64,000 nt of DNA from Bittarella massiliensis (ex Durand et al. 2017) (lineage in GTDB: Bacteria; Bacillota; Clostridia; Oscillospirales; Ruminococcaceae), in contig NZ_LN908977.1 in NCBI RefSeq assembly GCF_001486165.1, forward strand, positions 567,621-631,620, in the 5' to 3' direction. A program made the position numbers and the translations under genes. The notes beneath the pieces are model-generated. The model did no database searches and was not told the DNA's origin. It worked only from the letters and a program-made list of their open reading frames with translations. This document shows, one piece after another, positions 1 to 64,000 of this stretch (its first letter is position 1; the number at the start of each line of letters is the position of its first letter).

Positions 1-138
1 CCCCTTGGAGATGCCCGCCCGGGCGGCGATGTCGTCGGTGACGCAGTGGCGGTAGTCGCCCTGGGAAAAGACCTCCATGGCGGCGTTGACGATCTGCATC
101 TGCCGGCTTTTTGGCAGGGCAAAAAATCTGGGATGCAA
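1..138 (-). CDS. TetR/AcrR-type transcriptional regulator (partial, N-terminal 46 residues)
   Basis: Only the N-terminal DNA-binding part is inside the window; the gene runs off the left edge. The visible peptide has a first helix (residues about 12-25, RQMQIVNAAMEVFSQG) followed by the start of a helix-turn-helix (TDDIAARAGISKG), the standard layout of TetR repressors. The start is a TTG at 136-138 preceded by a GGGGGA ribosome binding site; no ATG gives a better N-terminus. It would bind DNA as a dimer and respond to an unknown ligand. The target cannot be told from this window. Confidence 0.8.
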   Translation of the reverse strand, partial: MHPRFFALPKSRQMQIVNAAMEVFSQGDYRHCVTDDIAARAGISKG

Positions 139-186
139 GCGGCGTCCCCCTTTCTCGCGCGGCGTCGGTCGGCCGGCTTGGCTCCC

Positions 187-227
187 ATTATAGCACGTTG
201 ACCGGATGGGACAACCCCCCCTGTCAA
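187..227 (-). promoter_or_regulatory. Promoter and possible operator of the leftmost TetR-type gene
   Basis: On the minus strand a TATAAT (187-192) lies 16 bp downstream of TTGTCC (209-214). A TTGACA occurs a further 8 bp upstream (222-227), and a GACA/TGTC inverted repeat spans the pair, which could be an autoregulatory operator. The start codon is about 50 bp downstream. Confidence 0.45.
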
Positions 228-252
228 ATTTGAAATAGGGGGGCCTTTTGAC

Positions 253-291
253 AAAAAAAGCCCGCGCCGGGCGGAGGGCCGCGGCGCGGGC
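253..291 (-). terminator. Rho-independent terminator of the cotJ operon
   Basis: A GC-rich stem (GCCCGCGCCG at 260-269 pairing with 282-291) is followed on the minus strand by a run of seven T. It sits just after the cotJC stop codon. Confidence 0.85.
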
Positions 292-317
292 GAGAGAGAG
301 GGGAGGAGGCCGAGAGG

Positions 318-914
318 CTATTTGTCGAACTCGGGGTTCATGGCGTAGAAGTTGCGGCAGTCCAGGTTGTCCTGCACCACCCGCAGCGCGTCGCCAAAGC
401 GCTGGAAGTGGACCACCTCGCGCTCCCGCAGGAATTTCAGCGGGGCGATGACGTCGGGGTCGTCCACCAGGCGCAGCAGGTTGTCGTAGGTGGTGCGGGC
501 CTTCTGCTCGGCGGCCAGGTCCTCGAAGAGGTCGGTGAGGGCGTCGCCCTTGGACTGCAGCACCGCCGTGGTGAAGGGGAACCCGGCGGCCGCCTGGGGG
601 TAGACGCCGGTGGTGTGGTCCACAAAGTAGGCGTCAAAGCCCGCCTCCTTGATCTCCTCCATGGAGAGGCAGCGGGTCAGCTGGTGGACGATGGAGCCGA
701 TCATCTCGGCGTGGGCCAGCTCCTCTGTCCCCACATCGGTGAGGATGCCCTTGCACTCTTTGTAGGGCATGGAGTAGCGCTGGTTGAGGTAGCGCATGCT
801 GGCGGCCAGCTCGCCGTCAGGGCCGCCCAACTGGGTGATGATGACCTTGGCCATCGCCGGGTTGGGCGTTTTGATCTGCACAGGGAATTGCAGTTTTTTC
901 TCATAAGTCCACAT
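318..914 (-). CDS. cotJC: CotJC, manganese-catalase-family spore coat protein
   Basis: This 198-residue protein matches the CotJC/manganese catalase family in length and pattern. It is ferritin-like and helical, with likely di-manganese ligands in the ELAHAEMIGSIVHQL segment (residues about 64-78) and in AAEQKARTTYDNLLRL plus EREVVHFQRFGDAL further on. In Bacillus subtilis CotJC is a coat component deposited in the mother cell during sporulation. It is the last gene of cotJA-cotJB-cotJC, 3 bp after cotJB, with a terminator directly behind. The family assignment is firm; catalase activity is inferred. The operon marks the host as a probable endospore former. Confidence 0.95.
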   Translation of the reverse strand: MWTYEKKLQFPVQIKTPNPAMAKVIITQLGGPDGELAASMRYLNQRYSMPYKECKGILTDVGTEELAHAEMIGSIVHQLTRCLSMEEIKEAGFDAYFVDHTTGVYPQAAAGFPFTTAVLQSKGDALTDLFEDLAAEQKARTTYDNLLRLVDDPDVIAPLKFLREREVVHFQRFGDALRVVQDNLDCRNFYAMNPEFDK

Positions 915-917
915 CGG

Positions 918-1169
918 TCAGTCCTCCAAATCCCAGGGCCACGGGTCATCGATCCAGCGCCAGCTGGAAAACTGGTTGCCGGCAGTGGTGAGCGGGCCGA
1001 ATGCTTGCTCGTAGGCGTCTACCGCCTTTTTGCGCAGGGCCTGCTGGTCGCCGTAGAGGCGCAGCGCGGCGCTGTCGCGGGGATGGGTGTCCAGGTAGAG
1101 GGCGCATTCCTGGATGGCGAAGTCGCTCTCCCGAATGACCTTCATCAGCTTTTCTTTTTCTCTATTCAT
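918..1169 (-). CDS. cotJB: CotJB, spore coat protein
   Basis: This small 83-residue protein starts MNREKEKLMK and has the CotJB pattern: an FAIQECALYLDTHP segment, a run of Tyr/Ala-rich helix, and a Trp-rich end (SWRWIDDPWPWDLED). CotJB is needed with CotJA for CotJC assembly into the inner coat in Bacillus. The reading frame is open further upstream, but the ATG at 1167-1169 gives the family N-terminus, has a GGGGTG-like RBS and overlaps the end of cotJA by 8 bp, which fits a coupled operon. Confidence 0.92.
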   Translation of the reverse strand: MNREKEKLMKVIRESDFAIQECALYLDTHPRDSAALRLYGDQQALRKKAVDAYEQAFGPLTTAGNQFSSWRWIDDPWPWDLED

Positions 1170-1392
1170 CGCGATGGCACCCCTTTCCGGAAAACGGCTT
1201 GTCGAGGGCGCCAAAGAGGGTGCCGCGGCAGAGCGCAGTGGAGGGGGTGTACAGCTTGGAGAAGGATTGGTCGGGAACATAGCCCATCGCGGGCTGCTGG
1301 GGGCATCTGCCGCCGGTTTCGCCGGTGCAGCCCCCGCCGCAGTCGCCGCCGCAAGAGCCGCAGCCCTTGGCGTGGAGATCGTTTTGGTACAT
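1162..1392 (-). CDS. cotJA: CotJA, spore coat-associated protein
   Basis: This 76-residue protein has a Cys/Gly-rich N-terminus (residues 11-22, many C-G repeats) and the conserved CotJA core MGYVPDQSFSKLYTP followed by ALCRGTLFGALDKPF. An AAGGAG RBS precedes the ATG. It opens the cotJABC operon. A CATAGTGT sequence about 60 bp upstream on the minus strand resembles a mother-cell sigma (SigE/SigK) -10 element, but no convincing -35 was found. The Cys-Gly-rich head is longer than I expect for CotJA and could support cross-linking or metal binding in the coat. Confidence 0.9.
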   Translation of the reverse strand: MYQNDLHAKGCGSCGGDCGGGCTGETGGRCPQQPAMGYVPDQSFSKLYTPSTALCRGTLFGALDKPFSGKGCHRDE

Positions 1393-1626
1393 TGCAGTTG
1401 TCTCCTTGTCTGTTGAGAGTAGAGGGCGGCTCTCCGCCGTCCCGTTTCACACTATGGCGTTTGCCCGGCCGCCGTTCCGCCCCGCCCAGTCCCCGCCAAA
1501 ATGCGGCTGCCCTTTTTTCGGGGAATGGCTGCGAAAGGCGAGAAAATGGTGTATAATGAAAAGCCATGGCGGGCAAAAATGCACGCCGTGGTTTTGAACA
1601 GATACAAAAGAGGGGAGAAGTGTAAA

Positions 1627-2373
1627 ATGACTCTCATTTCGGCCAATGCCCCCCTGCCGCTGCAGGGGACCTACAACACCCGCGATCTGGGCGGCTACCC
1701 GGCGGGCCCGGGCGCTGTTTGCACCGGGCGCTTTCTGCGCAGCGACCAGCCCGCCGGGCTGGGGGAGGGGGACCTGGAGGCGCTGTACCGGTACGGGGTG
1801 CGCCTCTCCATCGACCTGCGCTCGGGGGAGGAGTGCCGGCGCGCCCCCAGCAGCCTGCGGGGGTACCGGGACATCCGCTGTGAGGAGGTGCCGCTGCTGG
1901 ACAACCTCCAATCCAGCCTGGCGGCGGGGGAGACCGCCGGGATGCCCGACTCCATGGGGGCACTCTACGTCTCGCTGCTGCGGGACAGCCAGCCCTCCCT
2001 CGCCCGGGCCCTCTCGCTGATGGCCGGCTGCCGCGAGGGCTGCGTCCTCTACCACTGCACCGCCGGGAAGGACCGCACCGGTGTCCTCTCCATGCTCCTG
2101 CTCTCCCTGGCGGGGGTGGAGGAGGCGGTCATCGTCGCCGATTACGCCGCCAGCGAGGCCAACATGGCCCCCTTCTTCGCGAAGCAGCGGGCCGCGCTGG
2201 AGAAGTTGGCCCCCGGCGGCATTCCGGAGGGGGCCTTCTCCTCCGCCCCGGAAAATATGGAGATGGCCCTGGCGGAACTGCGCCGCCAGGGGGGAGCCGA
2301 GGAGTACCTGCGGACCATCGGCCTGACCGGCGGCGAGATCGGCGCCCTGCGGGCGCGGCTGCTGGCAGACTAG
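1627..2373 (+). CDS. Tyrosine-protein phosphatase (DSP/Y_phosphatase3-like)
   Basis: This 248-residue protein contains the active-site loop HCTAGKDRTG (residues 143-152, nucleophile Cys144), the HCxxGKDR signature of secreted or cytosolic bacterial Tyr phosphatases of the Y_phosphatase3 family. An N-terminal NTRDLGGYP motif (residues 17-25) is also typical. It likely dephosphorylates phosphotyrosine or phosphoinositide substrates; the physiological target is unknown. The ATG at 1627 is chosen because GGGGAG lies about 9 bp upstream and the NTRDLGG start is conserved; an earlier in-frame start at 1501 lacks both. A TATAAT at 1552-1557 may be its -10. No signal peptide is visible. Confidence 0.88.
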   Translation: MTLISANAPLPLQGTYNTRDLGGYPAGPGAVCTGRFLRSDQPAGLGEGDLEALYRYGVRLSIDLRSGEECRRAPSSLRGYRDIRCEEVPLLDNLQSSLAAGETAGMPDSMGALYVSLLRDSQPSLARALSLMAGCREGCVLYHCTAGKDRTGVLSMLLLSLAGVEEAVIVADYAASEANMAPFFAKQRAALEKLAPGGIPEGAFSSAPENMEMALAELRRQGGAEEYLRTIGLTGGEIGALRARLLAD

Positions 2374-2419
2374 GGGCGGCCCGGCCGCCCGAGAAGAAGA
2401 GAAGAGGAGTTGTTGCAAG

Positions 2420-2905
2420 ATGGCTATTGAAGCAGTGCGGGCCTACCTGAGCGCCCTGGGGCGGGAGGGGGAGATCTTGGAGTTCCCGGTTTCCAGCGCC
2501 ACGGTGGAGCTGGCGGCCAAGGCGGTGGGCACCATTCCGGCGCGGATCGCCAAGACCCTGTCCTTTGTCTGGGGGGAGAGCGCCCTCCTCATCGTCACGG
2601 CGGGGGACGCCAAGGTGGACAACCGCCGCTTTAAGGACACCTTTGGCTGCAAGGCCAAGATGCTTGCCCCCGACGCGGTGGAGGAGCTGACCGGCCACGC
2701 GGTGGGCGGGGTCTGTCCCTTTGCCCTGGCGCGGGAGGACATCCTGGTCTGCCTGGACGAGTCCCTGCGGCGCTTCGAGACGGTCTTTCCCGCCTGCGGC
2801 AGCAGCAATTCGGCCATCGAACTGGGGTGTGACGACCTCTTTTCGCTGGCCAAAGCGGAAAAGTGGGTAGACGTCTGCAAGGGATGGCGGCCCGAAGAGG
2901 GCTGA
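2420..2905 (+). CDS. YbaK/EbsC-type aminoacyl-tRNA deacylase
   Basis: The 161-residue protein matches the YbaK/prolyl-tRNA-editing fold: TIPARIAKTLSF near residue 40, VTAGDAKVDNRRFKDTFGCK around 60-80, GHAVGGVCPFAL around 91-102 and a C-terminal SSNSAIEL. Proteins of this family hydrolyse mischarged tRNAs such as Cys-tRNA(Pro). The VGGVCPFAL loop and the DNRRFK lysine/arginine region are the usual substrate-binding parts. It lies 46 bp after the tyrosine phosphatase gene, probably co-transcribed, and ends at a strong bidirectional terminator. The exact substrate is uncertain. Confidence 0.9.
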   Translation: MAIEAVRAYLSALGREGEILEFPVSSATVELAAKAVGTIPARIAKTLSFVWGESALLIVTAGDAKVDNRRFKDTFGCKAKMLAPDAVEELTGHAVGGVCPFALAREDILVCLDESLRRFETVFPACGSSNSAIELGCDDLFSLAKAEKWVDVCKGWRPEEG

Positions 2906-2920
2906 CGGAGACGAAAAGGG

Positions 2921-2960
2921 AAAAAGGGCCCCGGCGCATTCGGCGCCGGGGCCCTTTTTG
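2921..2960. terminator. Bidirectional rho-independent terminator
   Basis: A 12-bp GC stem (2926-2937 with 2943-2954) is flanked by five A on the left and five T on the right, so it can end both the rightward ybaK-type gene and the leftward phosphate operon. Confidence 0.9.
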
Positions 2961-2975
2961 GGCTGTGGGGGCGGG

Positions 2976-3599
2976 TCAACTGTTTTTCATGACCACCGTC
3001 TCGACGATGTCCGCCACGTGTTCGCAGGCGTCGCAGCAGCTCTCCAGTTGGTCGTAGAGCGCGCTCCAGGCCAGCAGGGCGGCCGGTTCGGCCGCCTCGG
3101 TGTAGAGCGAGCGCACCGCCTGGGTGTAGAGCTGGTCGCCCTCCCCCTCCAACTCGTTGACGGCGACGATCTTTTGGTAGAGGGTGGGAGACTTGCGGAA
3201 GTGCCGGAACTCCTTCACGACCTCTTCCAGGGCCTGGCAGCAGCGGCCGACGAGTTCGCCGAAGCGCACCGCCTGGGGGAGGACGGCGGAGATGTTGTAC
3301 ATGTAGGCGCGCAGGGCGACCTCTTCGATGTTGTCGGTGACGTTGTCGATCTCCTGCGCCAGGGCGGTGATGTCCTCCCGCTCGATGGGGGTGATGAACT
3401 CGTGGAGGAGTTTCTCCATCATCTCGTGCTTGACCAAGTCGGCCCGGTGCTCCACCTGGTGGAGCGAGGCCAGCTGGTCCTGCAGCGCGGCGGGGTCAAA
3501 GTCGGCGAGGATGGCCTGCAGCAGCCCGGCGGCCTCGGTGCAGTGGGCCACCTGGCGGCAGAGCAGTTCAAAATAGTCGTTTTCTCTCTTGTGGGCCAT
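2976..3599 (-). CDS. DUF47/PhoU-like phosphate transport accessory protein
   Basis: This 207-residue, all-helical protein belongs to the DUF47 (PhoU-like, Pit accessory) family. Diagnostic stretches are FITPIEREDITALAQEIDNVTD (residues about 68-89) and EGEGDQLY. Such proteins associate with Pit phosphate transporters and are thought to regulate them. It lies 38 bp downstream of the pit gene in the same direction with its own AAGGAGGG RBS, which supports that role. ATG at 3597-3599 is the start. No membrane segments are seen, so it should act in the cytoplasm at the membrane face. Confidence 0.9.
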   Translation of the reverse strand: MAHKRENDYFELLCRQVAHCTEAAGLLQAILADFDPAALQDQLASLHQVEHRADLVKHEMMEKLLHEFITPIEREDITALAQEIDNVTDNIEEVALRAYMYNISAVLPQAVRFGELVGRCCQALEEVVKEFRHFRKSPTLYQKIVAVNELEGEGDQLYTQAVRSLYTEAAEPAALLAWSALYDQLESCCDACEHVADIVETVVMKNS

Positions 3600-3637
3600 G
3601 GAAAGTCCCTCCTTTTTGGTTTCGCGCAGTGGCGCGG

Positions 3638-4690
3638 TCAGAAGATCCAGATAAAGAGCTTGGCCATCAGGTAGCCGATGAGGCCACAGCCAGGGAAGGT
3701 GAGCACCCAGGTGAGGAGCATCTCCTTGACGACCCCCCAGTTGACCGAGGAGAGCCGCTTGGCGGCCCCCACCCCCATGATGGCGGTGGTCTTGGTGTGG
3801 GTGGTGCTCACCGGCACCCCGGTCAGGGAGGAGAGGAGCAGGCAGCCTGCGCCGGCCAGGTCGGCGGCAAAGCCCTGGTATTTTTCCAGTTTGACCATGT
3901 CCATCCCCACGGCCTTGATGATCCGCATCCCGCCGATGGAGGTGCCCAGCGCCATCACCAGGGAGCAGAGGACCATCATCCAGAGGGGGATCTGAAAGCT
4001 CTGCGCGTCCCCCTGGCCGCCGGCCAAAAAGATGCCCAGCATGAAGATGCCCATGAACTTCTGCCCGTCCTGTGCGCCGTGCATAAAGGCCATGGCGGCC
4101 CCGCCGCCGATTTGGGCCCAGCGAAAGGGCTCCAGGGTCTTTTGGCGGTCGGCGCGGCGAAAGAGGAACTCGATGGCCTTGGTGCACAGCCACCCCAGGG
4201 CAAAGCCCAGCAGGGTGGAGAGGACCAGCCCGTAGAGGACCTTGACCCACTCGCCGCCGTTGATCCCCGACAGCCCCCCGTGCAGGGCGATGGCCGCCCC
4301 CGAGAGCCCGGCGATGAGGGCGTGGCTCTCGCTGGTGGGGATGCCGAAGGCCCAGGCCGCCGTCGCCCAGGTGACGATGGCAAAGAGGGCGGCGCAGAGG
4401 GCGATGAGGGCCTGGTGGGGGTCGCCGCCGAAATCCACCATCTTGTAGATGGTCTGGGCCACGGTGGCGTTGAGGGCGGTCATCACCAGCACCCCCAAAA
4501 AGTTGAAGGCGGCCGCCATCCAGATGGCGTGGCGGGGTTTGATGGAGCGGGTGGAGACGCAGGTGGCGATGGCGTTGGGGGCGTCGGTCCAGCCGTTGAC
4601 CAGAATGACCCCCAGGGTGAGCAGGACGGTGATGAGCAGGGGCGGACTGGTGACGAGCTGCTGCAAAAAGGCGGAGAGGGAGACGGTCAT
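3638..4690 (-). CDS. pit: Inorganic phosphate transporter, PiT family
   Basis: The 350-residue membrane protein has about 10 hydrophobic segments and both halves of the PiT signature: VNGWTDAPNAIATCVSTRS near the N-terminus (residues 31-49) and SSLTGVPVSTTHTKTTAIMGVG near the C-terminus (residues about 287-308). PiT carriers import metal-phosphate complexes coupled to H+ or Na+. The DUF47 gene follows at once. The start ATG at 4688-4690 has a GGAGG-like RBS. A promoter (TTGCCG-17-TATATT) lies about 80 bp upstream, with Pho-box-like repeats just above it. Confidence 0.95.
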   Translation of the reverse strand: MTVSLSAFLQQLVTSPPLLITVLLTLGVILVNGWTDAPNAIATCVSTRSIKPRHAIWMAAAFNFLGVLVMTALNATVAQTIYKMVDFGGDPHQALIALCAALFAIVTWATAAWAFGIPTSESHALIAGLSGAAIALHGGLSGINGGEWVKVLYGLVLSTLLGFALGWLCTKAIEFLFRRADRQKTLEPFRWAQIGGGAAMAFMHGAQDGQKFMGIFMLGIFLAGGQGDAQSFQIPLWMMVLCSLVMALGTSIGGMRIIKAVGMDMVKLEKYQGFAADLAGAGCLLLSSLTGVPVSTTHTKTTAIMGVGAAKRLSSVNWGVVKEMLLTWVLTFPGCGLIGYLMAKLFIWIF

Positions 4691-4770
4691 AAAAGGGGCC
4701 TCCTTTGGCGGATCATCGAAATCGGTTTTCTCTTTTTTGGGGAAAAACCGGCCGTTGAGATGGCACCATC

Positions 4771-4833
4771 AATATAGCATCGGCCCACGGGGGCGGCAAT
4801 CGGAATGTAAAAAACAGGAGATGTTTGTGTAAA
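4771..4833 (-). promoter_or_regulatory. pit promoter with Pho-box-like direct repeats
   Basis: On the minus strand TATATT (4771-4776) and TTGCCG (4794-4799) are 17 bp apart. Just upstream, two TTTACA hexamers (4806-4811 and 4828-4833) are exactly 22 bp apart, twice the 11-bp period of PhoP boxes in Bacillus. The middle copy is weak. The promoter is seen; PhoP control is inferred. Confidence 0.5.
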
Positions 4834-4912
4834 ATCGACAAGGGGGTGTGCACAGGGTCGGGTTTTCTTTGACAACATCCATCAGCTTTGAGGATGGGAC
4901 GATAACGGGGAC

Positions 4913-4929
4913 TTTACACAGACCTTACA
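4913..4929 (+). promoter_or_regulatory. Possible Pho-box half (direct repeats) upstream of the lipoprotein gene
   Basis: TTTACA (4913-4918) and CTTACA (4924-4929) are 11 bp apart on the plus strand, the spacing of PhoP-binding repeats. A TATACT at 5000-5005 could be the -10 of the lipoprotein gene. Weak evidence on its own; it gains interest only because the divergent gene is a phosphate transporter. Confidence 0.3.
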
Positions 4930-5054
4930 AAAGGGTAAAAAATGGTGTCAAAAGGGTTAAAATCGGCCCGCCGTCCGGGACAGGAAAGGGGGGATCCGGT
5001 ATACTGAAATTGGAAAGGATGACGGACCCGACGACTTTGCAAGGAGGGACGACA

Positions 5055-5693
5055 ATGAGACACTTGAGAGCGATGGGCGGGGTGCTGTTGGCGGCCGCCC
5101 TTCTCCTGGCGGGGTGCGAGCCGCCCCCTTCCGGCACGCCGGAGGAGGATGCCCTGCGCGCCGAGAGGTTCCCCGAGAAAGTCAGCGCCGAGTGGGTGGA
5201 GGCCACCTACTTGGAGCCCTACGGCCGGATGCTCTGCGGCCTGCAGGGGGACTGGACCTCGCCCGAGCAGTTGAAGGCGGACGAGGTGCTCGCCTGGAGC
5301 TTTTACTACCCCCAGTACCCCGATGCCGGCCGGGAGCCGGAAGGGGAGAAGTACGGCGAGGGTATATACAGCCAGGAGCCCTACGGCTATCTCTTTTCCC
5401 AGGAGGAGGTGGAGGCCTATACTGCCCAGCGCTTTGGGATGACGGCGGAGCAGACGAGGACGGCGTTTTCCTACCTGCCGGCAAGAGGGGCCTATGCCAT
5501 CCTCCCCTACGACAAGACCGAGCAGTATGTGACCGCCCTGGACCGATTCGACATCCGGGGGGACACCATCGACATCGAGTTCTTCATTTTTAAGAGCCAG
5601 GACGGCACGCCCCAGGGCAAAAAGAGGTTGACGGCCCGGGTCGCGGAGGACGGCGGCTTTCGGTATCTCTCCTGCGTGGAAATCGACGACTAG
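5055..5693 (+). CDS. Putative lipoprotein of unknown function
   Basis: This 212-residue protein has a type II signal peptide: positive MRHLRAM, hydrophobic LLAAALLLAG and the lipobox cysteine at residue 21, so it should be anchored on the outer face of the membrane. The mature part has no family I recognise; it is rich in Tyr, Glu and Pro and has no transmembrane segment. The ATG at 5055 follows AAGGAGGG by 6 bp. It is divergent from pit and might be phosphate-responsive if the repeats upstream are real. It ends at a strong bidirectional terminator shared with pyk. Confidence 0.82.
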   Translation: MRHLRAMGGVLLAAALLLAGCEPPPSGTPEEDALRAERFPEKVSAEWVEATYLEPYGRMLCGLQGDWTSPEQLKADEVLAWSFYYPQYPDAGREPEGEKYGEGIYSQEPYGYLFSQEEVEAYTAQRFGMTAEQTRTAFSYLPARGAYAILPYDKTEQYVTALDRFDIRGDTIDIEFFIFKSQDGTPQGKKRLTARVAEDGGFRYLSCVEIDD

Positions 5694-5696
5694 ACG

Positions 5697-5741
5697 AAAA
5701 GAGAGCGGGCTGTCTTGCCATAAGACAGCCCGCTCTCTTTT
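5697..5741. terminator. Bidirectional terminator between the lipoprotein gene and pyk
   Basis: A perfect 16-bp stem (5701-5716 with 5722-5737) with a 5-nt loop is flanked by AAAA on the left and TTTT on the right. Confidence 0.92.
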
Positions 5742-5757
5742 ATTGGCGGATGGCCGG

Positions 5758-7527
5758 TCACTCCTCCCGGTTGAGGGAGCTCTCCAGGGTGCTGGAGGAG
5801 ACGATGCCCTTGGTGGCGTCCAGCTTGACGGTGGTGCCGCTCTTGAGGGTCTCGGTGCAGCCCGCGGCGTCGATGAGGACGGGGATGTCCAGCGCCGAGC
5901 CGACGATGCCGGTGTAGCAGTCGTCGAACTTCTCCTCGGTGATGATGCCGGAGGCCATCTTCAGCAGGTGGAGGATTTTGGGGGAGGTCTCGGGGATGAC
6001 CAGGATGTCGTCCTGTTTGAACTTCTGCAGGGCCTCGTCCTCGTCCTTGCAGACGCAGAGGTTGCCCACCACCTTGCCGTCGCTGATGCCCTTGCCGGAA
6101 ATCAGCACGTCGCCCACGATGTGCACCTTGAGCAGGTTGGTGGTGCCCGATTGGCGCAGCGGGGTGCCGGCGGTGATGACCACCAGGTCGCCGTCGCGCA
6201 CCAGCCCGGCGTCCTTGGCGGCCTCCACCGCCAGCTCAAAGAGGTCGTCCAGGTCGTCGCACTCGGGCAGCAGCAGGGGGGTGACCCCCCAGGAGAGGTT
6301 CATCTGCCGGCAGACGGTGCCGGTGACCGAGCAGCCGATCACCGGGATGGAGGAGCGGTACTTGCTGACCATCCGGGCGGTGGTGCCGGAGTTGGTGACC
6401 ACGATGATGGCCTTGGCCTCCAGGTCGTAGGCCGAGGTGCAGGCCGCGTGGGAGATGGCGTCGGTGATGTTGAGCTTGTCGGAGATGGCCCGGGCGCGGA
6501 AGCGGTTGTCGTAGCGGATGTCCTCCTCCGCCCGGCAGGCGATGCGGGCCATGGTCTTGACCGCCTCCACCGGGTAGTTGCCGGCGGCGGTCTCCCCCGA
6601 GAGCATGATGGCGCTGGTGCCGTCGTAGATGGCGTTGGCCACGTCGGTGGCCTCGGCGCGGGTGGGGCGGGGGTTTTGCATCATCGAGTCGAGCATCTGG
6701 GTGGCGGTGATGACCTGTTTGCCCGCGTTGTAGCACTTTTTGATGAGCATCTTTTGGATGACCGGGATCTCTTCCAGGGGGATCTCGACCCCCATGTCGC
6801 CCCGGGCCACCATGATGCCGTCGGACACCCGCAGGATGTCGTCGATGTTGGCGACCCCCTCGGCGTTTTCGATCTTGGAGATGATCTTGATGCTCTTGCA
6901 GCGGTGTTTGTCCAGCAGCTTGCGGATCTGCAGCACGTCGTCGGCCGAGCGGACAAAGGAGGCGGCAATGAAGTCGAACCCGGCGCGGATGCCGAACTCG
7001 ATGTCGTCGGCGTCCTGTTCGGACATATAGGGCATGCGCAGGCTGACGCCGGGGAGGTTGATGCCCTTGTGATCGCCCACCGGGCCGTCGTTCTGCACGG
7101 CGCAGGCGATGTCGGTGGCGTCGGTGGAGAGGACCCGCAGCTCCACCTTGCCGTCGTCGATGAGGACGGTGTCGCCCGGCTTCAAATCCCCCGGCAGCCC
7201 CTGGTAGGTGACCGAGACGATGTTCTCATCCCCCTCCACCTCCCGGGTGGTGAGGACGAAGTTCTGCCCCTTTTTCAGCTCGACCGGCCCGGATCTGAAG
7301 CACTTGGTGCGCACCTCGGGGCCGCGGGTGTCCAGCATGGTGGCGATGGGCAGGTTGAGCAGCTCCCGCAGGGCCACCAGCTTTTCGAGCCGCTTGGCGT
7401 GCTCCTCGTGGCTGCCGTGGGAGAAGTTGACCCGGGCCACGTCCATTCCGGCCTTGATCATATTTTCCAATACGCCCTCCCGGTCGGTGGCCGGGCCCAG
7501 GGTACAGATGATTTTTGTCTTTCTCAA
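5758..7527 (-). CDS. pyk: Pyruvate kinase with C-terminal PEP-utilising-like domain
   Basis: This 589-residue enzyme converts PEP and ADP to pyruvate and ATP in glycolysis. The N-terminus (MRKTKIICTLGPATD), the RVNFSHGSHEEH motif, the MVARGDMGVEIP segment and the TQMLDSM active-site region are textbook. It is about 110 residues longer than the E. coli enzyme because of a C-terminal PEP-utiliser mobile-domain-like extension, as in Bacillus and Geobacillus. In that extension the usual T-S-H phosphohistidine motif is replaced (DDCYTGIV), so the tail is probably structural. It is transcribed alone from a TATAAT promoter with a cre-like palindrome over its -35. Confidence 0.97.
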   Translation of the reverse strand: MRKTKIICTLGPATDREGVLENMIKAGMDVARVNFSHGSHEEHAKRLEKLVALRELLNLPIATMLDTRGPEVRTKCFRSGPVELKKGQNFVLTTREVEGDENIVSVTYQGLPGDLKPGDTVLIDDGKVELRVLSTDATDIACAVQNDGPVGDHKGINLPGVSLRMPYMSEQDADDIEFGIRAGFDFIAASFVRSADDVLQIRKLLDKHRCKSIKIISKIENAEGVANIDDILRVSDGIMVARGDMGVEIPLEEIPVIQKMLIKKCYNAGKQVITATQMLDSMMQNPRPTRAEATDVANAIYDGTSAIMLSGETAAGNYPVEAVKTMARIACRAEEDIRYDNRFRARAISDKLNITDAISHAACTSAYDLEAKAIIVVTNSGTTARMVSKYRSSIPVIGCSVTGTVCRQMNLSWGVTPLLLPECDDLDDLFELAVEAAKDAGLVRDGDLVVITAGTPLRQSGTTNLLKVHIVGDVLISGKGISDGKVVGNLCVCKDEDEALQKFKQDDILVIPETSPKILHLLKMASGIITEEKFDDCYTGIVGSALDIPVLIDAAGCTETLKSGTTVKLDATKGIVSSSTLESSLNREE

Positions 7528-7573
7528 AGTGCATCGCTCCTATCTCTCTGGTGATGGTGGCAATCTGCTTGTT

Positions 7574-7610
7574 ATTATAGTACCCCGCAAACAAAAAGGA
7601 AAGCGCTTTC
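7574..7610 (-). promoter_or_regulatory. pyk promoter with cre-like CcpA site
   Basis: On the minus strand TATAAT (7574-7579) has a TTTCCT -35 at 7597-7602. The palindrome GAAAGCGCTTTC (7599-7610) is the core of the catabolite-responsive element recognised by CcpA and overlaps the -35. Site and promoter are seen; glucose/CcpA control is inferred. Confidence 0.7.
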
Positions 7611-7757
7611 TTTTTGTTTTTGGCGGCGGAGGGCGGGGAAGATGAGGAAACGATTTGACAAAAGAGCGTTTTTTGCAAGGGGAAGGGGAGCCGTTTTCCC
7701 CTGCGGGGGACGGGAGAAAAAAGTGCGGTACAAAGACCGTTTGCCGGGCATTTTTTG

Positions 7758-7786
7758 TTGACTTGTGAAACCTTCACTGCTATTAT
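7758..7786 (+). promoter_or_regulatory. Strong sigma-A-type promoter with an internal palindrome
   Basis: TTGACT (7758-7763), a 17-bp spacer and TATTAT (7781-7786) precede the YczE/YitT-like gene. The spacer contains GTGAA-ACC-TTCAC (7765-7777), an inverted repeat placed where a repressor would block RNA polymerase. Confidence 0.7.
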
Positions 7787-7838
7787 GAGGAATAACGGCC
7801 TGTGATGAGAACTGGGATTTTTGGAGGGGTAAAACAAG

Positions 7839-8603
7839 ATGTGGCTCAAACAGCTTTACAATGACAAACTGGGGAATATGACCGTTAAACAGGTGCTGGT
7901 CAAGACGATTTTGATGTTTATCGCGGCGGCGGTCTCGGCCTTCGGCGTGGGGCTGTTTATCTGCAGCGGCCTGGGCAGCGACCCCATCTCCGTCTGGCTG
8001 GACGGGCTGGACCACACCTTTCACTTCGGCATCGGCATGGCCTCGACCATCAACAACAACGTCACCCTGGTGGTGGCCATCCTCTTTGCCTTCAAGTACA
8101 TCAACGTGGGGACGGTCATCAACTCCGTCTTCTTCTCGGTTGCCCTGGGCCTCTACGAACCCTTTATGCGCAGCTTTATCGCCGCGCACAACAACCTCTG
8201 GGTGCGCAGCGCCTACATCGCCCTGGGCCTTGTCTTCATGATCTTGGGGCTGGCGCTGGTGGTCTCTCTCCGCTTTGGATTCGGCAACACCGACTCCATC
8301 CTCTTTCGCATCATGGACAAACACCCGACCTTTCAGTACCGCTTTATGAAGATCGCCCTGGACGGCTGCTACATCATCGCCGGGTTCCTGATGGGCGGGG
8401 TGGTCAGCGTGGGCACCATCATCGCCTTTGTCCTCACCGGCCCTGGGATCAGCGCCTGTGTGCCGGTCATCGACAAGCTCATCCTCACCCCGCTGGGGGT
8501 CGGCGACCACCACAACCGCGAGATGAACAAGCGCTCTAAAGAGGCCGAGGTCATCGAGGTGCCGGTGGAAGAGGCGGCGGAAGTTTTGAAAAGCGAAGAC
8601 TAG
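7839..8603 (+). CDS. YczE/YitT-like integral membrane protein (paralogue 1)
   Basis: This 254-residue protein has about five to six transmembrane segments and the SGLGSDPISVWLDGL motif (residues about 45-59) typical of the YczE/YyaS/YitT-like membrane family. The family is widespread in Firmicutes and has no settled biochemical role. The last about 30 residues are cytoplasmic, acidic and repetitive (EVIEVPVEEAAEVL). GGAGG lies 8-12 bp upstream of the ATG. A second member of the family lies at 13373-14047. It is a single-gene unit with its own strong promoter and terminator. Confidence 0.82.
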   Translation: MWLKQLYNDKLGNMTVKQVLVKTILMFIAAAVSAFGVGLFICSGLGSDPISVWLDGLDHTFHFGIGMASTINNNVTLVVAILFAFKYINVGTVINSVFFSVALGLYEPFMRSFIAAHNNLWVRSAYIALGLVFMILGLALVVSLRFGFGNTDSILFRIMDKHPTFQYRFMKIALDGCYIIAGFLMGGVVSVGTIIAFVLTGPGISACVPVIDKLILTPLGVGDHHNREMNKRSKEAEVIEVPVEEAAEVLKSED

Positions 8604-8608
8604 AAGCG

Positions 8609-8640
8609 ATCCCTCCCGGGTGGACCGGGAGGGATTTTTT
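8609..8640 (+). terminator. Rho-independent terminator
   Basis: An 11-bp stem (8609-8619 with 8625-8635), a 5-nt loop and a run of six T directly after the membrane protein gene. Confidence 0.92.
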
Positions 8641-9076
8641 GTCGCCGTGTGGCCATTCGTGTCAATCCTCGGCCGGGAGGGGTACGGATTTGAAAAGCGG
8701 GGCGGAGCGAAGGGGCGGGGCGCCCCTCCGGCCGTTTCGCGGCGGGGGGAGGGCTGCGTCTTAGACACATCTAGATGTGTATAAGAGCACGACCAAATAG
8801 AGCTGGTTATTTTCTGGAAAAAAGGGAACAAAATATGACCGTGAAGCCTCACTACGGCAGTGTTGCTCTCTGGTGACGGTCGGGGGTGTGAGCAGTGAAC
8901 GTGGAAGATGGGAGGGGGGGGTGGTGGCGGGAGAGCGGGTGTAGACGGGTTGTTGACAGGTGTGTGAAGGTCATATGGTTCCGGGAGGGTGGGTGGGATA
9001 GTGTTTATAATTAACACAAAGTGTAGAATAGAAAAGAGAGGGGGAGGGGACGCTGAAAAAAGAAGGGGGCGGCCCC
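8641..9076. other. Gene-free stretch containing a probable assembly junction
   Basis: I find no supported gene here. The left part is GC-rich; from about 8791 the sequence becomes more AT-rich and then strongly G-rich on the plus strand (about 8900-9060). The adapter-like sequence at 8754-8790 sits at the change in character, so the two sides may not be neighbours in the genome. Confidence 0.6.
8754..8790. other. Head-to-head Tn5 mosaic-end (Nextera adapter) sequence, probable artefact
   Basis: The segment contains ACACATCT joined to AGATGTGTATAAGAG. These are the inner ends of two Tn5 mosaic ends (19-bp AGATGTGTATAAGAGACAG) joined head to head, with small changes at the outer ends. Read on the minus strand it gives the peptide SYTHLDVSK, close to the SYTHLDV-type peptides that arise when two such ends are joined in frame. 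This is library-preparation sequence, not biology, and probably marks a chimeric or misassembled join. Confidence 0.85.
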
Positions 9077-9118
9077 TTGACAAAGGGGGAGCAGTTCTCT
9101 ATAATGAACATTGTTCAT
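9077..9118 (+). promoter_or_regulatory. Consensus promoter with TetR-type operator
   Basis: TTGACA (9077-9082), a 17-bp spacer and TATAAT (9100-9105) form a perfect sigma-A promoter. A perfect 7-1-7 palindrome ATGAACATTGTTCAT (9104-9118) overlaps the -10 and the start site. The core TGAACATTGTTCA recurs at 9736-9748, after the regulator gene. Confidence 0.85.
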
Positions 9119-9133
9119 GTTGGAGGTGGTGCA

Positions 9134-9691
9134 GTGCATCCGGCGGTGACTTCTAGAGAGGCCATTTTGGCTGTCAGCAGAGAATCGATCATGAAAAAGG
9201 GTTGGACGGCCCTCAACATTCGCTCGGTGGCTGCCGCCTGCGGCATATCTGTCGGTTCGGTCTACAACTACTTTGGCTCCAAGTCCGGTCTGGTGGCCGC
9301 GACCGTCGAGAGCATCTGGGGCGATATTTTCCGGCTGCCGGAACAGGGGGAGGGCTTTGAGGACTTTTTGTCCTGCATCCGCTGGATCTACGGGCGGATC
9401 GGGTGGGGAAACCAGACCTATCCCGGCTTTTTCGCGCTGCACGCCATGCGTTTTTGGGGAGAGGAAAAGGCCGAGGCCAAGCGGCTGATGGCCCGGACTT
9501 GGCGGCACATGCAGGAGCACCTGAAGGCGGTTTTGGAGGGCGATAGACAGGTGCGCCCCGACGCCTTTGACGAGACCTTCACCCGCGACCAGTTCGTAGA
9601 GCTGGTTTTCTCCATGATCCTGGCGGCCCTGTTGCAGGAGAGCGACGGGCAGGCGGCCGCCCTGGAAGTGATCAGACGGGCCATTTACTGA
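9134..9691 (+). CDS. TetR/AcrR family transcriptional regulator
   Basis: This protein of about 185 residues has the TetR N-terminal helix-turn-helix (LNIRSVAAACGISVGSVYNYFGSK, residues about 28-51) and a helical ligand-binding C-terminus. GTG at 9134 is preferred because GGAGG lies 7 bp upstream; the open frame extends further up into the promoter. The promoter carries a perfect palindrome, so autorepression is likely. A second copy of the same core lies in front of the next gene, which encodes a 7-TM protein, making that gene the probable target. A terminator (9702-9724) separates the two. The ligand is unknown. Confidence 0.9.
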   Translation: MHPAVTSREAILAVSRESIMKKGWTALNIRSVAAACGISVGSVYNYFGSKSGLVAATVESIWGDIFRLPEQGEGFEDFLSCIRWIYGRIGWGNQTYPGFFALHAMRFWGEEKAEAKRLMARTWRHMQEHLKAVLEGDRQVRPDAFDETFTRDQFVELVFSMILAALLQESDGQAAALEVIRRAIY

Positions 9692-9701
9692 CACAAAAGC
9701 T

Positions 9702-9724
9702 CCCCGGTACGGCGGGGTTTTTTT
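9702..9724 (+). terminator. Rho-independent terminator after the TetR gene
   Basis: A short CCCCG/CGGGG stem with a 6-nt loop is followed by seven T. Confidence 0.75.
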
Positions 9725-9752
9725 GAGGGTCAATGTGAACATTGTTCATAAT
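9723..9752 (+). promoter_or_regulatory. Second TetR-type operator and candidate promoter
   Basis: TGAACATTGTTCA (9736-9748) repeats the core of the palindrome at 9104-9118. It lies between a TTGAGG (9723-9728) and CATAAT (9747-9752), 18 bp apart, which could be the promoter of the 7-TM gene 140 bp downstream. Confidence 0.7.
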
Positions 9753-9892
9753 GGAAAGTGGGCGGCATTTGAGGGGGAAGGACCCCGCCGTCGGTTTTCG
9801 CCTGGGCCATACCGGGGCGCGCCCTTGTTGACGCTGTTTGAGAGCGATCTGCTCTTGAAATAGAATCTTTATAGCCGAAAGGAAGAGGTATT

Positions 9893-10564
9893 TTGCAGGC
9901 AATCATTGAGACGATTTTTGATGTGGTGTATCTGACCCTGGTCGTGACCGTGGGGATCGCCATGGCAATCAAGAGCGGGGGGGAGAAGCAGTATCGACTG
10001 TTTGGCGTCATGGCCATTGTGCTGGGGGCGGGGGACTCGTTTCACCTTGTCCCCCGCATGATTGCCCTCTGCACCACGGGGCTCGACCAATTTACCGTGG
10101 CCCTGGGGGTTGGAAAATGGGTGACCTCCATCACCATGACCGTCTTTTACGTCCTTCTCTACTACGTCTGGCGCAACCGCTACCACATTGTGGGAAGGAG
10201 GGGAACGACGGCCGCCGTCTACCTCCTGGCCGGGGCGCGGATCGCCCTCTGCCTGTTCCCGCAAAACGGGTGGCTGAGCGCCTCGGCCCCCCTGTCCTGG
10301 GGGATCTACCGCAATCTCCCCTTTGCGGCGCTGGGTCTCCTCGTCATCGCACTGTTTTACCGCAGCGCAAAAGAGGCGGGGGACAGGGCGTTTCGCTGGA
10401 TGTGGCTGACCATCGTCTTGAGCTTTGGCTTTTACATCCCGGTGGTTTTGTGGGCCGATGCCGTGCCCGCCATCGGGATGTTGATGATCCCCAAGACCTG
10501 CGCCTACGTATGGACCGTCCTCATCGGCTACCGGGCCATGAAAGAGGGACGGCAGGCCGACTGA
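9893..10564 (+). CDS. Seven-helix membrane protein of unknown function, probable TetR target
   Basis: The 223-residue protein has seven clear hydrophobic segments (roughly residues 6-26, 36-58, 75-95, 104-122, 140-158, 168-187, 192-214) and little soluble sequence. I do not recognise a named family. Notable polar residues inside the membrane are GAGDSFHLVPR after segment 2 and RNRYH after segment 3. Start is TTG at 9893, preceded by AGGAAGAGG. It follows the TetR gene, and its upstream region carries the same operator core, so it is probably induced when the regulator releases DNA. A transport or sensing role is possible but not shown. Confidence 0.8.
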   Translation: MQAIIETIFDVVYLTLVVTVGIAMAIKSGGEKQYRLFGVMAIVLGAGDSFHLVPRMIALCTTGLDQFTVALGVGKWVTSITMTVFYVLLYYVWRNRYHIVGRRGTTAAVYLLAGARIALCLFPQNGWLSASAPLSWGIYRNLPFAALGLLVIALFYRSAKEAGDRAFRWMWLTIVLSFGFYIPVVLWADAVPAIGMLMIPKTCAYVWTVLIGYRAMKEGRQAD

Positions 10565-10835
10565 CAGGAGGTGTCCCCGCTGCGCGCCCGCCTTTTTGAA
10601 GGGCCCTCTTCGCTTGGGCCGGTGCGCGGAGGGGAGCGGCGGCGAGGGGATGGAAGGGGCCGAAACCCGCTGTTTTTCACAGCGTGGCCCTGCTGCAGCC
10701 ACTGCTTCCCCTTCTTTGGACCCCGGGCGCGCTGGCCGGGAGGGGAGCCGCTGCGAGCTTCCGGGGCACTGGAATTTCTGTTGGGCCTGGGTGCATACCT
10801 GGGTGGGCGGCGGCCCCCGGTACAAGGCCCCCTTT

Positions 10836-10861
10836 GGCGGCCCCTGGTGGGGCCGCCTTTT
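10836..10861 (+). terminator. Terminator-like hairpin (copy 1)
   Basis: A perfect 9-bp stem (10836-10844 with 10849-10857), a TGGT loop and TTTT. It lies 270 bp beyond the 7-TM gene and may end that transcript. Confidence 0.65.
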
Positions 10862-11123
10862 CCTGTTCGCCGCTGGACGGGGTGACCAATAAAATGAGGT
10901 CTATCCCCTGGCCGGGGAGGACTGCCGAGGCAATCGTCATGCCCGGTGGAAAGGGGGAGGGCGGTTGGCAAGGGAGGGGGGAGCCTGCGGTAGCCGCTCT
11001 TTTTAAGGGCTCTGCGTTGAGAGGGACACTGGGGGTCCCATTCACGGGCCGTGGGGCGCCGGCAATCCAGCTTCCATGCGCACCAGTGCACATTGGGCCG
11101 GGCGGCATTCCTCCCCTTTTTTG

Positions 11124-11147
11124 GCGGCCTTGGTGGGCCGCTTTTTT
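11124..11147 (+). terminator. Terminator-like hairpin (copy 2)
   Basis: A GCGGCC/GGCCGC stem with a 6-nt loop and a run of six T. The loop and the flanking CTGTT resemble the hairpin at 10836-10861. Confidence 0.6.
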
Positions 11148-11207
11148 CTGTTTATCACAGGATGGGGGAGTGCAAAAACGCGGTTTGTTCTCTGGCGGGG
11201 AGGTGTG

Positions 11208-11800
11208 TTGCATGTGCGCGCTTCAGCGGGGGAAGGGGAAACCATCGCCTTTCGGCGTGGGGAGGGGATGCCTGCCGCGCAGGGAGGGGGTATCTGTTGT
11301 GTCCGGCGGGAGGGGGCTGTCGCACGCGGCAGAGGAGAGATGTATCCGTTTGCCCAACAAGGGGAAGGGGGGCCGCTGTATATGATAGGGAGAAGAGGTA
11401 TCCGCCTGCCGCGTACGAAGGGGGAAAGGCATCTGCTGCGTTCGGCAGGGAGGGGGCCCACCGCACACGGCTGGGAAGGGGTGCGCTCGTTTGCCCAACA
11501 AGGGGAAGGGGAGCATTGTGCACAGTAGGGGGGAAGGTATCCGTCTGCCGCGCAGGGAGGGGGAGAGGCATCGGTTGCGCCCGGCAAGGAGTGTGGGCCC
11601 GCCGCACACGGCAGGGGAGAGGTGCGCCCGTTTGCCCAACAGGGGGACATTGTGCACGGCAGGGGGGAAAGGGATCTGTTGTGCACAGAAGGGAGAGGGA
11701 GCCACCGCGTGCGCACGAAAGGAGAAAGGGATCCCCGCTATACTCGGCGGAGAGAGAAGAGTGCCCGCCGCTTCCGACGGGGGGAGCGGCGGCTGAGAGG
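11208..11800. repeat. Degenerate tandem array, 141-bp higher-order period
   Basis: G-rich units of about 25-32 bp, each ending in a run of G/A such as AGGGGGAAAGG, are arranged in groups of five. The landmark TGCCCAACA occurs at 11351, 11492 and 11633, exactly 141 bp apart. Other group members (starting GTATCCG, CATCTG, CCACCGCACACGG, CATTGTGCAC) recur in the same order. Copies diverge at many positions and by indels, so the frames are not conserved and the array is probably non-coding. Confidence 0.8.
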
Positions 11801-11970
11801 GAGGAGAGGCTGATCAGGCCCGGCAGGGTGCAGAGGAACGGGAGGCCCATCACACTGGGCGGAAGGAGGGGCGGTTGCGCCCGGCAGAGGGGGGCCGCCG
11901 CGCCTGGTAAGGGGGGCGAAGGGAGCGGGGGGAAATCGCCAACAAAAAGAGAGTGATTTTATGTATTTTG

Positions 11971-11984
11971 TAAAAGCGTTTTCT
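11971..11984 (+). promoter_or_regulatory. Weak cre-like site upstream of deoB
   Basis: TAAAAGCGTTTTCT matches the cre consensus at all but one fixed position (A for G at position 2). It lies about 100 bp upstream of the deoB start site. Pentose and nucleoside genes are often under CcpA control, but the site is not perfect. Confidence 0.3.
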
Positions 11985-12044
11985 TAAAGGGGATGAACAA
12001 ACTCGAAATTCTTTGAAGAAAGAGGGCAACTTTTGCAATATGCC

Positions 12045-12073
12045 TTGTTTTGGCAGCTTTGCCGTGCTAAAAT
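12045..12073 (+). promoter_or_regulatory. deoB promoter
   Basis: TTGTTT (12045-12050), a 17-bp spacer and TAAAAT (12068-12073), about 40 bp upstream of the deoB start codon. Confidence 0.65.
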
Positions 12074-12116
12074 GAAACCATCATCCAAATCTTTTGGCAA
12101 AGGAGAAATAAGCGAT

Positions 12117-13289
12117 ATGGCAAAAAGAGCATTTTTGATCGTGCTGGACAGCTTCGGCATCGGCGAGGAGCCGGATGCTGACAAATTCGGCGATGTCGGC
12201 GCCAACACCCTTGGCTCCATCTCCAAGTCCCCCAACTTCAACACCCCCAACCTGAAAAAATTGGGGATGTTCAATATCGAGGGTGTCACCTGCGGCGAGA
12301 AGGAGGCCGCCCCTGTGGGTAGCTTTGCCCGCCTGCGCGAGCGCTCCAACGGCAAGGACACCACCATCGGTCACTGGGAGATCGCCGGCGTGACCTCCGC
12401 CGACCCCCTGCCCACCTACCCCGACGGCTTCCCCCGCGAGGTGCTGGACCCGTTTGAGGAGCAGACCGGCCGCAAGGTCGTCTGCAACAAGCCCTACTCG
12501 GGCACCCAGGTGCTGGACGACTACGGCGAGCACCACATGAAGACCGGCGATTTGATCGTCTACACCTCTGCCGACAGCGTGTTCCAGGTGGCCGCCCACG
12601 AGGACATCGTCCCGGTGGAAGAGCTCTACCGCTACTGCGAGATCGCCCGGAACATCCTCAAGGGCAAACACGCCGTGGGCCGGGTCATCGCCCGCCCCTT
12701 TGTCGGGGAGCCGGGGGCCTTTAAGCGCACCTCCCGCCGCCACGACTTCTCCATCAAGCCCCCCCGCAAGACCGTCCTCGACTACATCAAAGAGAGCGGC
12801 AAGGAGTGCATCTCCATCGGCAAGATCTTCGACATCTTCGCCGAGCAGGGGCTGACCGAGTCCAACCGCACCGTCAGCAACGACGACGGCATGGACAAAC
12901 TGATGCAGATGCAGGGCCGCGACTTTGACGGCCTGTGCTTCCTGAACCTGGTGGACTTCGACATGGCTTACGGCCACCGCCGCAACGTGGACGCCTACGC
13001 CCAGGCGGCCACCGATTTCGACGGCCAGATCGCCGCGTTCATGGAGGGGATGCGCCCGGACGACCTGCTGATCATCACCGCCGACCACGGCTGTGACCCG
13101 GCTTACACCAAGCACACCGACCACACCCGCGAGTACGTGCCCATGCTGGCCTACGGCCCCTCTGTGAAGGCGGGTGTCGACCTGGGTACCCGCTACGGCT
13201 TCTGCGACATTGCCGCCACCGTTGCCGAGCACCTGGGCGTCAAGGCCGATGTCGAGGGCAACAGCTTCCTGTCCGAGATCAGCAAATAG
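12117..13289 (+). CDS. deoB: Phosphopentomutase
   Basis: This 390-residue enzyme interconverts ribose-1-phosphate and ribose-5-phosphate (and the deoxy forms) in nucleoside breakdown. Alkaline-phosphatase-superfamily motifs are clear: the N-terminal metal site LIVLDSFGIGEEPDA, the NGKDTTIGHWEIAG segment holding the catalytic threonine (residues about 83-96), and C-terminal ITADHGCDPAYTKHTDHTREYVP. Length fits the family. ATG at 12117 follows AAAGGAGAA; the longer open frame upstream lacks an RBS. It is a lone deo gene here; no phosphorylase or aldolase is adjacent. Confidence 0.97.
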   Translation: MAKRAFLIVLDSFGIGEEPDADKFGDVGANTLGSISKSPNFNTPNLKKLGMFNIEGVTCGEKEAAPVGSFARLRERSNGKDTTIGHWEIAGVTSADPLPTYPDGFPREVLDPFEEQTGRKVVCNKPYSGTQVLDDYGEHHMKTGDLIVYTSADSVFQVAAHEDIVPVEELYRYCEIARNILKGKHAVGRVIARPFVGEPGAFKRTSRRHDFSIKPPRKTVLDYIKESGKECISIGKIFDIFAEQGLTESNRTVSNDDGMDKLMQMQGRDFDGLCFLNLVDFDMAYGHRRNVDAYAQAATDFDGQIAAFMEGMRPDDLLIITADHGCDPAYTKHTDHTREYVPMLAYGPSVKAGVDLGTRYGFCDIAATVAEHLGVKADVEGNSFLSEISK

Positions 13290-13312
13290 GCAAAAACACC
13301 ACCTGAGTTATA

Positions 13313-13350
13313 AACTCCTCTGCGGTGTCTCACACTGCAGGGGAGTTTTT
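13313..13350 (+). terminator. Rho-independent terminator after deoB
   Basis: An 11-bp stem (13313-13323 with 13337-13347, one G-T pair) is followed by a run of T. It lies very close to the next gene, whose RBS starts about 10 bp later. Confidence 0.7.
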
Positions 13351-13372
13351 GCAGGCGGGGGGAGGAAAAAAC

Positions 13373-14047
13373 GTGAGTGATAAAGTCAAGGGGTACCTGC
13401 GGCGGACGCTGGTCATGCTCCCGGCGGTGCCGCTGATGGCGCTGGGGATCTCCCTTTGCGTCTTTGGCAACCTGGGCAGCGACCCCTTTACCGCCTTTCA
13501 GCAGGGGATCGGCAACCTGAGCGGCCTCCAGGTGGGGGATGTGTCGATGATCTGCAACGTCTCCATCGTCGTGGCCTTTATCTTCATCGACCGCAAGATG
13601 GTCAATGTGGGCTCTGTCATCTTTGCCTTTTGCACCGGGCCCTGCATCAACTTCTTCAACGGGGTCATCCGCTCGATTGCGGGGGCCGAGTTTGCCACCG
13701 GCTGGGTGGCCTATCTCTACCCGGTCATCGGCAACCTGCTCATCACCCTGGCCCTGGCCTACTACCTGCCCATCGACCTGGGCATTCAGGCGCTGGACAT
13801 GCTCTCCCTCACGGTGGGGGAGCGGATGCTCAAAAAGACCTACGGCGTCGGCCTCTACATCGTCTACGCCGTCATGTTTGCCCTGGCGCTTTTGATGAAG
13901 GCGCCCTGGGGCTTTGGCACCCTGGTGAGCATCCTCCTGGTGGGCAAGGGGGTCGACCTCCTCAAGCCGCGGCTGACCCCCATGGTCTACAAGCTGGCGG
14001 GGATGGCTCCCCCCCAGGTCTACGCGGTGGAGGAAGAGGGGCAGTAG
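13373..14047 (+). CDS. YczE/YitT-like integral membrane protein (paralogue 2)
   Basis: This 224-residue protein has about five transmembrane segments and the same FGNLGSDPFTAFQQGIG signature (residues about 31-47) as the protein at 7839-8603; both carry an NVGSVI/NVGTVI motif after the third helix. Starts: GTG at 13373 follows GGAGG by 8 bp. Function in this family is not established. It follows deoB, but a terminator lies between, so read-through or a promoter near 13300 would be needed. Confidence 0.82.
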   Translation: MSDKVKGYLRRTLVMLPAVPLMALGISLCVFGNLGSDPFTAFQQGIGNLSGLQVGDVSMICNVSIVVAFIFIDRKMVNVGSVIFAFCTGPCINFFNGVIRSIAGAEFATGWVAYLYPVIGNLLITLALAYYLPIDLGIQALDMLSLTVGERMLKKTYGVGLYIVYAVMFALALLMKAPWGFGTLVSILLVGKGVDLLKPRLTPMVYKLAGMAPPQVYAVEEEGQ

Positions 14048-14081
14048 CCCTTTTCAGTTGGACTTTACTTTACCCCCAGAT

Positions 14082-14121
14082 GGGGCGGTGGGAGCGGCTT
14101 TGCTCCCACCGCCCCCTTTTT
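14082..14121 (+). terminator. Strong rho-independent terminator
   Basis: A perfect 14-bp stem (14082-14095 with 14102-14115), a 6-nt loop, then CTTTTT. Confidence 0.92.
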
Positions 14122-14149
14122 GTGCCCGCCGCTCCGGAGGCGAATGGTG

Positions 14150-14282
14150 GGGTGTGGGATGTCACGGCCGCTTTGCAGCCGTGATGCCGGGGATGGCCGG
14201 GCAGATGGGAGATGCGCAAACGCCGTTTGTCCCCTGCCCGACGGCCGATACCGCTGCGCGCGTTGCGCGCTTGTGGTATAAT
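14150..14282 (+). repeat. Single unit of the about 108-bp promoter-linked repeat family, with intact TATAAT
   Basis: The stretch contains GGGGATGGCCGGGCAGATG and GATGCGCAAACGCC, which recur (reverse strand) in the array at 56.3-56.8 kb, and ends in GCGCGCTTGTGGTATAAT (TATAAT at 14277-14282). The TTGTGG-TATAAT junction recurs at the edges of the arrays at 38.5 and 56.8 kb. Here it directly serves as the promoter of the HAD phosphatase gene, whose start is 35 bp downstream. Confidence 0.7.
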
Positions 14283-14316
14283 GGTCGGAGAGAACGAGTG
14301 TGTGGAGGGAAACGAG

Positions 14317-15150
14317 ATGGGCATTCGACTGATCGTCACCGATTTGGACGGCACCCTGTTGGGGGACGACCACAAGGGGGTCTCCCGCCGGGACAGGGAG
14401 GCGCTGGCGCTGGCCCGGGACAGGGGGGCGGTGGTGGCCATCGCCAGCGGGCGCACCTGGCAGGCCCTGGCCGACGCGGCGGAGCAGATCGCCGTGGCCC
14501 AGTACGCCATCCTCTCCAACGGGGCGGCCCTGCGGCGGGCGGACACCGGCGAAGTGGAGCCGGTGCGGGAAATCCTGCCCGGCTGCTGGGAGCCGGTGGT
14601 TCGGCTGCTCTGGCGGCGGGGCGGGGTGTTTGAACTCTACGCCGGGGGCCGCAGCTACATAGAGGAGGGCGACTTTCTGCGGCTGGGGGAGTGCGGCCTT
14701 TCGCCCGGCTTTTTGGAGGACCTGCGCTCCTACAACACCCCCTCCCAAGGGGTGTGGCAGCAACTCAGGGGGCGGCCGATCGAGAAGATCAACGGCCTCT
14801 ACCTGCCGGAGGGGGCCCAGGAGGAGGTGCAGGCGGTCATCGCCCAGACCGCGGGGCTGGTGCGCACCTCCTCTATCCCTGGCAGTTTGGAGCTCAATGC
14901 CACCGGCTGCAACAAGGGGGTGGCATTGCAGGCCCTCTGCGCCGAGCTGGGCATCGCCCCGGAGGAGACCATGGCCTTTGGCGACGCCGACAACGACCTG
15001 GAGATGCTCCGCTTTGCCCACTGGTCCTTTGCCATGGAAAACGGCTCTGCTGAGGCCAAAGAGGCGGCCCGGTACCGCACCGCCTCCAACGCCGAGAGCG
15101 GCGTTTCCCAGGCAATATTGCGGCATCTGGACGAAATCGGCGCCCGCTAG
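14317..15150 (+). CDS. HAD-superfamily phosphatase, Cof type
   Basis: The 277-residue protein has the Cof/HAD-IIB motifs: VTDLDGTLLGDD (residues 6-17, nucleophile Asp8), IASGRTW for motif II, an ATGCNKGVAL lysine motif III and AFGDADNDLEML for motif IV. Such enzymes dephosphorylate sugar phosphates, FMN or similar metabolites; the substrate here is unknown. ATG at 14317 follows GGAGGGA and gives the normal start; the open frame upstream would extend into the promoter repeat. The start site is probably within 10 bp after the TATAAT at 14277-14282. Confidence 0.93.
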   Translation: MGIRLIVTDLDGTLLGDDHKGVSRRDREALALARDRGAVVAIASGRTWQALADAAEQIAVAQYAILSNGAALRRADTGEVEPVREILPGCWEPVVRLLWRRGGVFELYAGGRSYIEEGDFLRLGECGLSPGFLEDLRSYNTPSQGVWQQLRGRPIEKINGLYLPEGAQEEVQAVIAQTAGLVRTSSIPGSLELNATGCNKGVALQALCAELGIAPEETMAFGDADNDLEMLRFAHWSFAMENGSAEAKEAARYRTASNAESGVSQAILRHLDEIGAR

Positions 15151-16043
15151 GGCAGCCGAAAGGGAGGGGCGCCGTCTTTTCAGGCAGAATTCCCCTCTGT
15201 TCTGCCCAGGGGGCACCTGGGCGGTGAGGAAAATCCCCACAAAAGGGGGAAGAGGCGGTCGGCCACGGCGGCGGACGGGCTACCCCTCTGCGCGACTCGC
15301 GGGTGTTGCAAACCCCCGACCAGCTGGCGGTTCTGCCGTTGGCGTGGGCGGCGACGGCGGGGAGGTGGTTACCACCCTGCGCTCCTCGGAGGGCCCCTCC
15401 ACCGCCGACCACGCCTTTTTACAGGAGATGCAGCAGGGGGGCCGACGAGATGGATGGGCCGGAGAGAGGCCATCTGCCCCCGCTGCGGCAAGAACCTCTG
15501 CGTTTCCCCACCGTGAGAAAAATTGAGAGACAGGCGGCTCCCCAAGGAGCCGCCTGTTTTTTGTAGAAGAAATCCCCAATTGTGCCGGGGCCTTTGGAAA
15601 AGCGCTGGCGATGGGGAGGGAGTGGACATTCCCTTTGACGCAGTGAAAGCGCGGCCGGCCAGCGGTGCAAAAGGAGGACGGCAGAAGGGGGAAGGATGGC
15701 TTGGCGCGTATCGGTTGGAACTGCAACTATCCCATCCCCTTTGCGCCAAAAGGCCTTTTACAGCAAAAACAGATGGAAGTCGGAGTTGTGAAACGGGGAG
15801 CGGATCGCAGTGCCGGGGCAGAAGGGCATCCCAATCACATACATGTGCTTGCAAATCAGCGCAGAGGGGGGCAGATGGTGGACAGGTGAGATGTGGGAAT
15901 GTGGGAATGGGTGGATCGATTTGTGGGTGACGGGGGAGGGTCCCTTGCAGGTGGCAGGCGGTACCCGCACCGTGAGGCGTGACTGGGAGTGTCGGGCTTT
16001 GCCCCTCGGATGTGGGGCCACCGGCCCTGCCGGCGGTTGGCCC
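15151..16043. other. Gene-free stretch of about 0.9 kb
   Basis: No supported gene. A clear terminator lies at 15530-15562 although no intact gene precedes it. Just before it, one short frame would encode an ICPRCGKNLC peptide resembling half a zinc ribbon (about 15466-15500), but there is no fitting start or length; an eroded gene is possible. The 15560-16040 part is purine-rich without visible structure. Confidence 0.5.
15530..15562 (+). terminator. Rho-independent terminator without an obvious gene upstream
   Basis: A perfect 12-bp stem (15530-15541 with 15546-15557), CCAA loop and six T. It may end read-through from the HAD gene or an unrecognised small transcript. Confidence 0.85.
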
Positions 16044-16101
16044 TTGACAGGAAGGGAAAAGGGGTGTACACTGAATTTACTAAATTAGTAATTTAGTAAA
16101 T
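16044..16101 (+). promoter_or_regulatory. Promoter with a perfect 27-bp palindromic operator
   Basis: TTGACA (16044-16049), a 17-bp spacer and TACACT (16067-16072) are followed at once by a perfect 13-1-13 inverted repeat (16075-16101) made almost only of A and T, beginning ATTTACTAAATTA. It covers the start site, the classic position for a repressor. No regulator gene is adjacent. The size and A/T character suggest a MarR- or BlaI-like dimer, but that is a guess. Confidence 0.85.
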
Positions 16102-16132
16102 AACTAAAGATAATCGAACAGGAGGCGACGAG

Positions 16133-16612
16133 ATGAAGATCCCAACCAATCTCAAACACAAACCGGTCATCGTGACCGAAAACTACGAAAATATCGACGG
16201 CCGCCGCGCCTACGAGACCGACGCGAAGGGCCTCTCCCTGGGGCTGGCCCAGTGGAACGACCGGGGCCGGGTGGACATCTCGGCCAAGGTCTGGCGCTAT
16301 ACCGGGGAGAAGTGGTCCCGCCAGTCGGAGGAGCTGCCCCTGCACCGGGTGCTGGATCTGGCCATCCTGGTCTGCCGCTCCCAGCAGTACTTCCGCGACG
16401 CCTACCGCTATCCCAAGCTGTACGACGAGCAAGACCCCTCGGTGGACCAGGTGGGGTTGCAGGGCGACGCCATGCGGATCTCGGTCTGCACCGACAACGC
16501 CTGCATCGACGAGGACATCCGCCTCTTTCAGGACGCTCTCGCCAAGGACGACGAGATGTTGGGCGAGCGGTTTGCCGTTCTCGCCCGCATCCTCAAGGAG
16601 ATGGGATACTGA
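16133..16612 (+). CDS. DUF6530 family protein
   Basis: A 159-residue soluble protein with the conserved start MKIPTNLKHKPVIVTENYENIDGR and the stretch LGLAQWNDRGRVDISAKVWR (residues about 37-56), which I recognise as the clostridial DUF6530 family. No function is known. The segment EEYPLHRVLDLAILVC-like (residues 66-82) is helical. It lies directly behind a strong promoter with a large palindromic operator and overlaps the next gene by one base (TGATG), so the two are translationally coupled and probably induced together. Confidence 0.8.
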   Translation: MKIPTNLKHKPVIVTENYENIDGRRAYETDAKGLSLGLAQWNDRGRVDISAKVWRYTGEKWSRQSEELPLHRVLDLAILVCRSQQYFRDAYRYPKLYDEQDPSVDQVGLQGDAMRISVCTDNACIDEDIRLFQDALAKDDEMLGERFAVLARILKEMGY

Positions 16613-16956
16613 TGGAAAAGGAGCGCAGAAGAGAGCTGATCCGCGGCTACAAGGAGCGGCCGCTGCGGGGGCTGGTCTACGCCATTGAGAATCAAAAGAG
16701 GGGGCGGCGGCTGATCCTCGCCGAGACCGACCCCCAGGGGGCCCGCAACCGCTTTGCCTTTTTTCAGATGACGGGGGACTGCCCCCGCAGCGAACTGGCG
16801 GCCGACTGGCGCGCCGACGGCCCCCAGGCCTTTGCCCTGGTGGAGCTGGAGGAAATCGAAAAGAAGCCGGAGCAGGAGCCGGAGGCCTTTCGGGAGGACC
16901 TGAAGGCCCTGGGCGAACTCTGGCGGGAGCGAGAGAAGCCCGAGACCCTTTACTGA
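16612..16956 (+). CDS. GIY-YIG nuclease-like family protein
   Basis: This 114-residue protein resembles short, degenerate GIY-YIG proteins of Firmicutes: basic MEKERRRELIRGYKE, then GLVYAIENQKRGRRLIL in place of the GIY-YIG strand, a central NRFAFF segment, and AFALVELEEIEKKP followed by a C-terminal helix. The usual catalytic GIY...YIG residues are not clear, so nuclease activity is doubtful. It is translationally coupled to the DUF6530 gene and shares its operator-controlled promoter. Its role is unknown. Confidence 0.7.
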   Translation: MEKERRRELIRGYKERPLRGLVYAIENQKRGRRLILAETDPQGARNRFAFFQMTGDCPRSELAADWRADGPQAFALVELEEIEKKPEQEPEAFREDLKALGELWREREKPETLY

Positions 16957-16970
16957 AAGGGGTTTCCCCC

Positions 16971-17026
16971 AAAAAACCGCCCACCTCACCCCAGCCGTTT
17001 TGTCGGTTGGGATGGGGCGGGCGGTT
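16971..17026 (-). terminator. Terminator of the mutY-Nudix operon
   Basis: An extended imperfect stem built on AAACCGCCC/GGGCGGTTT (about 16974-16982 with 17018-17026), followed on the minus strand by six T. It may also slow rightward transcription from the GIY-YIG gene. Confidence 0.7.
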
Positions 17027-17034
17027 TGGTCTGT

Positions 17035-17592
17035 TCAGCCGTAGAGGTGCAGCTTGTCGATGAGTTTTTGGTAGACCGGGTGCATCTCCCTCTCGGTGGA
17101 GTAGGTGAGCATCTGCTCGATGGGCACCCACTGCACCCCGCTGTTTTCGTCGGGCTTGATGGCCAGGGGCTGGTGCTCGTCCGCCTCCAACAGGTAGGTG
17201 AAGTTGAGGTGCTGGTGGCTGCTGACATAGCGGCCCCGCTTGACGTGTCCCCAGACCGGCAGGATGTCCAGGGTGTAGATGCCGGGGTAGAGGGGGCGGG
17301 TCTGGGCGCCGGTCTCCTCCTGCGCCTCGCGGATGGCCACGGCCAGCAGGTCGTCGTCCCCGTCCGCGTGTCCGCCGGTCCAGGCCCAGGAGTCGTAGAG
17401 GTTGTGGTAGCACAGCAGGGTCTTGGTCCGCTCCCGGTTGACGATGAAGGAGGAGGCGGTGAAGTGGGCGAACTCGTTGTCGCGGGTCAACAGGTCATCA
17501 AAGCAGCGCAGGTAGGAGAGGATGACCTCCCGGTCCTTTTCCTCCTGCGGGCAGGTGGGGGTATAGTGGTCGAGCTGTTCGGTGAATTTCAA
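17035..17592 (-). CDS. Nudix hydrolase
   Basis: A 185-residue Nudix protein. The Nudix box is GGHADGDDDLLAVAIREAQEETG (split here as GGHADGDDDLL and AVAIREAQEETG, residues about 72-94); the REAQEETG catalytic helix is intact, but the usual first Glu of the box is Asp. Such enzymes hydrolyse nucleoside diphosphates linked to another moiety. The TTG start at 17590-17592 follows GGAGG by 7 bp and overlaps the mutY stop codon (TTGA), so it is co-translated with MutY. A role in cleaning oxidised nucleotides is suggested only by that linkage. Confidence 0.88.
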   Translation of the reverse strand: MKFTEQLDHYTPTCPQEEKDREVILSYLRCFDDLLTRDNEFAHFTASSFIVNRERTKTLLCYHNLYDSWAWTGGHADGDDDLLAVAIREAQEETGAQTRPLYPGIYTLDILPVWGHVKRGRYVSSHQHLNFTYLLEADEHQPLAIKPDENSGVQWVPIEQMLTYSTEREMHPVYQKLIDKLHLYG

Positions 17593-18686
17593 AGCAATTC
17601 CTCCAGTAAATCGGTGTAGGCCCGCAGGGCGCCGGGCAGGGAGTAGGTCTGGCGCACCTCTTTCAGCGAGGCAAAGCGGCAGCCGTCGGGCGGGGGGAAG
17701 GGGGGGCAGGAGAGGGCGACCCCCTCCATCCGCCACTCCACATGGGTGAAGATGTGCTTGGCCTGACCGAGCCGGCGGGCCCGCCCGGCGGGGATCCCCC
17801 GCTCGGCCAGGACCTGGTCCCGCTGGGCGGCGGTGAGGTGCCCGTCCAGCAGCAAAAACTCCCACAGCCCGGCCAGGAGGCCGCTGTCCGGCCGCTTGTG
17901 GAGGAGGACCCCCTGGGGGGTGATGACCAGCACCACCGTCTTTTTTTCGACCCGGCGGGCCTTTTTGGCCGCCTTGTTGGGCAGGCGGTGGCGGGTTTCC
18001 CGGGCCAGGGCCTGGCAGCACCCCCGCAGGGGGCAGGAGGCGCAGAGGGGCAGGGCGTTGGGGAGGCAGACGGTGGCCCCCAGGTCCATGATCGCCTGGT
18101 TGAAGTCGCCCGGGCGGTCGCTGGGAACGGCCTGCGCCGCCAGGTCGAAGAGGGCCCTCTTCACCGCAGGGGCGGCGATGTCCCCCTCGGCGCTGAGGAG
18201 GCGGGCAAAGACCCGGTGGACGTTCCCGTCCACCGCGGGGACGGGGAGGCCGAAGGCGATGGAGGCGATGGCCCCCGCCGTGTAGGGGCCGATCCCCGGC
18301 AGTTCCAGCAGCGCCCGGTAGTCGCCGGGCAGCCGGCCGCCGTGCGTCTGCATGCAGACCTTTGCGCAGGCCTGCAGGTTGCGCGCCCGGCTGTAATAGC
18401 CCAGCCCCTCCCACAGTTTGAGGAGCAGTTCCGGGTCGGCCGCAGCCAGGGCGGGGATGTCGGGCAGCGCCTCAAGAAAGCGGTGAAAGTAGGGGAGGAC
18501 CGCCGCCACCCGCGTCTGCTGCAACATGATTTCCGAAATCCAGACCCGGTAGGGGGTGGGGTCCAGCCGCCAGGGCAGGGGCCGCCGGTTCTGGTCGTAC
18601 CAGTCGAGGAGGGGGGCGGCTGCGCCCCGCAGCAGGGCGAGGCAGTCGCCGTCGGGCAGGGGGGAGAGAAGGGGTTGCAGATCCAT
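17589..18686 (-). CDS. mutY: A/G-specific adenine glycosylase MutY
   Basis: This 365-residue DNA repair enzyme removes adenine mispaired with 8-oxoguanine. It shows the catalytic segment ISEIMLQQTRVAAVLPY with its Glu, the helix-hairpin-helix LPGIGPYTAGAIASIAFG and the catalytic Asp in PAVDGNVHRV. The [4Fe-4S] ligands follow as C-x6-C-x2-C-x5-C (CLPNALPLCASCPLRGCC), and a Nudix-like C-terminal domain recognises 8-oxoG. ATG at 18684-18686 follows AAGGAT; an upstream in-frame extension is low-complexity. It overlaps the Nudix gene by 4 bp. Confidence 0.96.
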   Translation of the reverse strand: MDLQPLLSPLPDGDCLALLRGAAAPLLDWYDQNRRPLPWRLDPTPYRVWISEIMLQQTRVAAVLPYFHRFLEALPDIPALAAADPELLLKLWEGLGYYSRARNLQACAKVCMQTHGGRLPGDYRALLELPGIGPYTAGAIASIAFGLPVPAVDGNVHRVFARLLSAEGDIAAPAVKRALFDLAAQAVPSDRPGDFNQAIMDLGATVCLPNALPLCASCPLRGCCQALARETRHRLPNKAAKKARRVEKKTVVLVITPQGVLLHKRPDSGLLAGLWEFLLLDGHLTAAQRDQVLAERGIPAGRARRLGQAKHIFTHVEWRMEGVALSCPPFPPPDGCRFASLKEVRQTYSLPGALRAYTDLLEELL

Positions 18687-18818
18687 GGGGCGACATCCTT
18701 TCTGGGGCGGGGCCCCGGCATTTTTTCCGTCCGGCAACACCCCGGCACCCTTTGCCCCGGTCGGGCATAGCATGAGGGTGTCAACATAGGGGCGAACTGC
18801 CCGACAGGAGGAATTGCT

Positions 18819-19175
18819 GTGAGTATGATTTTAAAGACCACGCTGGGCCCGGTGGAGCCCGATCCCCAGAACCCGTGTCAGCACGCGTCGGTGTGCGGCT
18901 GCGTGCCCGCGCCGGTGGCGGTGCAGAAACTGCACGTCACCATCGATGTCGAGGGCCTCTGCGGTCACGACTACTTTGTCTTTTTGCAGGTGCGCGACCC
19001 GGAGCGGGAGCACGAGTACATCGTCAGCCAGACCTACTACAACCCGGTCCCGCCGGCTGCCTGCGGCTGCACCACCACCATCCCGCTGGACATCCTGGTG
19101 CCGCTGGTGGACTGCCAGCAGGCGTCGGAGTCGGTGGTCGACGTGGTCGTTCAGTACGCGGGTTGGGGCTTCTAA
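18819..19175 (+). CDS. Cysteine-rich protein of unknown function
   Basis: A 118-residue protein with no family I recognise. It has nine cysteines in three groups: CQHASVCGC (residues about 20-28), an isolated Cys in GLCGHDYF, and CGC plus a later Cys. The rest is rich in Val, Asp, Thr and Tyr and looks beta-stranded. No signal peptide or membrane segment. The gene has GGAGG 8 bp before GTG 18819 (an ATG follows at 18825) and a strong terminator, so it is a real, separately transcribed unit. A cross-linked or metal-binding structural protein, for example in the spore coat, is possible but not shown. Confidence 0.75.
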   Translation: MSMILKTTLGPVEPDPQNPCQHASVCGCVPAPVAVQKLHVTIDVEGLCGHDYFVFLQVRDPEREHEYIVSQTYYNPVPPAACGCTTTIPLDILVPLVDCQQASESVVDVVVQYAGWGF

Positions 19176-19203
19176 AGGGAGGGGACTTCCCTCCTTGAAG
19201 AGA

Positions 19204-19257
19204 GGGGGGCGCCCGTCTGCCGCCATGAGCAGGGCGGCAGGGGCGCCCCCTTTTTTT
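19204..19257 (+). terminator. Rho-independent terminator after the cysteine-rich gene
   Basis: A long GC stem (19204-19214 with 19241-19250, extended internally by CTGCCGCC/GGGCGGCAG) is followed by seven T. Confidence 0.9.
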
Positions 19258-19267
19258 GCCTGTGCGG

Positions 19268-19888
19268 CTACGAGATGGAGAAGCGCAGCATGCGAATGAC
19301 GTTTTTGGGGTGCACCTCAAAGAGGGTGTCCGCTCCGACCAGTCCCCGCTCGCCGCAGTCGGAGAGGAGGACCTGCCGCCCCGCCGCCCCCTCGGCGTAG
19401 CCGCTGACGGTCACCCAGTGCCAGTTGTCGTCCTTGAGTTCGGGCGCGCGGTGGTGGAGGATGAGCAGCGCCAGCGGGTCGCCCTGGTCGATGCTCTCTT
19501 TGACGAAGGAGAAGCCGTCGTCGGCCGAGGCCATCTTTCCGCAGCCGACGGGTCGGGCGTGACGGCCCCGCTCCCGGCAGTAGAGGGCGAAGTCCCGCGC
19601 AAAGCGGCCGGCAAAGGGATAGCCGTGGATGCCGGGGGTCATGTAGCGGTACATCTCCTCCATGCAGGTGAGGTAGGTGAGGTGGGAGAAATCCCCCGGG
19701 CGGCCGGGGTAGAGGGGGGCCAGGTGGCCGCTGCGGGCGGCGTAGTAGGCGGCCAGGTTGGCGCCGGTGACGCTGCCGCACCCGGCGCGCCGCTGCCACT
19801 CCCGCGAAAACCACTCCTGGTTGCCGCCGTAGCCGATGATTTCGCCGTCCTTTGTGACGGCGGGAAAATCGAGTTCCACTGTGGACAA
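19268..19888 (-). CDS. C39/papain-like cysteine peptidase-fold protein (tentative)
   Basis: The 206-residue protein has, in order, GYGGNQEWFSREWQ, a GCGSVTGANLAAYYA helix with a possible nucleophile Cys (residue about 37), DPLALLILHH, then NWHWVTVSGY (possible catalytic His) and LLSDCGE (possible Asp). This Cys-His-Asp order is that of C39-like/papain-fold peptidases, but overall similarity is weak. No signal peptide is visible. TTG at 19886-19888 follows GGAGG by 7 bp. It is a single gene facing the cysteine-rich gene. Substrate and role are unknown. Confidence 0.65.
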   Translation of the reverse strand: MSTVELDFPAVTKDGEIIGYGGNQEWFSREWQRRAGCGSVTGANLAAYYAARSGHLAPLYPGRPGDFSHLTYLTCMEEMYRYMTPGIHGYPFAGRFARDFALYCRERGRHARPVGCGKMASADDGFSFVKESIDQGDPLALLILHHRAPELKDDNWHWVTVSGYAEGAAGRQVLLSDCGERGLVGADTLFEVHPKNVIRMLRFSIS

Positions 19889-20086
19889 ATGCGTTTCCTC
19901 CTCTCCCTCGCCCGGGGGCGCGTTTGGCGGGTCATCTGCTCTGACAGAAAGACGGGGCCCAATCGCCCCGCAGGCGCCCTGGACCGGCTGGGAGCGCGCC
20001 GTTTGGCGCCTCAGCGCGGGTGGGGCGCTACCCCCTTATCCTATCACGGGAAAGGGGAGAATACAAGGGTTTGAAAGGCCCCGGCG

Positions 20087-20842
20087 CTAGCCGTTGAGGG
20101 CGTGGGCGATCAGGCGGCCGGCCCCCCAGAGGAGCAGCAGGTGCAGGGGGTAAAACCAGTAAAAGAACCACTTGGGCCCCCGCCCCTTTTGGCCGCTGTA
20201 AAGAGAGATGGGGAGAAAGGAGAAGAGGGCCGGGAGCTCCGAGGCGCCCAGGGAGAGCAGGGCGGCGGACCCCATTGCCGCCCGCACCGCCGGCCGCTGC
20301 CGGGTCAGGTAGAAGAGGGCCACCAGCAGCACCCCCATGGCCCCGTAGTCGGCAGAGAGCCCGGCTGCCGCCAGGCAGCAGAGGCCCACCCCCAGCACCT
20401 GGAGCAGCGCTCGCCCCTCCAGCCAGACCAGCAGTTGCAGGGACAACACCCCAAAAAAGAGGGTGAAGTAGACGTTTTGGTAGTCCGGCGCAAAGGGGGT
20501 CAGGGCGAAGGCCAGGTCAAAGGGGATCTCCGACAAGAGGGCGAAGGTCAGCAGTTGCAGGGCGTAGCGCCGCCGGTCGCGGGTGTGGCAAAACCCCTCC
20601 GCCAGCAAAAAGCAGAAGAGGGGGAAGGCCAGCCGCCCGACGGTGCGCAGCGCCATGTCTGTCAAGAGCAGGGGCCCGTACCAGCCGGGGAGACCCCCGC
20701 CGCCGCCCTCGTAGAGGCCGTAGAGGGGGAGGAGAAAGACCGGCTCCAAGATGGCCGCCCCGATGTGGTCGGCAAGCATGGTGCAGACGGCGAGCCACTT
20801 GAGGCCAAAGCCCGAGAGGGCGGCGCGGCGGGGTGGGGGCAT
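20087..20842 (-). CDS. TraX family membrane protein
   Basis: A 251-residue polytopic protein of the TraX family: the N-terminal FGLKWLAVCTMLADHIGA, the VGRLAFPLFCFLLAEGFCHTRDRRRYA motif (residues about 68-92) and the C-terminal FYWFYPLHLLLLWG are diagnostic. TraX was first described as the enzyme that N-acetylates F pilin, but chromosomal copies like this, with no conjugation genes near, have no assigned role. AAGGAGGG precedes the ATG. Confidence 0.9.
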   Translation of the reverse strand: MPPPRRAALSGFGLKWLAVCTMLADHIGAAILEPVFLLPLYGLYEGGGGGLPGWYGPLLLTDMALRTVGRLAFPLFCFLLAEGFCHTRDRRRYALQLLTFALLSEIPFDLAFALTPFAPDYQNVYFTLFFGVLSLQLLVWLEGRALLQVLGVGLCCLAAAGLSADYGAMGVLLVALFYLTRQRPAVRAAMGSAALLSLGASELPALFSFLPISLYSGQKGRGPKWFFYWFYPLHLLLLWGAGRLIAHALNG

Positions 20843-20921
20843 CTGCGCTCCCTCCTTTTTTGTAGTTTGACGGACGGAAGGGCCGCCCCCGGCCAGCCGG
20901 GGCGGCCCTCTGTGTGGCTTG

Positions 20922-21401
20922 TTAGGCGGCGAGGAAACCGAAGGCCCCCAGCAGCCCGGCGCTGGCCAGCCCCATGATGACGCCGGCCAGCAGCACCCCG
21001 CCCATGACGGCGAGGACGCTGGATTTGAAGTCGAAGTCCAGCAGGCTGGCGGCGAGGGTGCCGGTCCAGGCGCCGGTGCCGGGCAGGGGGATCCCCACGA
21101 AGAGGAGCAGGGCCACGAAGAGGCCGAGGCCGGCCTTGGCCTGCAGCTTCTGGCCGCCCCGCTCCCCCTTGCGCAGGAACCAGGCGAACAGTTTGCCGAT
21201 CACCGGCTTGGTGGAGCCCCACTCCAACACCTTGCGGGCAAAGAGGTAGATGAAGGGCACCGGGAGCATGTTGCCGATGATGCAGACGATGTAGGAGGGG
21301 AGGAGGGGCAGCCCCATCACCTGGGAGTAGGGGATGGCGCCCCGCAGTTCCACCACCGGGACCATGGAAATCAAAAAGATGAGCAGATACTTCTTCAGCA
21401 T
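20922..21401 (-). CDS. Small multidrug export protein (COG2426 family)
   Basis: A 159-residue membrane protein with four hydrophobic segments. The start MLKKYLLIFLISMVPVVELRGAIPYSQVMGLP (motif VPVVELRGAIP, residues 15-25) and the VGIPLPGTGAWTGTLAASLL segment (residues about 102-121) mark the 'small multi-drug export' family, related to DedA-like proteins. Actual drug export has not been shown for most members. It is followed by a GC hairpin (about 20879-20908) without a T run. Confidence 0.88.
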   Translation of the reverse strand: MLKKYLLIFLISMVPVVELRGAIPYSQVMGLPLLPSYIVCIIGNMLPVPFIYLFARKVLEWGSTKPVIGKLFAWFLRKGERGGQKLQAKAGLGLFVALLLFVGIPLPGTGAWTGTLAASLLDFDFKSSVLAVMGGVLLAGVIMGLASAGLLGAFGFLAA

Positions 21402-21484
21402 TGAGAGAGATCCTCCTAAATTGATTCAGTGCTGGGCCGGGGTCGGCCCGAGGGGGGAACCGGCACTCCGCGCCGGTCCCCCCT

Positions 21485-22936
21485 TTACCGCTCCAGCAGG
21501 CAGATGCACTCTAGGTGCGCCGTCTGGGGGAACATGTCCACCGGCTGGATGCGGCTCACCCGGTAGCCGGTGCGGCAGAGGGCGTCCACGTCCCGCTGCT
21601 GGGTCTCGGGATTGCAGGAGATGTAGACGATCTTCGCGGGGGCGATGGCGGCCAGCGCCTCCAAAAAGTCGGGAGTGCTGCCGGCGCGGGCGGGGTCCAT
21701 AAAGACCACGTCGGCCCGCTGCCCATCCTCCGCCATCCGCACCAGGTACTCCCCGGCGTCGGCGGCGACGAAGCGGGCGTTTTTGACCCCGTTTTTGCGG
21801 GCGTTGCCGACGGCGTCGCGCACCGCGTCCCGGTTGCGTTCGATGCCCAGCACCTGCTTTGCCCGCCCCGCCGCGAGCAGTCCGATGGTGCCGATGCCGC
21901 AGTAGGCGTCCACCACCGACTCGCTGCCGGTGAGACCGGCCATCTCCACCGCCGCGGTGTAGAGCCGCTCGGTCTGGCGGGGGTTGACCTGGAAGAAGGA
22001 GCGGGGGGAGATGCGAAAGCGCATCCCGCAGAGGGCGTCCTCGATGAAGCCGGGGCCGTAGAGCACCTTTTCGTACTCCCCCAGCACGGCGCTGGTCTCC
22101 CGGTTGTTGACGTTTAAAACCACCGTCTTGATTTCTGGGTGGCGCTCCCGCAGGGCGCGGACAAAGCCGCCCTGCCCGGGAAAGAGGGTGTAGGCCGCCA
22201 CCAGCACCACCATCGCCTCGCCGGTCTGCTGCCCGACCCGCACCAGGATGTGGCGCAGAAAGCCCTCGCCGGTGTCCTCGTCGAAGGGGGCGATCTGAAA
22301 GGGCTTCATCAACTCCCGCACGGTGGCGATGATCCGGTCGGCCAGGGGGTGGTGGAGCAGGCAGTGCTTGACCGGCACCAGCCGGTGGCTGTGCTCCTGA
22401 TAGATGCCGGTGACCGGGCGGCCGCCCCGGTCCCTGCCGGCGGCCAGATGGGCCTTGCAGCGGTAGCCCAGCGGGTCGGGTGCGGGGAGGATGGGCTCCA
22501 CCGGCCCAAAGCGGCCCAGCAGCGCCTCAGCCCGGGCCCCCTTTTCGGCCAGTTGCCCCTCGTACTGCAGTTGCAGCAGCTGGCAGCCGCCGCAGCGGTC
22601 GGCATAGGGGCAGGGGGGCTTTTGCCGCAGGGGGGCGGCCTTTTTCAGGGCGCGCACCTCGCCGGTGTACTCGCCGAAGCGGCGGGAAAGGGCCACCTCG
22701 GCCACCTCCCCCGGGAGGAGACCGGCGACGGCGATCTCCCGCCCGCGGCAGAGGCAGAGCCCCCGGCCCCGGCTGTCCAGCTGGGTGCAGGTGAGGACCT
22801 GGGTGGGCAGCTCTTGGCGGCCCTCCTTTGCGGGGGCGGGCTTTCCCTTTTGCGGGGGAGCTGACCGCCCTTTTGGGTGGGGCACAGGCCCTTTGCGGCG
22901 GGCTTGTCCGCCTTTTTTCGGGGTGGGTTTTGGCAT
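21485..22936 (-). CDS. rlmD: 23S rRNA (uracil-5-)-methyltransferase, RlmD/RumA family (copy 1)
   Basis: The 483-residue protein starts with a basic, Pro/Lys-rich tail (residues 1-45), then an OB-like TRAM domain (about 46-110), the iron-sulfur Cys set CPYADRCGGCQLL (residues about 120-132 and a later Cys), and a SAM methyltransferase domain with VDAYCGIGTIGLL. The catalytic motifs are VVFMDPARAG and ISCNPETQQRD. It methylates U1939 (or U747) of 23S rRNA. ATG at 22934-22936 follows AAAGGAG. A second member lies at 36932-38293; the two are only moderately alike and probably target different uridines. Confidence 0.93.
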   Translation of the reverse strand: MPKPTPKKGGQARRKGPVPHPKGRSAPPQKGKPAPAKEGRQELPTQVLTCTQLDSRGRGLCLCRGREIAVAGLLPGEVAEVALSRRFGEYTGEVRALKKAAPLRQKPPCPYADRCGGCQLLQLQYEGQLAEKGARAEALLGRFGPVEPILPAPDPLGYRCKAHLAAGRDRGGRPVTGIYQEHSHRLVPVKHCLLHHPLADRIIATVRELMKPFQIAPFDEDTGEGFLRHILVRVGQQTGEAMVVLVAAYTLFPGQGGFVRALRERHPEIKTVVLNVNNRETSAVLGEYEKVLYGPGFIEDALCGMRFRISPRSFFQVNPRQTERLYTAAVEMAGLTGSESVVDAYCGIGTIGLLAAGRAKQVLGIERNRDAVRDAVGNARKNGVKNARFVAADAGEYLVRMAEDGQRADVVFMDPARAGSTPDFLEALAAIAPAKIVYISCNPETQQRDVDALCRTGYRVSRIQPVDMFPQTAHLECICLLER

Positions 22937-22974
22937 GGATAGACTCCTTTTTTTACGGTTGTGGGGAGGGCGGG

Positions 22975-24141
22975 CTAGGGCATTTCGCAGAGGATGAGGG
23001 GGATGACCATCTCCGGGGCGGTGAGACCGGCGTGGTGGCCGAAGTAGAGGTGGCCCTTGTCCGGCGCGTTGGGGGTGCGGTATTTGAGGTAGCGGTCCCC
23101 CACGGCACAGGCCACAAAGTCCCCCACAAAATCCAGCGATTTGGGGTGGGGCGTGCCCGGCCCAAAGAGCTGGCGGGCAAAGGCCTCCTCCCGGGTGAGG
23201 AGGAGAAAATCCGCCCCCAGGTGCTTTTGGAAGAGGGCGGGGAAGTCGGCCTTTCGGTCGGGGCGGACAAAGAGGGAGGCGGCCCGGGCGTCCATCGAGG
23301 GGGGGAGGAGCAGGCAGGCGGCCAGCTCCTCGATCTCGTTGAGGTAGACCGGCTGGGGCTCCACATTCCGCAGGCCGTGGTCGGCCGAGACGATGAGGAG
23401 GGTGTCCTCCAACTGGGCGCACATGGCCTCGACCTGGGCGCTGAAGCGGCGGACCATCTCCTTGATGCCGTCGGTGTAGCAGCCCTGTTTGTGCATGGTG
23501 GAGTCGGGCTCGAACCAGTAGGCGTAGATGAAGTTTTGCTGGCCGTTTCGGCAGATCTCGGCGATGGTGTCGCAGTAGGTCTGCACGTCGTCGGCGTGCA
23601 CCAGGGTGTGGGGCCCCTCCCGGAAGGGGATGAAGGAGGGCTGCAGGTTGTAGGTGTGCACCCCGCTGCCGGCCTCGGCGATCCGCTCGTAGATGGTCTT
23701 GTAGGAGAGGAAGCGGTCGTTTGCCCGGCCGCCGGCGATTTCCTCCCCGGAGAAGCTGTCCTGGTTGGGGAAGATGTCGATGCAGCGGCAATACTCCTTG
23801 AAGTAGAGCGACCAGCCGAGGCTGCCGTGTTCCAGCGGGGAGAGGCCGGAGTTGTAGGTGGTGGTGGCCGCCGCAGTGGTGGAGGGGTAGACCGAGGTCA
23901 GCTCCCGGCGCAGGTGGCGGCGAAAGAAGTCGTCGGGGGCCAGATCGTGTTCGAGCATATCGACCCCCAGGCCGTCAAAGATCATAAAGACCACGTTGCG
24001 GGGGCCTTTTTGCAGGGCCTGGTCCAGTTCGGGCAGGGTGGCGTGGGTGTCCTGCACCCCGTAGTGGCGCAGGACGGAGGAGATGGCCCCCAACAGGCTG
24101 TTGGGGTAGTCGGGAAAGACGATGGCTTCTTTGGTCTGCAT
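22975..24141 (-). CDS. Alkaline-phosphatase-superfamily (type I phosphodiesterase) protein
   Basis: This 388-residue protein has the metal-binding start VVFMIFDGLGVDMLEHD (residues about 48-64) and the SVYPSTTAAATTTYNSG segment with the nucleophilic Thr, typical of nucleotide pyrophosphatase/phosphodiesterase relatives. Later metal ligands are AYWFEPDSTMHKQG, VSADHGLRN and a C-terminal FGHHAGLT. No signal peptide, so it acts inside the cell. Substrate unknown. ATG at 24139-24141 follows AAAGGAGG. A TAAAAT preceded by TGTGG (24272-24277, minus strand) is its probable extended -10. Confidence 0.88.
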   Translation of the reverse strand: MQTKEAIVFPDYPNSLLGAISSVLRHYGVQDTHATLPELDQALQKGPRNVVFMIFDGLGVDMLEHDLAPDDFFRRHLRRELTSVYPSTTAAATTTYNSGLSPLEHGSLGWSLYFKEYCRCIDIFPNQDSFSGEEIAGGRANDRFLSYKTIYERIAEAGSGVHTYNLQPSFIPFREGPHTLVHADDVQTYCDTIAEICRNGQQNFIYAYWFEPDSTMHKQGCYTDGIKEMVRRFSAQVEAMCAQLEDTLLIVSADHGLRNVEPQPVYLNEIEELAACLLLPPSMDARAASLFVRPDRKADFPALFQKHLGADFLLLTREEAFARQLFGPGTPHPKSLDFVGDFVACAVGDRYLKYRTPNAPDKGHLYFGHHAGLTAPEMVIPLILCEMP

Positions 24142-24460
24142 GGACGCAGTCCTCCTTTCCCCTGGGCGCGGCGGCCCGGGGCAAACCGCTCCTTTTCGCC
24201 GGGGGCTGTGGAGGGGGGCGACGAAAGGCGAAAATAGAGTGTGACCTGTGTTTTGGCTGTATACGCTTTCTATTTTACCACAAACGGCGGAAAAAGGGCA
24301 GAAAAAAGAGGGATCCCCCCGCTTTGTGTTTGGCCGGTGGCGGGCGGCTTTTCCGCGCCGCCGGTCGCAGGGGGAAAAGGGGGGCGGGCTGCCGGGGAAA
24401 CGGCTGCCCTGTGCGCCCCGCGCTGTTGCCCTGTGCAAAGGGGAGAAAAGGGGGAGGCTT
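24142..24460. other. Intergenic region between the phosphodiesterase and LysR genes
   Basis: About 320 bp. The left half contains the leader and probable promoter of the phosphodiesterase gene (TGTGG-TAAAAT at 24272-24277 on the minus strand). The right half is G-rich and lies behind the LysR gene; I see no terminator with a good T run and no gene. Confidence 0.5.
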
Positions 24461-25354
24461 TTACAGGCTGGATGGCTCGAGGGAGAGACAATCTCGGACG
24501 GTGTCCAGCAGGAGTTGGAGCGGTTTGGTGAGGTACTGGTTTTGGTGAAACATGGCAAACATCTGGTTTTCCATCGCCGCGGCGCGCAGCTCGATTTCTT
24601 GGAGCCGCCCGGCCGACACCGGCTCCGAGAGGAGATTTTCCGGGAGGACCGCGACGCCGAGCCCCGCCTCCGCCGCCTTGACCAGGGCGAGGGAGTTGAC
24701 GCTCTCCCAGGTGGGCTCTGCCGCGAGGCTTTCCGCCGCCAGGAGGCGGTCAAAGGTGTCGCGGATGGCGCTTCCCCGCTCCCGCAGGAGCAGTGGGTAT
24801 TGGCAGAGCTGCGACAGGGAAAGGGGCTGGCGGGGGAGGGAGAGACGGGGGGAACAGGCGGCTTTCAGCCGGTAGGAGCCCAGGGGGATGATGGCGAACC
24901 CCTCTCTGGGGGCCGGGCCTTCCCAAAAGGCGATGTCGGCATCCCCATGGCGCAAAACGTCGATGACGGCGTCCGCGCTCACCACCCTGGCGGAGACCTT
25001 TAGGTGGGGGTATGTCCCGCAAAACCGCTCCAGGATGGCGGGGAGCAGAGAGGTGGCGATGGTGATGCTGGAGACGAGGTGGAGGGGGGTATCCTCCTCC
25101 AGATGGGCCATTCGCCTGTCCAGGTTCCGGCAGGCGATCAGGATGCCCCGCGAGCCCTCCAGAAGAGAGCGGCCGCAGGGGGTGATGGAGACCCCTTTGG
25201 GCAGGCGGTCAAAAAGGGCCGTTCCCGCCTGCGCCTCCAGCTCCGCCACGGCGTGCGAAACGGCCGACTGGGTGATGAACAGCTTTTTGGCGGCCCCTGT
25301 GAAGGAGCCGGTCTCTGCGACTGCCTCGACGATTTCCAGGTGGCGAAGGTTCAT
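24461..25354 (-). CDS. LysR family transcriptional regulator
   Basis: A 297-residue LysR-type regulator: the N-terminal winged helix-turn-helix is complete (MNLRHLEIVEAVAETGSFTG then AAKKLFITQSAVSHAVAELE, residues 1-40), followed by two substrate-binding lobes. Motif LRERGSAIRDTF and VNSLALVKAAEAGLGVAVLP are usual. It is transcribed divergently from the two chromate-transporter genes, 120 bp apart, so it most likely controls them in response to an unknown inducer. Confidence 0.94.
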   Translation of the reverse strand: MNLRHLEIVEAVAETGSFTGAAKKLFITQSAVSHAVAELEAQAGTALFDRLPKGVSITPCGRSLLEGSRGILIACRNLDRRMAHLEEDTPLHLVSSITIATSLLPAILERFCGTYPHLKVSARVVSADAVIDVLRHGDADIAFWEGPAPREGFAIIPLGSYRLKAACSPRLSLPRQPLSLSQLCQYPLLLRERGSAIRDTFDRLLAAESLAAEPTWESVNSLALVKAAEAGLGVAVLPENLLSEPVSAGRLQEIELRAAAMENQMFAMFHQNQYLTKPLQLLLDTVRDCLSLEPSSL

Positions 25355-25408
25355 GATCTCCCTCCCTACACATGAGTAAAAACGATTGAATACACAAAAT
25401 TATATCAT

Positions 25409-25437
25409 TTTACAGATTGCAAAACAAGTGCTATAGT
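25409..25437 (+). promoter_or_regulatory. Promoter of the chromate-transporter pair
   Basis: TTTACA (25409-25414), a 17-bp spacer and TATAGT (25432-25437). The A/T-rich region just upstream (25375-25410) is where a LysR regulator would bind; no clear T-N11-A box was assigned. Confidence 0.6.
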
Positions 25438-25474
25438 TCTCGTGTGCTGCGCGTCGCGAGAGAGGATGATTTTT

Positions 25475-26038
25475 TTGAAGCAAAGGACAAGGACCTACGC
25501 CTGGTTGTTTGGCGTCAATTTATTTATCAGTGCCTTTACATTTGGAGGGGGCTACATCGTCGTGCCGATGGTGCGCCGGTATTTTGTGCAGAAAAAGCGG
25601 TGTTTTACAGAGGAGGAGCTGATGAGCATGGCCGCCATTGCCCAGTCCTCGCCCGGGGCGATCGCCATCAACCTCTCGGCGCTGGCGGGCTATCAGGTGG
25701 CCGGTTTGGGCGGCGTGCTGGTCAGTTGTGTTGCGGCCATCCTCCCCCCGCTCCTCATCCTCGGGGCCGTGTCCGCCTTTTACAGGGTTTTCATCGCCAA
25801 CGCGGTGGTGGCCGCCGTGCTGAAGGGGATGGAGGCGGGGGTGGCGGCGCTGATGGTGGACCTGATCGTGGACATGTGCGCCATGATCGTGAAGGAGAAG
25901 TCCGCCTTTTTGACCGCCATGATCCCAGTCGCCTTTCTGGCAAACTTTGTCTTTCAAATCGGCGCCGTCTACATACTGCTTGCCTGCTGCCTCCTCTGCA
26001 TTGCGCGGGCTGTCTGGAAGAGGAGGGGAGTGCAGTGA
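25475..26038 (+). CDS. Chromate transporter family protein, first half
   Basis: A short (about 187-residue) CHR-domain protein with about five membrane segments. The diagnostic FISAFTFGGGYIVVPMVRRYFV and IAQSSPGAIAINLSALAGYQVAG motifs are present (residues about 12-33 and 52-74). Short CHR proteins act as pairs of opposite topology to expel chromate, or transport another anion. TTG at 25475 has AGAGAGG 9 bp upstream; an ATG at 25466 directly abuts that RBS and is less likely. It overlaps the second half by 4 bp (GTGA). Confidence 0.9.
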   Translation: MKQRTRTYAWLFGVNLFISAFTFGGGYIVVPMVRRYFVQKKRCFTEEELMSMAAIAQSSPGAIAINLSALAGYQVAGLGGVLVSCVAAILPPLLILGAVSAFYRVFIANAVVAAVLKGMEAGVAALMVDLIVDMCAMIVKEKSAFLTAMIPVAFLANFVFQIGAVYILLACCLLCIARAVWKRRGVQ

Positions 26039-26601
26039 GTGCGATTTTGCGGCTGTTTTGGACCTTTCTCAAAATCGGCCTGTTCAGCATTGGGGGCGGG
26101 TACGCGATCATCCCCCTGATCCGCGAGCAGGTGGTGGCAAATTCCGGCTGGATCAGCTCCAAAATGTTCACCGACATCATCACCATTTCCCAGATGACGC
26201 CGGGGCCCCTGGCCGTCAACACCTCGACCTTTGTCGGGCTGCAGGTGGGGGGGATCGCCGGGGCCGTTGCGGCGACGGTCGGCTGCGTTCTCTGCGGCAT
26301 CGTCATCTGTCTGCTGCTGCACCGCTTTTTTCAAAGGCACCAGAGCTCGATCTATGTGTTTGAGGTGTTGAACGGGCTGAAGTCGGCCTCTTTGGGGCTG
26401 ATCGTTTCGGCGGCGGCGACGATCGTCCTGACGGCGCTTTGGGGGGCGCAGCCGGTGCCCATCTCCGACGCCTTCTCCCTTTTGAACGGGACAGCCCTGG
26501 CCATCTTTTCGGTCGCCCTCCTGGTTTTGCGAAGGTGGAAGCCAAACCCCATGCTCGTCATGCTGGCGAGCGGGGTGGCCGGGCTGCTGCTCTACTCGTG
26601 A
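26035..26601 (+). CDS. Chromate transporter family protein, second half
   Basis: The 188-residue partner has the same CHR motifs (IGLFSIGGGYAIIPLIREQVV and ISQMTPGPLAVNTSTFVGLQVGG, residues about 13-33 and 50-72) and ends in a hydrophobic helix. GTG at 26035 overlaps the stop of the first half and follows AGGAGGGGAG. The pair should form one transporter. Chromate as true substrate is doubtful in an anaerobe; sulfate-like oxyanions are an alternative. Confidence 0.92.
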   Translation: MSAILRLFWTFLKIGLFSIGGGYAIIPLIREQVVANSGWISSKMFTDIITISQMTPGPLAVNTSTFVGLQVGGIAGAVAATVGCVLCGIVICLLLHRFFQRHQSSIYVFEVLNGLKSASLGLIVSAAATIVLTALWGAQPVPISDAFSLLNGTALAIFSVALLVLRRWKPNPMLVMLASGVAGLLLYS

Positions 26602-26870
26602 CGCGGCGGCCGCCGCAAGGGGGACAGGCAGGGCGGTTTTGACCGGCTTTTTCAGCGGGGCGCGAAAAAGGGGTGCGCCTGCCTGCCGTCTTTGGGCAGG
26701 GGCGGTGGGAAAGCCCCCGCCCGGATAAGGAGAAGAACGGCCTGCCGCTCTGGGGCGGCAGGCCGTTCCTCTCTGTCGTTTTAGCGGCCGTACCCTGGTT
26801 TTGGCGGGGGGCAGGCGGCTTTGGTTTGGGGCTTTTTGAGGGCCACTGGTTCTGCCGGGGGGAGGGGACG
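26602..26870. other. Intergenic region with a strong hairpin, left of the 51-bp array
   Basis: No gene is supported. The perfect inverted repeat at 26735-26768 is the only structure before the repeats; a worn copy of the array unit may occur at about 26795-26870 (TTTTGGCGGGGGGC, GGTTCTGCCGGGGGG). Confidence 0.5.
26735..26768. terminator. GC-rich hairpin after the chromate genes
   Basis: A perfect 14-bp stem (26735-26748 with 26755-26768) and 6-nt loop. It lacks a clear T run (CTCTCTG follows), so it is a weak terminator or another RNA structure. Confidence 0.5.
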
Positions 26871-27326
26871 AGTTACTTTGGCGGGGGATTTTCTGCTGTC
26901 TCCCGGTTCTGCTGAGGCAAGTTGCTTTGGCATAGGACTTTCTGCCGCCCCCCGGTCCTGCTAAGGGACAAATTGCTTTGGCAGAGGGTTTTCTGCTGTT
27001 CCTCCGTTCTGCCGGGAGGACGAGTTGCTTTGGCAGGGAGCTCCTGCTGCTCCCTGCTTTTACCGTAAGGCAAGTTGCTTTGGCGGGGGGAGTTCTGCTG
27101 TTCCCTAGTCCTGCTATGGGAGAAATTGCTTTGGCGGGGGGATCCTGCTGTTCCCTGGTCCTACCAGGGGAGAAATTGCTTTGGCAGAGAGTTTTCTGCC
27201 GCCCCCTGATTCTGTCGGGGGACAGGTTGCTTTGGCAAGGGGCGTTTTGCTATTCCTTAGCCCTGCTAGGGGACAAATTGCTGTGGCATAGGGCTTTCTG
27301 TTATCGACTGGTTCTACTGGGGGTGG
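26871..27326. repeat. Tandem array of nine about 51-bp units
   Basis: Units begin [AG][AG]TTGCTTTGGC at 26871, 26920, 26971, 27023, 27073, 27124, 27174, 27225 and 27276 (lengths 49-52). Each continues with a G run, TTTCTGCTG, a pyrimidine stretch around CCTGGTCCTGC, and a G run ending in ACA or GAGA. Units are about 70-80% alike. A 17-residue periodic open frame crosses much of it because 51 is a multiple of 3, but unit lengths vary by single bases and no start or family supports a protein. Confidence 0.88.
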
Positions 27327-27611
27327 AATGCTTGGAGCGAGGTTTTCTGCAAGGGAGGTGCCAAGGGAGGGAAAAGGAAGGCGCTCTCTGGAGAGGGACG
27401 GCGCGAGCGGGTGTCTTGAATCGCCGATGGCCGTCGCTTTTTATGCCCGCGACGGGGGGAGGCGGTAAATCGAGTTCGACGCCCTCACGGGGCCGGGCTT
27501 GTGTAACGCCCTTTTCGGGCCGGTGCCCGCCATTTCATTGGTAGTCTTGCTCGCCGCGCCTTCGGTGTGCATGCGGCCCCCTGCTGGCTGGAAAATCGCC
27601 GCCAGAGGGGG
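27327..27611. other. Intergenic region between the 51-bp array and the aminoglycoside phosphotransferase gene
   Basis: No gene or terminator with a T run is visible behind the leftward gene that ends at 27612. The sequence is G-rich near the array and more balanced from 27400 on. Confidence 0.45.
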
Positions 27612-28550
27612 TCAACCCAGATAGGGGGCGGCTGTCTCGAGGGCTGCCTGCAGCTGCGACAGGTAGTCTTGCAGCCGGGGGTCTTGGCAATCGATCTCCC
27701 CTGGGGGGAGGGTGCCCAGATACCAGCGCAGGGTGTCCATCCGCCGCAACAGGAGAAGGGCCGCATAGCGGGGGCGGTGGTCCGCCCAGCGGGCTTCGCT
27801 CCAGCCGTAGCCCTCCAAAAAGGCCTGCCACTGGTCGCCCGAGTGGCGCTCCAGGGAGGAGACCTCGTAGTCGGGGCAGGCGTGGACCGCGGCACAGCCA
27901 AAGTCCACCAAGGTGACGCCGCCTGGCCCACAGAGGAGGTTGCGGGGCGACAGGTCCCCGTGACAGAGTCCCAGGGGGATGCGGCAGGGGTCCAGCCCCG
28001 CCCACAGCCGGCGGATCGGCCCCTGTGCCGAGCGGGGATAGCCGCCCAGCGCGAGCACCGGGTCGCCCTCTGTCAGGCAGGAGAGGTTGTAGGCAATCTG
28101 CCGCTCCAGGGTGGGGGAGAAGGAGTCGCAAAAGCGGTTGTCCCCCACCCACTCCAACCCAAAGCCCTGCACCGGGATTTGGTGCAGCGCCCGGGCGAAA
28201 CGCCCCAGTTCCCGCCAGAGGGAGAGGGCCTCCTCCCCCGAGAGGGCGGTGCCGGGCCGCCCCTCCACAAACTGTTCCACCAGGTAGGCGGTGTCCCCCT
28301 CCGCCCCGCAGAGGAGGGGGCGGGGGACCGGCAGACCCGCTGCCTCGGCGGCACGCAGGCACCAGACTTCCTTTTGATACTCCCTGAGGGCCCCCGGCCG
28401 CAGCCGCAGGAGCAGCTTTTCGCCCCCGGCGAGGCGCAGCGCAAAGACCCGGTTGACGCTGCCCAGGCCGCAGATCTCCTCGACGGCGAGAAGGGACCGG
28501 CCCAGCTCCTCTCGGCAGAGGCGCCGGGCCAGTCCCTCGGGATGGGTCAC
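27612..28550 (-). CDS. Aminoglycoside phosphotransferase/choline kinase family protein
   Basis: The 312-residue protein has the APH fold: a nucleotide-binding lobe (GSVNRVFALRLAGGEKLLLRLRP, with Lys, residues about 30-52), the catalytic loop LCHGDLSPRNLL (residues about 201-212) and the metal-binding VDFGCA. Members phosphorylate aminoglycosides, choline, homoserine or other small alcohols; nothing here selects one. GTG at 28548-28550 overlaps the DUF3783 stop by 4 bp, so the two are co-translated. It is the last gene of its operon. Confidence 0.88.
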   Translation of the reverse strand: MTHPEGLARRLCREELGRSLLAVEEICGLGSVNRVFALRLAGGEKLLLRLRPGALREYQKEVWCLRAAEAAGLPVPRPLLCGAEGDTAYLVEQFVEGRPGTALSGEEALSLWRELGRFARALHQIPVQGFGLEWVGDNRFCDSFSPTLERQIAYNLSCLTEGDPVLALGGYPRSAQGPIRRLWAGLDPCRIPLGLCHGDLSPRNLLCGPGGVTLVDFGCAAVHACPDYEVSSLERHSGDQWQAFLEGYGWSEARWADHRPRYAALLLLRRMDTLRWYLGTLPPGEIDCQDPRLQDYLSQLQAALETAAPYLG

Positions 28551-29113
28551 AGCCGGGAGAGGGCCGCTTCCAGCTCCTCGATGGCGTTTTGCAGGGTCAG
28601 GGGTTCGGGGGCCTTGTCGGCCTCCAAGATCCGGCGGCCCTCCAGGGCGGCGGCGCGCAGGTCGGCGCCCCCGTCGGCCCGGGCCTCGGCCTGTTCGGTC
28701 AGCTGGGTGAGGCGCTGGATCCGCAAAAAGAAGCGGTGCTCCTCCTGCAGCTCAGAAAAGAGCTTGGAGAGGGTCCACTCCCGGTTGTAGGGGGTGATGA
28801 CCGCCTTGAGCTCGATGGTCAGCTCGCTCTCCTTTAGCTGGGCCAGCAGGTGGTCGAGCCGGTCCTTGGTCAGGCCCCCCAGCAAGATGGCCTCCTCCCG
28901 CACCGGGGCGGGGGGCTGGGCGGGCGGCTCTGCGGGCTGGTACCCCGCCAGCCCGGCGCACCAGCCGATGGTCTGGCAGAGGTCGTCCGGCCCCAGCTCC
29001 CGACAGGGGATGCCCAGGTCGCCAAGCACCTCCTGCACCCGGCGGCCCCGGGGCGTGCCCTTTCCCAAGTGGTAGAGGAGAGCAATCTCCTGGGGGATCA
29101 TCCTCGCTTTCAT
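28547..29113 (-). CDS. DUF3783 domain protein
   Basis: A 188-residue protein whose middle (ILLGGLTKDRLDHLLAQL followed by KAVITPYNREWTLSKLFSEL, residues about 73-114) is the DUF3783 domain common in Clostridia. The N-terminus (ALLYHLGKGTPRGRRVQEVL) may form a Rossmann-like half, and the C-terminal about 70 residues are a charged helix. Function unknown. GGGAGG precedes the ATG at 29111-29113. It is translationally coupled to the APH-family gene. Confidence 0.82.
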   Translation of the reverse strand: MKARMIPQEIALLYHLGKGTPRGRRVQEVLGDLGIPCRELGPDDLCQTIGWCAGLAGYQPAEPPAQPPAPVREEAILLGGLTKDRLDHLLAQLKESELTIELKAVITPYNREWTLSKLFSELQEEHRFFLRIQRLTQLTEQAEARADGGADLRAAALEGRRILEADKAPEPLTLQNAIEELEAALSRL

Positions 29114-29239
29114 GGCAGTTCCTCCCAAATCATTGTGTTCTTTGCTATGAGTATACACCAAAAACGGCAAAACCAAAAGCGCCGGGAAAAAGAAAGGGCA
29201 GGCCCCTTCCAAAAAGAGCCGCCCTCTCTACATAAAATT

Positions 29240-30676
29240 TCAAAAGCCCATCTCCCGCAGGCGGGCCACCAGTTTGACGTACTCCTCCCGCACGTCGAAG
29301 CCGCGGTAGTCGTCCCGCCGCAGGTCGATGACGTCCCCGTGGGAGATGCCCCGATAGCCGGTGGCGCGAAAGACCCCCAAAAAATTGCCCCAGACCGCCG
29401 AGGGGACCGACACCAGCCCGTCGTTGGGCCCCTCTGCCGCCTTGACCACGCAGTAGGGAAAGGCGAGGACCATGTCGCTGAGGGCCCCCTTCATCACCGA
29501 GGCGCAGCTCTGGTAGTAGACGCCGGGGCAGTCGGGGGCGATTTGGGCCAGGTGGGCGGCGTAGGCGGTGGTGAACTCCCGGCTGGCGGTGTAGAAGTCG
29601 GGGTGGGTGTCGCCCAGTCTGGCGAACACCCGGTCGACTGCCCGCGCCAGGGCGCGGTAGAGGCCGTCGGGCATCTTCACCAGTCGGTCGATGACCTGGG
29701 AGCCCCGGTGGGGGGTGGAGACGGTGGTCAGGGAGGCCACCTGCGCCCCCATCCCCAGGCAGCTGATCATGTAGCGGGCGTCCAGTCCGCCCTTGGAGTG
29801 GGCGATGATGTTGACCTTTTCGCTGCCGGTCTCGGCCAGGATGGAGAGCACCCGCCGGCGGATGTCGGCGGCGTTTTGCTCCACCGTCCCCCAGGCCTCC
29901 TGGTTGCCATAGTAGAGGCGGGCCCCCAGCCGGGTGAGCTCCTTGGGGATGCGCCCCCAGTAGCAGAAGTGGCGCAGGTCGCGAAAGCCCACCCCGTGCA
30001 GAAGGAGGATGGGGTAGCGGGTGGCGCAGAGGTCGGACTCGGCCCGGACCCGGCGCACCCCCTCCATGAGACAGCCGTGGTCGTACTCAAACCGGGCCTG
30101 CCGGCAGAGGTACCAGGCCGCGAAGAGGCCGATCACCGGCAGGGGGAGGAGCAGGATGACCACCACCCGGCGCACCAGGTTGAGCCATTTGGAGGTGCAG
30201 AGGACCCGCAGCACCCCGTTTGCGCAGAGCGCTGCGGCCAGGAGGAGGGAGACGGCGATGTCCGCTGTCACCAGCGGCCAGGGGAGGGAAAACCGCCGGG
30301 CCAGCCGGGGGTAGAAAAACCAGATGGGGATCTGCGTCAGCAGGGCGTAGATGCCCGCCATGGTGAGAAACCGCCCGTCCCAGAGGACCCGCAGCCGGGC
30401 GGTCTCCCCGTCGCGGCGCGCGCGGGTGGGGAAGGCGCTGAGGCGGACGGCCCCGTAGAGCCAGAGGAGAAGGAGGGCGGCCAGGGAGGACCCTTTGGCT
30501 AGGGGCGGAGCGGCCCACCCCCAGAGGAGGAAGAGGAGCAGCGGCAGGTGCGGCAGCGCCGGCAGGGCGAGGGCCAGCACCCAGCGCCGGCAGAGGTCGA
30601 TGCGCCCGCACCCGTCCAGAATCGCCAGGGCGAGGGTGGCGGCCAGCGCCGACAGGGACACCGAGAGAGGGGACAA
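29240..30676 (-). CDS. Membrane-anchored alpha/beta hydrolase (lipase-like)
   Basis: This 478-residue protein joins an N-terminal membrane part of about five hydrophobic helices (residues about 1-190) to a lipase domain. The domain shows the oxyanion motif YPILLLHGVGFRD, the nucleophile elbow AHSKGGLDARY (Ser in A-H-S-K-G), TPHRGS, and a late DGLVSVPSA region plus GISHGDVI for the Asp and His. The resemblance is to triacylglycerol lipases. Where the catalytic domain faces is not clear. TTG at 30674-30676 follows AAAGGAGG. Confidence 0.85.
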   Translation of the reverse strand: MSPLSVSLSALAATLALAILDGCGRIDLCRRWVLALALPALPHLPLLLFLLWGWAAPPLAKGSSLAALLLLWLYGAVRLSAFPTRARRDGETARLRVLWDGRFLTMAGIYALLTQIPIWFFYPRLARRFSLPWPLVTADIAVSLLLAAALCANGVLRVLCTSKWLNLVRRVVVILLLPLPVIGLFAAWYLCRQARFEYDHGCLMEGVRRVRAESDLCATRYPILLLHGVGFRDLRHFCYWGRIPKELTRLGARLYYGNQEAWGTVEQNAADIRRRVLSILAETGSEKVNIIAHSKGGLDARYMISCLGMGAQVASLTTVSTPHRGSQVIDRLVKMPDGLYRALARAVDRVFARLGDTHPDFYTASREFTTAYAAHLAQIAPDCPGVYYQSCASVMKGALSDMVLAFPYCVVKAAEGPNDGLVSVPSAVWGNFLGVFRATGYRGISHGDVIDLRRDDYRGFDVREEYVKLVARLREMGF

Positions 30677-30699
30677 GGGGAAAACCTCCTTTCGCGCGG

Positions 30700-33600
30700 T
30701 CAGTTGCCGGGCTGCTGCCGGCCGAGTGCGGCCCAGTGCTCAAAGTCCTGCTGGGCCATGGGGCGGGCGAAGTAAAAGCCCTGGATGGTGTCCAGCCCCA
30801 TGGGGCGGACGATCTGGTACTCCTCCTGGGTCTCGACCCCCTCCAGGCAGACGTGGATGCCCACGTCGTGGCAGAGGGCGACGATGAAGCGGATGAAGGT
30901 GGCGTCGAAACGGCTGTTTTGGATCCCCTTGACAAAGTCCCGGTCGATTTTGACGATGTCCGCCGGCGCCCGCTTGAGGATGTTGAGGGAGGAGTAGCCG
31001 GTCCCGAAGTCGTCCATGGCCAGGCGGATGCCCATTTTCCGGATCTCCTCAAAGGTCTGGGACATGGCGTCGGCGCTGGAGGCGATGTAGCTCTCGGTCA
31101 GCTCCAAGACGATGTGGGCGGGGTCCACCCCCATGTCCAGCAGGGTCTGGCGGGCGAAGGGGAGAAAGTCGGGCTGGGACAGCTGCAGGTAGGAGAGGTT
31201 GATGCTGAGGGAGAAGTCGGGCAGGCGCTCGACCCAGCGGGAACAGGTGCGGATGGCGCTGGCGAAGATCCAGCGGCCCACCGGGTGGATGAGCCCGCTC
31301 TCCTCCAGGAGGGGGATGAACTCGCCGGGGCCGACGGGGCCGTAGTCGGCGCACTGCCAGCGGGCCAGCACCTCGGCCCCGCGAAGGGCGCCGGTCCTGG
31401 CGTCCACCTGGGGCTGAAAGGCGAGGGAGAAGCCCTCAAAATCCCGCTCGACGCTGGTGCGCAGGTGCTCGATCAGGTCGAGGCTGCGCTCTTTGGAGAG
31501 GAGGATGGAGGGGGAGAAGGGGATCAACTGGTTTTTCCCCCGCGCCTTGGCGTGTTCCAGGGAGTAGGAGGCGTACTTGAAGAGGTCGAGGTAGTTGTTC
31601 CCGTCGTCGGGGTAGAAGGCGGAGCCGGCCGAGAGGGTGCAGTAGTACCTGCGGCCGGAAAACTCCTGCTGGCGGGAAAAGACGTCCCGCAGGGCGCTGT
31701 AAAACTGCTCCGGCGCCGCGCGGCCGCCCCCGCTGAAAATCACCCCGAACTCGTCGCCGTCCAGCCGGTAGACGGTGGCGTTGGAGGGGAGAAAGGTCTG
31801 GATCTTTTGGGAGGTGATCCGCAGCACCTCGTCCCCAAAGACCCGGTCGTAGAGGTCGTTGACCCGCTTGAACTCGTCGAGGCCGAGGACCATCACGCTC
31901 AGGCTCTGGTCCGGGCGCTCCTGCAAAAAGTGGTTGACGTCCTCCTCAAAGACAAACTTGTTGAGCAGCCCCGTCACGTGGTCGATCTTGTTTTTGCGCC
32001 CCAGGTTGGCGATGGTGCCGGCAAAGAGGACGGGCTCTCCCTGCTCGTCTCGCTCCACATGGCCGCGGCAGCGCATCCACACCCACTCGCCGCGGCGGTT
32101 TTTGGCCCGGTACTCGATGTTGTGACAGCTGGTGCGGCCGTCCTCGATCTCCTGGTTGGACTCCAAAAAGGCCTGTTTGTCGTGGGGGTGGATGCGGCTG
32201 CCCCAGACGGCGGCGGCATTTTTCACCACCTCGCAGGGAAGGTCGAACTCCTCCACCATGGCCGGGGGATAGCGGAAGGTGCCGGTCTTCATGTTGCAGA
32301 CGTAGACGTAGTCGTCGGTGCTCTGCACCAGGGCGTCGTAGAGGCGGTCCTTGTCGTAGGTGAAGGCCTCGACAGACTCGTCGGTCTCGCCGACGGCGGC
32401 CCGCTCCTCCGCCCGCTGGATGTGTAGCAGCCGCTTCTGCCGGTACATCTGCTCGTCGGCGCGGGCCAGGAGTTCGTCCGCCCCCAGCCCCTCGTCCAGC
32501 GGCACCTGCACCAGTCCATAGCAGAAATCGGGCTGGTAGGGGAGCGCATGTTCCTCCGCCAGGGCGGACAGCGCGGCCTTGGCCGCCTCGATCTTGGCCC
32601 GGGCGGCGGCCTCGTCGCTGTTCCAGAACACCAGGCAGAATTCGTCCCCGCTGAGGCGGAAGGCGTAATCGGCGCTGTCCAGTTGGGAGGTGACGGCCCG
32701 GGCGGTGAGTTGGAGGGCGCGGTCGCCCTCCAGGTGGCCGTACTGGTCGTTGATCTGCTTGAGGGAGTTGACGTCGTAAAAGCCCACCACCAGGGGGAGG
32801 GCGGCCCGCTGCGCCGCCCAGACCGACTGCACCAGCGCCTTTTTGCCCGAGCGGCGGTTGCGCACCCCCGTCAGCTCGTCGATGGAGGCGGCCTGGAAGA
32901 GGGCCTTGCGCTCGGTGATGTCCAGCGACTGCTGCAGGTGCACCCGGGAGCCGTCGACCCACTGCACCAGGCTGTCGTAATTTTGGTAGGTGCGCCCGGT
33001 GCGGCTGTTGTGCTCTTCCCAGACGCAGGAGGGGTTGTCGGAGGGGTCTTGCAGCAACAGCTGCACCGGGCAGAACTTGCAGCGCCCCTCCTGGCCGGAC
33101 TGCAGCACCTGCCAGCAGATCGCCCCCTCCGGCTCTTTCAGGGAGAACGCCTCTTTCATGGTGCGGTTCATGTAGAGGATGCGGTCGGTCTGGGGGTCGG
33201 TGATGTAGATGTTGGCCTCCAAGCTGTCCATCAGGGCGCCGAAGATGAAGGATTGCAGGCGGATGTCGTCCATCCGCCCCTGCTGGGCAAAGAAGAGGGA
33301 GAGGATGTCGGCCAGCGATCCGAGGGCCGCCCGCTCCCCCTCGGTCCAGGGGCCCCTTTCCCGCGCCTTGCCCAGGTAGAGGAAGCCCAGGAGGGCGCCC
33401 TCTCTTTCGATGGGGAGGAGGGTGGGGGAGTAGGGGGGCGTCTGGCCGCCGAGGATGTCTCGCACCATCTCCTCCACCGCGCTGTCCTCCGGCGGCTGCC
33501 CGCGGGAAAAGGAAGCTGTCAGCGAGGGGAGATAGCGTTCGAGAAAGAGGGGATAAAACCGCTCCCACCGCTCCTGCGACTCGCCCCAGAAGGCCGCCTC

Positions 33601-33789
33601 CGCGGGCTTTTGGGCGCTGTCGAGCCGCAGAAAGGCCACCCGGCAGACCGGGACAGAGTGCCCCACAAATTCGGCCAGGCAGCCCACCCGCTGCCGGGGA
33701 CTGGAATCGCTTGAGAAGAGGGGGCGCAGGGCCAAAAATCCCTCGTATAGCTGGTAGAGGGGGCCCTGCCCCCGATTGCACTGTTGCAT
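30700..33789 (-). CDS. Large c-di-GMP protein: GAF-like, PAS, GGDEF, PAS, GGDEF, EAL
   Basis: The 1029-residue soluble protein has, in order, a GAF-like N-terminus (about 1-185), a PAS domain with CKFCPVQ cysteines (about 195-310), a first GGDEF with RLSGDEF (about 320-480), a second PAS (about 500-620), a second GGDEF with RLDGDEF (about 625-785), and an EAL domain. The EAL part keeps the phosphodiesterase residues: EVLARW, SINLS, ELTES, DDFGTG, KIDRDF, EGVET and IQGFYF. It may both make and break c-di-GMP. No membrane helix, so it senses a cytoplasmic signal. ATG at 33787-33789 follows GGGAG. Confidence 0.93.
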   Translation of the reverse strand: MQQCNRGQGPLYQLYEGFLALRPLFSSDSSPRQRVGCLAEFVGHSVPVCRVAFLRLDSAQKPAEAAFWGESQERWERFYPLFLERYLPSLTASFSRGQPPEDSAVEEMVRDILGGQTPPYSPTLLPIEREGALLGFLYLGKARERGPWTEGERAALGSLADILSLFFAQQGRMDDIRLQSFIFGALMDSLEANIYITDPQTDRILYMNRTMKEAFSLKEPEGAICWQVLQSGQEGRCKFCPVQLLLQDPSDNPSCVWEEHNSRTGRTYQNYDSLVQWVDGSRVHLQQSLDITERKALFQAASIDELTGVRNRRSGKKALVQSVWAAQRAALPLVVGFYDVNSLKQINDQYGHLEGDRALQLTARAVTSQLDSADYAFRLSGDEFCLVFWNSDEAAARAKIEAAKAALSALAEEHALPYQPDFCYGLVQVPLDEGLGADELLARADEQMYRQKRLLHIQRAEERAAVGETDESVEAFTYDKDRLYDALVQSTDDYVYVCNMKTGTFRYPPAMVEEFDLPCEVVKNAAAVWGSRIHPHDKQAFLESNQEIEDGRTSCHNIEYRAKNRRGEWVWMRCRGHVERDEQGEPVLFAGTIANLGRKNKIDHVTGLLNKFVFEEDVNHFLQERPDQSLSVMVLGLDEFKRVNDLYDRVFGDEVLRITSQKIQTFLPSNATVYRLDGDEFGVIFSGGGRAAPEQFYSALRDVFSRQQEFSGRRYYCTLSAGSAFYPDDGNNYLDLFKYASYSLEHAKARGKNQLIPFSPSILLSKERSLDLIEHLRTSVERDFEGFSLAFQPQVDARTGALRGAEVLARWQCADYGPVGPGEFIPLLEESGLIHPVGRWIFASAIRTCSRWVERLPDFSLSINLSYLQLSQPDFLPFARQTLLDMGVDPAHIVLELTESYIASSADAMSQTFEEIRKMGIRLAMDDFGTGYSSLNILKRAPADIVKIDRDFVKGIQNSRFDATFIRFIVALCHDVGIHVCLEGVETQEEYQIVRPMGLDTIQGFYFARPMAQQDFEHWAALGRQQPGN

Positions 33790-33847
33790 GATCACACGCT
33801 CCCACTTTTTGTTTGAGGTGCTCGGATGGAGGCCGGCCGGGAATAAG

Positions 33848-34702
33848 TCACCCGGCGGGACTGTCCAGGAGGCGGTGCAGGTACTCGGTGACCCGCCGCT
33901 CCTCCTCTTCCCGGTAGGGATAGCCGAGGGCGGCGGCCACCGCCCTTGCGGACTGGGAGAAGAGGCGGCCCAGGTCGAAGAGGGATCGGCGGCAGGCGGG
34001 GTAGCTGTCACAGCGGCAGGTCGCCAGCAGGGCCTGCCAGGTCTCGGGGGGGAGGTATTGCTCCAGGTACTTGCCGCACTTGCCGGTGCTCACCGAAAAG
34101 CCGGTCTGACAGCCCACCTGCCAGCCGAGCATCCGCACCAGTTCGCCGTGCAGGGCATGCAGGTGTTCGGCGGCGTAGAGGATCTCCCCCCGGCAGATGC
34201 CCTTGAGCACGTAGGGGGAGAGCCACCAGAACTCGTTGCAGCAGGCCCAGAACGCCGCCAGGCTGGGGCGCTTGACCCAGTGGCAGCGGTCGCTCGGCGG
34301 GGGCAGGGGAGGGCAGCGGCCGTCTTTGTCCAGCAGGATGACGGTCTGGGTGTCCTCTTGGAGGTAGTCCTCCAGCATGTCCAGGGTGCGCAGCATCAGG
34401 TCGATGCGGTTGCCGTCGGCAAAGAGCATCAAGTAGGTGTAGGCGCCCCCCAGCGAAGGGGGGAAGAGGACGCCGTCCTCCGGGGTCTGCAGGATGACCC
34501 GCTCGCCGAATACATCGATCCAGCCGGGGGTGGCCAGGAAGGGGGCCATGTCGGTGACAAAGTAGACCACGTCGAAGTCCTGAAAGGCGTCGCGGGGGGC
34601 CTGCGGGTTGGCGCGGGAGCCGTTGAGGGCCACCAGGCGGACGCGCGGGTCGCTTTGGGCGGTATCGAGGATGAGCTGATACATCTCCTGTTCGGTGCGC
34701 AT
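33848..34702 (-). CDS. Aminoglycoside 6-adenylyltransferase-like protein (AAD6 family)
   Basis: The 284-residue protein starts MRTEQEMYQLILDTA and has the nucleotidyltransferase motif LNGSRANPQAPRDAFQDFDVVYFVTD (residues about 25-50, GS and DxD) and later NRIDLML, the pattern of AadK/AadE streptomycin adenylyltransferases. The C-terminal helical domain with EFWWLSPYVLKGICRGEI is also typical. Chromosomal copies are common in Firmicutes and resistance is not guaranteed. GGAGG precedes the ATG. A TATAAT (34742-34747, minus strand) lies 40 bp upstream. Confidence 0.92.
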   Translation of the reverse strand: MRTEQEMYQLILDTAQSDPRVRLVALNGSRANPQAPRDAFQDFDVVYFVTDMAPFLATPGWIDVFGERVILQTPEDGVLFPPSLGGAYTYLMLFADGNRIDLMLRTLDMLEDYLQEDTQTVILLDKDGRCPPLPPPSDRCHWVKRPSLAAFWACCNEFWWLSPYVLKGICRGEILYAAEHLHALHGELVRMLGWQVGCQTGFSVSTGKCGKYLEQYLPPETWQALLATCRCDSYPACRRSLFDLGRLFSQSARAVAAALGYPYREEEERRVTEYLHRLLDSPAG

Positions 34703-34763
34703 GACAGGGACCTCCTTCGTCTTGATCAGATAGATAAACCCATTATACAGGAAAACGGGGAAC

Positions 34764-34798
34764 AAAAAAACAGCTGAACCAAAAAGAACAGCTGTTTT
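34764..34798 (-). terminator. Terminator of the 34.9-36.9 kb operon
   Basis: A 10-bp stem AAAACAGCTG/CAGCTGTTTT (34767-34776 with 34789-34798) is followed on the minus strand by seven T. A second small hairpin lies at 34802-34821. Confidence 0.85.
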
Positions 34799-34866
34799 GG
34801 GGGCATTTTGTGAAAAATGCCGCTGATGGGAGAGGATTTGGAGTTCAGAGGGGGTGGAGGAGACAC

Positions 34867-35958
34867 TCAGTCGCCGACGCCGGTGACGAGGTCGGGATCG
34901 CTGTACTCCTCCTTGAGGATGTCGTAGTCCTTCCAGTCCTCGCTGTACTGCACCTCCAGGGAGAAGACGCAGCGCGCCGCCTGACCCGACTCGTTGAAGG
35001 TGCTGATATAGCCGTCGGCCAGCACCCGACCGTCTTCGCCGGCGGAAAAGTCGGTGAAGGTGACGGAACTCCCCTGACCGACGTAGCGATAGCGCAGGAC
35101 GAGGTGGTCTTTGCGAATGTAGGAGGGGCGAGCGCCCTTGACCACGTATTCCCCCTTGGAGGGGTAGTGGACGTGGCTCAACAGATAGGCGTTGAGGTCG
35201 CTCTTCGCAATGGAGGCGGGGTTGTAGCTGTTGCCCACCACGATTTTCAGGGGGATGCTCACGACCTCGCCGCCGGGGGTGTGGGCAGTGATCTCGGTCT
35301 CGCCGTCCTGCAGGATCTGCAGCTCGACCGAGAGGCGATATCCCGTGCCGGAAAGAAGGGAGACGGGCTTTTGGGGGAGAGAGGCGGTGGCGACTTCGGG
35401 GTGGGAACTCTCCAGCTGGATGTAGGGGTAGTCCTCGCGGAAGGCCGCCTCGTATTGGAGGGTGACAGAGGAAGAGCGGCCCGCCGTGTCGCTGGAAAAC
35501 CACCTGGCCTCGGTGTCGGCAAACTGCAGGGCGGTGATGGTACAGCTGTCCTCGTCGGCCGCCACCTCCTGTTTGTTCTGTACCACCTTGAAGAGCTGGG
35601 GCTGGCTCTGCACTTTTCCGTCGGCGCTCTGACAGTAGACTTCCGCCAGGCCAGGCTCCTTGGGGGTGGCCACCCCTTTGACGAGATTTACAAAGGTGTC
35701 GTCCATCGCCACCGCCAACACATCCGGGTTGGTGGAGACCCACTGAAAGTCTTCCGGCGAGAGGCTGACACTGCCGGGGCACTTGGCGGTCAGTTTGACC
35801 GGTTTGCTGTTGTCCAGTTCTAGAAGGAGGGCGGCAGGGCGCTGAAAATCGATCGAGGCGACGGGATCCTTCTCGGCCCCTTCCCGCTTCTGGCAGCCGG
35901 TGGCCGTGAAGAGGAGCAGGGCGGCGCACAGCAGGGACGCGGTTTTTTTGAGAGACAT
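34867..35958 (-). CDS. Putative lipoprotein, possibly with Ig-like domains
   Basis: The 363-residue protein starts with MSLKKTASLLCAALLLFTATGC, a type II signal peptide with lipobox Cys at residue 22, so it should be on the outer face of the membrane. The mature part is beta-rich; the segment around residues 60-125 (VSLSPEDFQWVSTNPDVLAV then GLAEVYC) looks like a Big2-type bacterial Ig domain, with a similar one at about 165-235 (SSHPEVATA). No enzyme motif. GGAGGG precedes the ATG. It lies in a loose leftward run behind DUF1232 and LURP-one-related genes. Confidence 0.82.
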   Translation of the reverse strand: MSLKKTASLLCAALLLFTATGCQKREGAEKDPVASIDFQRPAALLLELDNSKPVKLTAKCPGSVSLSPEDFQWVSTNPDVLAVAMDDTFVNLVKGVATPKEPGLAEVYCQSADGKVQSQPQLFKVVQNKQEVAADEDSCTITALQFADTEARWFSSDTAGRSSSVTLQYEAAFREDYPYIQLESSHPEVATASLPQKPVSLLSGTGYRLSVELQILQDGETEITAHTPGGEVVSIPLKIVVGNSYNPASIAKSDLNAYLLSHVHYPSKGEYVVKGARPSYIRKDHLVLRYRYVGQGSSVTFTDFSAGEDGRVLADGYISTFNESGQAARCVFSLEVQYSEDWKDYDILKEEYSDPDLVTGVGD

Positions 35959-36008
35959 GGTGGAGGGCCCTCCTTTGAAAAGAAGTGTTTTGGAAATGCC
36001 GGGCGGCA

Positions 36009-36479
36009 TTACCCGTTTGAGCAGTTGGCCGCGTCGATGGCCAGCACGATCATCAGGGCCAGCAGCACGTTCCCCTGTTCGGCCACCTCGATGACATAGG
36101 TGTCGGTCCAGTGCAGCGGCTCTTTGTAGACCCGGGCGATCTCCCGCCCGGCGGCGTCCAGCACCTGGTAGTTCCAGCCCAGCCAGTCCCCCTCCACCCG
36201 CCAGCCATTGCAGTCGAGGGTGTAGGAGGGGCGAAAGAGGGTGAACTCCCGCTTGATTTGGCCGATGCAGCGCTCCCCCAGATAGAGGGCGAAGCGGGGG
36301 AGAAAGGTGAGCACCTCCTCCTTGACTTGCCCCAGATACCGGTCTTGGGTGTCGTAAATTTCCAGCCGGTGCCCCCAGGAGAGCTGCCCCTTTACGGTGA
36401 AGAGGGAGGCGCCCCACTCGTCATAGATGTCGTAGCTGTCAAACCAGGAGAAAAAGCGCTGTCGGAACAGAAGTTTCAT
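36009..36479 (-). CDS. LURP-one-related (Tubby-like fold) family protein
   Basis: A 156-residue protein with the LURP-one-related pattern: MKLLFRQRFFSWFDSYDIYDEWG, then short strands LFTVKGQL, HRLEIYDTQDRYLGQVKEE and RFALYLGERCIGQIKRE, and a closing hydrophobic helix (VLLALMIVLAIDAA). The fold is a closed beta barrel around a helix; in bacteria its role is unknown. ATG at 36477-36479 follows GAGGAG; an upstream in-frame start has no RBS. Confidence 0.85.
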   Translation of the reverse strand: MKLLFRQRFFSWFDSYDIYDEWGASLFTVKGQLSWGHRLEIYDTQDRYLGQVKEEVLTFLPRFALYLGERCIGQIKREFTLFRPSYTLDCNGWRVEGDWLGWNYQVLDAAGREIARVYKEPLHWTDTYVIEVAEQGNVLLALMIVLAIDAANCSNG

Positions 36480-36531
36480 AAAAGTCTCCTCTCTGCCCAC
36501 TGGGCGGGGCGGGGATCGGTGGAAAAAAGTC

Positions 36532-36903
36532 CTAGCGCCACACCGCCTTGACGACGAGCCAGGCGATGAGGAGCCAGAACAGGAGGACGGGGAGGGCGTA
36601 GTACCACCTTTTGGGCTTTCCGTCCTGCCAGATATTGGATGAGCGCTCCCTGCTCCGTGCCCAGACGTCGGCCGGGATGCAGCGGACCGTCAGGGCCACC
36701 AGGGCCGGCAGCAGGAGGAGGTCGTCCAGATACCCGAGCACCGGAATGAAATCGGGGATGAGATCGATGGGCGACAGGGCATAGCCCACCGTCAGGGCGG
36801 CGAGCGCCTTGGCGAGAAAGGGGGGCTCCCTGTCCTTGAGGGCGATGAAGACGGCTGGGATGTCGGCCTTTAGCTGCTTGGCCCGCTCTTTGATGGACGG
36901 CAT
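36532..36903 (-). CDS. DUF1232 (YkvA-like) membrane protein
   Basis: A 123-residue protein with the DUF1232 signature ALSPIDLIPDFIPVLGYLDDLLLLPALV (split: ALSPIDLIPDFIPVLG, YLDDLLLLPALV; residues about 42-69), a basic N-terminus and a C-terminal transmembrane helix. The family is widespread and of unknown function. The start ATG at 36901-36903 lies 28 bp downstream of the second RlmD gene, so it is likely in that operon. Confidence 0.9.
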   Translation of the reverse strand: MPSIKERAKQLKADIPAVFIALKDREPPFLAKALAALTVGYALSPIDLIPDFIPVLGYLDDLLLLPALVALTVRCIPADVWARSRERSSNIWQDGKPKRWYYALPVLLFWLLIAWLVVKAVWR

Positions 36904-36931
36904 CTGCACCTTCCCCCCTACTCGTGGATCG

Positions 36932-38293
36932 TCAGTCGCCGGCTTTGGAGAGCAGCACCACGCACTCCACATGGGAGGTGCGGGGGAAGAGGTCCACCGG
37001 CTGTATCTGTTGGGCGGTATAGCCCCGCTCGGCAAAGAGGGCCACGTCCCGGGCCATGGTGGCCGGGTTGCAGGAGATCATCACCACCCGGTCGGGGGCG
37101 AGGCGGGTCACCTCGTCGATGACGTGGACGTCGCAGCCCTTGCGGGGCGGGTCCAGGACCACCGCGGTGGGGGAGATGCCGTTTTGGGCGAAGTAGTCCA
37201 CCGCGTCCTTGCAGTCGCCGCAGATGAACTGGGCGTTTTCAATGCCGTTCAGGGTGGCGTTTTTCCGGGCGTCCTCCACGGCGGTGGGGACGACCTCCAC
37301 CCCGTACACCTCTTTGACCTGGCCGGACATGGTCAGGCCGATGGAGCCCACCCCGCAGTAGAGGTCGAGGAGGATGTCCTCCCGGCTCAACTGGGCCATC
37401 TTGGCGGCGAGGGTGTAGAGGGTCTCCGCCGCGTCCCGGTTGACCTGGTAGAAGGAGAGGGGGGAGAGGGCCAGGCGGATGCCGCAGAGCTCGTCCACGA
37501 TCCGCTCCTCCCCCCAGAGGAGGGTGCACTCCTGCCCCATGATCACGTTGGTAGCCCGGCGGTTGTGGTTGAGATAGATGCTGCGGATGTCGGGGAACTG
37601 GCGGGTGAGGGTGTCCACCAGCTGGCCGCTGTGGGGCAGCCGGTCCCCGTTGATGACCACCGTCATCATGATCTGCCCGGTCTTTTGGGCCAGGCGCAGG
37701 CAGAGGTGGCGCACCAGCCCGCGCTGGTTTTCCTCGCTGTAGACCGAAATCTTGTGGCTCTCCAAAAAGCGGCAGAAGCTGACGGCGATCCGGTCAAAGA
37801 CGGGGGGGTGGAGGGAACAGCTCTGCAGGGGGACGATGCGGTGACTGTTTTTGCCGTAGTAGCCGCAGACCACCCGTCCATCCCGGTCGAGGCCGACCGG
37901 GAGCTGGCACTTATTGCGATACCCCTCCCGCCGGGGACTGGGAAGGCAGGGGGGGAGGGTGTGCTCCATCCCCGCCCCCTTTTTCAGGCAGCTCTCCACC
38001 GCCGCCGTCTTGATGGACAGCTCCTTGCGATAGGTCATCTGCCGGTAGACGCACCCCCCGCAGCGGGGCCAGAGGGAGCAGTCGCTGTCGATCCGGTCGG
38101 GGCTGGGCTCCAGTACCGCCAGCAGCCGGGCAAAGCCGTAGTTTTTCAGCAGCTTGAGCACCCGCACCTGCACCCGCTCCCCCTCGATGGCGCCGGGCAC
38201 AAAGAGGGCAAAGCCCTCATGCCGGCCCACCCCGCTGCCGTCGTGGGTGGTGCCGGTGATGAGCAGTTCCAGTTCGTCGTTTTTCTTCAGCAT
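36932..38293 (-). CDS. rlmD: 23S rRNA (uracil-5-)-methyltransferase, RlmD/RumA family (copy 2)
   Basis: A 453-residue protein with TRAM domain (about 5-60, GVGRHEGFALFVPGA), iron-sulfur cysteines (DCSLWPRCGGCVYRQ, residues about 71-85, and a later Cys), and a methyltransferase domain with LDLYCGVGSIGL, VLDPPRKGCD and ISCNPATMARD. The catalytic Cys is in SCNP. The match to the family is stronger in the C-terminal motif (DPPRKG) than in copy 1 (DPARAG). ATG at 38291-38293; a TTG nine bases upstream is possible. Its promoter is the intact TATAAT at the edge of the 108-bp array. Confidence 0.93.
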   Translation of the reverse strand: MLKKNDELELLITGTTHDGSGVGRHEGFALFVPGAIEGERVQVRVLKLLKNYGFARLLAVLEPSPDRIDSDCSLWPRCGGCVYRQMTYRKELSIKTAAVESCLKKGAGMEHTLPPCLPSPRREGYRNKCQLPVGLDRDGRVVCGYYGKNSHRIVPLQSCSLHPPVFDRIAVSFCRFLESHKISVYSEENQRGLVRHLCLRLAQKTGQIMMTVVINGDRLPHSGQLVDTLTRQFPDIRSIYLNHNRRATNVIMGQECTLLWGEERIVDELCGIRLALSPLSFYQVNRDAAETLYTLAAKMAQLSREDILLDLYCGVGSIGLTMSGQVKEVYGVEVVPTAVEDARKNATLNGIENAQFICGDCKDAVDYFAQNGISPTAVVLDPPRKGCDVHVIDEVTRLAPDRVVMISCNPATMARDVALFAERGYTAQQIQPVDLFPRTSHVECVVLLSKAGD

Positions 38294-38507
38294 TTCAGTC
38301 AATACCCCATTGTGGCGGGCCGGGGCCCGATGATGTGTGCCCCCGAAAAAAGAGACTGGCTGCGGGGGCGGGAAAGGATGGCTCTGGGCGGCGCTCCTCC
38401 CTGCGGGGAGAGAGGCTGCCCCCGCGGGCGGGGCGGTGGGAAAGTGGTCCCACCCGTCCCGGTGCGGGGAAGCCGGAAAAGTTGTTTTCGGTCATTGAAG
38501 GGTCACG

Positions 38508-38948
38508 GTTATTATATCACAAGCGCAAAGCGCGTGATGGCATTGGCGACGAGGCGGGGGCAGAGGCGGTTTGTGTGTCGGTCTGGCCGTCTCGGATTTA
38601 CAGTCGCGCTGGGGAGGGAAGTCCACAAGCGCAACGTGCGCGGCGGTGCTGGTCGTGGAGGCAGGGGCAGAGGCGGTTTGTGTGTCTGCCCGGTCGTCTC
38701 GGACTTATAGTCGCGCTGGGGCGGGAGAGTCCACAGGTGCGAAGTGTGCGGCGGTGCTGGCCATGAGGCGGGGAATAGAGGTGATTTGCGTGTCGGTCCG
38801 GCCAACCCGGATTCACAGTCGCGCTGGGGCGGTGAAGGCTACAAATGCAAAGCGCGTGGCGATGCTGGCCGTAGAGGTGGGGACAAAGGCAGTCTGTGCA
38901 TCTGCCCGACCAGTCCGGATCCACGGCTATACAAAAAACATTATACCA
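38508..38948. repeat. 108-bp tandem array with promoter elements at both edges
   Basis: Four units start at 38523, 38629, 38737 and 38845 (lengths 106, 108, 108, about 100). They share GCGCAA-GTGCGCGGCGGTGCTGG, a G-rich middle, GTTTGTGTGTCTGCCCGG and AGTCGCGCTGGGG. On the minus strand a TTGTGATATAAT (TATAAT 38511-38516) lies at the gene-proximal edge and a TTATGGTATAAT (38940-38945) at the far edge; the inner copies keep TTGTGG-like sequence but lose TATAAT. The unit is related to those at 14.2 and 56.3-56.8 kb. Confidence 0.85.
38511..38523 (-). promoter_or_regulatory. Extended -10 element in front of rlmD copy 2
   Basis: TATAAT (38511-38516, minus strand) preceded by TTGTGA; no good -35 hexamer. 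The start codon is about 215 bp downstream, leaving a long leader. Confidence 0.6.
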
Positions 38949-39102
38949 TAAAATCGCGCGCAGGGCACCGGCCTGTCTGCGCGCCCTGTCGAAAAAGGGG
39001 GAGAGTCGGGTTGAGGAGGGCGGGCAGATGTGCTATTCTGGTCAAAAGAGACCGGCCCGCCCGAAGGAGGGTGGGCCGGTGAGAGAAGGGGGAGGGGCGC
39101 AG

Positions 39103-39855
39103 ATGGAAGGGCGTTTTATCAACTTGACGGAGGAAAACCTCGCCGACGAGCACCTGTGCTGCATCATTCGCAGCAAGGTGGTCCACCCGGGGGTGGAGGC
39201 AAAGCGGCAGTGGCTCGCACAGCGGCTGAAGGAGGGGCACGTCTTTCGCAAGCTGGACGAGGCAAAGGCCACCGTCTTCATCGAGTACGCCCCCCTGGAG
39301 ACGGCCTGGGTCCCGGTAATCGGCGAAAATTACGACTACCTGTACTGCCTGTGGGTCACCGGCGCCCACCGGGGCAAGGGGTACGGGCGCGCCCTGATGG
39401 AGTACTGCCTGGCGGACGCCCGGAAAAGGGGGCGCTCCGGCGTCTGCATGCTCGGGGCGAGCAAGCAGAAGTCCTGGCTCTCCGACCAGGCCTTCGCCAA
39501 AGGGTTTGGCTTTGAGGTGGTGGACACCACCGCCAGCGGGTACGAGTTGCTGGCCCTCTCCTTTGACGGGACGGCGCCCTCCTTTGCGCCAAACGCCAAG
39601 AGGGAGCGCATCGAGGGCGAGGAGCTGACCGTCTACTACGACATGCAGTGCCCCTACGTTGCGAGGAGCGTGGAGCGGGTGGAGGCCTACTGCCGCGAGA
39701 ACGGACTGCCGGTGTCCCTCATCCAGGTGGACAGCCTGCAAAAGGCCAAGGAGCTGCCCTGCGCGTTCAACAACTGGGCCGTTTTTTACAAGGGGGTCTT
39801 TCAGACGGTGAACCTGCTGGACACCGCCAAACTGCAGAGGATGTGCAGGCGGTGA
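39103..39855 (+). CDS. GNAT N-acetyltransferase with C-terminal YoaP domain
   Basis: The 250-residue protein begins MEGRFINLTEENLADEHLCC and has the GNAT acetyl-CoA motif VTGAHRGKGYGRALMEYCL (residues about 82-100). After residue about 170 a YoaP-like domain follows, with YYDMQCPYVARSVE, a thioredoxin-like CPY motif. The combination is known from Bacillus YoaP; its substrate is not established. ATG at 39103 follows GGGGGAGGGG; a GTG at 39079 is less likely. It faces the transglutaminase operon. Confidence 0.9.
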   Translation: MEGRFINLTEENLADEHLCCIIRSKVVHPGVEAKRQWLAQRLKEGHVFRKLDEAKATVFIEYAPLETAWVPVIGENYDYLYCLWVTGAHRGKGYGRALMEYCLADARKRGRSGVCMLGASKQKSWLSDQAFAKGFGFEVVDTTASGYELLALSFDGTAPSFAPNAKRERIEGEELTVYYDMQCPYVARSVERVEAYCRENGLPVSLIQVDSLQKAKELPCAFNNWAVFYKGVFQTVNLLDTAKLQRMCRR

Positions 39856-39871
39856 CCGGCCCAAAAGAGAG

Positions 39872-39910
39872 AGGGAGGGGGCGCGGCTTAAAAAGCCGCG
39901 CCCCCTCCCT
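39872..39910 (-). terminator. Long hairpin between the GNAT and transglutaminase genes
   Basis: A perfect 18-bp stem (39872-39889 with 39893-39910) and a very short A-rich loop. On the minus strand CTCTCTCTTTTGG follows, a weak T run, so it most likely ends the leftward operon. Confidence 0.7.
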
Positions 39911-39933
39911 GCGCTGTGATGAACAGATGGGGT

Positions 39934-42480
39934 CTAGTTGAGGTGGAGCAGGCGGAAGGAGAACTGTTTGGGCAGCGACAGGTCTTTGTACACCCGTTTG
40001 CTAAAATGCGCCACAAACGCCTCCATCCACCGGCGCTCCTCGGCGGTGCAGCCGCCCTTGGAGAAGCGGGCTTTCTGCGCCAGTTCCAGGGCCTTGGCGA
40101 AGTCGCCCTCGTGCACCGTCAGGTGGCGGATCTGCAGGGAAGTGGCGTACTCGTCCACCGGCAGATGCTGCCGGTTGTCCTCGCCCAGGTAGCGCAGCAC
40201 CCGCTCCAGCCGCCCGTAGTCGAGCAGGACCTTCTGGGTGTCGTCGGCCCGGCGGTACCGGCCGGCGCGCCTGGCGCGGACGATGCCGGCGCGCAGGAGG
40301 AGGGCGGCGAGGAAGAGGGCGAGCAGCGCCCCCACAAAGAGGGGGATCATCAGGTAGAGGGGGAGCCGGCCGAGCCAGGTGTCCCCGAAGCGGAAGCCCA
40401 GGAACTTCTCCTGCATGGTCTGGGGGCCGTCCACCCCGCCCACATTCTCCTCCGCCTTGGGGTCGCCCTCGCTCTCCAGCGGGGAGCGGTCGCCCGAGAG
40501 GAGGGGATAGCTGTACCCGTCGTAGGGGTCGCGGAAGGTGGTGGTCATCTCCATGGGGATCCAGCCGTAGCCGTCCACATAGACCTCGGCCCAGGCGTGG
40601 GCGCTGTAATCCAGCACATCCACCTGGCGGGCGGGGTTGGAGATGGCTTCGCCGCCGATGTCGTAGACCAGTTGGTCCCCCGCGTCCTTGCCGCTGGAGA
40701 AGGTGTCGCCCTTGACCAGGTACCCCTCCACATACCGGGCGGGGACGCCGGCGGCCCGGAACATGGCCACCGCCGCCGAGGCGTAGTGGACGCAGAAGCC
40801 GCCGTCCATCTGGTCGTAGAAGTAGGTGATGAAGTCCTCGCCCTCGGGCACCTTGCCCGGGTTCATGTCGTAGATCTTGTTCGACTGCAGCAGGGTGCGG
40901 ACGTATTTGGAGTACCCCTCGAGCCCGCCCAGCTCCTGGTACTTTTCGGGGGTGCAGGCGGTGCGGATGCTGGAGAGCCCCTCGTCGGGCAGCTCGGTGT
41001 AGACCTGGTGGACATAGTTCTCGTAGACAGAGAGGAGCTCGATGTAACCGAAGGGGTCGTCGCTGGCCGAGGCGGCGTCGTGGCGCAGACTCCCCACCTC
41101 CAACATGCTGGGCAGGGCAAAGTAGTCAAACTCGTACTTGCGCTTTTTGCTCTTGACCGAGACGTTTGCCTCCCCCGAGAAGGTGACGTCGTCCTCGCTG
41201 AAAAGGCCGTTGTAGGGGGTGTAGGTGTAATCGGAATTGGCGCCCCGGTTTTCGACCTTCACGTGGGAGAGGACGCTGCGCTTCACCTGGTTGCTGAAGG
41301 CCTTGCGGGCCAGGGAGACGGTCTCCCCCTGCAGGTTTTGGGGGTGGCTGCCGCTGGCCTCAAAGGCATCGTACATCTCCTGGGTGAGCTGGGTCTCCCT
41401 GGCCATGTCGGCGGGGAGCCAGGCGGTGCCGATGTACTCGCCCCCCACGAAGCCCCGCAGGTAGAAGGTGTCGCCAAAATAGGGGCCGGTGACCCGCAGG
41501 GCCGTCTGACCGGTGTAGCGCAGGCCGTCCACCTCGTAGAGCTTGCCGCCGGTCAGCCCGCCGGAAGCGCCCCCGAAATTGCCGCTGAGGGGGAAGTCCT
41601 CCAGCGCCTCGGCCATGTCGTCGCGGAAGTTCTGCACCGCCGTCGAGTCGTAGAGGGCCGGGGTGAGCAGGGCGGTGGCCCCGCCCATGCTCAGGCAGAC
41701 GGCGGCGATCAGGATGACCGAGACGATCATCGAGAGCCACTTGCGGTGTCCACCGTTGTAAAAGAGGACGTCCTTTTTCTTTTTGGGGCGGATAAACTCC
41801 CCCTCCCCCCGGCGCTGGCGCACCACCTGCATGGCGCCGATGCCGGCGTAGGCCGCCACCAGCAGCAAAAAGGAGAAGTAGGCGGGCACCAGCCCCACGA
41901 ACATCCCCACCTCGATGACGGGGAAGCTCAGGAGCAGCACCATGGGCAGGCTGGGCCGGCGGAGGATGAACCAGCAGATGCCGGCGGAGAGGAGGAAGAA
42001 CACCAGCATGAAACAGAGGTCGGAGCTGTCGGTTTCGGCAAAGGAGTAGGAGATATAGGGCAGTTCGGTGGGGATGCGGGTGTTGATCCGCGCCGCCAGG
42101 GCGTTGTAGGCCATGTAGGCGCTGGGGATCAGGCGGTCCCCCATCCAGACACAGACCCCGGCAAAGCCGGCAAAGGCGATGGGGAGGCCGATGCGGGTGG
42201 TGTACTTGTTGAAGTAGATGAGCCCGAAGAGCAGGGGGAAGACCGCCACCCCCAACATCAAGTTGGAGTGGGACTGGTCGATTTTATAGATGGTCGAGAA
42301 GGTGCTGGCAAAGCCCAGCAGGCAGAGAAAGGCCAGCACGATGGTGGCAAAATAGCTGAAGCCCGGGACCTCCCAGCGGAAGGCGAGGGAGGCGCCCTCT
42401 TGAAAGAAGAGGCCGCTGTTCTGCCCGGGCTCGACGTCCTTGCGCCGGGAGGGCGCGCGGGAAGCGGATTTTTTTGACAA
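39934..42480 (-). CDS. Membrane protein with transglutaminase-like domain
   Basis: The 848-residue protein has six or seven N-terminal membrane helices (about 35-260), an extracytoplasmic domain, a transglutaminase core and a final helix near residue 720 with a cytoplasmic tail. The core has the Cys-His-Asp triad: GGFCVHYASAAVAMFRAAGVPARYVEGY with the Cys (about residues 560-587), HAWAEVYVDGYGWIPME with the His, then the Asp. TTG at 42478-42480 follows GGAGGG. It is the last gene of a MoxR-DUF58-transglutaminase operon, a common set linked to protein maturation at the cell surface. Confidence 0.93.
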   Translation of the reverse strand: MSKKSASRAPSRRKDVEPGQNSGLFFQEGASLAFRWEVPGFSYFATIVLAFLCLLGFASTFSTIYKIDQSHSNLMLGVAVFPLLFGLIYFNKYTTRIGLPIAFAGFAGVCVWMGDRLIPSAYMAYNALAARINTRIPTELPYISYSFAETDSSDLCFMLVFFLLSAGICWFILRRPSLPMVLLLSFPVIEVGMFVGLVPAYFSFLLLVAAYAGIGAMQVVRQRRGEGEFIRPKKKKDVLFYNGGHRKWLSMIVSVILIAAVCLSMGGATALLTPALYDSTAVQNFRDDMAEALEDFPLSGNFGGASGGLTGGKLYEVDGLRYTGQTALRVTGPYFGDTFYLRGFVGGEYIGTAWLPADMARETQLTQEMYDAFEASGSHPQNLQGETVSLARKAFSNQVKRSVLSHVKVENRGANSDYTYTPYNGLFSEDDVTFSGEANVSVKSKKRKYEFDYFALPSMLEVGSLRHDAASASDDPFGYIELLSVYENYVHQVYTELPDEGLSSIRTACTPEKYQELGGLEGYSKYVRTLLQSNKIYDMNPGKVPEGEDFITYFYDQMDGGFCVHYASAAVAMFRAAGVPARYVEGYLVKGDTFSSGKDAGDQLVYDIGGEAISNPARQVDVLDYSAHAWAEVYVDGYGWIPMEMTTTFRDPYDGYSYPLLSGDRSPLESEGDPKAEENVGGVDGPQTMQEKFLGFRFGDTWLGRLPLYLMIPLFVGALLALFLAALLLRAGIVRARRAGRYRRADDTQKVLLDYGRLERVLRYLGEDNRQHLPVDEYATSLQIRHLTVHEGDFAKALELAQKARFSKGGCTAEERRWMEAFVAHFSKRVYKDLSLPKQFSFRLLHLN

Positions 42481-42493
42481 GACAGGGCCCTCC

Positions 42494-43663
42494 TTACAGC
42501 ATGAGATTTTGCAGGCTCGCGCCCACCTGGTCGGGGTCGATGGGCACCAGCCCCGGCCCCTGGGCCTGTTCCCCCCCGTCGGGGTTGGTGTAGAAGATGG
42601 TGAAGCTGTCGCCAAAGCTGCGCAGCCGGTCGTCCTTGGCCACCTCCTCCGTCAGATTCGGGGTGACGTAGAAGGCGTAGGGCTCGGTCCCCGCCAACTG
42701 GTCGAGGTAGTAGTCCTGCAGCATGTGCGGCCGGTCGGCGTAGGGCTTGGCGCCAAAGACCTGTTGCAGGGCGTCGAGCACCTCCTCCTCCGCCCGGACG
42801 GGATAGCGGTGCAGCCCGCTCTCGTCGCACCAGCAGAGCTGGTGTTCCCCCACCTGGTCCAGCAGGTAGAAGGAGAGGGAGGCGCAGGCGTCCAGGGCGG
42901 CGCTCAACTCCTTTTTATAGCGGGGTCGGCTGGGGTCGGCCCAGAGTTCGAGCAGCAGCAGGGGGGCGTTTTGCAGGGGGTAGCTGCCCTGGCGCACCAT
43001 GAACCGGCCCTGCGAGGCCGTCAGCTTCCAGTGGATGCGCTGCAGCTTGTCGCCCGGCTGGTAGTCGCGGATGCCGAAGGTCTCGGAGTAGTCGTCGCCG
43101 AAGCGGTTTTGGTCGAAGGTGTCGCTCTCGCCCAGGGCGTGGCGCTGGGCCATGTTGGACTCGATTTCATAGATCACCGGCATCACGGTGAAGGGCACCG
43201 GGTCGGGCAGCTCTTTGGCCCGGCGCTTCCAGAGCTTGAAGGCGTCGAAGTAGACGATGGAGCGCACCTCGATGACGGCGTTGCCGTCGTAGAGGGCCCG
43301 GATGGGGAAGGTGAAGTCTTGCCGGTTGAGGGGGAAGAGGGGGAAGACCACCGTCTGCACGTCTTCCCCCCCGTAGTACTGGTGCCGGCAGACCAGGGTC
43401 ACCCGGCACTCGGACACCGGCAGGAAGGAGCGCACCCGCGCCTTGATGTGCAGCGTCTGCAAGTCCCCCGCCACCACCGAGTAGTGCTCGCAGGCCAGGG
43501 AGATCTTGGTGTAGCGCACCGCCACCCGCAGCAGGATGTAGAGCAGCAGCGGCAGCAGCAGGGTGATGGCAAAGGTCAGGTAGGAGAGGTAGTCCTTGTA
43601 AAAGACCGAGAAGAGGGCCATCCCCACCACCAGCAGGCCGTAGACGCATTTGCGAAACCACAT
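42494..43663 (-). CDS. DUF58 domain protein
   Basis: A 389-residue protein with two N-terminal membrane helices (about 5-50) and the DUF58 core ETFGIRDYQPGDKLQRIHWKLTAS (split ETFGIRDYQPGD, KLQRIHWKLTAS; residues about 195-218), related to von Willebrand factor A folds. It lies between the MoxR ATPase (12 bp upstream) and the transglutaminase (13 bp downstream), the standard order for this operon. It is thought to be a partner of the MoxR chaperone. The role is inferred from context. Confidence 0.93.
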   Translation of the reverse strand: MWFRKCVYGLLVVGMALFSVFYKDYLSYLTFAITLLLPLLLYILLRVAVRYTKISLACEHYSVVAGDLQTLHIKARVRSFLPVSECRVTLVCRHQYYGGEDVQTVVFPLFPLNRQDFTFPIRALYDGNAVIEVRSIVYFDAFKLWKRRAKELPDPVPFTVMPVIYEIESNMAQRHALGESDTFDQNRFGDDYSETFGIRDYQPGDKLQRIHWKLTASQGRFMVRQGSYPLQNAPLLLLELWADPSRPRYKKELSAALDACASLSFYLLDQVGEHQLCWCDESGLHRYPVRAEEEVLDALQQVFGAKPYADRPHMLQDYYLDQLAGTEPYAFYVTPNLTEEVAKDDRLRSFGDSFTIFYTNPDGGEQAQGPGLVPIDPDQVGASLQNLML

Positions 43664-43675
43664 GGCGCCCGGCCC

Positions 43676-44647
43676 CTAGCGGTCCCGCCGGGGGCGGGCC
43701 GGCTGCTGGATGGAGGGGGACTCGATCTCCCCGAGGATCTTCTCCAGGATGTCGCCGCCGGTCAGCCCGGCCACCCCCGCCTTGGAGGTGAGCAGCACCC
43801 GGTGCCCGGCTGTGGCCTTGAGGACGGCGCGCACGTCGTCGGGCACCACGTATTCGCGCCCCAGGTAGTAGGCGTTGGCGCGGGCCATCTTGGCCACCGC
43901 CAGGGTGCCGCGGGGGCTGAGGCCCAGCCGCAGGTCGGGGTGGTTGCGGGTGGCGGCGGCGATCTCGGTGATGTAGCGGTAGATGTCGTCGTGCACGTGC
44001 ACCTCGTCCACCTCGTTTTGCATGGCCATGATCTCCTCGCCGTTGGCGATGGGCTCGATGTCGTCGAGGGGGTTATGGCCCTTGCGGTCGCGCAGGATGT
44101 TCAGCTCGCTCTCCGCGTCGGGGTAGCCCATGGTGAGGCAGACGGCAAAGCGGTCGAGCTGCGATTCGGGCAACAGCTGGGTGCCCACCGAGCCGATGGG
44201 ATTTTCGGTGGCGATGACCACAAAGGGCCGGGGGGTCTGGCGGGTGACCCCGTCCACGGTGATGCTGCCCTCCTCCATCACCTCCAGCAGGGCCGACTGG
44301 GTCTTGGAGGAGGTGCGGTTGATCTCGTCGGCCAAAAAGAGGTTGCACATGGCCGCGCCGGGCTTGTAGACAAACTCCTGCTTTTCCTTGTCGTAGATGG
44401 AGAAGCCGGTCACGTCCGAGGGCATGACGTCGGGGGTGAACTGCACCCGGTTGTAGTTCAGGTTCATGGCCTTGGAGAAGGCCACCGCCAGGGTGGTCTT
44501 GCCCACGCCGGGGATGTCCTCCAACAAAACGTGGCCACGGGCCAGCACTGCAAGCATGACCTTGGTGACCACGTCGTCTTTGCCGATCACGGCTTTTTTT
44601 ACCTCGTTGACAATGTCCTGGGACTTGTAGACATAATCGCGATTCAT
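43676..44647 (-). CDS. MoxR-type AAA+ ATPase
   Basis: The 323-residue ATPase has the Walker A GVGKTTLA (residues about 46-53 in LLEDIPGVGKTT), Walker B LFLADEINR (about 102-110), sensor 1 VIATENPIG and the conserved DRFAV and LSPRGTLAV segments. MoxR ATPases act as chaperones that assemble or activate neighbouring proteins. ATG at 44645-44647 follows GGAGG by 9 bp; an upstream frame extension lacks an RBS. It opens the three-gene operon from a promoter at 44710-44738. Confidence 0.95.
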   Translation of the reverse strand: MNRDYVYKSQDIVNEVKKAVIGKDDVVTKVMLAVLARGHVLLEDIPGVGKTTLAVAFSKAMNLNYNRVQFTPDVMPSDVTGFSIYDKEKQEFVYKPGAAMCNLFLADEINRTSSKTQSALLEVMEEGSITVDGVTRQTPRPFVVIATENPIGSVGTQLLPESQLDRFAVCLTMGYPDAESELNILRDRKGHNPLDDIEPIANGEEIMAMQNEVDEVHVHDDIYRYITEIAAATRNHPDLRLGLSPRGTLAVAKMARANAYYLGREYVVPDDVRAVLKATAGHRVLLTSKAGVAGLTGGDILEKILGEIESPSIQQPARPRRDR

Positions 44648-44709
44648 CTTCCCATTCCTCCGCATTCTAATCTCTTGGGTGGCCTTTGAAAAACACACAA
44701 TCTATCAAC

Positions 44710-44738
44710 ATTTTACACGGCGGGGGGAGATGTGGCAA
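44710..44738 (-). promoter_or_regulatory. Promoter of the MoxR operon
   Basis: On the minus strand TTGCCA (44733-44738), a 17-bp spacer and TAAAAT (44710-44715), about 60 bp before the start codon. Confidence 0.7.
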
Positions 44739-44981
44739 TTCTTTTATTTTGTTTTCACAAAACGGTCACCGAAATCCGCTCCCTCTTCCCCTGTGGTGGC
44801 AAAAGGGGGACAAACCCGCTCCCCGGGCGGGCCGAGGGGGGCGGGGAGAGGGGCGAGCGGGAAGGGGGACTATAAAAGGTGCACAAAATAAACCCGCAAA
44901 GTTCATGCAGCCTGTTTTGAAAAGATTGGAAGAAACGGTCCCCTGTCCGGGCGCGTTTTGGGCGGCGAGGGGGAGGGGAAA

Positions 44982-45018
44982 AGAAAACCGCCCCGCCGGG
45001 GGCGACCCGGCGGGGCGG
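44982..45018 (-). terminator. Terminator after the 85-residue membrane protein gene
   Basis: A perfect 13-bp stem (44988-45000 with 45006-45018) is followed on the minus strand by TTTTCTTTT. Confidence 0.85.
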
Positions 45019-45043
45019 AAGGGGCGGAAGGGGCGTTTTGCAG

Positions 45044-45301
45044 CTACGGGTTGCGGCGGGGGGAGGCGTCTTCCCCCTCCCGGGCGCTCTGGGCGATGTA
45101 GAGTTCCGCCGCCCGCTCCATCTTGGGAAGGGCTTTCTGCGCGGCGGAGAGGGTGCGGTAGAGTTTGTAGGCAAAGAGGCCGCCCACCGCGGAGACCACC
45201 ACCGCCCCCACCGAGACGACCGAGCCCACAAAGGCCAGCGAGCGGGCGATGGACTTGGAGGACTTGACCAGCCCGGCGGGCTGTTTGACCGATTTTTTCA
45301 A
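45044..45301 (-). CDS. Small single-pass membrane protein
   Basis: An 85-residue protein: basic N-terminus (KKSVKQPAGLVKSSKSIARS), one hydrophobic helix with a GSVVSVGAVVVSAVGGLFAY pattern (residues about 26-46), and a charged C-terminus with AAQKALPKMERAAELY. No family recognised. TTG at 45299-45301 lies 9 bp after GGAG; a GTG at 45320-45322 has no RBS. It is 56 bp downstream of the branching-enzyme gene on the same strand and ends at a strong terminator, so it is probably in that operon. Confidence 0.7.
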   Translation of the reverse strand: MKKSVKQPAGLVKSSKSIARSLAFVGSVVSVGAVVVSAVGGLFAYKLYRTLSAAQKALPKMERAAELYIAQSAREGEDASPRRNP

Positions 45302-45356
45302 GGAAAAGCACTCCTTTCTCACGGCCGGCCGGATGCTGTGCCGGCCGGGCCTGCCG

Positions 45357-47321
45357 TTACGACAGTTTGTAGACCACCCCGCTGCGGCGGGGGAGCAAGA
45401 GGGGCTCCGGCCCGGCGGGGGGGAGGTCGCCGCTCTCCATCCAGCCGCCGAAACGCGTTTCGACGGTGTGGAGCACCGGCTGCCAGACCCGGCCTTTCTC
45501 CGGCGGGGGGAGCTTGGTCTTGCAGTCGTTCACGGGGTGGAAGTTGAGGGCAAAGAGGTAGTCGCCCCGGCGGTAGACCAGCAGTTTGCGGTTGTGGCTG
45601 AGTGTTTGCAGGTTGGAGGGGGCGCCCAGCAGATTGCCGCTGTTTTGCAGGTCGATCATGGCCATGTCAAAGGCCTGCAGGTGCTGGTAGCGCAGGAAGG
45701 GGCTGTCGGCCAGGCTCCACTGGCGGCGGGCGTACTGGTAGCTGTTGCCGTTGCCCTCCCGGGGCATGTCGATCCACTCGGGGTGCCCAAACTCGTTGCC
45801 CATGAAGTTGAGATAGCCCTCCCCCGCCAGGGAGAAGGTCACCAGCCGGATCATCTTGTGCAGGGCGATGGCCCGCTCGATGACGTCGCTGTGGGAGTTT
45901 AGGTCCATGTGCCAGTACATCTCCGCGTCCGCCAGCCAGAAGATGAGGGTCTTGTCCCCCACCATGGCCTGGTCGTGGCTCTCGCAGTAGCCGATGTTTT
46001 TCTCCTGCGGGCGGCGGGTGGTGAGTTCAAACCACATCTTGCCCAGGTCCCAATCCTCGTCCTTCTGGGACTTGAGGGTCTTGATCCAGAAGTCGGGCAC
46101 CCCCATGGAGAGGCGGTAGTCAAAGCCGATCCCCCCGTCGGCGATGGGGACGCACATCCCCGGCATCCCGCTCATGTCCTCGGCGACGGTGACGGCGTTC
46201 GGCGAGACCTCGCGGATGAGGTCGTTTGCCAGTTGCAGATAGGTGACCGCCTCCACGTCGGTGTTCATGCTGAAGTATTTTTGATAGGAGTCAAAGCTCT
46301 CCCCCAGGCCGTGGTCGTGGTAGAGCATGGAGGTGACCCCGTCGAAGCGGAAGCCGTCGAAGTGGTACTCGGTGAGCCAGTATTTTAAATTGGAGAGGAG
46401 GAAATGGAGCACCTGGGGCTTGCCGTAGTCAAAGAGCTTGGTGTTCCAGGCGGGGTGGTCCCCCTGGGGCCCGGCGTGGAAAAACTGGTACTCGGTGCCG
46501 TCGAAGGCGGCGATCCCCTCGGCGGTGTTTTTGGCCGCGTGGGAGTGCACCAGGTCCAAAAGGACGGCGATCCCCATCCCGTGGGCGGTGTTGATGAGCG
46601 CCTTCAGGTCCTCCGGCGTGCCCAGCCGGGAGGAGACGGCGAAGAAGTTGGAGATCTGGTAGCCGAAGGAGGCGTAGTAGGGGTGTTCCATCACCGCCAT
46701 CAGCTGCACCGTGTTGTAGCCCAGCCGCTTGACCCGGGGGAGGACGGTCTCGGTGAACTCCCGGAAGGAGGAGACTTTGGGCTCCTCCCCGGCCATCCCC
46801 ACGTGGCACTCGTAGATGAGGGGCGGGGTGTCCCGCCGGCGCACAAAGTCGCCGTCGGTCCAGACAAAGGGCTCGTCGGGCCACCAGATCTGCCCGTTGA
46901 AGCCGAAGGTGAGGGGATCCTGCACCGCCCGGCGCACGTAGAGGGGGATGCGGTCAAAGAAGGTGCCGTCGGCCGTGATCTGCACCTTGACTTCCGACTG
47001 GTGGGGGATGGGGCCCTTGACCCGCAGCTCCCAGTTGCCGTTTTCCAGTTTGCGGCAGGGGTGGGCCTCCCGGTCCCAGCCGTTGAAGTCGCCAAAGAGG
47101 TGCACTGCCTCGGCGTGGGGGGCCCACTCCCGGTAGACCCAGCCGTCTTCGGTGGGGTGAAAGCCGTAGTAGAGGCTACCGTTGGCGAAGTCGGAGAGGC
47201 TGCCCCCGCCGCCCAGCAGCTGTTTTTTGACGCCGCGGTACCGCTCGTCCCGCAGGCGGATATCCCCCTCAAACGGGGCGAGAAGGGGGTCGATCTCGAG
47301 CAATTTCAATCTGTTTTTCAC
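45357..47321 (-). CDS. glgB: 1,4-alpha-glucan branching enzyme, eukaryotic type (GH13_8)
   Basis: A 654-residue branching enzyme with an N-terminal CBM48 domain (EWAPHAEAVHLFGDFNGWD) and a GH13 barrel. Catalytic parts are FRFDGVTSMLYHDHG (nucleophile Asp), VAEDMSGMPG (acid/base Glu) and ESHDQAMVGDK (stabilising Asp). The MEHPYYASFGYQISNFFA and LLDLVHSHAAKNTAEG motifs are of the eukaryotic-type subfamily also found in gut Firmicutes. It creates alpha-1,6 branches in glycogen. GTG at 47319-47321 has AAGGAG 8 bp upstream; a GTG three codons earlier directly abuts that RBS. No other glg gene is adjacent. Confidence 0.95.
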   Translation of the reverse strand: MKNRLKLLEIDPLLAPFEGDIRLRDERYRGVKKQLLGGGGSLSDFANGSLYYGFHPTEDGWVYREWAPHAEAVHLFGDFNGWDREAHPCRKLENGNWELRVKGPIPHQSEVKVQITADGTFFDRIPLYVRRAVQDPLTFGFNGQIWWPDEPFVWTDGDFVRRRDTPPLIYECHVGMAGEEPKVSSFREFTETVLPRVKRLGYNTVQLMAVMEHPYYASFGYQISNFFAVSSRLGTPEDLKALINTAHGMGIAVLLDLVHSHAAKNTAEGIAAFDGTEYQFFHAGPQGDHPAWNTKLFDYGKPQVLHFLLSNLKYWLTEYHFDGFRFDGVTSMLYHDHGLGESFDSYQKYFSMNTDVEAVTYLQLANDLIREVSPNAVTVAEDMSGMPGMCVPIADGGIGFDYRLSMGVPDFWIKTLKSQKDEDWDLGKMWFELTTRRPQEKNIGYCESHDQAMVGDKTLIFWLADAEMYWHMDLNSHSDVIERAIALHKMIRLVTFSLAGEGYLNFMGNEFGHPEWIDMPREGNGNSYQYARRQWSLADSPFLRYQHLQAFDMAMIDLQNSGNLLGAPSNLQTLSHNRKLLVYRRGDYLFALNFHPVNDCKTKLPPPEKGRVWQPVLHTVETRFGGWMESGDLPPAGPEPLLLPRRSGVVYKLS

Positions 47322-47397
47322 AGCGGTCACTCCTTGTCAAGAGAGGGGAGGGCGCCCCCTCTCACCGCGGGGAGAGAGATTTCTCCCCTTTTTCTCT

Positions 47398-47426
47398 ACT
47401 GTATAGCAAACACAGACAAAGGTCAA
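47398..47426 (-). promoter_or_regulatory. Probable glgB promoter
   Basis: On the minus strand TTGACC (47421-47426) is 17 bp from TACAGT (47398-47403), or 15 bp from TATACA (47400-47405). The start codon is about 75 bp downstream. Confidence 0.55.
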
Positions 47427-47589
47427 CGAAATCAGTACAGTTTGCACATATTTCACGATATTTTGATCCATTGTCTGTCAATTGATACAAATGCTCCCTT
47501 TGGCGAGAGGGGGGAGATGTGCTATACTCGTGGGGGGAGGAGGGCCTGTCCCCCCTCCCCTTTACAAAGATAGCGGGGGGCGCCCGCGA

Positions 47590-47623
47590 AATTGATAAAA
47601 AGTTGAGAATTGCCGGGTAGACT
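47590..47623 (+). promoter_or_regulatory. Shared 34-bp element in front of the two-component system
   Basis: The element has two TTGA direct repeats 11 bp apart in an AATTGATAAAAAGTTGAG context, then TAGACT as a possible -10 located 20 bp after TTGATA. It matches 28 of 34 positions of the element at 49516-49549 in front of the ABC exporter. Direct repeats at one helical turn are typical of OmpR-family regulator sites. Confidence 0.75.
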
Positions 47624-47647
47624 GTTTGAAAAAAGGGGTGCTGTGAG

Positions 47648-48328
47648 ATGGGAGAGACACTGCTGATCGTGGACGACGAGGCCGACATCCGCGCCATGTT
47701 GCGGGATGCCTTTTTGCTGGAGGGCTACCGGGTCTTGACGGCCGCCAGCGGGGAGGAGGCCCTGGCCCTGCTGGAGCGCCGGCCCGATTTGGTGCTGCTG
47801 GACGTCTCGATGCCGGGGATGAACGGGCTGGACCTCTGCCGCCGGGTGCGGGACTTCCTGGCCTGCCCCATCCTCTTTCTCACCGCCCGGGTCGAGGAGG
47901 GGGACAAGCTGGCCGGTTTTTCGGCAGGGGGAGACGACTACGTGAGCAAGCCCTTTGCCATGCAGGAGCTCAGCGCCCGGGTGGCCGCCCACCTGCGGCG
48001 GGAGAGCCGCCGCCAGCACAGCGCCCAGGTCCGCTTTGCGGGGGAGCTGACCGTGGACTACTCCCAGCGCGCGGCCTGGGTGGCGGGGAAGGCGCTCCCC
48101 CTAGCCAAAAAGGAATTTGACATTTTGGAGCTGCTCACCCTCAACAGCGGCCAGACCTTTGACAGGGAGCGCATCTATGAGCGCATCTGGGGCTACGAGG
48201 GGGAGGGGGACAGCGCGGTGGTGACCGAGCACATCCGCCGGCTGCGGGCCAAGCTGGCCGCCGCCTCTCCCGGGCTGGAAAAGGGGCTGGAGACGGTCTG
48301 GGGGGTGGGGTACAAATGGGTCGGCTGA
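47648..48328 (+). CDS. OmpR/PhoB-family response regulator
   Basis: The 226-residue protein has a receiver domain with phosphoacceptor Asp in LVLLDVSMPGMNG (residue about 50), acidic pair VDDEAD and Lys in YVSKPFAM, plus a winged-helix DNA-binding domain (about 130-226) ending in WGVGYKWVG. It overlaps the kinase gene by 13 bp. It probably binds the 34-bp elements in front of itself and of the ABC exporter. ATG at 47648 follows AGGGG. Confidence 0.95.
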   Translation: MGETLLIVDDEADIRAMLRDAFLLEGYRVLTAASGEEALALLERRPDLVLLDVSMPGMNGLDLCRRVRDFLACPILFLTARVEEGDKLAGFSAGGDDYVSKPFAMQELSARVAAHLRRESRRQHSAQVRFAGELTVDYSQRAAWVAGKALPLAKKEFDILELLTLNSGQTFDRERIYERIWGYEGEGDSAVVTEHIRRLRAKLAAASPGLEKGLETVWGVGYKWVG

Positions 48329-49521
48329 AGCGGGCGCTGCAAAAGACCTCCATCCGCCGGGCGTTTGTCCTCTACACGGTGGGGGCGCTGCTGGTGGCGG
48401 GGGTCCTCTCCTTGGGCATCGGCTGGTCCACCGAGGCGGCCAAGGACGCCATCTACCGCAAGTACCAGCCCCCGTCCGGCCAGGTGGTGTCGGAGGGGGT
48501 GACCCTCCTTTTTGGGGCGGGCGGCAGGGTCTTGACCCCGGAGGACCGGCGGGCGGTCTCGGCGCTGACCGGGCTGCAAAACGCGGGGGTCGGGGCCGCC
48601 TTTGCCCTCTCGGTGATCGGGGCGGCGGCCCTCTTTTACCGGCGGCGGCTGGCCCGGCCCATCGCCCAGCTCAAGGACGCCTCGGCGCAGATCGCCGAGG
48701 GGAATTTGGACTTTGTGCTGACGCCGGTCAAGATGGACGAGCTGGGGGAGCTGGCCGTCTCCTTTGAGACCATGCGGGCGGCGCTGGAGCGGGCCGAGCG
48801 GGAGAACTGGCGGGCGCTGGAAGACCGCAAACAGCTCAACGGGGCCTTCTCCCACGACCTGAGGACCCCGCTGACCGTGCTGCGGGGCTATGCCGACATG
48901 CTCGCCGCCTATCTGCCCACCGACCGTCTCCCCCGCGAAAAGCTGTTGGAGGTGACCCAGTCCATGTCCCGGCAGATCGGCCGCCTGGAACAGTACACGG
49001 CGGGGATGAACGACCTGCAGCGGCTGGAGGACACCCCGGCCCGGCCCCAGCTGCTCGACCTGGAGGAGTGGGGCCGGGAACAGGGGGATACCGGCAGCCT
49101 GCTCTGCCGCCGGCGGGAGCGGTGCTGGCACTTCTCGCTGGCGGCCGGGGGCAGGGCCATGCTGGACGGGGCCCTGGCGGCGCGGGTCTTTGAAAACCTG
49201 CTGCAAAACGCCGTCTCCCACGCCTCGCGCCAGGTCTGGGCCGCGGTGGAGCGGGAGGGGGACTGGCTCCTCTTACAGGTGGAGGACGACGGCCCCGGCT
49301 TCTCGCCCGAGGCCCTGCAGCGGGCGGCCGACCCCTTTTACAGGGAGGAGAGAGAGGGCCACTTCGGCCTGGGGCTGAGCATCTGCCGCGCCCTCTGCCG
49401 AAACCACGGCGGCTCCCTCTCGTGGGGCAACCGCCCCGCCGGAGGCGCCCGGGTCACCGCCCGGTTCCAGCTAAAGCCCCTGGTGGAGGAAAAAGAAGAG
49501 ACAAAAATGGGGGACAATTGA
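48316..49521 (+). CDS. Sensor histidine kinase
   Basis: A 401-residue kinase: one N-terminal helix (about 15-37), a short (about 60-residue) outside loop, a second helix (about 92-112), a HAMP linker (RPIAQLKDASAQIAEGNL), the dimerisation helix with FSHDLRTPLTVLRGY (phospho-His at residue about 178) and an ATPase domain with N box ENLLQNAVSHA, G1 VEDDGPGFSP and G2 GLGLSICRAL. The small sensor loop resembles kinases that respond to cell-envelope-active compounds. It partners the overlapping response regulator. Confidence 0.95.
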   Translation: MGRLKRALQKTSIRRAFVLYTVGALLVAGVLSLGIGWSTEAAKDAIYRKYQPPSGQVVSEGVTLLFGAGGRVLTPEDRRAVSALTGLQNAGVGAAFALSVIGAAALFYRRRLARPIAQLKDASAQIAEGNLDFVLTPVKMDELGELAVSFETMRAALERAERENWRALEDRKQLNGAFSHDLRTPLTVLRGYADMLAAYLPTDRLPREKLLEVTQSMSRQIGRLEQYTAGMNDLQRLEDTPARPQLLDLEEWGREQGDTGSLLCRRRERCWHFSLAAGGRAMLDGALAARVFENLLQNAVSHASRQVWAAVEREGDWLLLQVEDDGPGFSPEALQRAADPFYREEREGHFGLGLSICRALCRNHGGSLSWGNRPAGGARVTARFQLKPLVEEKEETKMGDN

Positions 49522-49549
49522 GAAAAAGTTGAGGATCGGCTGGTACACT
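49516..49549 (+). promoter_or_regulatory. Shared 34-bp element in front of the ABC exporter operon
   Basis: Copy 2 of the element at 47590-47623: AATTGAGAAAAAGTTGAG followed by a TACACT -10 candidate. It begins on the kinase stop codon and lies about 30 bp before the ABC RBS, so the exporter has its own regulated promoter. Confidence 0.75.
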
Positions 49550-49581
49550 CTCCTTCGATGAGATATGAAGGAGGGTGTATT

Positions 49582-50475
49582 TTGTTGGAAGAGAACACAG
49601 TGGAAATACGGGACCTGTCGGTCACCTACGGAAAAAAGGAGGCCCTGTCCCACCTGGACCTGACGGTCCGCCCCGGGCTGTTCGGCCTTCTGGGCCGCAA
49701 CGGGGCGGGAAAGACCACCCTGATGCGCACCTTGGCGGGGCTGTTGACCCCTTCGGGGGGAAAGGCGATCGTCTGCGGGGTGCCCCTGCAGATGCGCGCC
49801 CAGATCCGGCAGATGACCGGGTACCTGCCCCAGGACTTTAACGTCTACCCCTCGATGCGGGTAGAGGAGGCGCTGGACTACCTGGGGGTCCTCTCGGGCC
49901 TTCCCCGGCGGGTGCGGCGGGAAAGGGTCCCCGCCCTGCTGCGGCGGGTCAACCTGGAGGAGCAGGCCGGGGCCCGGGTGCGCGCCCTCTCGGGGGGGAT
50001 GCGCCGCCGCCTGGGCATCGCCCAGGCGCTGCTGCACGACCCCCGGGTGCTGATCGTGGATGAGCCCACCGCCGGGCTGGACCCGGAGGAGCGCATCCGC
50101 TTTCGCAACCTGCTGGGGGAGGTGGCCAGCGACCGGGTGGTCCTCCTCTCCACCCACATCGTGGGGGACATCGAGGCCGTCTGCGAAAACCTCGCCGTGT
50201 TGGAGCGGGGGCGGCTGCTGTACAGCGGCTCGGTCGAGGGGTTGGCCGAGCGGGCCCAGGGGCAGGTCTACCAGGTCTCGGTGAGCCGCGCCCAGTTGGA
50301 AGCGCTCAAGGAGCGGTTTTCGGTGACCGCCGCCCTGCAGGAGGGCAGCGGCTTTGTCGCCCGGGTGCTTGGCGATCGGCCGCCCCTGCCCGCGGCCACC
50401 CCCTGCATGCCCGGGTTGGAGGACGGCTATCTCGCCCTCCTCGCCGAGGAGGAGAGAGGGGGTGAGGGGAGATGA
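49582..50475 (+). CDS. ABC transporter ATP-binding protein
   Basis: The 297-residue ATPase has the Walker A GRNGAGKTT (residues about 37-45), Q loop LPQDFNVYP, signature LSGGMRRRLG (about 142-151), Walker B VLIVDEPTAGLDP and H loop STHIVGD, in the exporter subfamily. TTG at 49582 follows AAGGAGG by 8 bp; the ATG at 49558 precedes the RBS. It overlaps the permease gene by 4 bp (ATGA). With the two permeases it forms an exporter, probably controlled by the two-component system. Confidence 0.94.
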   Translation: MLEENTVEIRDLSVTYGKKEALSHLDLTVRPGLFGLLGRNGAGKTTLMRTLAGLLTPSGGKAIVCGVPLQMRAQIRQMTGYLPQDFNVYPSMRVEEALDYLGVLSGLPRRVRRERVPALLRRVNLEEQAGARVRALSGGMRRRLGIAQALLHDPRVLIVDEPTAGLDPEERIRFRNLLGEVASDRVVLLSTHIVGDIEAVCENLAVLERGRLLYSGSVEGLAERAQGQVYQVSVSRAQLEALKERFSVTAALQEGSGFVARVLGDRPPLPAATPCMPGLEDGYLALLAEEERGGEGR

Positions 50476-51758
50476 GCGGGTGGTCCCTCTTTACAAAGGA
50501 GTGCAGGCGGGTGGTCACCGGACTCCCCTTCTGGCTGCTGGTGGCGGCGCTGCTGGCCTTTCTCTCCACCCAGTTCATGGCCGGGCTGAAGCCGCTGGAA
50601 GAGCCCCAGCCCGGCCTGGCGAGTTACGGCGCGTCCGACCGGGTGGACTGGGAGAAGGCCGTCCCCGCGGCCCTGCAGTCCCTGGCGGGGGAGTACGGGG
50701 AGAACCGGTACAAGACCTACCCCTTTGGCTTTGTCAAAACCGTCCGCCTCAAGGAGGAGGGGCGAGAGCGGATGGGGGAGCTCCTCTCCGAGCTGACCGG
50801 CAGGAGCGAGGAGGAGTTGGCCGCGGCCGCCCAGCCCGCCGGTTTCGCTGTCGGCGGGGGGGAACGGCAGCCGGACGGCTCCTTTGCCGTGCAGGTCCCG
50901 CAGGGGGAGGAGACGGCCCCCTCCCTTACCCTGGCCCCTGGCCTTGCCAGGGAGGACTTTGTGCGGCTGATGGGAGAGGCCGACGAGCTGTTGGGGGGCG
51001 GCTCCTCCTACGCGGCCGAAAAGCTGGCCGGCTTTGGCAGGGAGCCCCTGCGCTATGAAGAGGCGCTGGAACAGTACCGCCAGATGGTGGAGGAGGACCG
51101 GGTGACGGGGGCCTATGCCCGGCTGTTTTGCGACTACATGGGCATCCCCCTGGCGGTGCTCCCCGCCTTTGTGGCGGCGGCCCTCTGGCTGAAAGATCGG
51201 CGCGCCGGTGCGCGGGAGGCCGTCTGGTCGCGCCGGGTCTCCTCCCTCGCCCTGACGGCGGCCCGCTTTGGGGCCGTGATCGCCGCGGTGATGGGGGCGG
51301 TGCTGGTGCTGGCCGGGTGGATGACGGCGGTGGTGCTGGCCAAAAACGGCGACCTATCCGGCAGCCTCACCGCCTTTTTCAGCTACTCCCTGGGCTGGCT
51401 CCTGCCGGGGGTGCTGGTCTCCGCCGGGGTGGGGGCCTTCCTCACCGAGTGCACCGACACCCCGATCGCCATCTTCGTGCAGGGGGCGTGGTGGTACCTC
51501 TCCCTCTTTGCCGGGGCGGGCGATCTGGTGGGGGGCTACGGCTGGTCCCTGCTCATCCGCCACAACCGGTTGGGGGGGTACGCCGAGTACCGGGCGGGGC
51601 TGGTGCAGATCGCGGCCAACCGCCTGGTATACGCCCTGGCGGGGCTGTTGCTGATGCTGCTGACGGGCCTTGTTTTAGAGCAAAAGAGAAGGGGGAGATT
51701 TGGTGGAATGGGGAAAGCGCTACGCGTCCATCGCCGCTGTCAACGGGCGGCGGTATAG
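50472..51758 (+). CDS. ABC transporter permease (ABC-2-like)
   Basis: The 428-residue permease has one N-terminal helix (about 17-38), a long outside domain (about 40-215) rich in Glu and Gly, then about five helices (216-400). This is an ABC-2-like layout with a large extracytoplasmic loop. Its tail (QKRRGRFGGMGKALRVHRRCQRAAV after residue 403) is basic and overlaps the next gene by 59 bp. It follows the ATPase in the same operon. Substrate unknown; peptide or antibiotic export is typical of this arrangement. Confidence 0.85.
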   Translation: MSGWSLFTKECRRVVTGLPFWLLVAALLAFLSTQFMAGLKPLEEPQPGLASYGASDRVDWEKAVPAALQSLAGEYGENRYKTYPFGFVKTVRLKEEGRERMGELLSELTGRSEEELAAAAQPAGFAVGGGERQPDGSFAVQVPQGEETAPSLTLAPGLAREDFVRLMGEADELLGGGSSYAAEKLAGFGREPLRYEEALEQYRQMVEEDRVTGAYARLFCDYMGIPLAVLPAFVAAALWLKDRRAGAREAVWSRRVSSLALTAARFGAVIAAVMGAVLVLAGWMTAVVLAKNGDLSGSLTAFFSYSLGWLLPGVLVSAGVGAFLTECTDTPIAIFVQGAWWYLSLFAGAGDLVGGYGWSLLIRHNRLGGYAEYRAGLVQIAANRLVYALAGLLLMLLTGLVLEQKRRGRFGGMGKALRVHRRCQRAAV

Positions 51759-52338
51759 CCTGCCGTCCCTGCTGCTGGCCCTGGTGTTGCTGGCCCTGCT
51801 GCCGGTGCTCTTTGGAATGGCGGAACTGGATGCGGCCGCGGCCGCCCAGCCGCTGGAGATGGGGGCCGTTTTGATCGGGGTGGTGCTGCTGGTGCCGGTC
51901 TGCGCGCCGGAACTGGACAGCGGCGTGCGGGAGACGGCCGATGCCCGCCGCACCCCGGCCGTCGGGGTCTGCCTGGTGCGCACTCTGCTGGGCGCGGCCG
52001 CCGCCGCGGTGCTGCTGGCGGCGCTGGTGGGCTGGATGGGGCAAAACGGCTGTCAGGTGAGCGCCCTGCACTGGTTTGACGCCTTTGCCGGGGCCCTCTT
52101 TCTGGGGGGGCTGGGGATGCTGGCCCTCGCCCTGGCAAAAAACCAGGTGGTGGGGTACATGGTCCCGCTGCTCTACTACTCGGTCAGCCTGGTGTCCAAA
52201 AAGGGGCTGCTGGGGCTGCCCTCGCTGCTGGCCATGAGCAGGGGCGAGCCCAGCGGCGCCCCCGTTTTGGCGGCCGCCGGCGTGGGGGCGGTTGCCCTTG
52301 CCCTGCTGGCGCGCAGCCGCTGGAAGGCGGGGAGATAG
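51700..52338 (+). CDS. Second ABC transporter permease-like membrane protein
   Basis: The 212-residue protein has about six helices and no soluble domain: after a short basic start come LPSLLLALVLLALLPVLFG and several further Leu/Val/Gly-rich spans, ending in basic SRWKAGR. The start TTG at 51700 (or GTG at 51703) follows GGGGGAG. It overlaps the previous permease by 59 bp, more than usual, and probably pairs with it in the exporter. Confidence 0.78.
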   Translation: MVEWGKRYASIAAVNGRRYSLPSLLLALVLLALLPVLFGMAELDAAAAAQPLEMGAVLIGVVLLVPVCAPELDSGVRETADARRTPAVGVCLVRTLLGAAAAAVLLAALVGWMGQNGCQVSALHWFDAFAGALFLGGLGMLALALAKNQVVGYMVPLLYYSVSLVSKKGLLGLPSLLAMSRGEPSGAPVLAAAGVGAVALALLARSRWKAGR

Positions 52339-52339
52339 C

Positions 52340-52388
52340 AAAAAGGGGGAGCGCCCCGGGCAGATCTTGGTGCCCGGGGCGCTCCTTT
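52340..52388. terminator. Bidirectional terminator between the ABC and feo operons
   Basis: A perfect 15-bp stem (52348-52362 with 52371-52385), A run on the left and TTT on the right. Confidence 0.88.
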
Positions 52389-52398
52389 GGCGTGTCGG

Positions 52399-54522
52399 TC
52401 AGGCCAGCCCCAGCAGCCGGGCGGCGGTGGCCACGGTGAAGCAGACGAGCATCCCCACCAGGGTGGGGACGGCGAAGGAGATGGCCGTCCACTTGAGGCT
52501 TTTGGTCTCCTTGCCGATGGTGAGACAGGTGGTGGAGCAGGGCCAGTGCATCAGACAAAAGAGCATGGTGCAGACGGCGGTGAGCCAGGTCCACCCGTTT
52601 TGCACCAGCAGGTCTTTGAGGGCGAAGAGGTTTGACATGTCGGTGAGGCTGCCGGTGGCCATGTAGGCCATGATGATGATGGGCACCACGATCTCGTTGG
52701 CCGGGAAGCCCAGGATGAAGGCCATGAGGATGACCCCGTCCATCCCCAACAGGTGGGCGAAGGGGTCCAGGAAGTGGGCGCAGTGGAGGAGGACGCTGGC
52801 GTCCCCCACCTGGATGTTGGCCATCAGCCAGATGAGGAGGCCCGCCGGAGCGGCCACCGCCACGGCCCGGCCCAGCACGAAGAGGGTGCGGTCGAGGACC
52901 GAGCGCACCAGCACCTTGCCGATCTGGGGGCGGCGGTAGGGGGGCAGTTCCAGGGTGAAGGAGGAGGGCACCCCCTTGAGGATGGTGTGGGAGAGGAGCC
53001 GGGAGATCCAGAAGGTCATGACCACCCCCAGGACGATGACCCCCAGCAGGACCACCGCCGACAGCCCGGTGGAGAGGGCGCCTCCGGCGGCCCCCACGAA
53101 GAACATGGTGATGATGGAGATCAGGGTGGGGAAGCGGCCGTTGCAGGGAACGAAGTTGTTGGTGATGATGGCGATGAGCCGCTCCCGCGGGGAGTCGATG
53201 ATGCGGCAGCCCACGATCCCGGCGGCGTTGCAGCCAAAGCCCATGCACATGGTCAGGGCCTGTTTGCCGCAGGCGCAGGCCTTTTTGAACTGGTGGTCCA
53301 GGTTGAAGGCCACCCGGGGGAGGTAGCCGAAGTCCTCCAGCAGGGTGAAGAGGGGGAAGAAGATGGCCATGGGCGGCAGCATCACCGAGACCACCCAGGC
53401 CAGCACCCGGTAGACCCCCAGCACCAGCGCGCCGTGCAGCCAGTCGGGGGCGTGCAGGTAGACAAAGAGGTCGGTCAGCCGGTCCTGCACCCAGAACAGG
53501 GCGTCCGAGAGCCACTGGGAGGGGTAGTTGGCCCCGGTGATGGTGAGCCAGAATACCGCCGCCAACAGGGCCAGCATGATGGGGATACCGGTCCACTTGT
53601 TGGTGAGGACCGCGTCGATTTTGCGGTCCCGATCCCGGCTCTCGGCCCGGCGCAGGGTGACGCTGTCGGCGCAGGCGCCCTCGGCGGCGAGGACGATGGC
53701 GCTCTTATACGCTGCTAGAGGTGGAGAAGGGCCAGCCCCCTCCAGCGCCGCGGCGACGGCGGGGTCGGCCAGGGGGTCAAAGCCCAGGTGGGTGCGCAGG
53801 GAGGCGGTGAGGCTATCGTCTTGGTCCAGCAGTTTGAGGGCCACCCAGCGGGAGGAGAGTTTGCCCGCCAGCCTCCCCTCCAGCAGGGGCTGCAGGGAGG
53901 CGATGGCCGCCTCGATGGGGGCGGTGTAGCGGATGGGGTCGGGCGGGGTGGGACGCCCCTCGTGGGTGACCGACGAGAGGGCCTCCATCAGCTCCCGCAG
54001 CCCCTTGCCGCTGCGGGCGGCGGCCCCCACCACCGGGACCCCCAGGTTGCGCGAGAGCTGCTCCAGGTCGATGTCGATCTGCTTTTTCTTGGCCTCGTCC
54101 ATCAAGTTGACGCAGACCACCACGTTGGGGGTGATCTCGATGGTCTGTAAAACCAGGTTGAGGTTTCGCTCCAGGCAGGTGGCGTCGCAGACCACGGCCA
54201 CCCCGTCGGCCCCGCCAAAGCAGATGAAGTCGCGGGCCACCTCCTCCTCGGCCGAGTGGGCCAGCAGGGAGTAGGTGCCGGGCAGGTCGACCAGGATGTA
54301 GTCGACCCCCTTATATGTATGGGTGCCCTGGGCGGTGGCCACCGTCTTGCCCGGCCAGTTGCCGGTGTGCTGGTTGAGGCCGGTCAGTTCGTTGAAGACG
54401 GTGCTCTTGCCCACGTTGGGGTTGCCTGCCAGGGCGATCACCCGGTCGCCGGGGACGCGGCGGGCGATCTGCAGCCCCTGGTCCACGGCCCCCATGCCGG
54501 TGGAGTGCGCGGTTAATCCCAT
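52399..54522 (-). CDS. feoB: Ferrous iron transporter FeoB
   Basis: The 707-residue protein has an N-terminal GTPase domain with GNPNVGKSTVFN (residues about 32-43), the G3 DLPGTYSL and the G4 NLMDEAKK, then a helical linker. The membrane part has the GCNAAGIVGCRI and PCNGRFPTLISII segments that line the Fe2+ path. FeoA is encoded 110 bp upstream on the same strand. It is the main uptake route for ferrous iron in anaerobes. ATG at 54520-54522 follows GAGGAG. It should be repressed by the divergent DtxR-type regulator. Confidence 0.97.
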   Translation of the reverse strand: MGLTAHSTGMGAVDQGLQIARRVPGDRVIALAGNPNVGKSTVFNELTGLNQHTGNWPGKTVATAQGTHTYKGVDYILVDLPGTYSLLAHSAEEEVARDFICFGGADGVAVVCDATCLERNLNLVLQTIEITPNVVVCVNLMDEAKKKQIDIDLEQLSRNLGVPVVGAAARSGKGLRELMEALSSVTHEGRPTPPDPIRYTAPIEAAIASLQPLLEGRLAGKLSSRWVALKLLDQDDSLTASLRTHLGFDPLADPAVAAALEGAGPSPPLAAYKSAIVLAAEGACADSVTLRRAESRDRDRKIDAVLTNKWTGIPIMLALLAAVFWLTITGANYPSQWLSDALFWVQDRLTDLFVYLHAPDWLHGALVLGVYRVLAWVVSVMLPPMAIFFPLFTLLEDFGYLPRVAFNLDHQFKKACACGKQALTMCMGFGCNAAGIVGCRIIDSPRERLIAIITNNFVPCNGRFPTLISIITMFFVGAAGGALSTGLSAVVLLGVIVLGVVMTFWISRLLSHTILKGVPSSFTLELPPYRRPQIGKVLVRSVLDRTLFVLGRAVAVAAPAGLLIWLMANIQVGDASVLLHCAHFLDPFAHLLGMDGVILMAFILGFPANEIVVPIIIMAYMATGSLTDMSNLFALKDLLVQNGWTWLTAVCTMLFCLMHWPCSTTCLTIGKETKSLKWTAISFAVPTLVGMLVCFTVATAARLLGLA

Positions 54523-54632
54523 GAAATATCAGCTCCTCTTTTGCGGTTTGCAGGAAAAGGCGGCGGGCAAAAAGGGCTTCTGGCCGCCGCATCTATGTAC
54601 CCCGGCGCCCCGATCGGGGCCGGGGAGGGGGG

Positions 54633-54911
54633 CTAGCTCTTGAGCCCCTCTGTGCCGCGGTGAAGGCCGACGGTCTCCACCAAAATCTGGTCGCTGTCCT
54701 CCTCCCGCAGGGCGATGACCGCGCCCCGGATGAGGTAGGCCACCGGGTCGCCCCAGAAGCTCTTTTGCAGGCACTTGATGCGGGTGCCCTCGATGATGCC
54801 GATGTCCTGTAAGCGGCGGCGCATGGTGCCCTCTTGCAGGATGTCTTTGACGCGGGCGGTCTGCCCCTCTTTCAGGGCGCCCAGACGGGCTATGTCTTGA
54901 ATGGAGTTCAT
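54633..54911 (-). CDS. feoA: FeoA, ferrous iron transport accessory protein
   Basis: A 92-residue SH3-like domain: ALKEGQTARVKDIL, RRRLQDIGIIEGTRIKCLQ and VAYLIRGAVIALREEDSDQILVE are characteristic. FeoA modulates FeoB. It is the first gene of feoAB and the ATG is preceded by AAGGAGAG. The feoA-feoB gap holds a GC inverted repeat (about 54602-54627) that might tune expression. Confidence 0.93.
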   Translation of the reverse strand: MNSIQDIARLGALKEGQTARVKDILQEGTMRRRLQDIGIIEGTRIKCLQKSFWGDPVAYLIRGAVIALREEDSDQILVETVGLHRGTEGLKS

Positions 54912-55054
54912 GGTGCTCTCTCCTTTGACAAGGCGGGCGGCATAATTGTGGCCGCCGGCCGAATAGGTATAAGTTGGTTTGAGGAAACTCTCTTTCCTGC
55001 CCCTATCTTATTGGCTGGCGGGAAAAAAGGTGACAGGGACCGGGAGGTGCGCCG
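54912..55054. promoter_or_regulatory. Divergent control region between feoAB and the DtxR-type gene
   Basis: Within this 143-bp gap a GTTT-GAGG-AAAC inverted repeat (about 54975-54986) lies amid A/T-rich sequence, and an AGTT/AACT repeat surrounds it. It is a candidate metal-regulator site. TATCTT (about 55005) may be the -10 of the regulator. I cannot match a standard DtxR box. Confidence 0.35.
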
Positions 55055-55495
55055 ATGGACAGCGACATCGATTTTTACACCCTCAGCGGCTATGCGCTCA
55101 AAAATCCCCCTGCGCTCTCCGCTTCTATGGAGGATTACCTGGAAATGATTGCCCGCCTCTGCGCGGCGGAGGGGTTTGCGCGGGTGGGGGCCCTGGCCGA
55201 ACGGCTGAATGTCAAGCCCTCCTCTGCCTCCAAGATGGTGGGGCGGCTGCGGGGGGCGGGGCTGGTGGCCTTTGAGCGATACGGGGTGGTCACCCTCACC
55301 CCCAAGGGGGAGGAGGAGGGGCACTATCTCCTGCAGCGCCACCAGCTGCTGGCCCGCTTTTTCTGCCTTCTCAACCGCTCGCCGCACCAGTTGGAACAGG
55401 TGGAGCGGGTGGAGCACTTTCTCTCCCGGGAGACGGTGGCCAACCTAAAACCCCTTGTCGAGCGGATGGAGGGGGAGTGGGGCTACACCGAATAA
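55055..55495 (+). CDS. DtxR/MntR family metal-dependent regulator
   Basis: A 146-residue protein with a DtxR-type winged helix: SMEDYLEMIARLC, VGALAERLNVKPSSASKMVGRLRGAGLVAFERYGVVTLTPKG and a helical metal/dimer domain with HQLLARFF and EQVERVEHFLSRETV. There is no C-terminal SH3 domain, as in MntR. It is divergent from feoAB, so iron control of Feo uptake is likely. The N-terminus is about 20 residues longer than typical. ATG at 55055 follows GGGAGG. Confidence 0.92.
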   Translation: MDSDIDFYTLSGYALKNPPALSASMEDYLEMIARLCAAEGFARVGALAERLNVKPSSASKMVGRLRGAGLVAFERYGVVTLTPKGEEEGHYLLQRHQLLARFFCLLNRSPHQLEQVERVEHFLSRETVANLKPLVERMEGEWGYTE

Positions 55496-55512
55496 CGCCC
55501 CCTCTGCGCGCC

Positions 55513-55549
55513 AAAAAGGGCCCGGCGGTCAAAACCGCCGGGCCCTTTT
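55513..55549. terminator. Bidirectional terminator
   Basis: A perfect 12-bp stem (55518-55529 with 55534-55545) with CAAA loop, five A on the left and four T on the right, between two convergent genes. Confidence 0.9.
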
Positions 55550-55565
55550 GAAAGGAAAGTCCCGT

Positions 55566-56123
55566 CTATTCGGTGTAGTCCTCCCCGGTGAGGAGAAAGA
55601 GGTTGTACTGGTAGAGCCGCCCCGGGTCCTGCAGGAAGTGGTCCCGGATCCCCTCGGCCTGCTCCCGGGTGGGGGCGAAGAGGGAGACGGAAAAGAGGTC
55701 GGTGCCGATGTCCAGCACGCTGCAGCGGACGACGTAGCCGTCGCTGACCTTGACGATCTGCACGTCGGTCTCGCTCTTGTTCTTGGCCAGGTCCACCATC
55801 CGGTCGAGGGCGGCGGCGGCCTTTTCCCGCACGGCGGGGGGGATCTCGTCCCCCAGCAGGGCGGCGGCGCGGCGGCCCTCCCCGTCCAGCTTGACGCAGT
55901 CGTCTTCGAGGACGACCTGGCCGTTTTCCAGCAGGGCGGAGATGGCGGCGGTGATTTCAAAGTAGTTGGCCAACCCTTCGAGGGTCAGGCTGTCAATGAG
56001 GAGATTTTGGGGCACCCCCTCCGGCTGGCGGGAGGCCAGCCAGCAGACCAGCACCCGAATCTCATTGGTGGTGGTGAGCCCGCCGGGGATGATGCCGTGG
56101 ATGAATGCGTTGTTCTTGTTCAT
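55566..56123 (-). CDS. DUF4364 family protein
   Basis: A 185-residue protein with GGLTTTNEIRVLVCWLASRQPEGV (split GGLTTTNEIRVLVCW, LASRQPEGV; residues about 14-37) and LEGLANYFEITAAISALLENG (about 48-68), the DUF4364 pattern in Clostridia. The start resembles a winged-helix DNA-binding protein, so a regulatory role is possible. ATG at 56121-56123 follows GGAGG. The leader from the promoter at 56788-56793 would run through the whole 108-bp repeat array, about 650 nt. Confidence 0.85.
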   Translation of the reverse strand: MNKNNAFIHGIIPGGLTTTNEIRVLVCWLASRQPEGVPQNLLIDSLTLEGLANYFEITAAISALLENGQVVLEDDCVKLDGEGRRAAALLGDEIPPAVREKAAAALDRMVDLAKNKSETDVQIVKVSDGYVVRCSVLDIGTDLFSVSLFAPTREQAEGIRDHFLQDPGRLYQYNLFLLTGEDYTE

Positions 56124-56300
56124 GGGGGGACCTCCGGAATGCCGTTTTGGAAAGAAGGGCTTGATGGCGTTTGAATGCGGCCGGACGGCCGCGGGACGAG
56201 AGGGATGAGGACTGCGCGTCCGACCGGGTGGGGAGATGGCCGCTCGGCGGCGCCGCAGGAAAGAGGGTGCGGGAAAGGGGGGGCACGGGGCGGGGAGTAG

Positions 56301-56795
56301 GGCATCTGCACATCGGCCCGGCCGCCTCGCCCTCGCCGTCGTTTTGCGGCCATGACGCCGCAAGCGCCGAGCGCACGGTGGGGTTTGGCCGTGAAACGGG
56401 GAGGAAAGGGCATCTGCGCATCTGCCCGGCCATCCCCAGCAGGACGTCGCTTCGTGGCTGTTCTGCCGCAAGCGCCGAGCGCGCGGTGGGGTTTGGCCGT
56501 GCAACAGGGGGGAAGGGCGTCTGCGCATCTTGCCCGGCCATCCCCAGCAGGACGTCGCTTCGTGGCTGTTCTGCCGCAAGCGCCGAGCGCGCGGCGGGGT
56601 TTGGCCGTGAAACAGGGAGGAAAGGGCGTCTGCGCATCTTGCCCGGCCATCCCCAGCAGGACGTCGCTTCATAGCTGTTCTGCCGCAAGGGGAGCGCACG
56701 CGGTGGGGTTTGGCCGTGAAATAAGGGGCAAAAAGCCGTTTGCGCATCTTGTCCGGCCATCCCCAGCAAAACGGTCACTTTGTGGTTATTATACC
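56301..56795. repeat. 108-bp tandem array, five units, with promoter at the far edge
   Basis: Units start at about 56301, 56409, 56516, 56625 and 56735 (107-110 bp apart). They share GGCGTCTGCGCATCTTGCCC, GGCCATCCCCAGCAGGACG, TCGCTTCGTGGCTGTTCTGC and GGTGGGGTTTGGCCGTGAAA. The rightmost unit is cut short by TTTTGTGGTATAAT on the minus strand (TATAAT 56788-56793). In the inner units the same place reads TTGCGGCAGAAC. Units 2 to 4 are over 90% alike, so the array is young. Confidence 0.88.
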
Positions 56796-56801
56796 ACAAA
56801 A
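56788..56801 (-). promoter_or_regulatory. Promoter that reads through the 108-bp array
   Basis: TTTTGTGG-TATAAT on the minus strand, inside a TTTGTGG/CCACAAA inverted repeat. It points toward the array and the DUF4364 gene. Confidence 0.6.
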
Positions 56802-56823
56802 CCCGAAAATAGAAAGCGGGCGA

Positions 56824-56852
56824 TTGTTTTCTCTGCGCCGATGCCCTACAAT
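56824..56852 (+). promoter_or_regulatory. Promoter of the oxidoreductase gene
   Basis: TTGTTT (56824-56829), a 17-bp spacer and TACAAT (56847-56852), 25 bp before the GTG start. Confidence 0.65.
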
Positions 56853-56877
56853 GGAGGAAAAGAGAGGGGGAGTTACA

Positions 56878-57867
56878 GTGAACGAGAGAGAAATCTGCAT
56901 CGTCGGCGCGGGCCGGCATGCCCGGGCCAACATCTACCCGTCCATTTTGCTGGCGGGGGGAGAGGTGGCGGCGGTGGCCACCCGCAACGCCGGGCGCTCC
57001 CGCCAGACCCTGGAGCGGTGGGGCTTTCCGGAAGGGCGGGCCTACGGCGACTACCGGGAGATGCTCGCCCAGGAGGGATGCTCGCGGGTGGCGGTCATCA
57101 CCCAGGGGGAGAGCGCGCCGGCCATCGTCCGCGACTGCCTGCGGGCGGGCAAGTCGGTGCTGGTGGAAAAGCCCCTGGGCTTTGGCGAGGAGGAGGCCCG
57201 CCAGATCGAGGCGGAGAGGCGGGGGGACCGGCAGCTGATGGTGGCCTTTATGAAGCGCTACGCCCCGGTCTACCGCCGGCTGAAAGACTGCCTCTCGCGG
57301 GGGGAGCTGGGCGGCCCCTGCTCGGTGCAGGCGGCTTTTGCGGTGGACGCCTCGGCCTTTTGCAGGACCGACCGCGACTTCTTCTTTGCCGTGGCCATCC
57401 ACTATTTGGACCTGCTGCGCTACCTGATGGGGGAGGTGGAGGAGGTCTCGGCCGTCTGCTCGGGCGGAAAGGGGCGTTCCTACGCCCTGACCCTCCGCTT
57501 TGCCAGCGGCGCGGTGGGGAGCCTCTCCCTGGAAAACCGGAGCGCCTGGACCCGGGAGACGGAGTGGGTCTGCGTCACCTGTGAGGAGGGGTTTGTGGCG
57601 GCCAGGGACCTCTGCGAACTGCGCCTCCACCGGAGCGCCGCCTCTCCCCGCCCCTGGGCGGATGTGAGCGAGGGGGACTGCCTCTGGACGCCGGGCATGG
57701 GCCCGGCCTCGGGGACCGAGCGGGACCTCTGGCTGCGGGGATTTGCCGGGGAGGTGGAGCACTTCTTTCGCTGCTGCGAGGCGGGGGAGGAGCCCCTCAC
57801 CAGCGGCCGGGACAACATCCTGACCGCCCGGCTCTGCGAGCAGGCGCTGGCCGCCCTGGAGGGGTAA
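56878..57867 (+). CDS. Gfo/Idh/MocA family oxidoreductase
   Basis: A 329-residue NAD(P)-dependent enzyme: the Rossmann start ICIVGAGRHARANIYPSI (residues about 6-23), the VEKPLGFGEEEARQIEAE motif with the EKP (about 95-112), and the AVAIHYLDLLRYLMGEVEEV segment with the putative catalytic His. The family acts on sugars, inositol and similar compounds; the substrate is not known. GTG at 56878 follows GAGGGGGA. A single-gene unit with promoter and terminator. Confidence 0.93.
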   Translation: MNEREICIVGAGRHARANIYPSILLAGGEVAAVATRNAGRSRQTLERWGFPEGRAYGDYREMLAQEGCSRVAVITQGESAPAIVRDCLRAGKSVLVEKPLGFGEEEARQIEAERRGDRQLMVAFMKRYAPVYRRLKDCLSRGELGGPCSVQAAFAVDASAFCRTDRDFFFAVAIHYLDLLRYLMGEVEEVSAVCSGGKGRSYALTLRFASGAVGSLSLENRSAWTRETEWVCVTCEEGFVAARDLCELRLHRSAASPRPWADVSEGDCLWTPGMGPASGTERDLWLRGFAGEVEHFFRCCEAGEEPLTSGRDNILTARLCEQALAALEG

Positions 57868-57914
57868 AAAGAGAGAGGGCCGCGGGGAGTGTTCCCTGGC
57901 GGCCCTCCTTTTTT
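57866..57914. terminator. Bidirectional terminator
   Basis: A GAGGGCCGC/GCGGCCCTC stem (57875-57883 with 57899-57907) with an inner GGGGA/TCCCT helix, A run to the left and six T to the right. Confidence 0.85.
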
Positions 57915-57923
57915 GGCGGCGCG

Positions 57924-58868
57924 CTAGCAGCCGGATGGGGGGGTGAAGACGGTGGCGATCTCCCGCGGACAGCCGGGCGGGGAGTAGTAAAAGGCGTCGA
58001 TGTGATCGCCCTCCCAGTAGTAGTGCAGGGGCGGGCGGGACTGGTGGCAGGACCCGGCGGGGAAGTCGTCGATGATGATGAGTTTGATCTTCATCTTCTC
58101 CGGCAGGATGCTCTTGATGTAGACCGAGACGGTGTCCCCGGGGTGGATGCCCTCCCGCACCTCCGCCAGGCCCGCTAAATTGGGCAGCAGTTCGATGAAG
58201 ATACCGTAGCTCTCCACCGAGCGCACCACCCCCGGCACCGTGTCCCCCGGGGAGAAGGAGGCGGCGTTTTCCAGCCAGGTGCCCAGCAGCTCTTTGTGGG
58301 TGAGGGTGATCCGGCCCAGGCCGTCCCGCCCGGAGACCACCGCCCGCAGCCACTGGCCGGGGGTGAAGCGGTCGCGAGGATGGGCGATGCGGGAGACGGA
58401 GATGCAGTCGATGGGGAGGAGGGAGACGATGCCGCAGCCGATGTCCACAAAGACGCCAAAGGGCTCGAAATGGGTGATGGCCGCGTCGATGATGTCCCCC
58501 GGGGCGAGGCGGTCCAGGTAGTCGCGCTGACAGGCCTCCTGCACCAGCCGGCGGGAGAGGTCGGCCACCGGCCTGCCGTCGGCCCCCTCGCGCAGCCCGG
58601 TGATGCAGAAGCAGACCGGCTTGTTGACCTTGGAGATGACCGAGATCTCCCGCACCTTCCCCAAATCGGCGCCGACGGCGCTCTCGCGAAAGGGCAGCAC
58701 CCCCATGGCGGCCCCCAGATCTATGTAGAGATTGTAGCTGTTGTCGCATTTTTGGGCAATGCCTTCCAGCACGGCCCCCGACTCGATGGCTTCGGAAATG
58801 TTGGCAGTGCAGTCAAAGTGGGCAGGCTGCCTGCCCGAGGGCATGCCTTCCGGTGCATAACAATTCAA
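57924..58868 (-). CDS. S1 RNA-binding domain protein (ribosomal protein S1-like)
   Basis: A 314-residue protein with two clear S1 domains: LAPGDIIDAAITHFEPFGVFVDIGCGIVSLLP (about residues 120-151) and FSPGDTVPGVVRSVESYGIFIELLPNLAGLAE (about 207-238, each shown here only by key parts GDIIDA, GVFVDIG and GDTVPG, GIFIELL). A third, more degenerate S1 may occupy residues 30-95. It ends in a Pro/Tyr-rich tail. TTG at 58866-58868 follows GGAGG. Such short S1 proteins bind RNA; the partner is unknown. Confidence 0.88.
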   Translation of the reverse strand: MNCYAPEGMPSGRQPAHFDCTANISEAIESGAVLEGIAQKCDNSYNLYIDLGAAMGVLPFRESAVGADLGKVREISVISKVNKPVCFCITGLREGADGRPVADLSRRLVQEACQRDYLDRLAPGDIIDAAITHFEPFGVFVDIGCGIVSLLPIDCISVSRIAHPRDRFTPGQWLRAVVSGRDGLGRITLTHKELLGTWLENAASFSPGDTVPGVVRSVESYGIFIELLPNLAGLAEVREGIHPGDTVSVYIKSILPEKMKIKLIIIDDFPAGSCHQSRPPLHYYWEGDHIDAFYYSPPGCPREIATVFTPPSGC

Positions 58869-58982
58869 CGTGAAACCCTCCTTTTTTCTTACTGTATCAG
58901 TATATGAGCGCCCGGGCGGGAAATATGCGCCGGGAGCCGCGGGAAAGCCGCCCGCCCAATTTGCTGGAAGCGGTGATAAAGA

Positions 58983-59011
58983 TTGCCAAAACGGGGAAAA
59001 CCCTTTATAAT
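58983..59011 (+). promoter_or_regulatory. Promoter of the DUF951-prfA run
   Basis: TTGCCA (58983-58988), a 17-bp spacer and TATAAT (59006-59011), about 85 bp before the DUF951 start. Confidence 0.75.
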
Positions 59012-59098
59012 AGGGAAGGCAATTCGGCCTTTTTGTCCCACGGCGGCAAAAGGGCTTTTCGGCTGTTATTGATTTGGGAAAGGGGCGTGTGGCGAGAG

Positions 59099-59308
59099 AT
59101 GGACATTCGGGTCGGAGACAGGTTGCAGATGAAGAAAAAGCACCCCTGCGGCTCCTTTGAGTTCGTTGTGCTGCGCGCGGGGATGGACTTCAAGATCCAG
59201 TGCACCGGCTGCGGCCGGGTGGTGGAGCTGCCCCGCTCCAAGTGCGAAAAGAACATCAAGAAGCTCTTCCTCCTGCCGCGGGAAGAGGGACCGCAGGGGG
59301 GATCGTAG
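59099..59308 (+). CDS. DUF951 family small protein
   Basis: A 69-residue protein: MDIRVGDRLQMKKKHPCGSF then QCTGCGRVVELPRSKCEK. The family is short, conserved in Firmicutes, and carries Cys residues that could bind zinc. Function unknown. The RBS is weak (GGCGAGAG directly before the ATG). It lies 71 bp before prfA. Confidence 0.9.
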   Translation: MDIRVGDRLQMKKKHPCGSFEFVVLRAGMDFKIQCTGCGRVVELPRSKCEKNIKKLFLLPREEGPQGGS

Positions 59309-59379
59309 CGACTGCACTCTAACATGCTATGTTCCCACACAGGTAAAAATACAAAACAGAGAGTTGGAGAAGAAGAGAT

Positions 59380-60459
59380 ATGGCAGATATGTTTGACCGG
59401 CTGCGCTCGGCGGAAGAGCGCTTTGAGCAGCTCAACGAGCTGCTGATGGACCCGGCGGTGGTCACCGACCAGAACCGCTATCGGGACTTGATGAGGGAGC
59501 ACAAACAGCTGACCCCCATTGTGGAGAAATACCGCGAGCACATGGCCGCCCGGCAGGAGCGGGACGAGGCCAAGGCCATGCTCGACGAGGGCGGGCTGGA
59601 CAAGGACTTTAAAGAGATGGTCCTCGAACAGCTCGACGAGAGCGGCAAAAAATTGGAGCAGACCTCGGAAGAGCTGCGCATCCTGCTGCTGCCCCAGGAC
59701 CCCAACGACGACAAGAACGTCATCATTGAGATCCGCGGCGGCGCCGGCGGCGACGAGGCGGCCCTCTTTGCCAACACCCTCTACCGGATGTACAGCATGT
59801 ACGCCGAGCAGAAGGGCTGGAAGAGCGAGATCATGTACGCCAGCGAGACCGAGCTGGGCGGCTTTAAGGAAATCAGCTTTGCCATCAACGGCGACGGGGC
59901 GTACAGCCGCCTGAAGTTTGAGAGCGGGGTGCACCGGGTGCAGCGGGTGCCCGAGACCGAGGCCGCCGGCCGCATCCACACCTCGACGGTGACGGTGGCG
60001 GTGCTGCCCGAGGCCGAAGAGGTGGACGTGGACATCAACCCCACCGACCTGCAGATCGACACCTACCGCTCCGGCGGCGCGGGCGGCCAGCACGTCAACA
60101 AGACCGAGTCGGCCATCCGCATCACCCACCTGCCCACCGGCATTGTGGTGGAGTGCCAGGACGAGCGCAGCCAGTACAAGAACAAGGACAAGGCCATGAA
60201 GGTGCTGCGCTCCCGCATCCTCGAGGGGGAGATGCGCCGCCAGCAGGAGGAGATCGCCGCCGAGCGCCGCAGCCAGGTGGGCACCGGCGACCGCTCCGAG
60301 CGCATCCGCACCTACAACTACCCCCAGGGGCGGGTCACCGACCACCGCATCGGGCTGACCCTGTACAAGTTGGAGGCCATCCTCAACGGCGCGCTGGACG
60401 AGATCATCGACGCCCTGATCACCGCCGACCAGGCGGAGAAGCTCAAGGCGCAGGATTAG
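59380..60459 (+). CDS. prfA: Peptide chain release factor 1
   Basis: The 359-residue factor ends translation at UAA and UAG codons. The peptidyl-tRNA hydrolysis loop [16 protein letters not shown] (GGQ, residues about 229-244) is intact, and the codon-recognition region [15 protein letters not shown] carries the PxT motif of RF1. Length fits. GGAGAAG precedes the ATG. It opens a run with threonylcarbamoyl-AMP synthase, coaE and an aminopeptidase, spaced or overlapped by a few bases, an arrangement of translation-related genes. Confidence 0.98.
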
Positions 60460-60461
60460 GG

Positions 60462-61505
60462 GTGAGTGAGATCGACACCAAGCTGTTTGTCATAGACGAC
60501 GTCGCCCGCGACGACGCCAAGCTGGCCGAGGCCGCCGCCATGCTGCGGGCGGGGAAGGTGGTGGCCATCCCCACCGAGACGGTCTACGGGCTGGGGGCCA
60601 GCATCGACTGCGACGAGGCCATCAAAAACGTCTTTTTGGCCAAGGGCCGCCCCCAGGACAACCCCCTCATCGTCCACGTGGACCGGGTGGAGATGGCAAA
60701 GGAGCTCTACGCCGATTTCCCGCCGGAAGCGCAGGCGCTGACCGACGCCTTCTGGCCGGGGCCGCTGACCATCATCCTCCCCAAGACCGAGCGGGTCTCC
60801 GCCACCGTGTCGGGGGGGCTCGACACGGTGGCCGTCCGGATGCCCTCCGACCCCATCGCCCACCGGCTCATCGAGCTGGCGGGGGTGCCCATCGCCGCCC
60901 CTTCGGCCAACCTGTCGGGCTATCCCAGCCCCACCACCGCCCGCCACGTGCAGCGGGACCTGACGGGCAAGATCGACGGTATCGTCTGCGGGCCCGACTG
61001 CCAGGTGGGGGTGGAGTCCACCGTGATCTCCCTGGCCGGCCCAGTGCCGGAGCTGCTGCGCCCCGGCGCCGTGACCCTGGAACAGTTGCGGGGGGTGCTG
61101 GGCCGCTGTGAGGCGTCCCCGGCCATCCTCCACATGCTGAGAGAGGGGGAGGTGGCTGCCTCCCCGGGGATGAAGTACAAGCACTACTCCCCCAAGGCGA
61201 ACGTGGTGATTTTAAAGGGGGACTTTCCCGCCTACTGTGCCTACCTGAAAGACCACGCCGGGCCGGGCGTCTACGCCATGTGCTTTGACGGCGAGGAGGG
61301 GGCGCTCCCGGTGCCGGCGGTGCCCTATGGGCACCGGGAGTCGGACGAGGAGCAGGCCAGACACCTCTTTGCGGTGCTGCGGGACTTTGACGATCTGGGG
61401 GCCAAGACGGTCTACGCCCGCTCCCCCAAAGAGGAGGGGGTGGCCCTGGCCGTCTACAACCGGCTGCTGCGGGCCGCCGCCTTCGAGGTGATCGACCTTG
61501 GATAG
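60462..61505 (+). CDS. L-threonylcarbamoyladenylate synthase (Sua5 type)
   Basis: A 347-residue protein with the SUA5/YrdC domain (AIPTETVYGLGASIDCD, AKGRPQDNPLIVHV, WPGPLTIILP, VAVRMPSDP and APSANLSG, residues about 40-170) and the C-terminal Sua5 domain (residues about 235-347). It makes threonylcarbamoyl-AMP for the t6A37 tRNA modification. GTG at 60462 starts 2 bases after the prfA stop; the RBS lies inside the prfA end. It overlaps coaE by 8 bp. Confidence 0.95.
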   Translation: MSEIDTKLFVIDDVARDDAKLAEAAAMLRAGKVVAIPTETVYGLGASIDCDEAIKNVFLAKGRPQDNPLIVHVDRVEMAKELYADFPPEAQALTDAFWPGPLTIILPKTERVSATVSGGLDTVAVRMPSDPIAHRLIELAGVPIAAPSANLSGYPSPTTARHVQRDLTGKIDGIVCGPDCQVGVESTVISLAGPVPELLRPGAVTLEQLRGVLGRCEASPAILHMLREGEVAASPGMKYKHYSPKANVVILKGDFPAYCAYLKDHAGPGVYAMCFDGEEGALPVPAVPYGHRESDEEQARHLFAVLRDFDDLGAKTVYARSPKEEGVALAVYNRLLRAAAFEVIDLG

Positions 61506-62097
61506 GGCCCGGGTCATCGGCGTCACCGGCCAGACCGGGGCGGGCAAGTCCCTGATCACCGGTTGGCTGCGGGAGGCTGGGTGCCCCGCCATCGACTGCG
61601 ACGCCTTTGCCAAAGAGGTGATGGACGGGGACCCCGCCTGCATAGGAGAGATCGGCGACGCCTTTCCCGGCTGCGTCAGGGACGGGGTCATCGACCGCGG
61701 GAAGCTGGGGCCGCTGGTCTTTTCCGATCCGGAAAAGCTGGCCGCCCTCAACGAGATCGTCAACCCCCGCATCCTGCGGGCCTTAAAGGAGACCATCGAC
61801 GGCTGGCCAGAGGGGGAGATGCCCCTGATCGTGGACGGGGCGACCCTCATCGAGACGGGGGCCGCCGACCTCTGCGGCTTTTTGGTGGCCGTCACCTGCA
61901 GTGCCGCCGAGCGGATAAAGCGGATCGTCGCGAGGGACAATATATCGGAAAACCAGGCCAGGGATCGGGTGGCGAGCCAGCGGGAGGACCGCTTTTACGC
62001 CGCCCGTGTAGATTGGGTGATCGACAACAGCGCGGGCCCCCAGGCGGCCAAGGAGGCGGCAGGAGAGGCGCTGCGCAGATGGAAGGAGCGATTGTGA
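61498..62097 (+). CDS. coaE: Dephospho-CoA kinase
   Basis: The 199-residue enzyme phosphorylates dephospho-CoA in the last step of coenzyme A synthesis. The P loop VTGQTGAGKS (residues about 9-18), DCDAFAKEV (about 33-41) and the RVASQRED region are family features. TTG at 61498 starts within the end of the Sua5 gene. It overlaps the aminopeptidase gene by one base (TGATG). Confidence 0.93.
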   Translation: MDRARVIGVTGQTGAGKSLITGWLREAGCPAIDCDAFAKEVMDGDPACIGEIGDAFPGCVRDGVIDRGKLGPLVFSDPEKLAALNEIVNPRILRALKETIDGWPEGEMPLIVDGATLIETGAADLCGFLVAVTCSAAERIKRIVARDNISENQARDRVASQREDRFYAARVDWVIDNSAGPQAAKEAAGEALRRWKERL

Positions 62098-63494
62098 TGA
62101 ACGAGCTGTCCCAGGGCCAAGAGCTGGCCAAACAGCTTTTAATGGACGACAGAAACGGCGTGGAAAAGGTGGGCGCGGAGGAAATCTACCAGGCCGACCT
62201 GTTCTGCGAAAACTACAAGCAGTTTCTCGACTGCGGCAAGACCGAGCGGGAGGTGGCCGCCCAGGTCACCGCCATGCTGCAGCAAAACGGCTACCGCCCC
62301 TTTGTGCCCCAGACGGCCTACCAGCCGGGGGACAAGGTGTTTCTCAACAACCGGGGTAAGGCCATCATCGCCTGCACCATCGGCCGCCAGCCGGTGAGCG
62401 CGGGGGTGCACATCGCCGCCGCCCACATCGACTCCCCCCGGCTGGACCTGAAGCAGCGCCCCCTCTACGAGGAAAAGGACCTGGCCCTCTTCAAGACCCA
62501 CTACTACGGCGGCATCAAGAAGTACCAGTGGACCGCCATCCCCCTGGCCCTGCACGGCGTCATCGTCAAGCAGAGCGGGGAAGTGGTGCCGGTCTGCGTG
62601 GGCGAGTCGGCCGACGACCCGGTGTTCTGCGTCACCGACCTGCTGCCCCACCTGGCCGCCGAGCAGATGAAGCGGACGCTGGGCGACGGCGTCAAGGGGG
62701 AGGAGCTGAACATCCTCATCGGCAGCCGCCCCTTCTTGGACGACAAGGTGTCCGAGAAGGTCAAGCTGAACATCATGCAGATCCTGGCCCAGAAATACGG
62801 CATCACCGAGCGGGACTTCCTCTCGGCCGAGCTGGAGATGGTGCCCGCCTTCAAGGCGCAGGACGTGGGCTTTGACCGCAGCATGATTGGCGCCTACGGC
62901 CACGACGACCGGGTCTGCGCCTACACCGCCCTCATGGCCGAGATGGCCGCTCAGTCCCCCGAGTACACCACCGTCACCATCCTGGCGGACAAGGAGGAGA
63001 CCGGCAGCGACGGCAACACCGGCCTGAACTCCTCCTACCTGAAATACTTTGTGGCCGACTTGGCGGCCTGCTTTGGCGCCAACGGGCGGGACGTCCTCTC
63101 CCATTCCCGCTGCCTCTCGGCCGACGTGAACGCGGCCTATGACCCCACTTTCCCCGACGTGACCGAGCCGATGAACACCGCCTACCTCAACCGGGGCGTG
63201 GTGGTCACCAAATTCACCGGTTCCCGCGGCAAGGGCGGCACCTCCGACGCATCGGCCGAGTATGTGGGCTATGTGCGGCGGCTGCTGGAGCAGGAGAACG
63301 TGCTCTGGCAGACCGGCGAATTGGGCAAGGTCGACGCCGGCGGCGGCGGGACGGTGGCCCTTTACATCGCCAACCTCAACGTGGACGTCATCGACGTGGG
63401 GGTGCCGGTGCTCTCGATGCACGCGCCCTTCGAGGTGGTGTCCAAACTGGACGTCTACATGGCCTACCGGGCCTTCCGGGCGTTTTACAAGTAA
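62097..63494 (+). CDS. M18 family aminopeptidase
   Basis: The 465-residue enzyme is a zinc aminopeptidase of the M18 family (aspartyl-aminopeptidase type). Metal ligands include HIAAAHIDSPRLDLK (His and Asp, residues about 102-116), ILADKEETGSDG (about 297-308, Glu pair), and a C-terminal SMHAPFEVVS (His). Length fits the family. It trims N-terminal residues from peptides in the cytoplasm. GGAAGGAG precedes the ATG, which overlaps the coaE stop. Confidence 0.95.
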   Translation: MNELSQGQELAKQLLMDDRNGVEKVGAEEIYQADLFCENYKQFLDCGKTEREVAAQVTAMLQQNGYRPFVPQTAYQPGDKVFLNNRGKAIIACTIGRQPVSAGVHIAAAHIDSPRLDLKQRPLYEEKDLALFKTHYYGGIKKYQWTAIPLALHGVIVKQSGEVVPVCVGESADDPVFCVTDLLPHLAAEQMKRTLGDGVKGEELNILIGSRPFLDDKVSEKVKLNIMQILAQKYGITERDFLSAELEMVPAFKAQDVGFDRSMIGAYGHDDRVCAYTALMAEMAAQSPEYTTVTILADKEETGSDGNTGLNSSYLKYFVADLAACFGANGRDVLSHSRCLSADVNAAYDPTFPDVTEPMNTAYLNRGVVVTKFTGSRGKGGTSDASAEYVGYVRRLLEQENVLWQTGELGKVDAGGGGTVALYIANLNVDVIDVGVPVLSMHAPFEVVSKLDVYMAYRAFRAFYK

Positions 63495-63524
63495 GTGATT
63501 TTGCCTCCCTGAGGGGGAGGCGCC

Positions 63525-63553
63525 AAAAAGCGGGGGTGCTGCCCCCGCTTTTT
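63525..63553 (+). terminator. Rho-independent terminator
   Basis: AAAAAGCGGGGG pairs with CCCCCGCTTTTT around a 5-nt loop (core stem 63529-63536 with 63542-63549), closing the prfA-aminopeptidase run. Confidence 0.88.
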
Positions 63554-63631
63554 GAGGGCATGGGCGAGCGGGCTCCCAGCGGCGGCTCTGCCGCCCGCCT
63601 GTGCCGCGACAACAAGAGGAGGATTTGACCC

Positions 63632-64000
63632 TTGAAAAAGAAAAAGAGCATCGCCCTGCTATTTGCCCTGTATGCTGTGCAGGTGACCCTCTCCAACTTC
63701 ATCCACCCCATCACCCCCACCCTGTTTAAGGATCTGGGGTTCCCCGACTACATGTTCGGGGTGGCCTTTGCCGCCATGAGTTTTTCCAACTTTCTCTTCT
63801 GCCCCATCTGGGGGGTGGTGGGCGACAAGATCGGCCACCTGAAGATGTTCGGCATCACCGCCTTTGGCTACGGGCTGGGCCAGCTCTTCTTCGGCCTCGC
63901 CACCACCCCGGCCATGACCCTGCTGGCCCGGTTTTTCGGCGGCGCTTTTGCCGGCGGCTTTATGGTGGCCATCATGGCCTACCTGACCAACAACAGCGAG
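63632..64000 (+). CDS. MFS transporter (partial, N-terminal 123 residues)
   Basis: The gene runs off the right edge. The visible part starts MKKKKSIALLFALYAVQVT and has about four helices. The cytoplasmic loop WGVVGDKIGHLKMFG (residues about 58-72) is the conserved motif A of major facilitator proteins (G-x3-D-[RK]-x-G-[HR]). Start is TTG at 63632, 9 bp after GGAGG. The substrate cannot be told from this fragment. A terminator lies before it, so it has its own promoter. Confidence 0.85.
   Translation, partial: MKKKKSIALLFALYAVQVTLSNFIHPITPTLFKDLGFPDYMFGVAFAAMSFSNFLFCPIWGVVGDKIGHLKMFGITAFGYGLGQLFFGLATTPAMTLLARFFGGAFAGGFMVAIMAYLTNNSE

Follow-up and report, generated by a model that had tools for sequence, protein, structure and literature searches.

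The locus considered here raises the question of whether two similar stretches of DNA, one in front of a two-component system and the other in front of an ABC exporter, serve a single regulator that governs both operons. The window, that is, the whole stretch of 64,000 nucleotides that was analysed, is part of contig C9 of the 2.8 Mb, nine-contig genome of Bittarella massiliensis (ex Durand et al. 2017), and the features discussed lie on its plus strand. The first operon encodes a response regulator of the OmpR/PhoB type (47648-48328, 226 aa), in which a receiver (PF00072, Response_reg, 98.1 bits) and a winged-helix domain (PF00486, Trans_reg_C, 79.1 bits) are both present, and a sensor histidine kinase (48316-49521, 401 aa) with two transmembrane (TM) segments and HAMP, HisKA and HATPase_c domains. 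The exporter operon consists of one ATPase (49582-50475; TTG start behind AGGAGG, with an upstream ATG at 49558 open too) and two separate permeases, A (50472-51758, 428 aa) and B (51700-52338, 212 aa), whose roles are assigned from hydropathy, a predicted model and PF12698 matches in relatives. Neither window permease belongs to a named family of Pfam or NCBIfam, and the regulator, kinase and ATPase reach no NCBIfam cut-off among the best 25 families of each; for the regulator, these are the best 25 of 98 matched families, headed by MtrA (186.4 against a cut-off of 300). The nearest named relative found is Bittarella massiliensis, whose permease A is 92% identical and in which the gene order from glgB to feoB is retained. 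A phage origin of the locus was rejected, as a near-match search of a phage collection gave no match.

According to the original prediction, a 34-bp element with two TTGA repeats and a -10 region recurs upstream of both operons. The two copies, site 1 (47590-47623, 5' of the regulator gene) and site 2 (49516-49549, 5' of the exporter operon), were confirmed at exactly these coordinates with 28 of 34 positions identical, with TTGA repeats starting 11 bp apart (47592-47595 and 47603-47606 in site 1; 49518-49521 and 49529-49532 in site 2) and with a shared -10 region as the final six bases, TAGACT (47618-47623) and TACACT (49544-49549), respectively. Among 500 Markov-shuffled pairs of the two upstream regions, the top ungapped 34-mer match was 24/34, and the next best place for the element in the window, on either strand, scores 19/34. 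A genome search for further copies, which had been proposed together with the element, returned these two and no third, both under a 32-bp pattern with up to 3 mismatches and, when 1 mismatch at most was allowed, under a looser pattern of the repeat. Chance similarity of the two copies is ruled out by the shuffles and, as described below, by the upstream scores in relatives and the rarity in 40 genomes. The TGA stop of the kinase gene (49519-49521) sits within the first half-site of site 2; the idea that site 2 is kept merely via this overlap was rejected because in a number of relatives the site persists 20 to more than 100 bp past the kinase match (for example, in L064, L051, L096 and L083).

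Relatives were collected by a species scan, in which one genome each of 84,980 species was searched with the permease A alignment as query, and the best 80 of 81 were retained. With two loci without an ATPase gene and two with less than 150 bp upstream left out, 76 were testable for an exporter site, 57 of them from named Oscillospiraceae or Lachnospiraceae, two from Paenibacillaceae and the rest from other or unranked groups of Clostridia or without rank. The species-scan loci share several genomes with the family sample described below, and these are thus not independent (L022/L036, L023/L040, L024/L056, L025/L050, L026/L058 and L027/L076). The core of the site in these relatives is GTWGATAAAAAGTTGA, an 11-bp direct repeat, which in many loci is found once before the regulator gene and again before the ATPase gene. 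Within 450 bp before the ATPase gene, a site was recognised in 66 of the 76 loci, in 53 as a first form (threshold 13/16) and in 13 as a second form (threshold 14/17), while 10 exporters have no recognised site of either form; these thresholds reach into the tail of the shuffled regions, which attained at least 13 for the first form in 10/1440 cases and at least 14 for the second form in 8. When the best 16-mer within 300 bp upstream was scored, regions with less than 250 bp upstream being left out, at least 14/16 was reached by 35/55 regulators and 47/72 ATPase genes, compared with 1/1100 and 1/1440 of the respective shuffled regions.

The sites were selected without use of the -10 hexamer, and TAnnnT is in place in 53/53 sites of the first form and 13/13 of the second. 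In 85 aligned sites picked by the 16-bp core alone, +28 is T in 99%, +29 is A in 100% and +33 is T in 100%, a conservation that defines the site as an 11-bp direct repeat with a -10 at a fixed place. Three regulator promoters (L037 2101, L054 808 and L071 2127) carry a third half-site one helical turn upstream, which resembles what is described for ArcA sites in the excerpts available. A literature text search, to which logos and supplementary tables are invisible, gave no match to TTGATAAAAAGTTGA or to four spellings that include the 16-mer.

The OmpR-type regulator very probably activates both its own operon and the exporter via the 34-bp element, which would act as an activator-dependent promoter. 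The half-sites GTWGA and GTTGA, 11 bp or one helical turn apart, would occupy the place of the -35 box and would probably be bound by the phosphorylated regulator as a head-to-tail dimer, which would recruit RNA polymerase at the -10 hexamer lying at a fixed distance. One signal would in this manner raise the regulator and kinase operon, giving positive feedback, together with the three-gene ABC exporter. The same site might instead serve a regulator that represses both promoters, itself or in its unphosphorylated form, until the signal relieves them, and the site, its spacing and its conservation would look alike for either sign. However, the -10 hexamer follows the first TTGA-like hexamer by 20 bp and the second by 9 bp, and there is no -35 at 16-18 bp. 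As far as we infer, such placement is usual for activators of the OmpR-type family, which makes repression improbable and, from position, argues for activation.

The rarity of the site was assessed in 40 whole genomes, hand-picked from the 80 loci and mainly of the first form. With up to 1 mismatch, 64 matches were found in 38 genomes, at 0-2 per genome, against 1 match of the reversed control; 59 belong to the focal loci, 4 precede regulator genes that are unlinked to the exporter and 1 lies elsewhere. In almost every genome searched, the strict pattern marks no promoters other than those of the two operons. The four unlinked regulators belong to this clade and lie directly behind the site (L122, L123, L124 and L126), the first of them (match G532:C96) on another contig than the focal locus. 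Three further regulators in the genome of L047 (L125, L131 and L138) have no such site upstream. The lone extra full copy (L171 3293, minus strand; G563:C6:98760) is from Ruminococcus flavefaciens ND2009, where it precedes the genes for an HlyD-like adaptor (576 aa) and a MacB-like protein (~389 aa).

In a family sample of 148 genomes, permease A is found in 8, once as a weak match (G013, E 5e-6), and the motif with up to 2 mismatches has 13 matches in 10 genomes, against 3 matches of the reversed control. Of the 8 genomes that encode permease A, 6 carry the motif, compared with 4 of the other 140 (Fisher p 4e-7). Two genomes with the motif and without permease A (G147 and G057) carry a relative of the regulator right behind the motif, 63% and 51% identical; the matches in G103, G124 and G082:C4, at up to 2 mismatches, lie away from any regulator or exporter of this kind and are probably due to chance. 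Across the order, a pattern search matched 5/394 genomes, namely the genome of the window and G062, G194, G398 and G436, with one match in each of these four. Two genomes of the family sample show additional genes behind such sites. In G109 (L032 1302-3497, minus strand), a site located where the kinase gene ends is followed by genes for a VTT/DedA-type protein and a family-2 glycosyltransferase, and in G147 (L028 8725-11259), a weaker site precedes genes for a lipoprotein-like protein of 167 aa and for an ABC transporter that is more distant, downstream of a regulator operon that carries the full site.

Twelve exporters with a first-form site have no regulator in their locus, and many of these lie at contig ends. 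Five of the genomes were followed, as part of a regulator search that covered 10 chosen genomes, and in four of the five (L078, L092, L097 and L114) the regulator is encoded elsewhere behind the same site, on the contig of the exporter at a distance of ~6-7 kb in two and on other contigs in two. The presence of the site at both places in these split genomes speaks against mere local duplication. In the fifth genome (L084), a partial regulator is found at a contig end only (L136), with its upstream region beyond the contig. L040 (= L023, G109) has the exporter on another contig with a weak site (12/16), which resembles the diverged site (13/16) of its unlinked regulator.

These arrangements bear on the possibility that another regulator controls both operons through the site, for which one could cite that the regulator alignment matches 14 proteins in the genome of the window with an E of 1e-20 or better, albeit with the window regulator far ahead, and that the tie between site and protein comes from sequence comparison. 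Against it, the site precedes the window regulator's own gene, four of the five followed genomes with an unpartnered exporter carry it before a regulator of this clade elsewhere (the fifth yielding a fragment), and the form of the site shifts with the regulator clade, though once only, so that this possibility appears very remote. Equally hard to credit is an ordinary or alternative-sigma promoter common to the two operons and in need of no regulator, because, although the element has TTGA and a -10 and sigma-dependent promoters can be shared, the -35 spacing is wrong, an 11-bp repeat is present, there are at most 2 strict copies per genome in 40 genomes and the site tracks the regulator clade, including in the four genomes where the regulator lies away from the exporter. 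Control of its own operon and of the exporter by the adjacent regulator, as the original prediction had it, is supported by the cross-genome comparison, in which the site with its spacing, conservation and rarity, as well as the link between it and the regulator clade, is seen at the level of the DNA; binding, activation rather than repression, and export are what we would expect on this reading.

The second form of the exporter site (13/76 loci), which is like TAGRGAAAATRTAGRGA, keeps the same period. Residue 193 of the regulator, which, going by structures of PhoB, we take to lie in the recognition helix, directly precedes an EHIRR motif and is T in the window protein. It was compared with the site form in 53 loci whose regulator is matched almost full length, leaving out split matches such as L067 and L088. 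Regulators with A at this residue have the first form before the exporter in 35/40 cases and the second form in none (among the five uncounted cases, L055 and L060 score 13/16, and L072 and L104 have the site more than 300 bp upstream), and the single regulator with V also has a first-form site (1/1). Regulators with T or M have the second form in 11/12 cases, and the one that departs is that of Bittarella, whose sites read TTGA; the close pair of the window and L035 has T at residue 193, yet a first-form site. The Fisher test gives 7e-10, which overstates the link because on the regulator tree the two site forms are a single split, that is, one event. No first-form site of at least 14 is found in the 300 bp upstream of the regulator's own gene for 6/40 residue-A regulators, and among the 11 regulators whose exporter has a second-form site, 7 lack one upstream of their own gene and two of the remaining four have a weak one; autoregulation is therefore not universal. 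L098 has the site before the regulator, and none was found before its exporter.

Permease A was aligned from 75 of the 80 locus proteins and that of the window (76), and further analysis was carried out on 54 of those 75 and the window's. By hydropathy, the window protein has five TM segments and its relatives four to seven. Its large extracytoplasmic domain (50577-51137, ~residues 36-222) follows TM1, comprises ~187 residues with conserved YPxGFYKxVxL and GGGSxY motifs and is present in the 76 aligned sequences. An ABC-2 type core is suggested by the predicted model (pLDDT 76.6), whose TM core aligns with NosY (Z 18.6, rmsd 3.1, 225 residues), as well as by PF12698 (ABC2_membrane_3, cut-off 31.6), which is matched by two relatives at 35.9 and 37.2 bits and has no match in the window protein. 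A Foldseek search with the permease A model gave no match at E 0.001 or better, the best being NosY at 0.046, and when the PDB was searched by sequence with the alignment of permease A, a single match at chance level (E 0.13) was obtained. For the extracytoplasmic domain modelled alone (pLDDT 86.8), the best Foldseek match (E 1.8) likewise falls short of E 0.001, and the top Z in a second look is 3.8, on the basis of which the domain is given no fold assignment, which does not imply that the fold is new. Permease B has five TM segments by hydropathy and no Pfam match.

Paenibacillus albidus, P. jilunlii and Candidatus Pseudoruminococcus have other genes in place of the two-component system ahead of the exporter, one for an ECF sigma factor and one for a small protein (88-91 aa) that is apparently bound to the membrane (L079 3473-6834, L085 3471-6834 and L027 6267-9724, the last of which equals L076). 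The sigma domains were identified by Pfam in L027 and L079 and via a near-identical sequence in L085. None of these ECF-linked exporters (L076, L079 and L085) has a site of this kind, and the best regulators in their genomes are distant (E 1e-64 to 1e-85, compared with 1e-108 or better in the four split genomes). In these loci, control of the exporter seems to have passed to a different system; among the matches listed in the literature on rewiring and ECF-controlled exporters, none concerns this system.

As for the signal and the substrate, our guess is that both are peptides or antibiotics acting on the cell envelope, antimicrobial peptides being what the exporter might handle. This is based on the general company of CprRK and Bce systems and on extra candidate targets seen once each, namely the HlyD/MacB pair of R. 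flavefaciens and, in G109, the VTT-domain protein and family-2 glycosyltransferase behind the regulator operon.

Through the comparison, a resemblance between two sites becomes a rule for a regulon that can be put to the test. The rule recurs in Oscillospiraceae and Lachnospiraceae, many of them known from metagenomes only, and by it the site predicts the regulator that drives a given exporter even when the two lie apart. The comparison also draws attention to a family of exporters in common gut bacteria that is uncharacterised and, with one regulator clade, two site forms and one changing residue, provides a compact setting for the study of regulator-site co-change. Tentatively, and with a good deal of doubt, the locus could be seen as an unnamed, widespread sensing-export module of gut Clostridia whose private regulon comprises two promoters. 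On this view, a conserved pair of regulator and site guards a single family of exporters, for whose extracytoplasmic domain the search recognised no relative in fold; the family would have been rewired to ECF sigma factors in Paenibacillus and others and may be a main resistance device in the gut against envelope-active peptides or antibiotics.

The pattern of regulator plus exporter is itself of a familiar type, and so is the period of the site. Tandem direct repeats with an 11-bp period, which match the site in period and place, are described in the portions available for PhoB (a 22-bp box of two 11-bp repeats), ArcA (11-bp repeats) and RR_1586 of Clostridioides difficile (consensus DRTTAAGNWWWDRTTAAGNWWW) (PMC3978041, PMC3798270, PMC6222199), all of which differ from it in the half-site and in having many listed or mapped targets, versus at most 2 per genome in the 40 genomes. 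The TM core of NosY and other ABC-2 permeases resembles the modelled core of permease A, whereas the inserted domain of ~187 residues is apparently absent from NosY, judging by the length of its aligned structure.

BceRSAB of Firmicutes, as outlined in the available text, also combines a response regulator, a two-TM kinase and an ABC transporter with a large extracytoplasmic domain (PMC3023708). According to the same text, BceB spans the membrane ten times and carries its large domain between TM7 and TM8 (PMC3023708), whereas permease A has five to six segments, the domain after TM1 and, by its model, an ABC-2 type core. The short sensor loop that had been ascribed to the kinase, as in sensors of antimicrobial peptides, did not hold: by hydropathy, ~58 residues lie between its TM segments, and the loop spans 38-88 residues in nine kinases including that of the window. 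BceS-type loops are given, in the parts available, as 12 residues or fewer (PMC3023708) or about 25 residues (PMC5786555); the argument for peptide sensing from a short loop therefore fails, and sensing of the BceS type is ruled out by the loop length.

CprRK-CprABC of Clostridioides difficile, which has LanFEG-type relatives, is described in the accessible passages as a clostridial two-component system that induces an ABC exporter built, as here, from one ATPase and two permeases (PMC5786555, PMC10601699). Both permeases are small there (CprB and CprC, 27 and 29 kDa with six TM segments, in the accessible part of PMC5786555), whereas here only permease B is of small size, with 212 aa and five TM segments, and permease A has 428 aa. 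The loop of CprK, given there as 113 residues (PMC5786555), is longer than that of ~58 residues found here, and cprR is described in the available text as unlinked from cprK (PMC10601699), whereas regulator and kinase here share one operon. By its architecture, the two-component system with its exporter is thus neither of the Bce type nor of the Cpr/LanFEG type.
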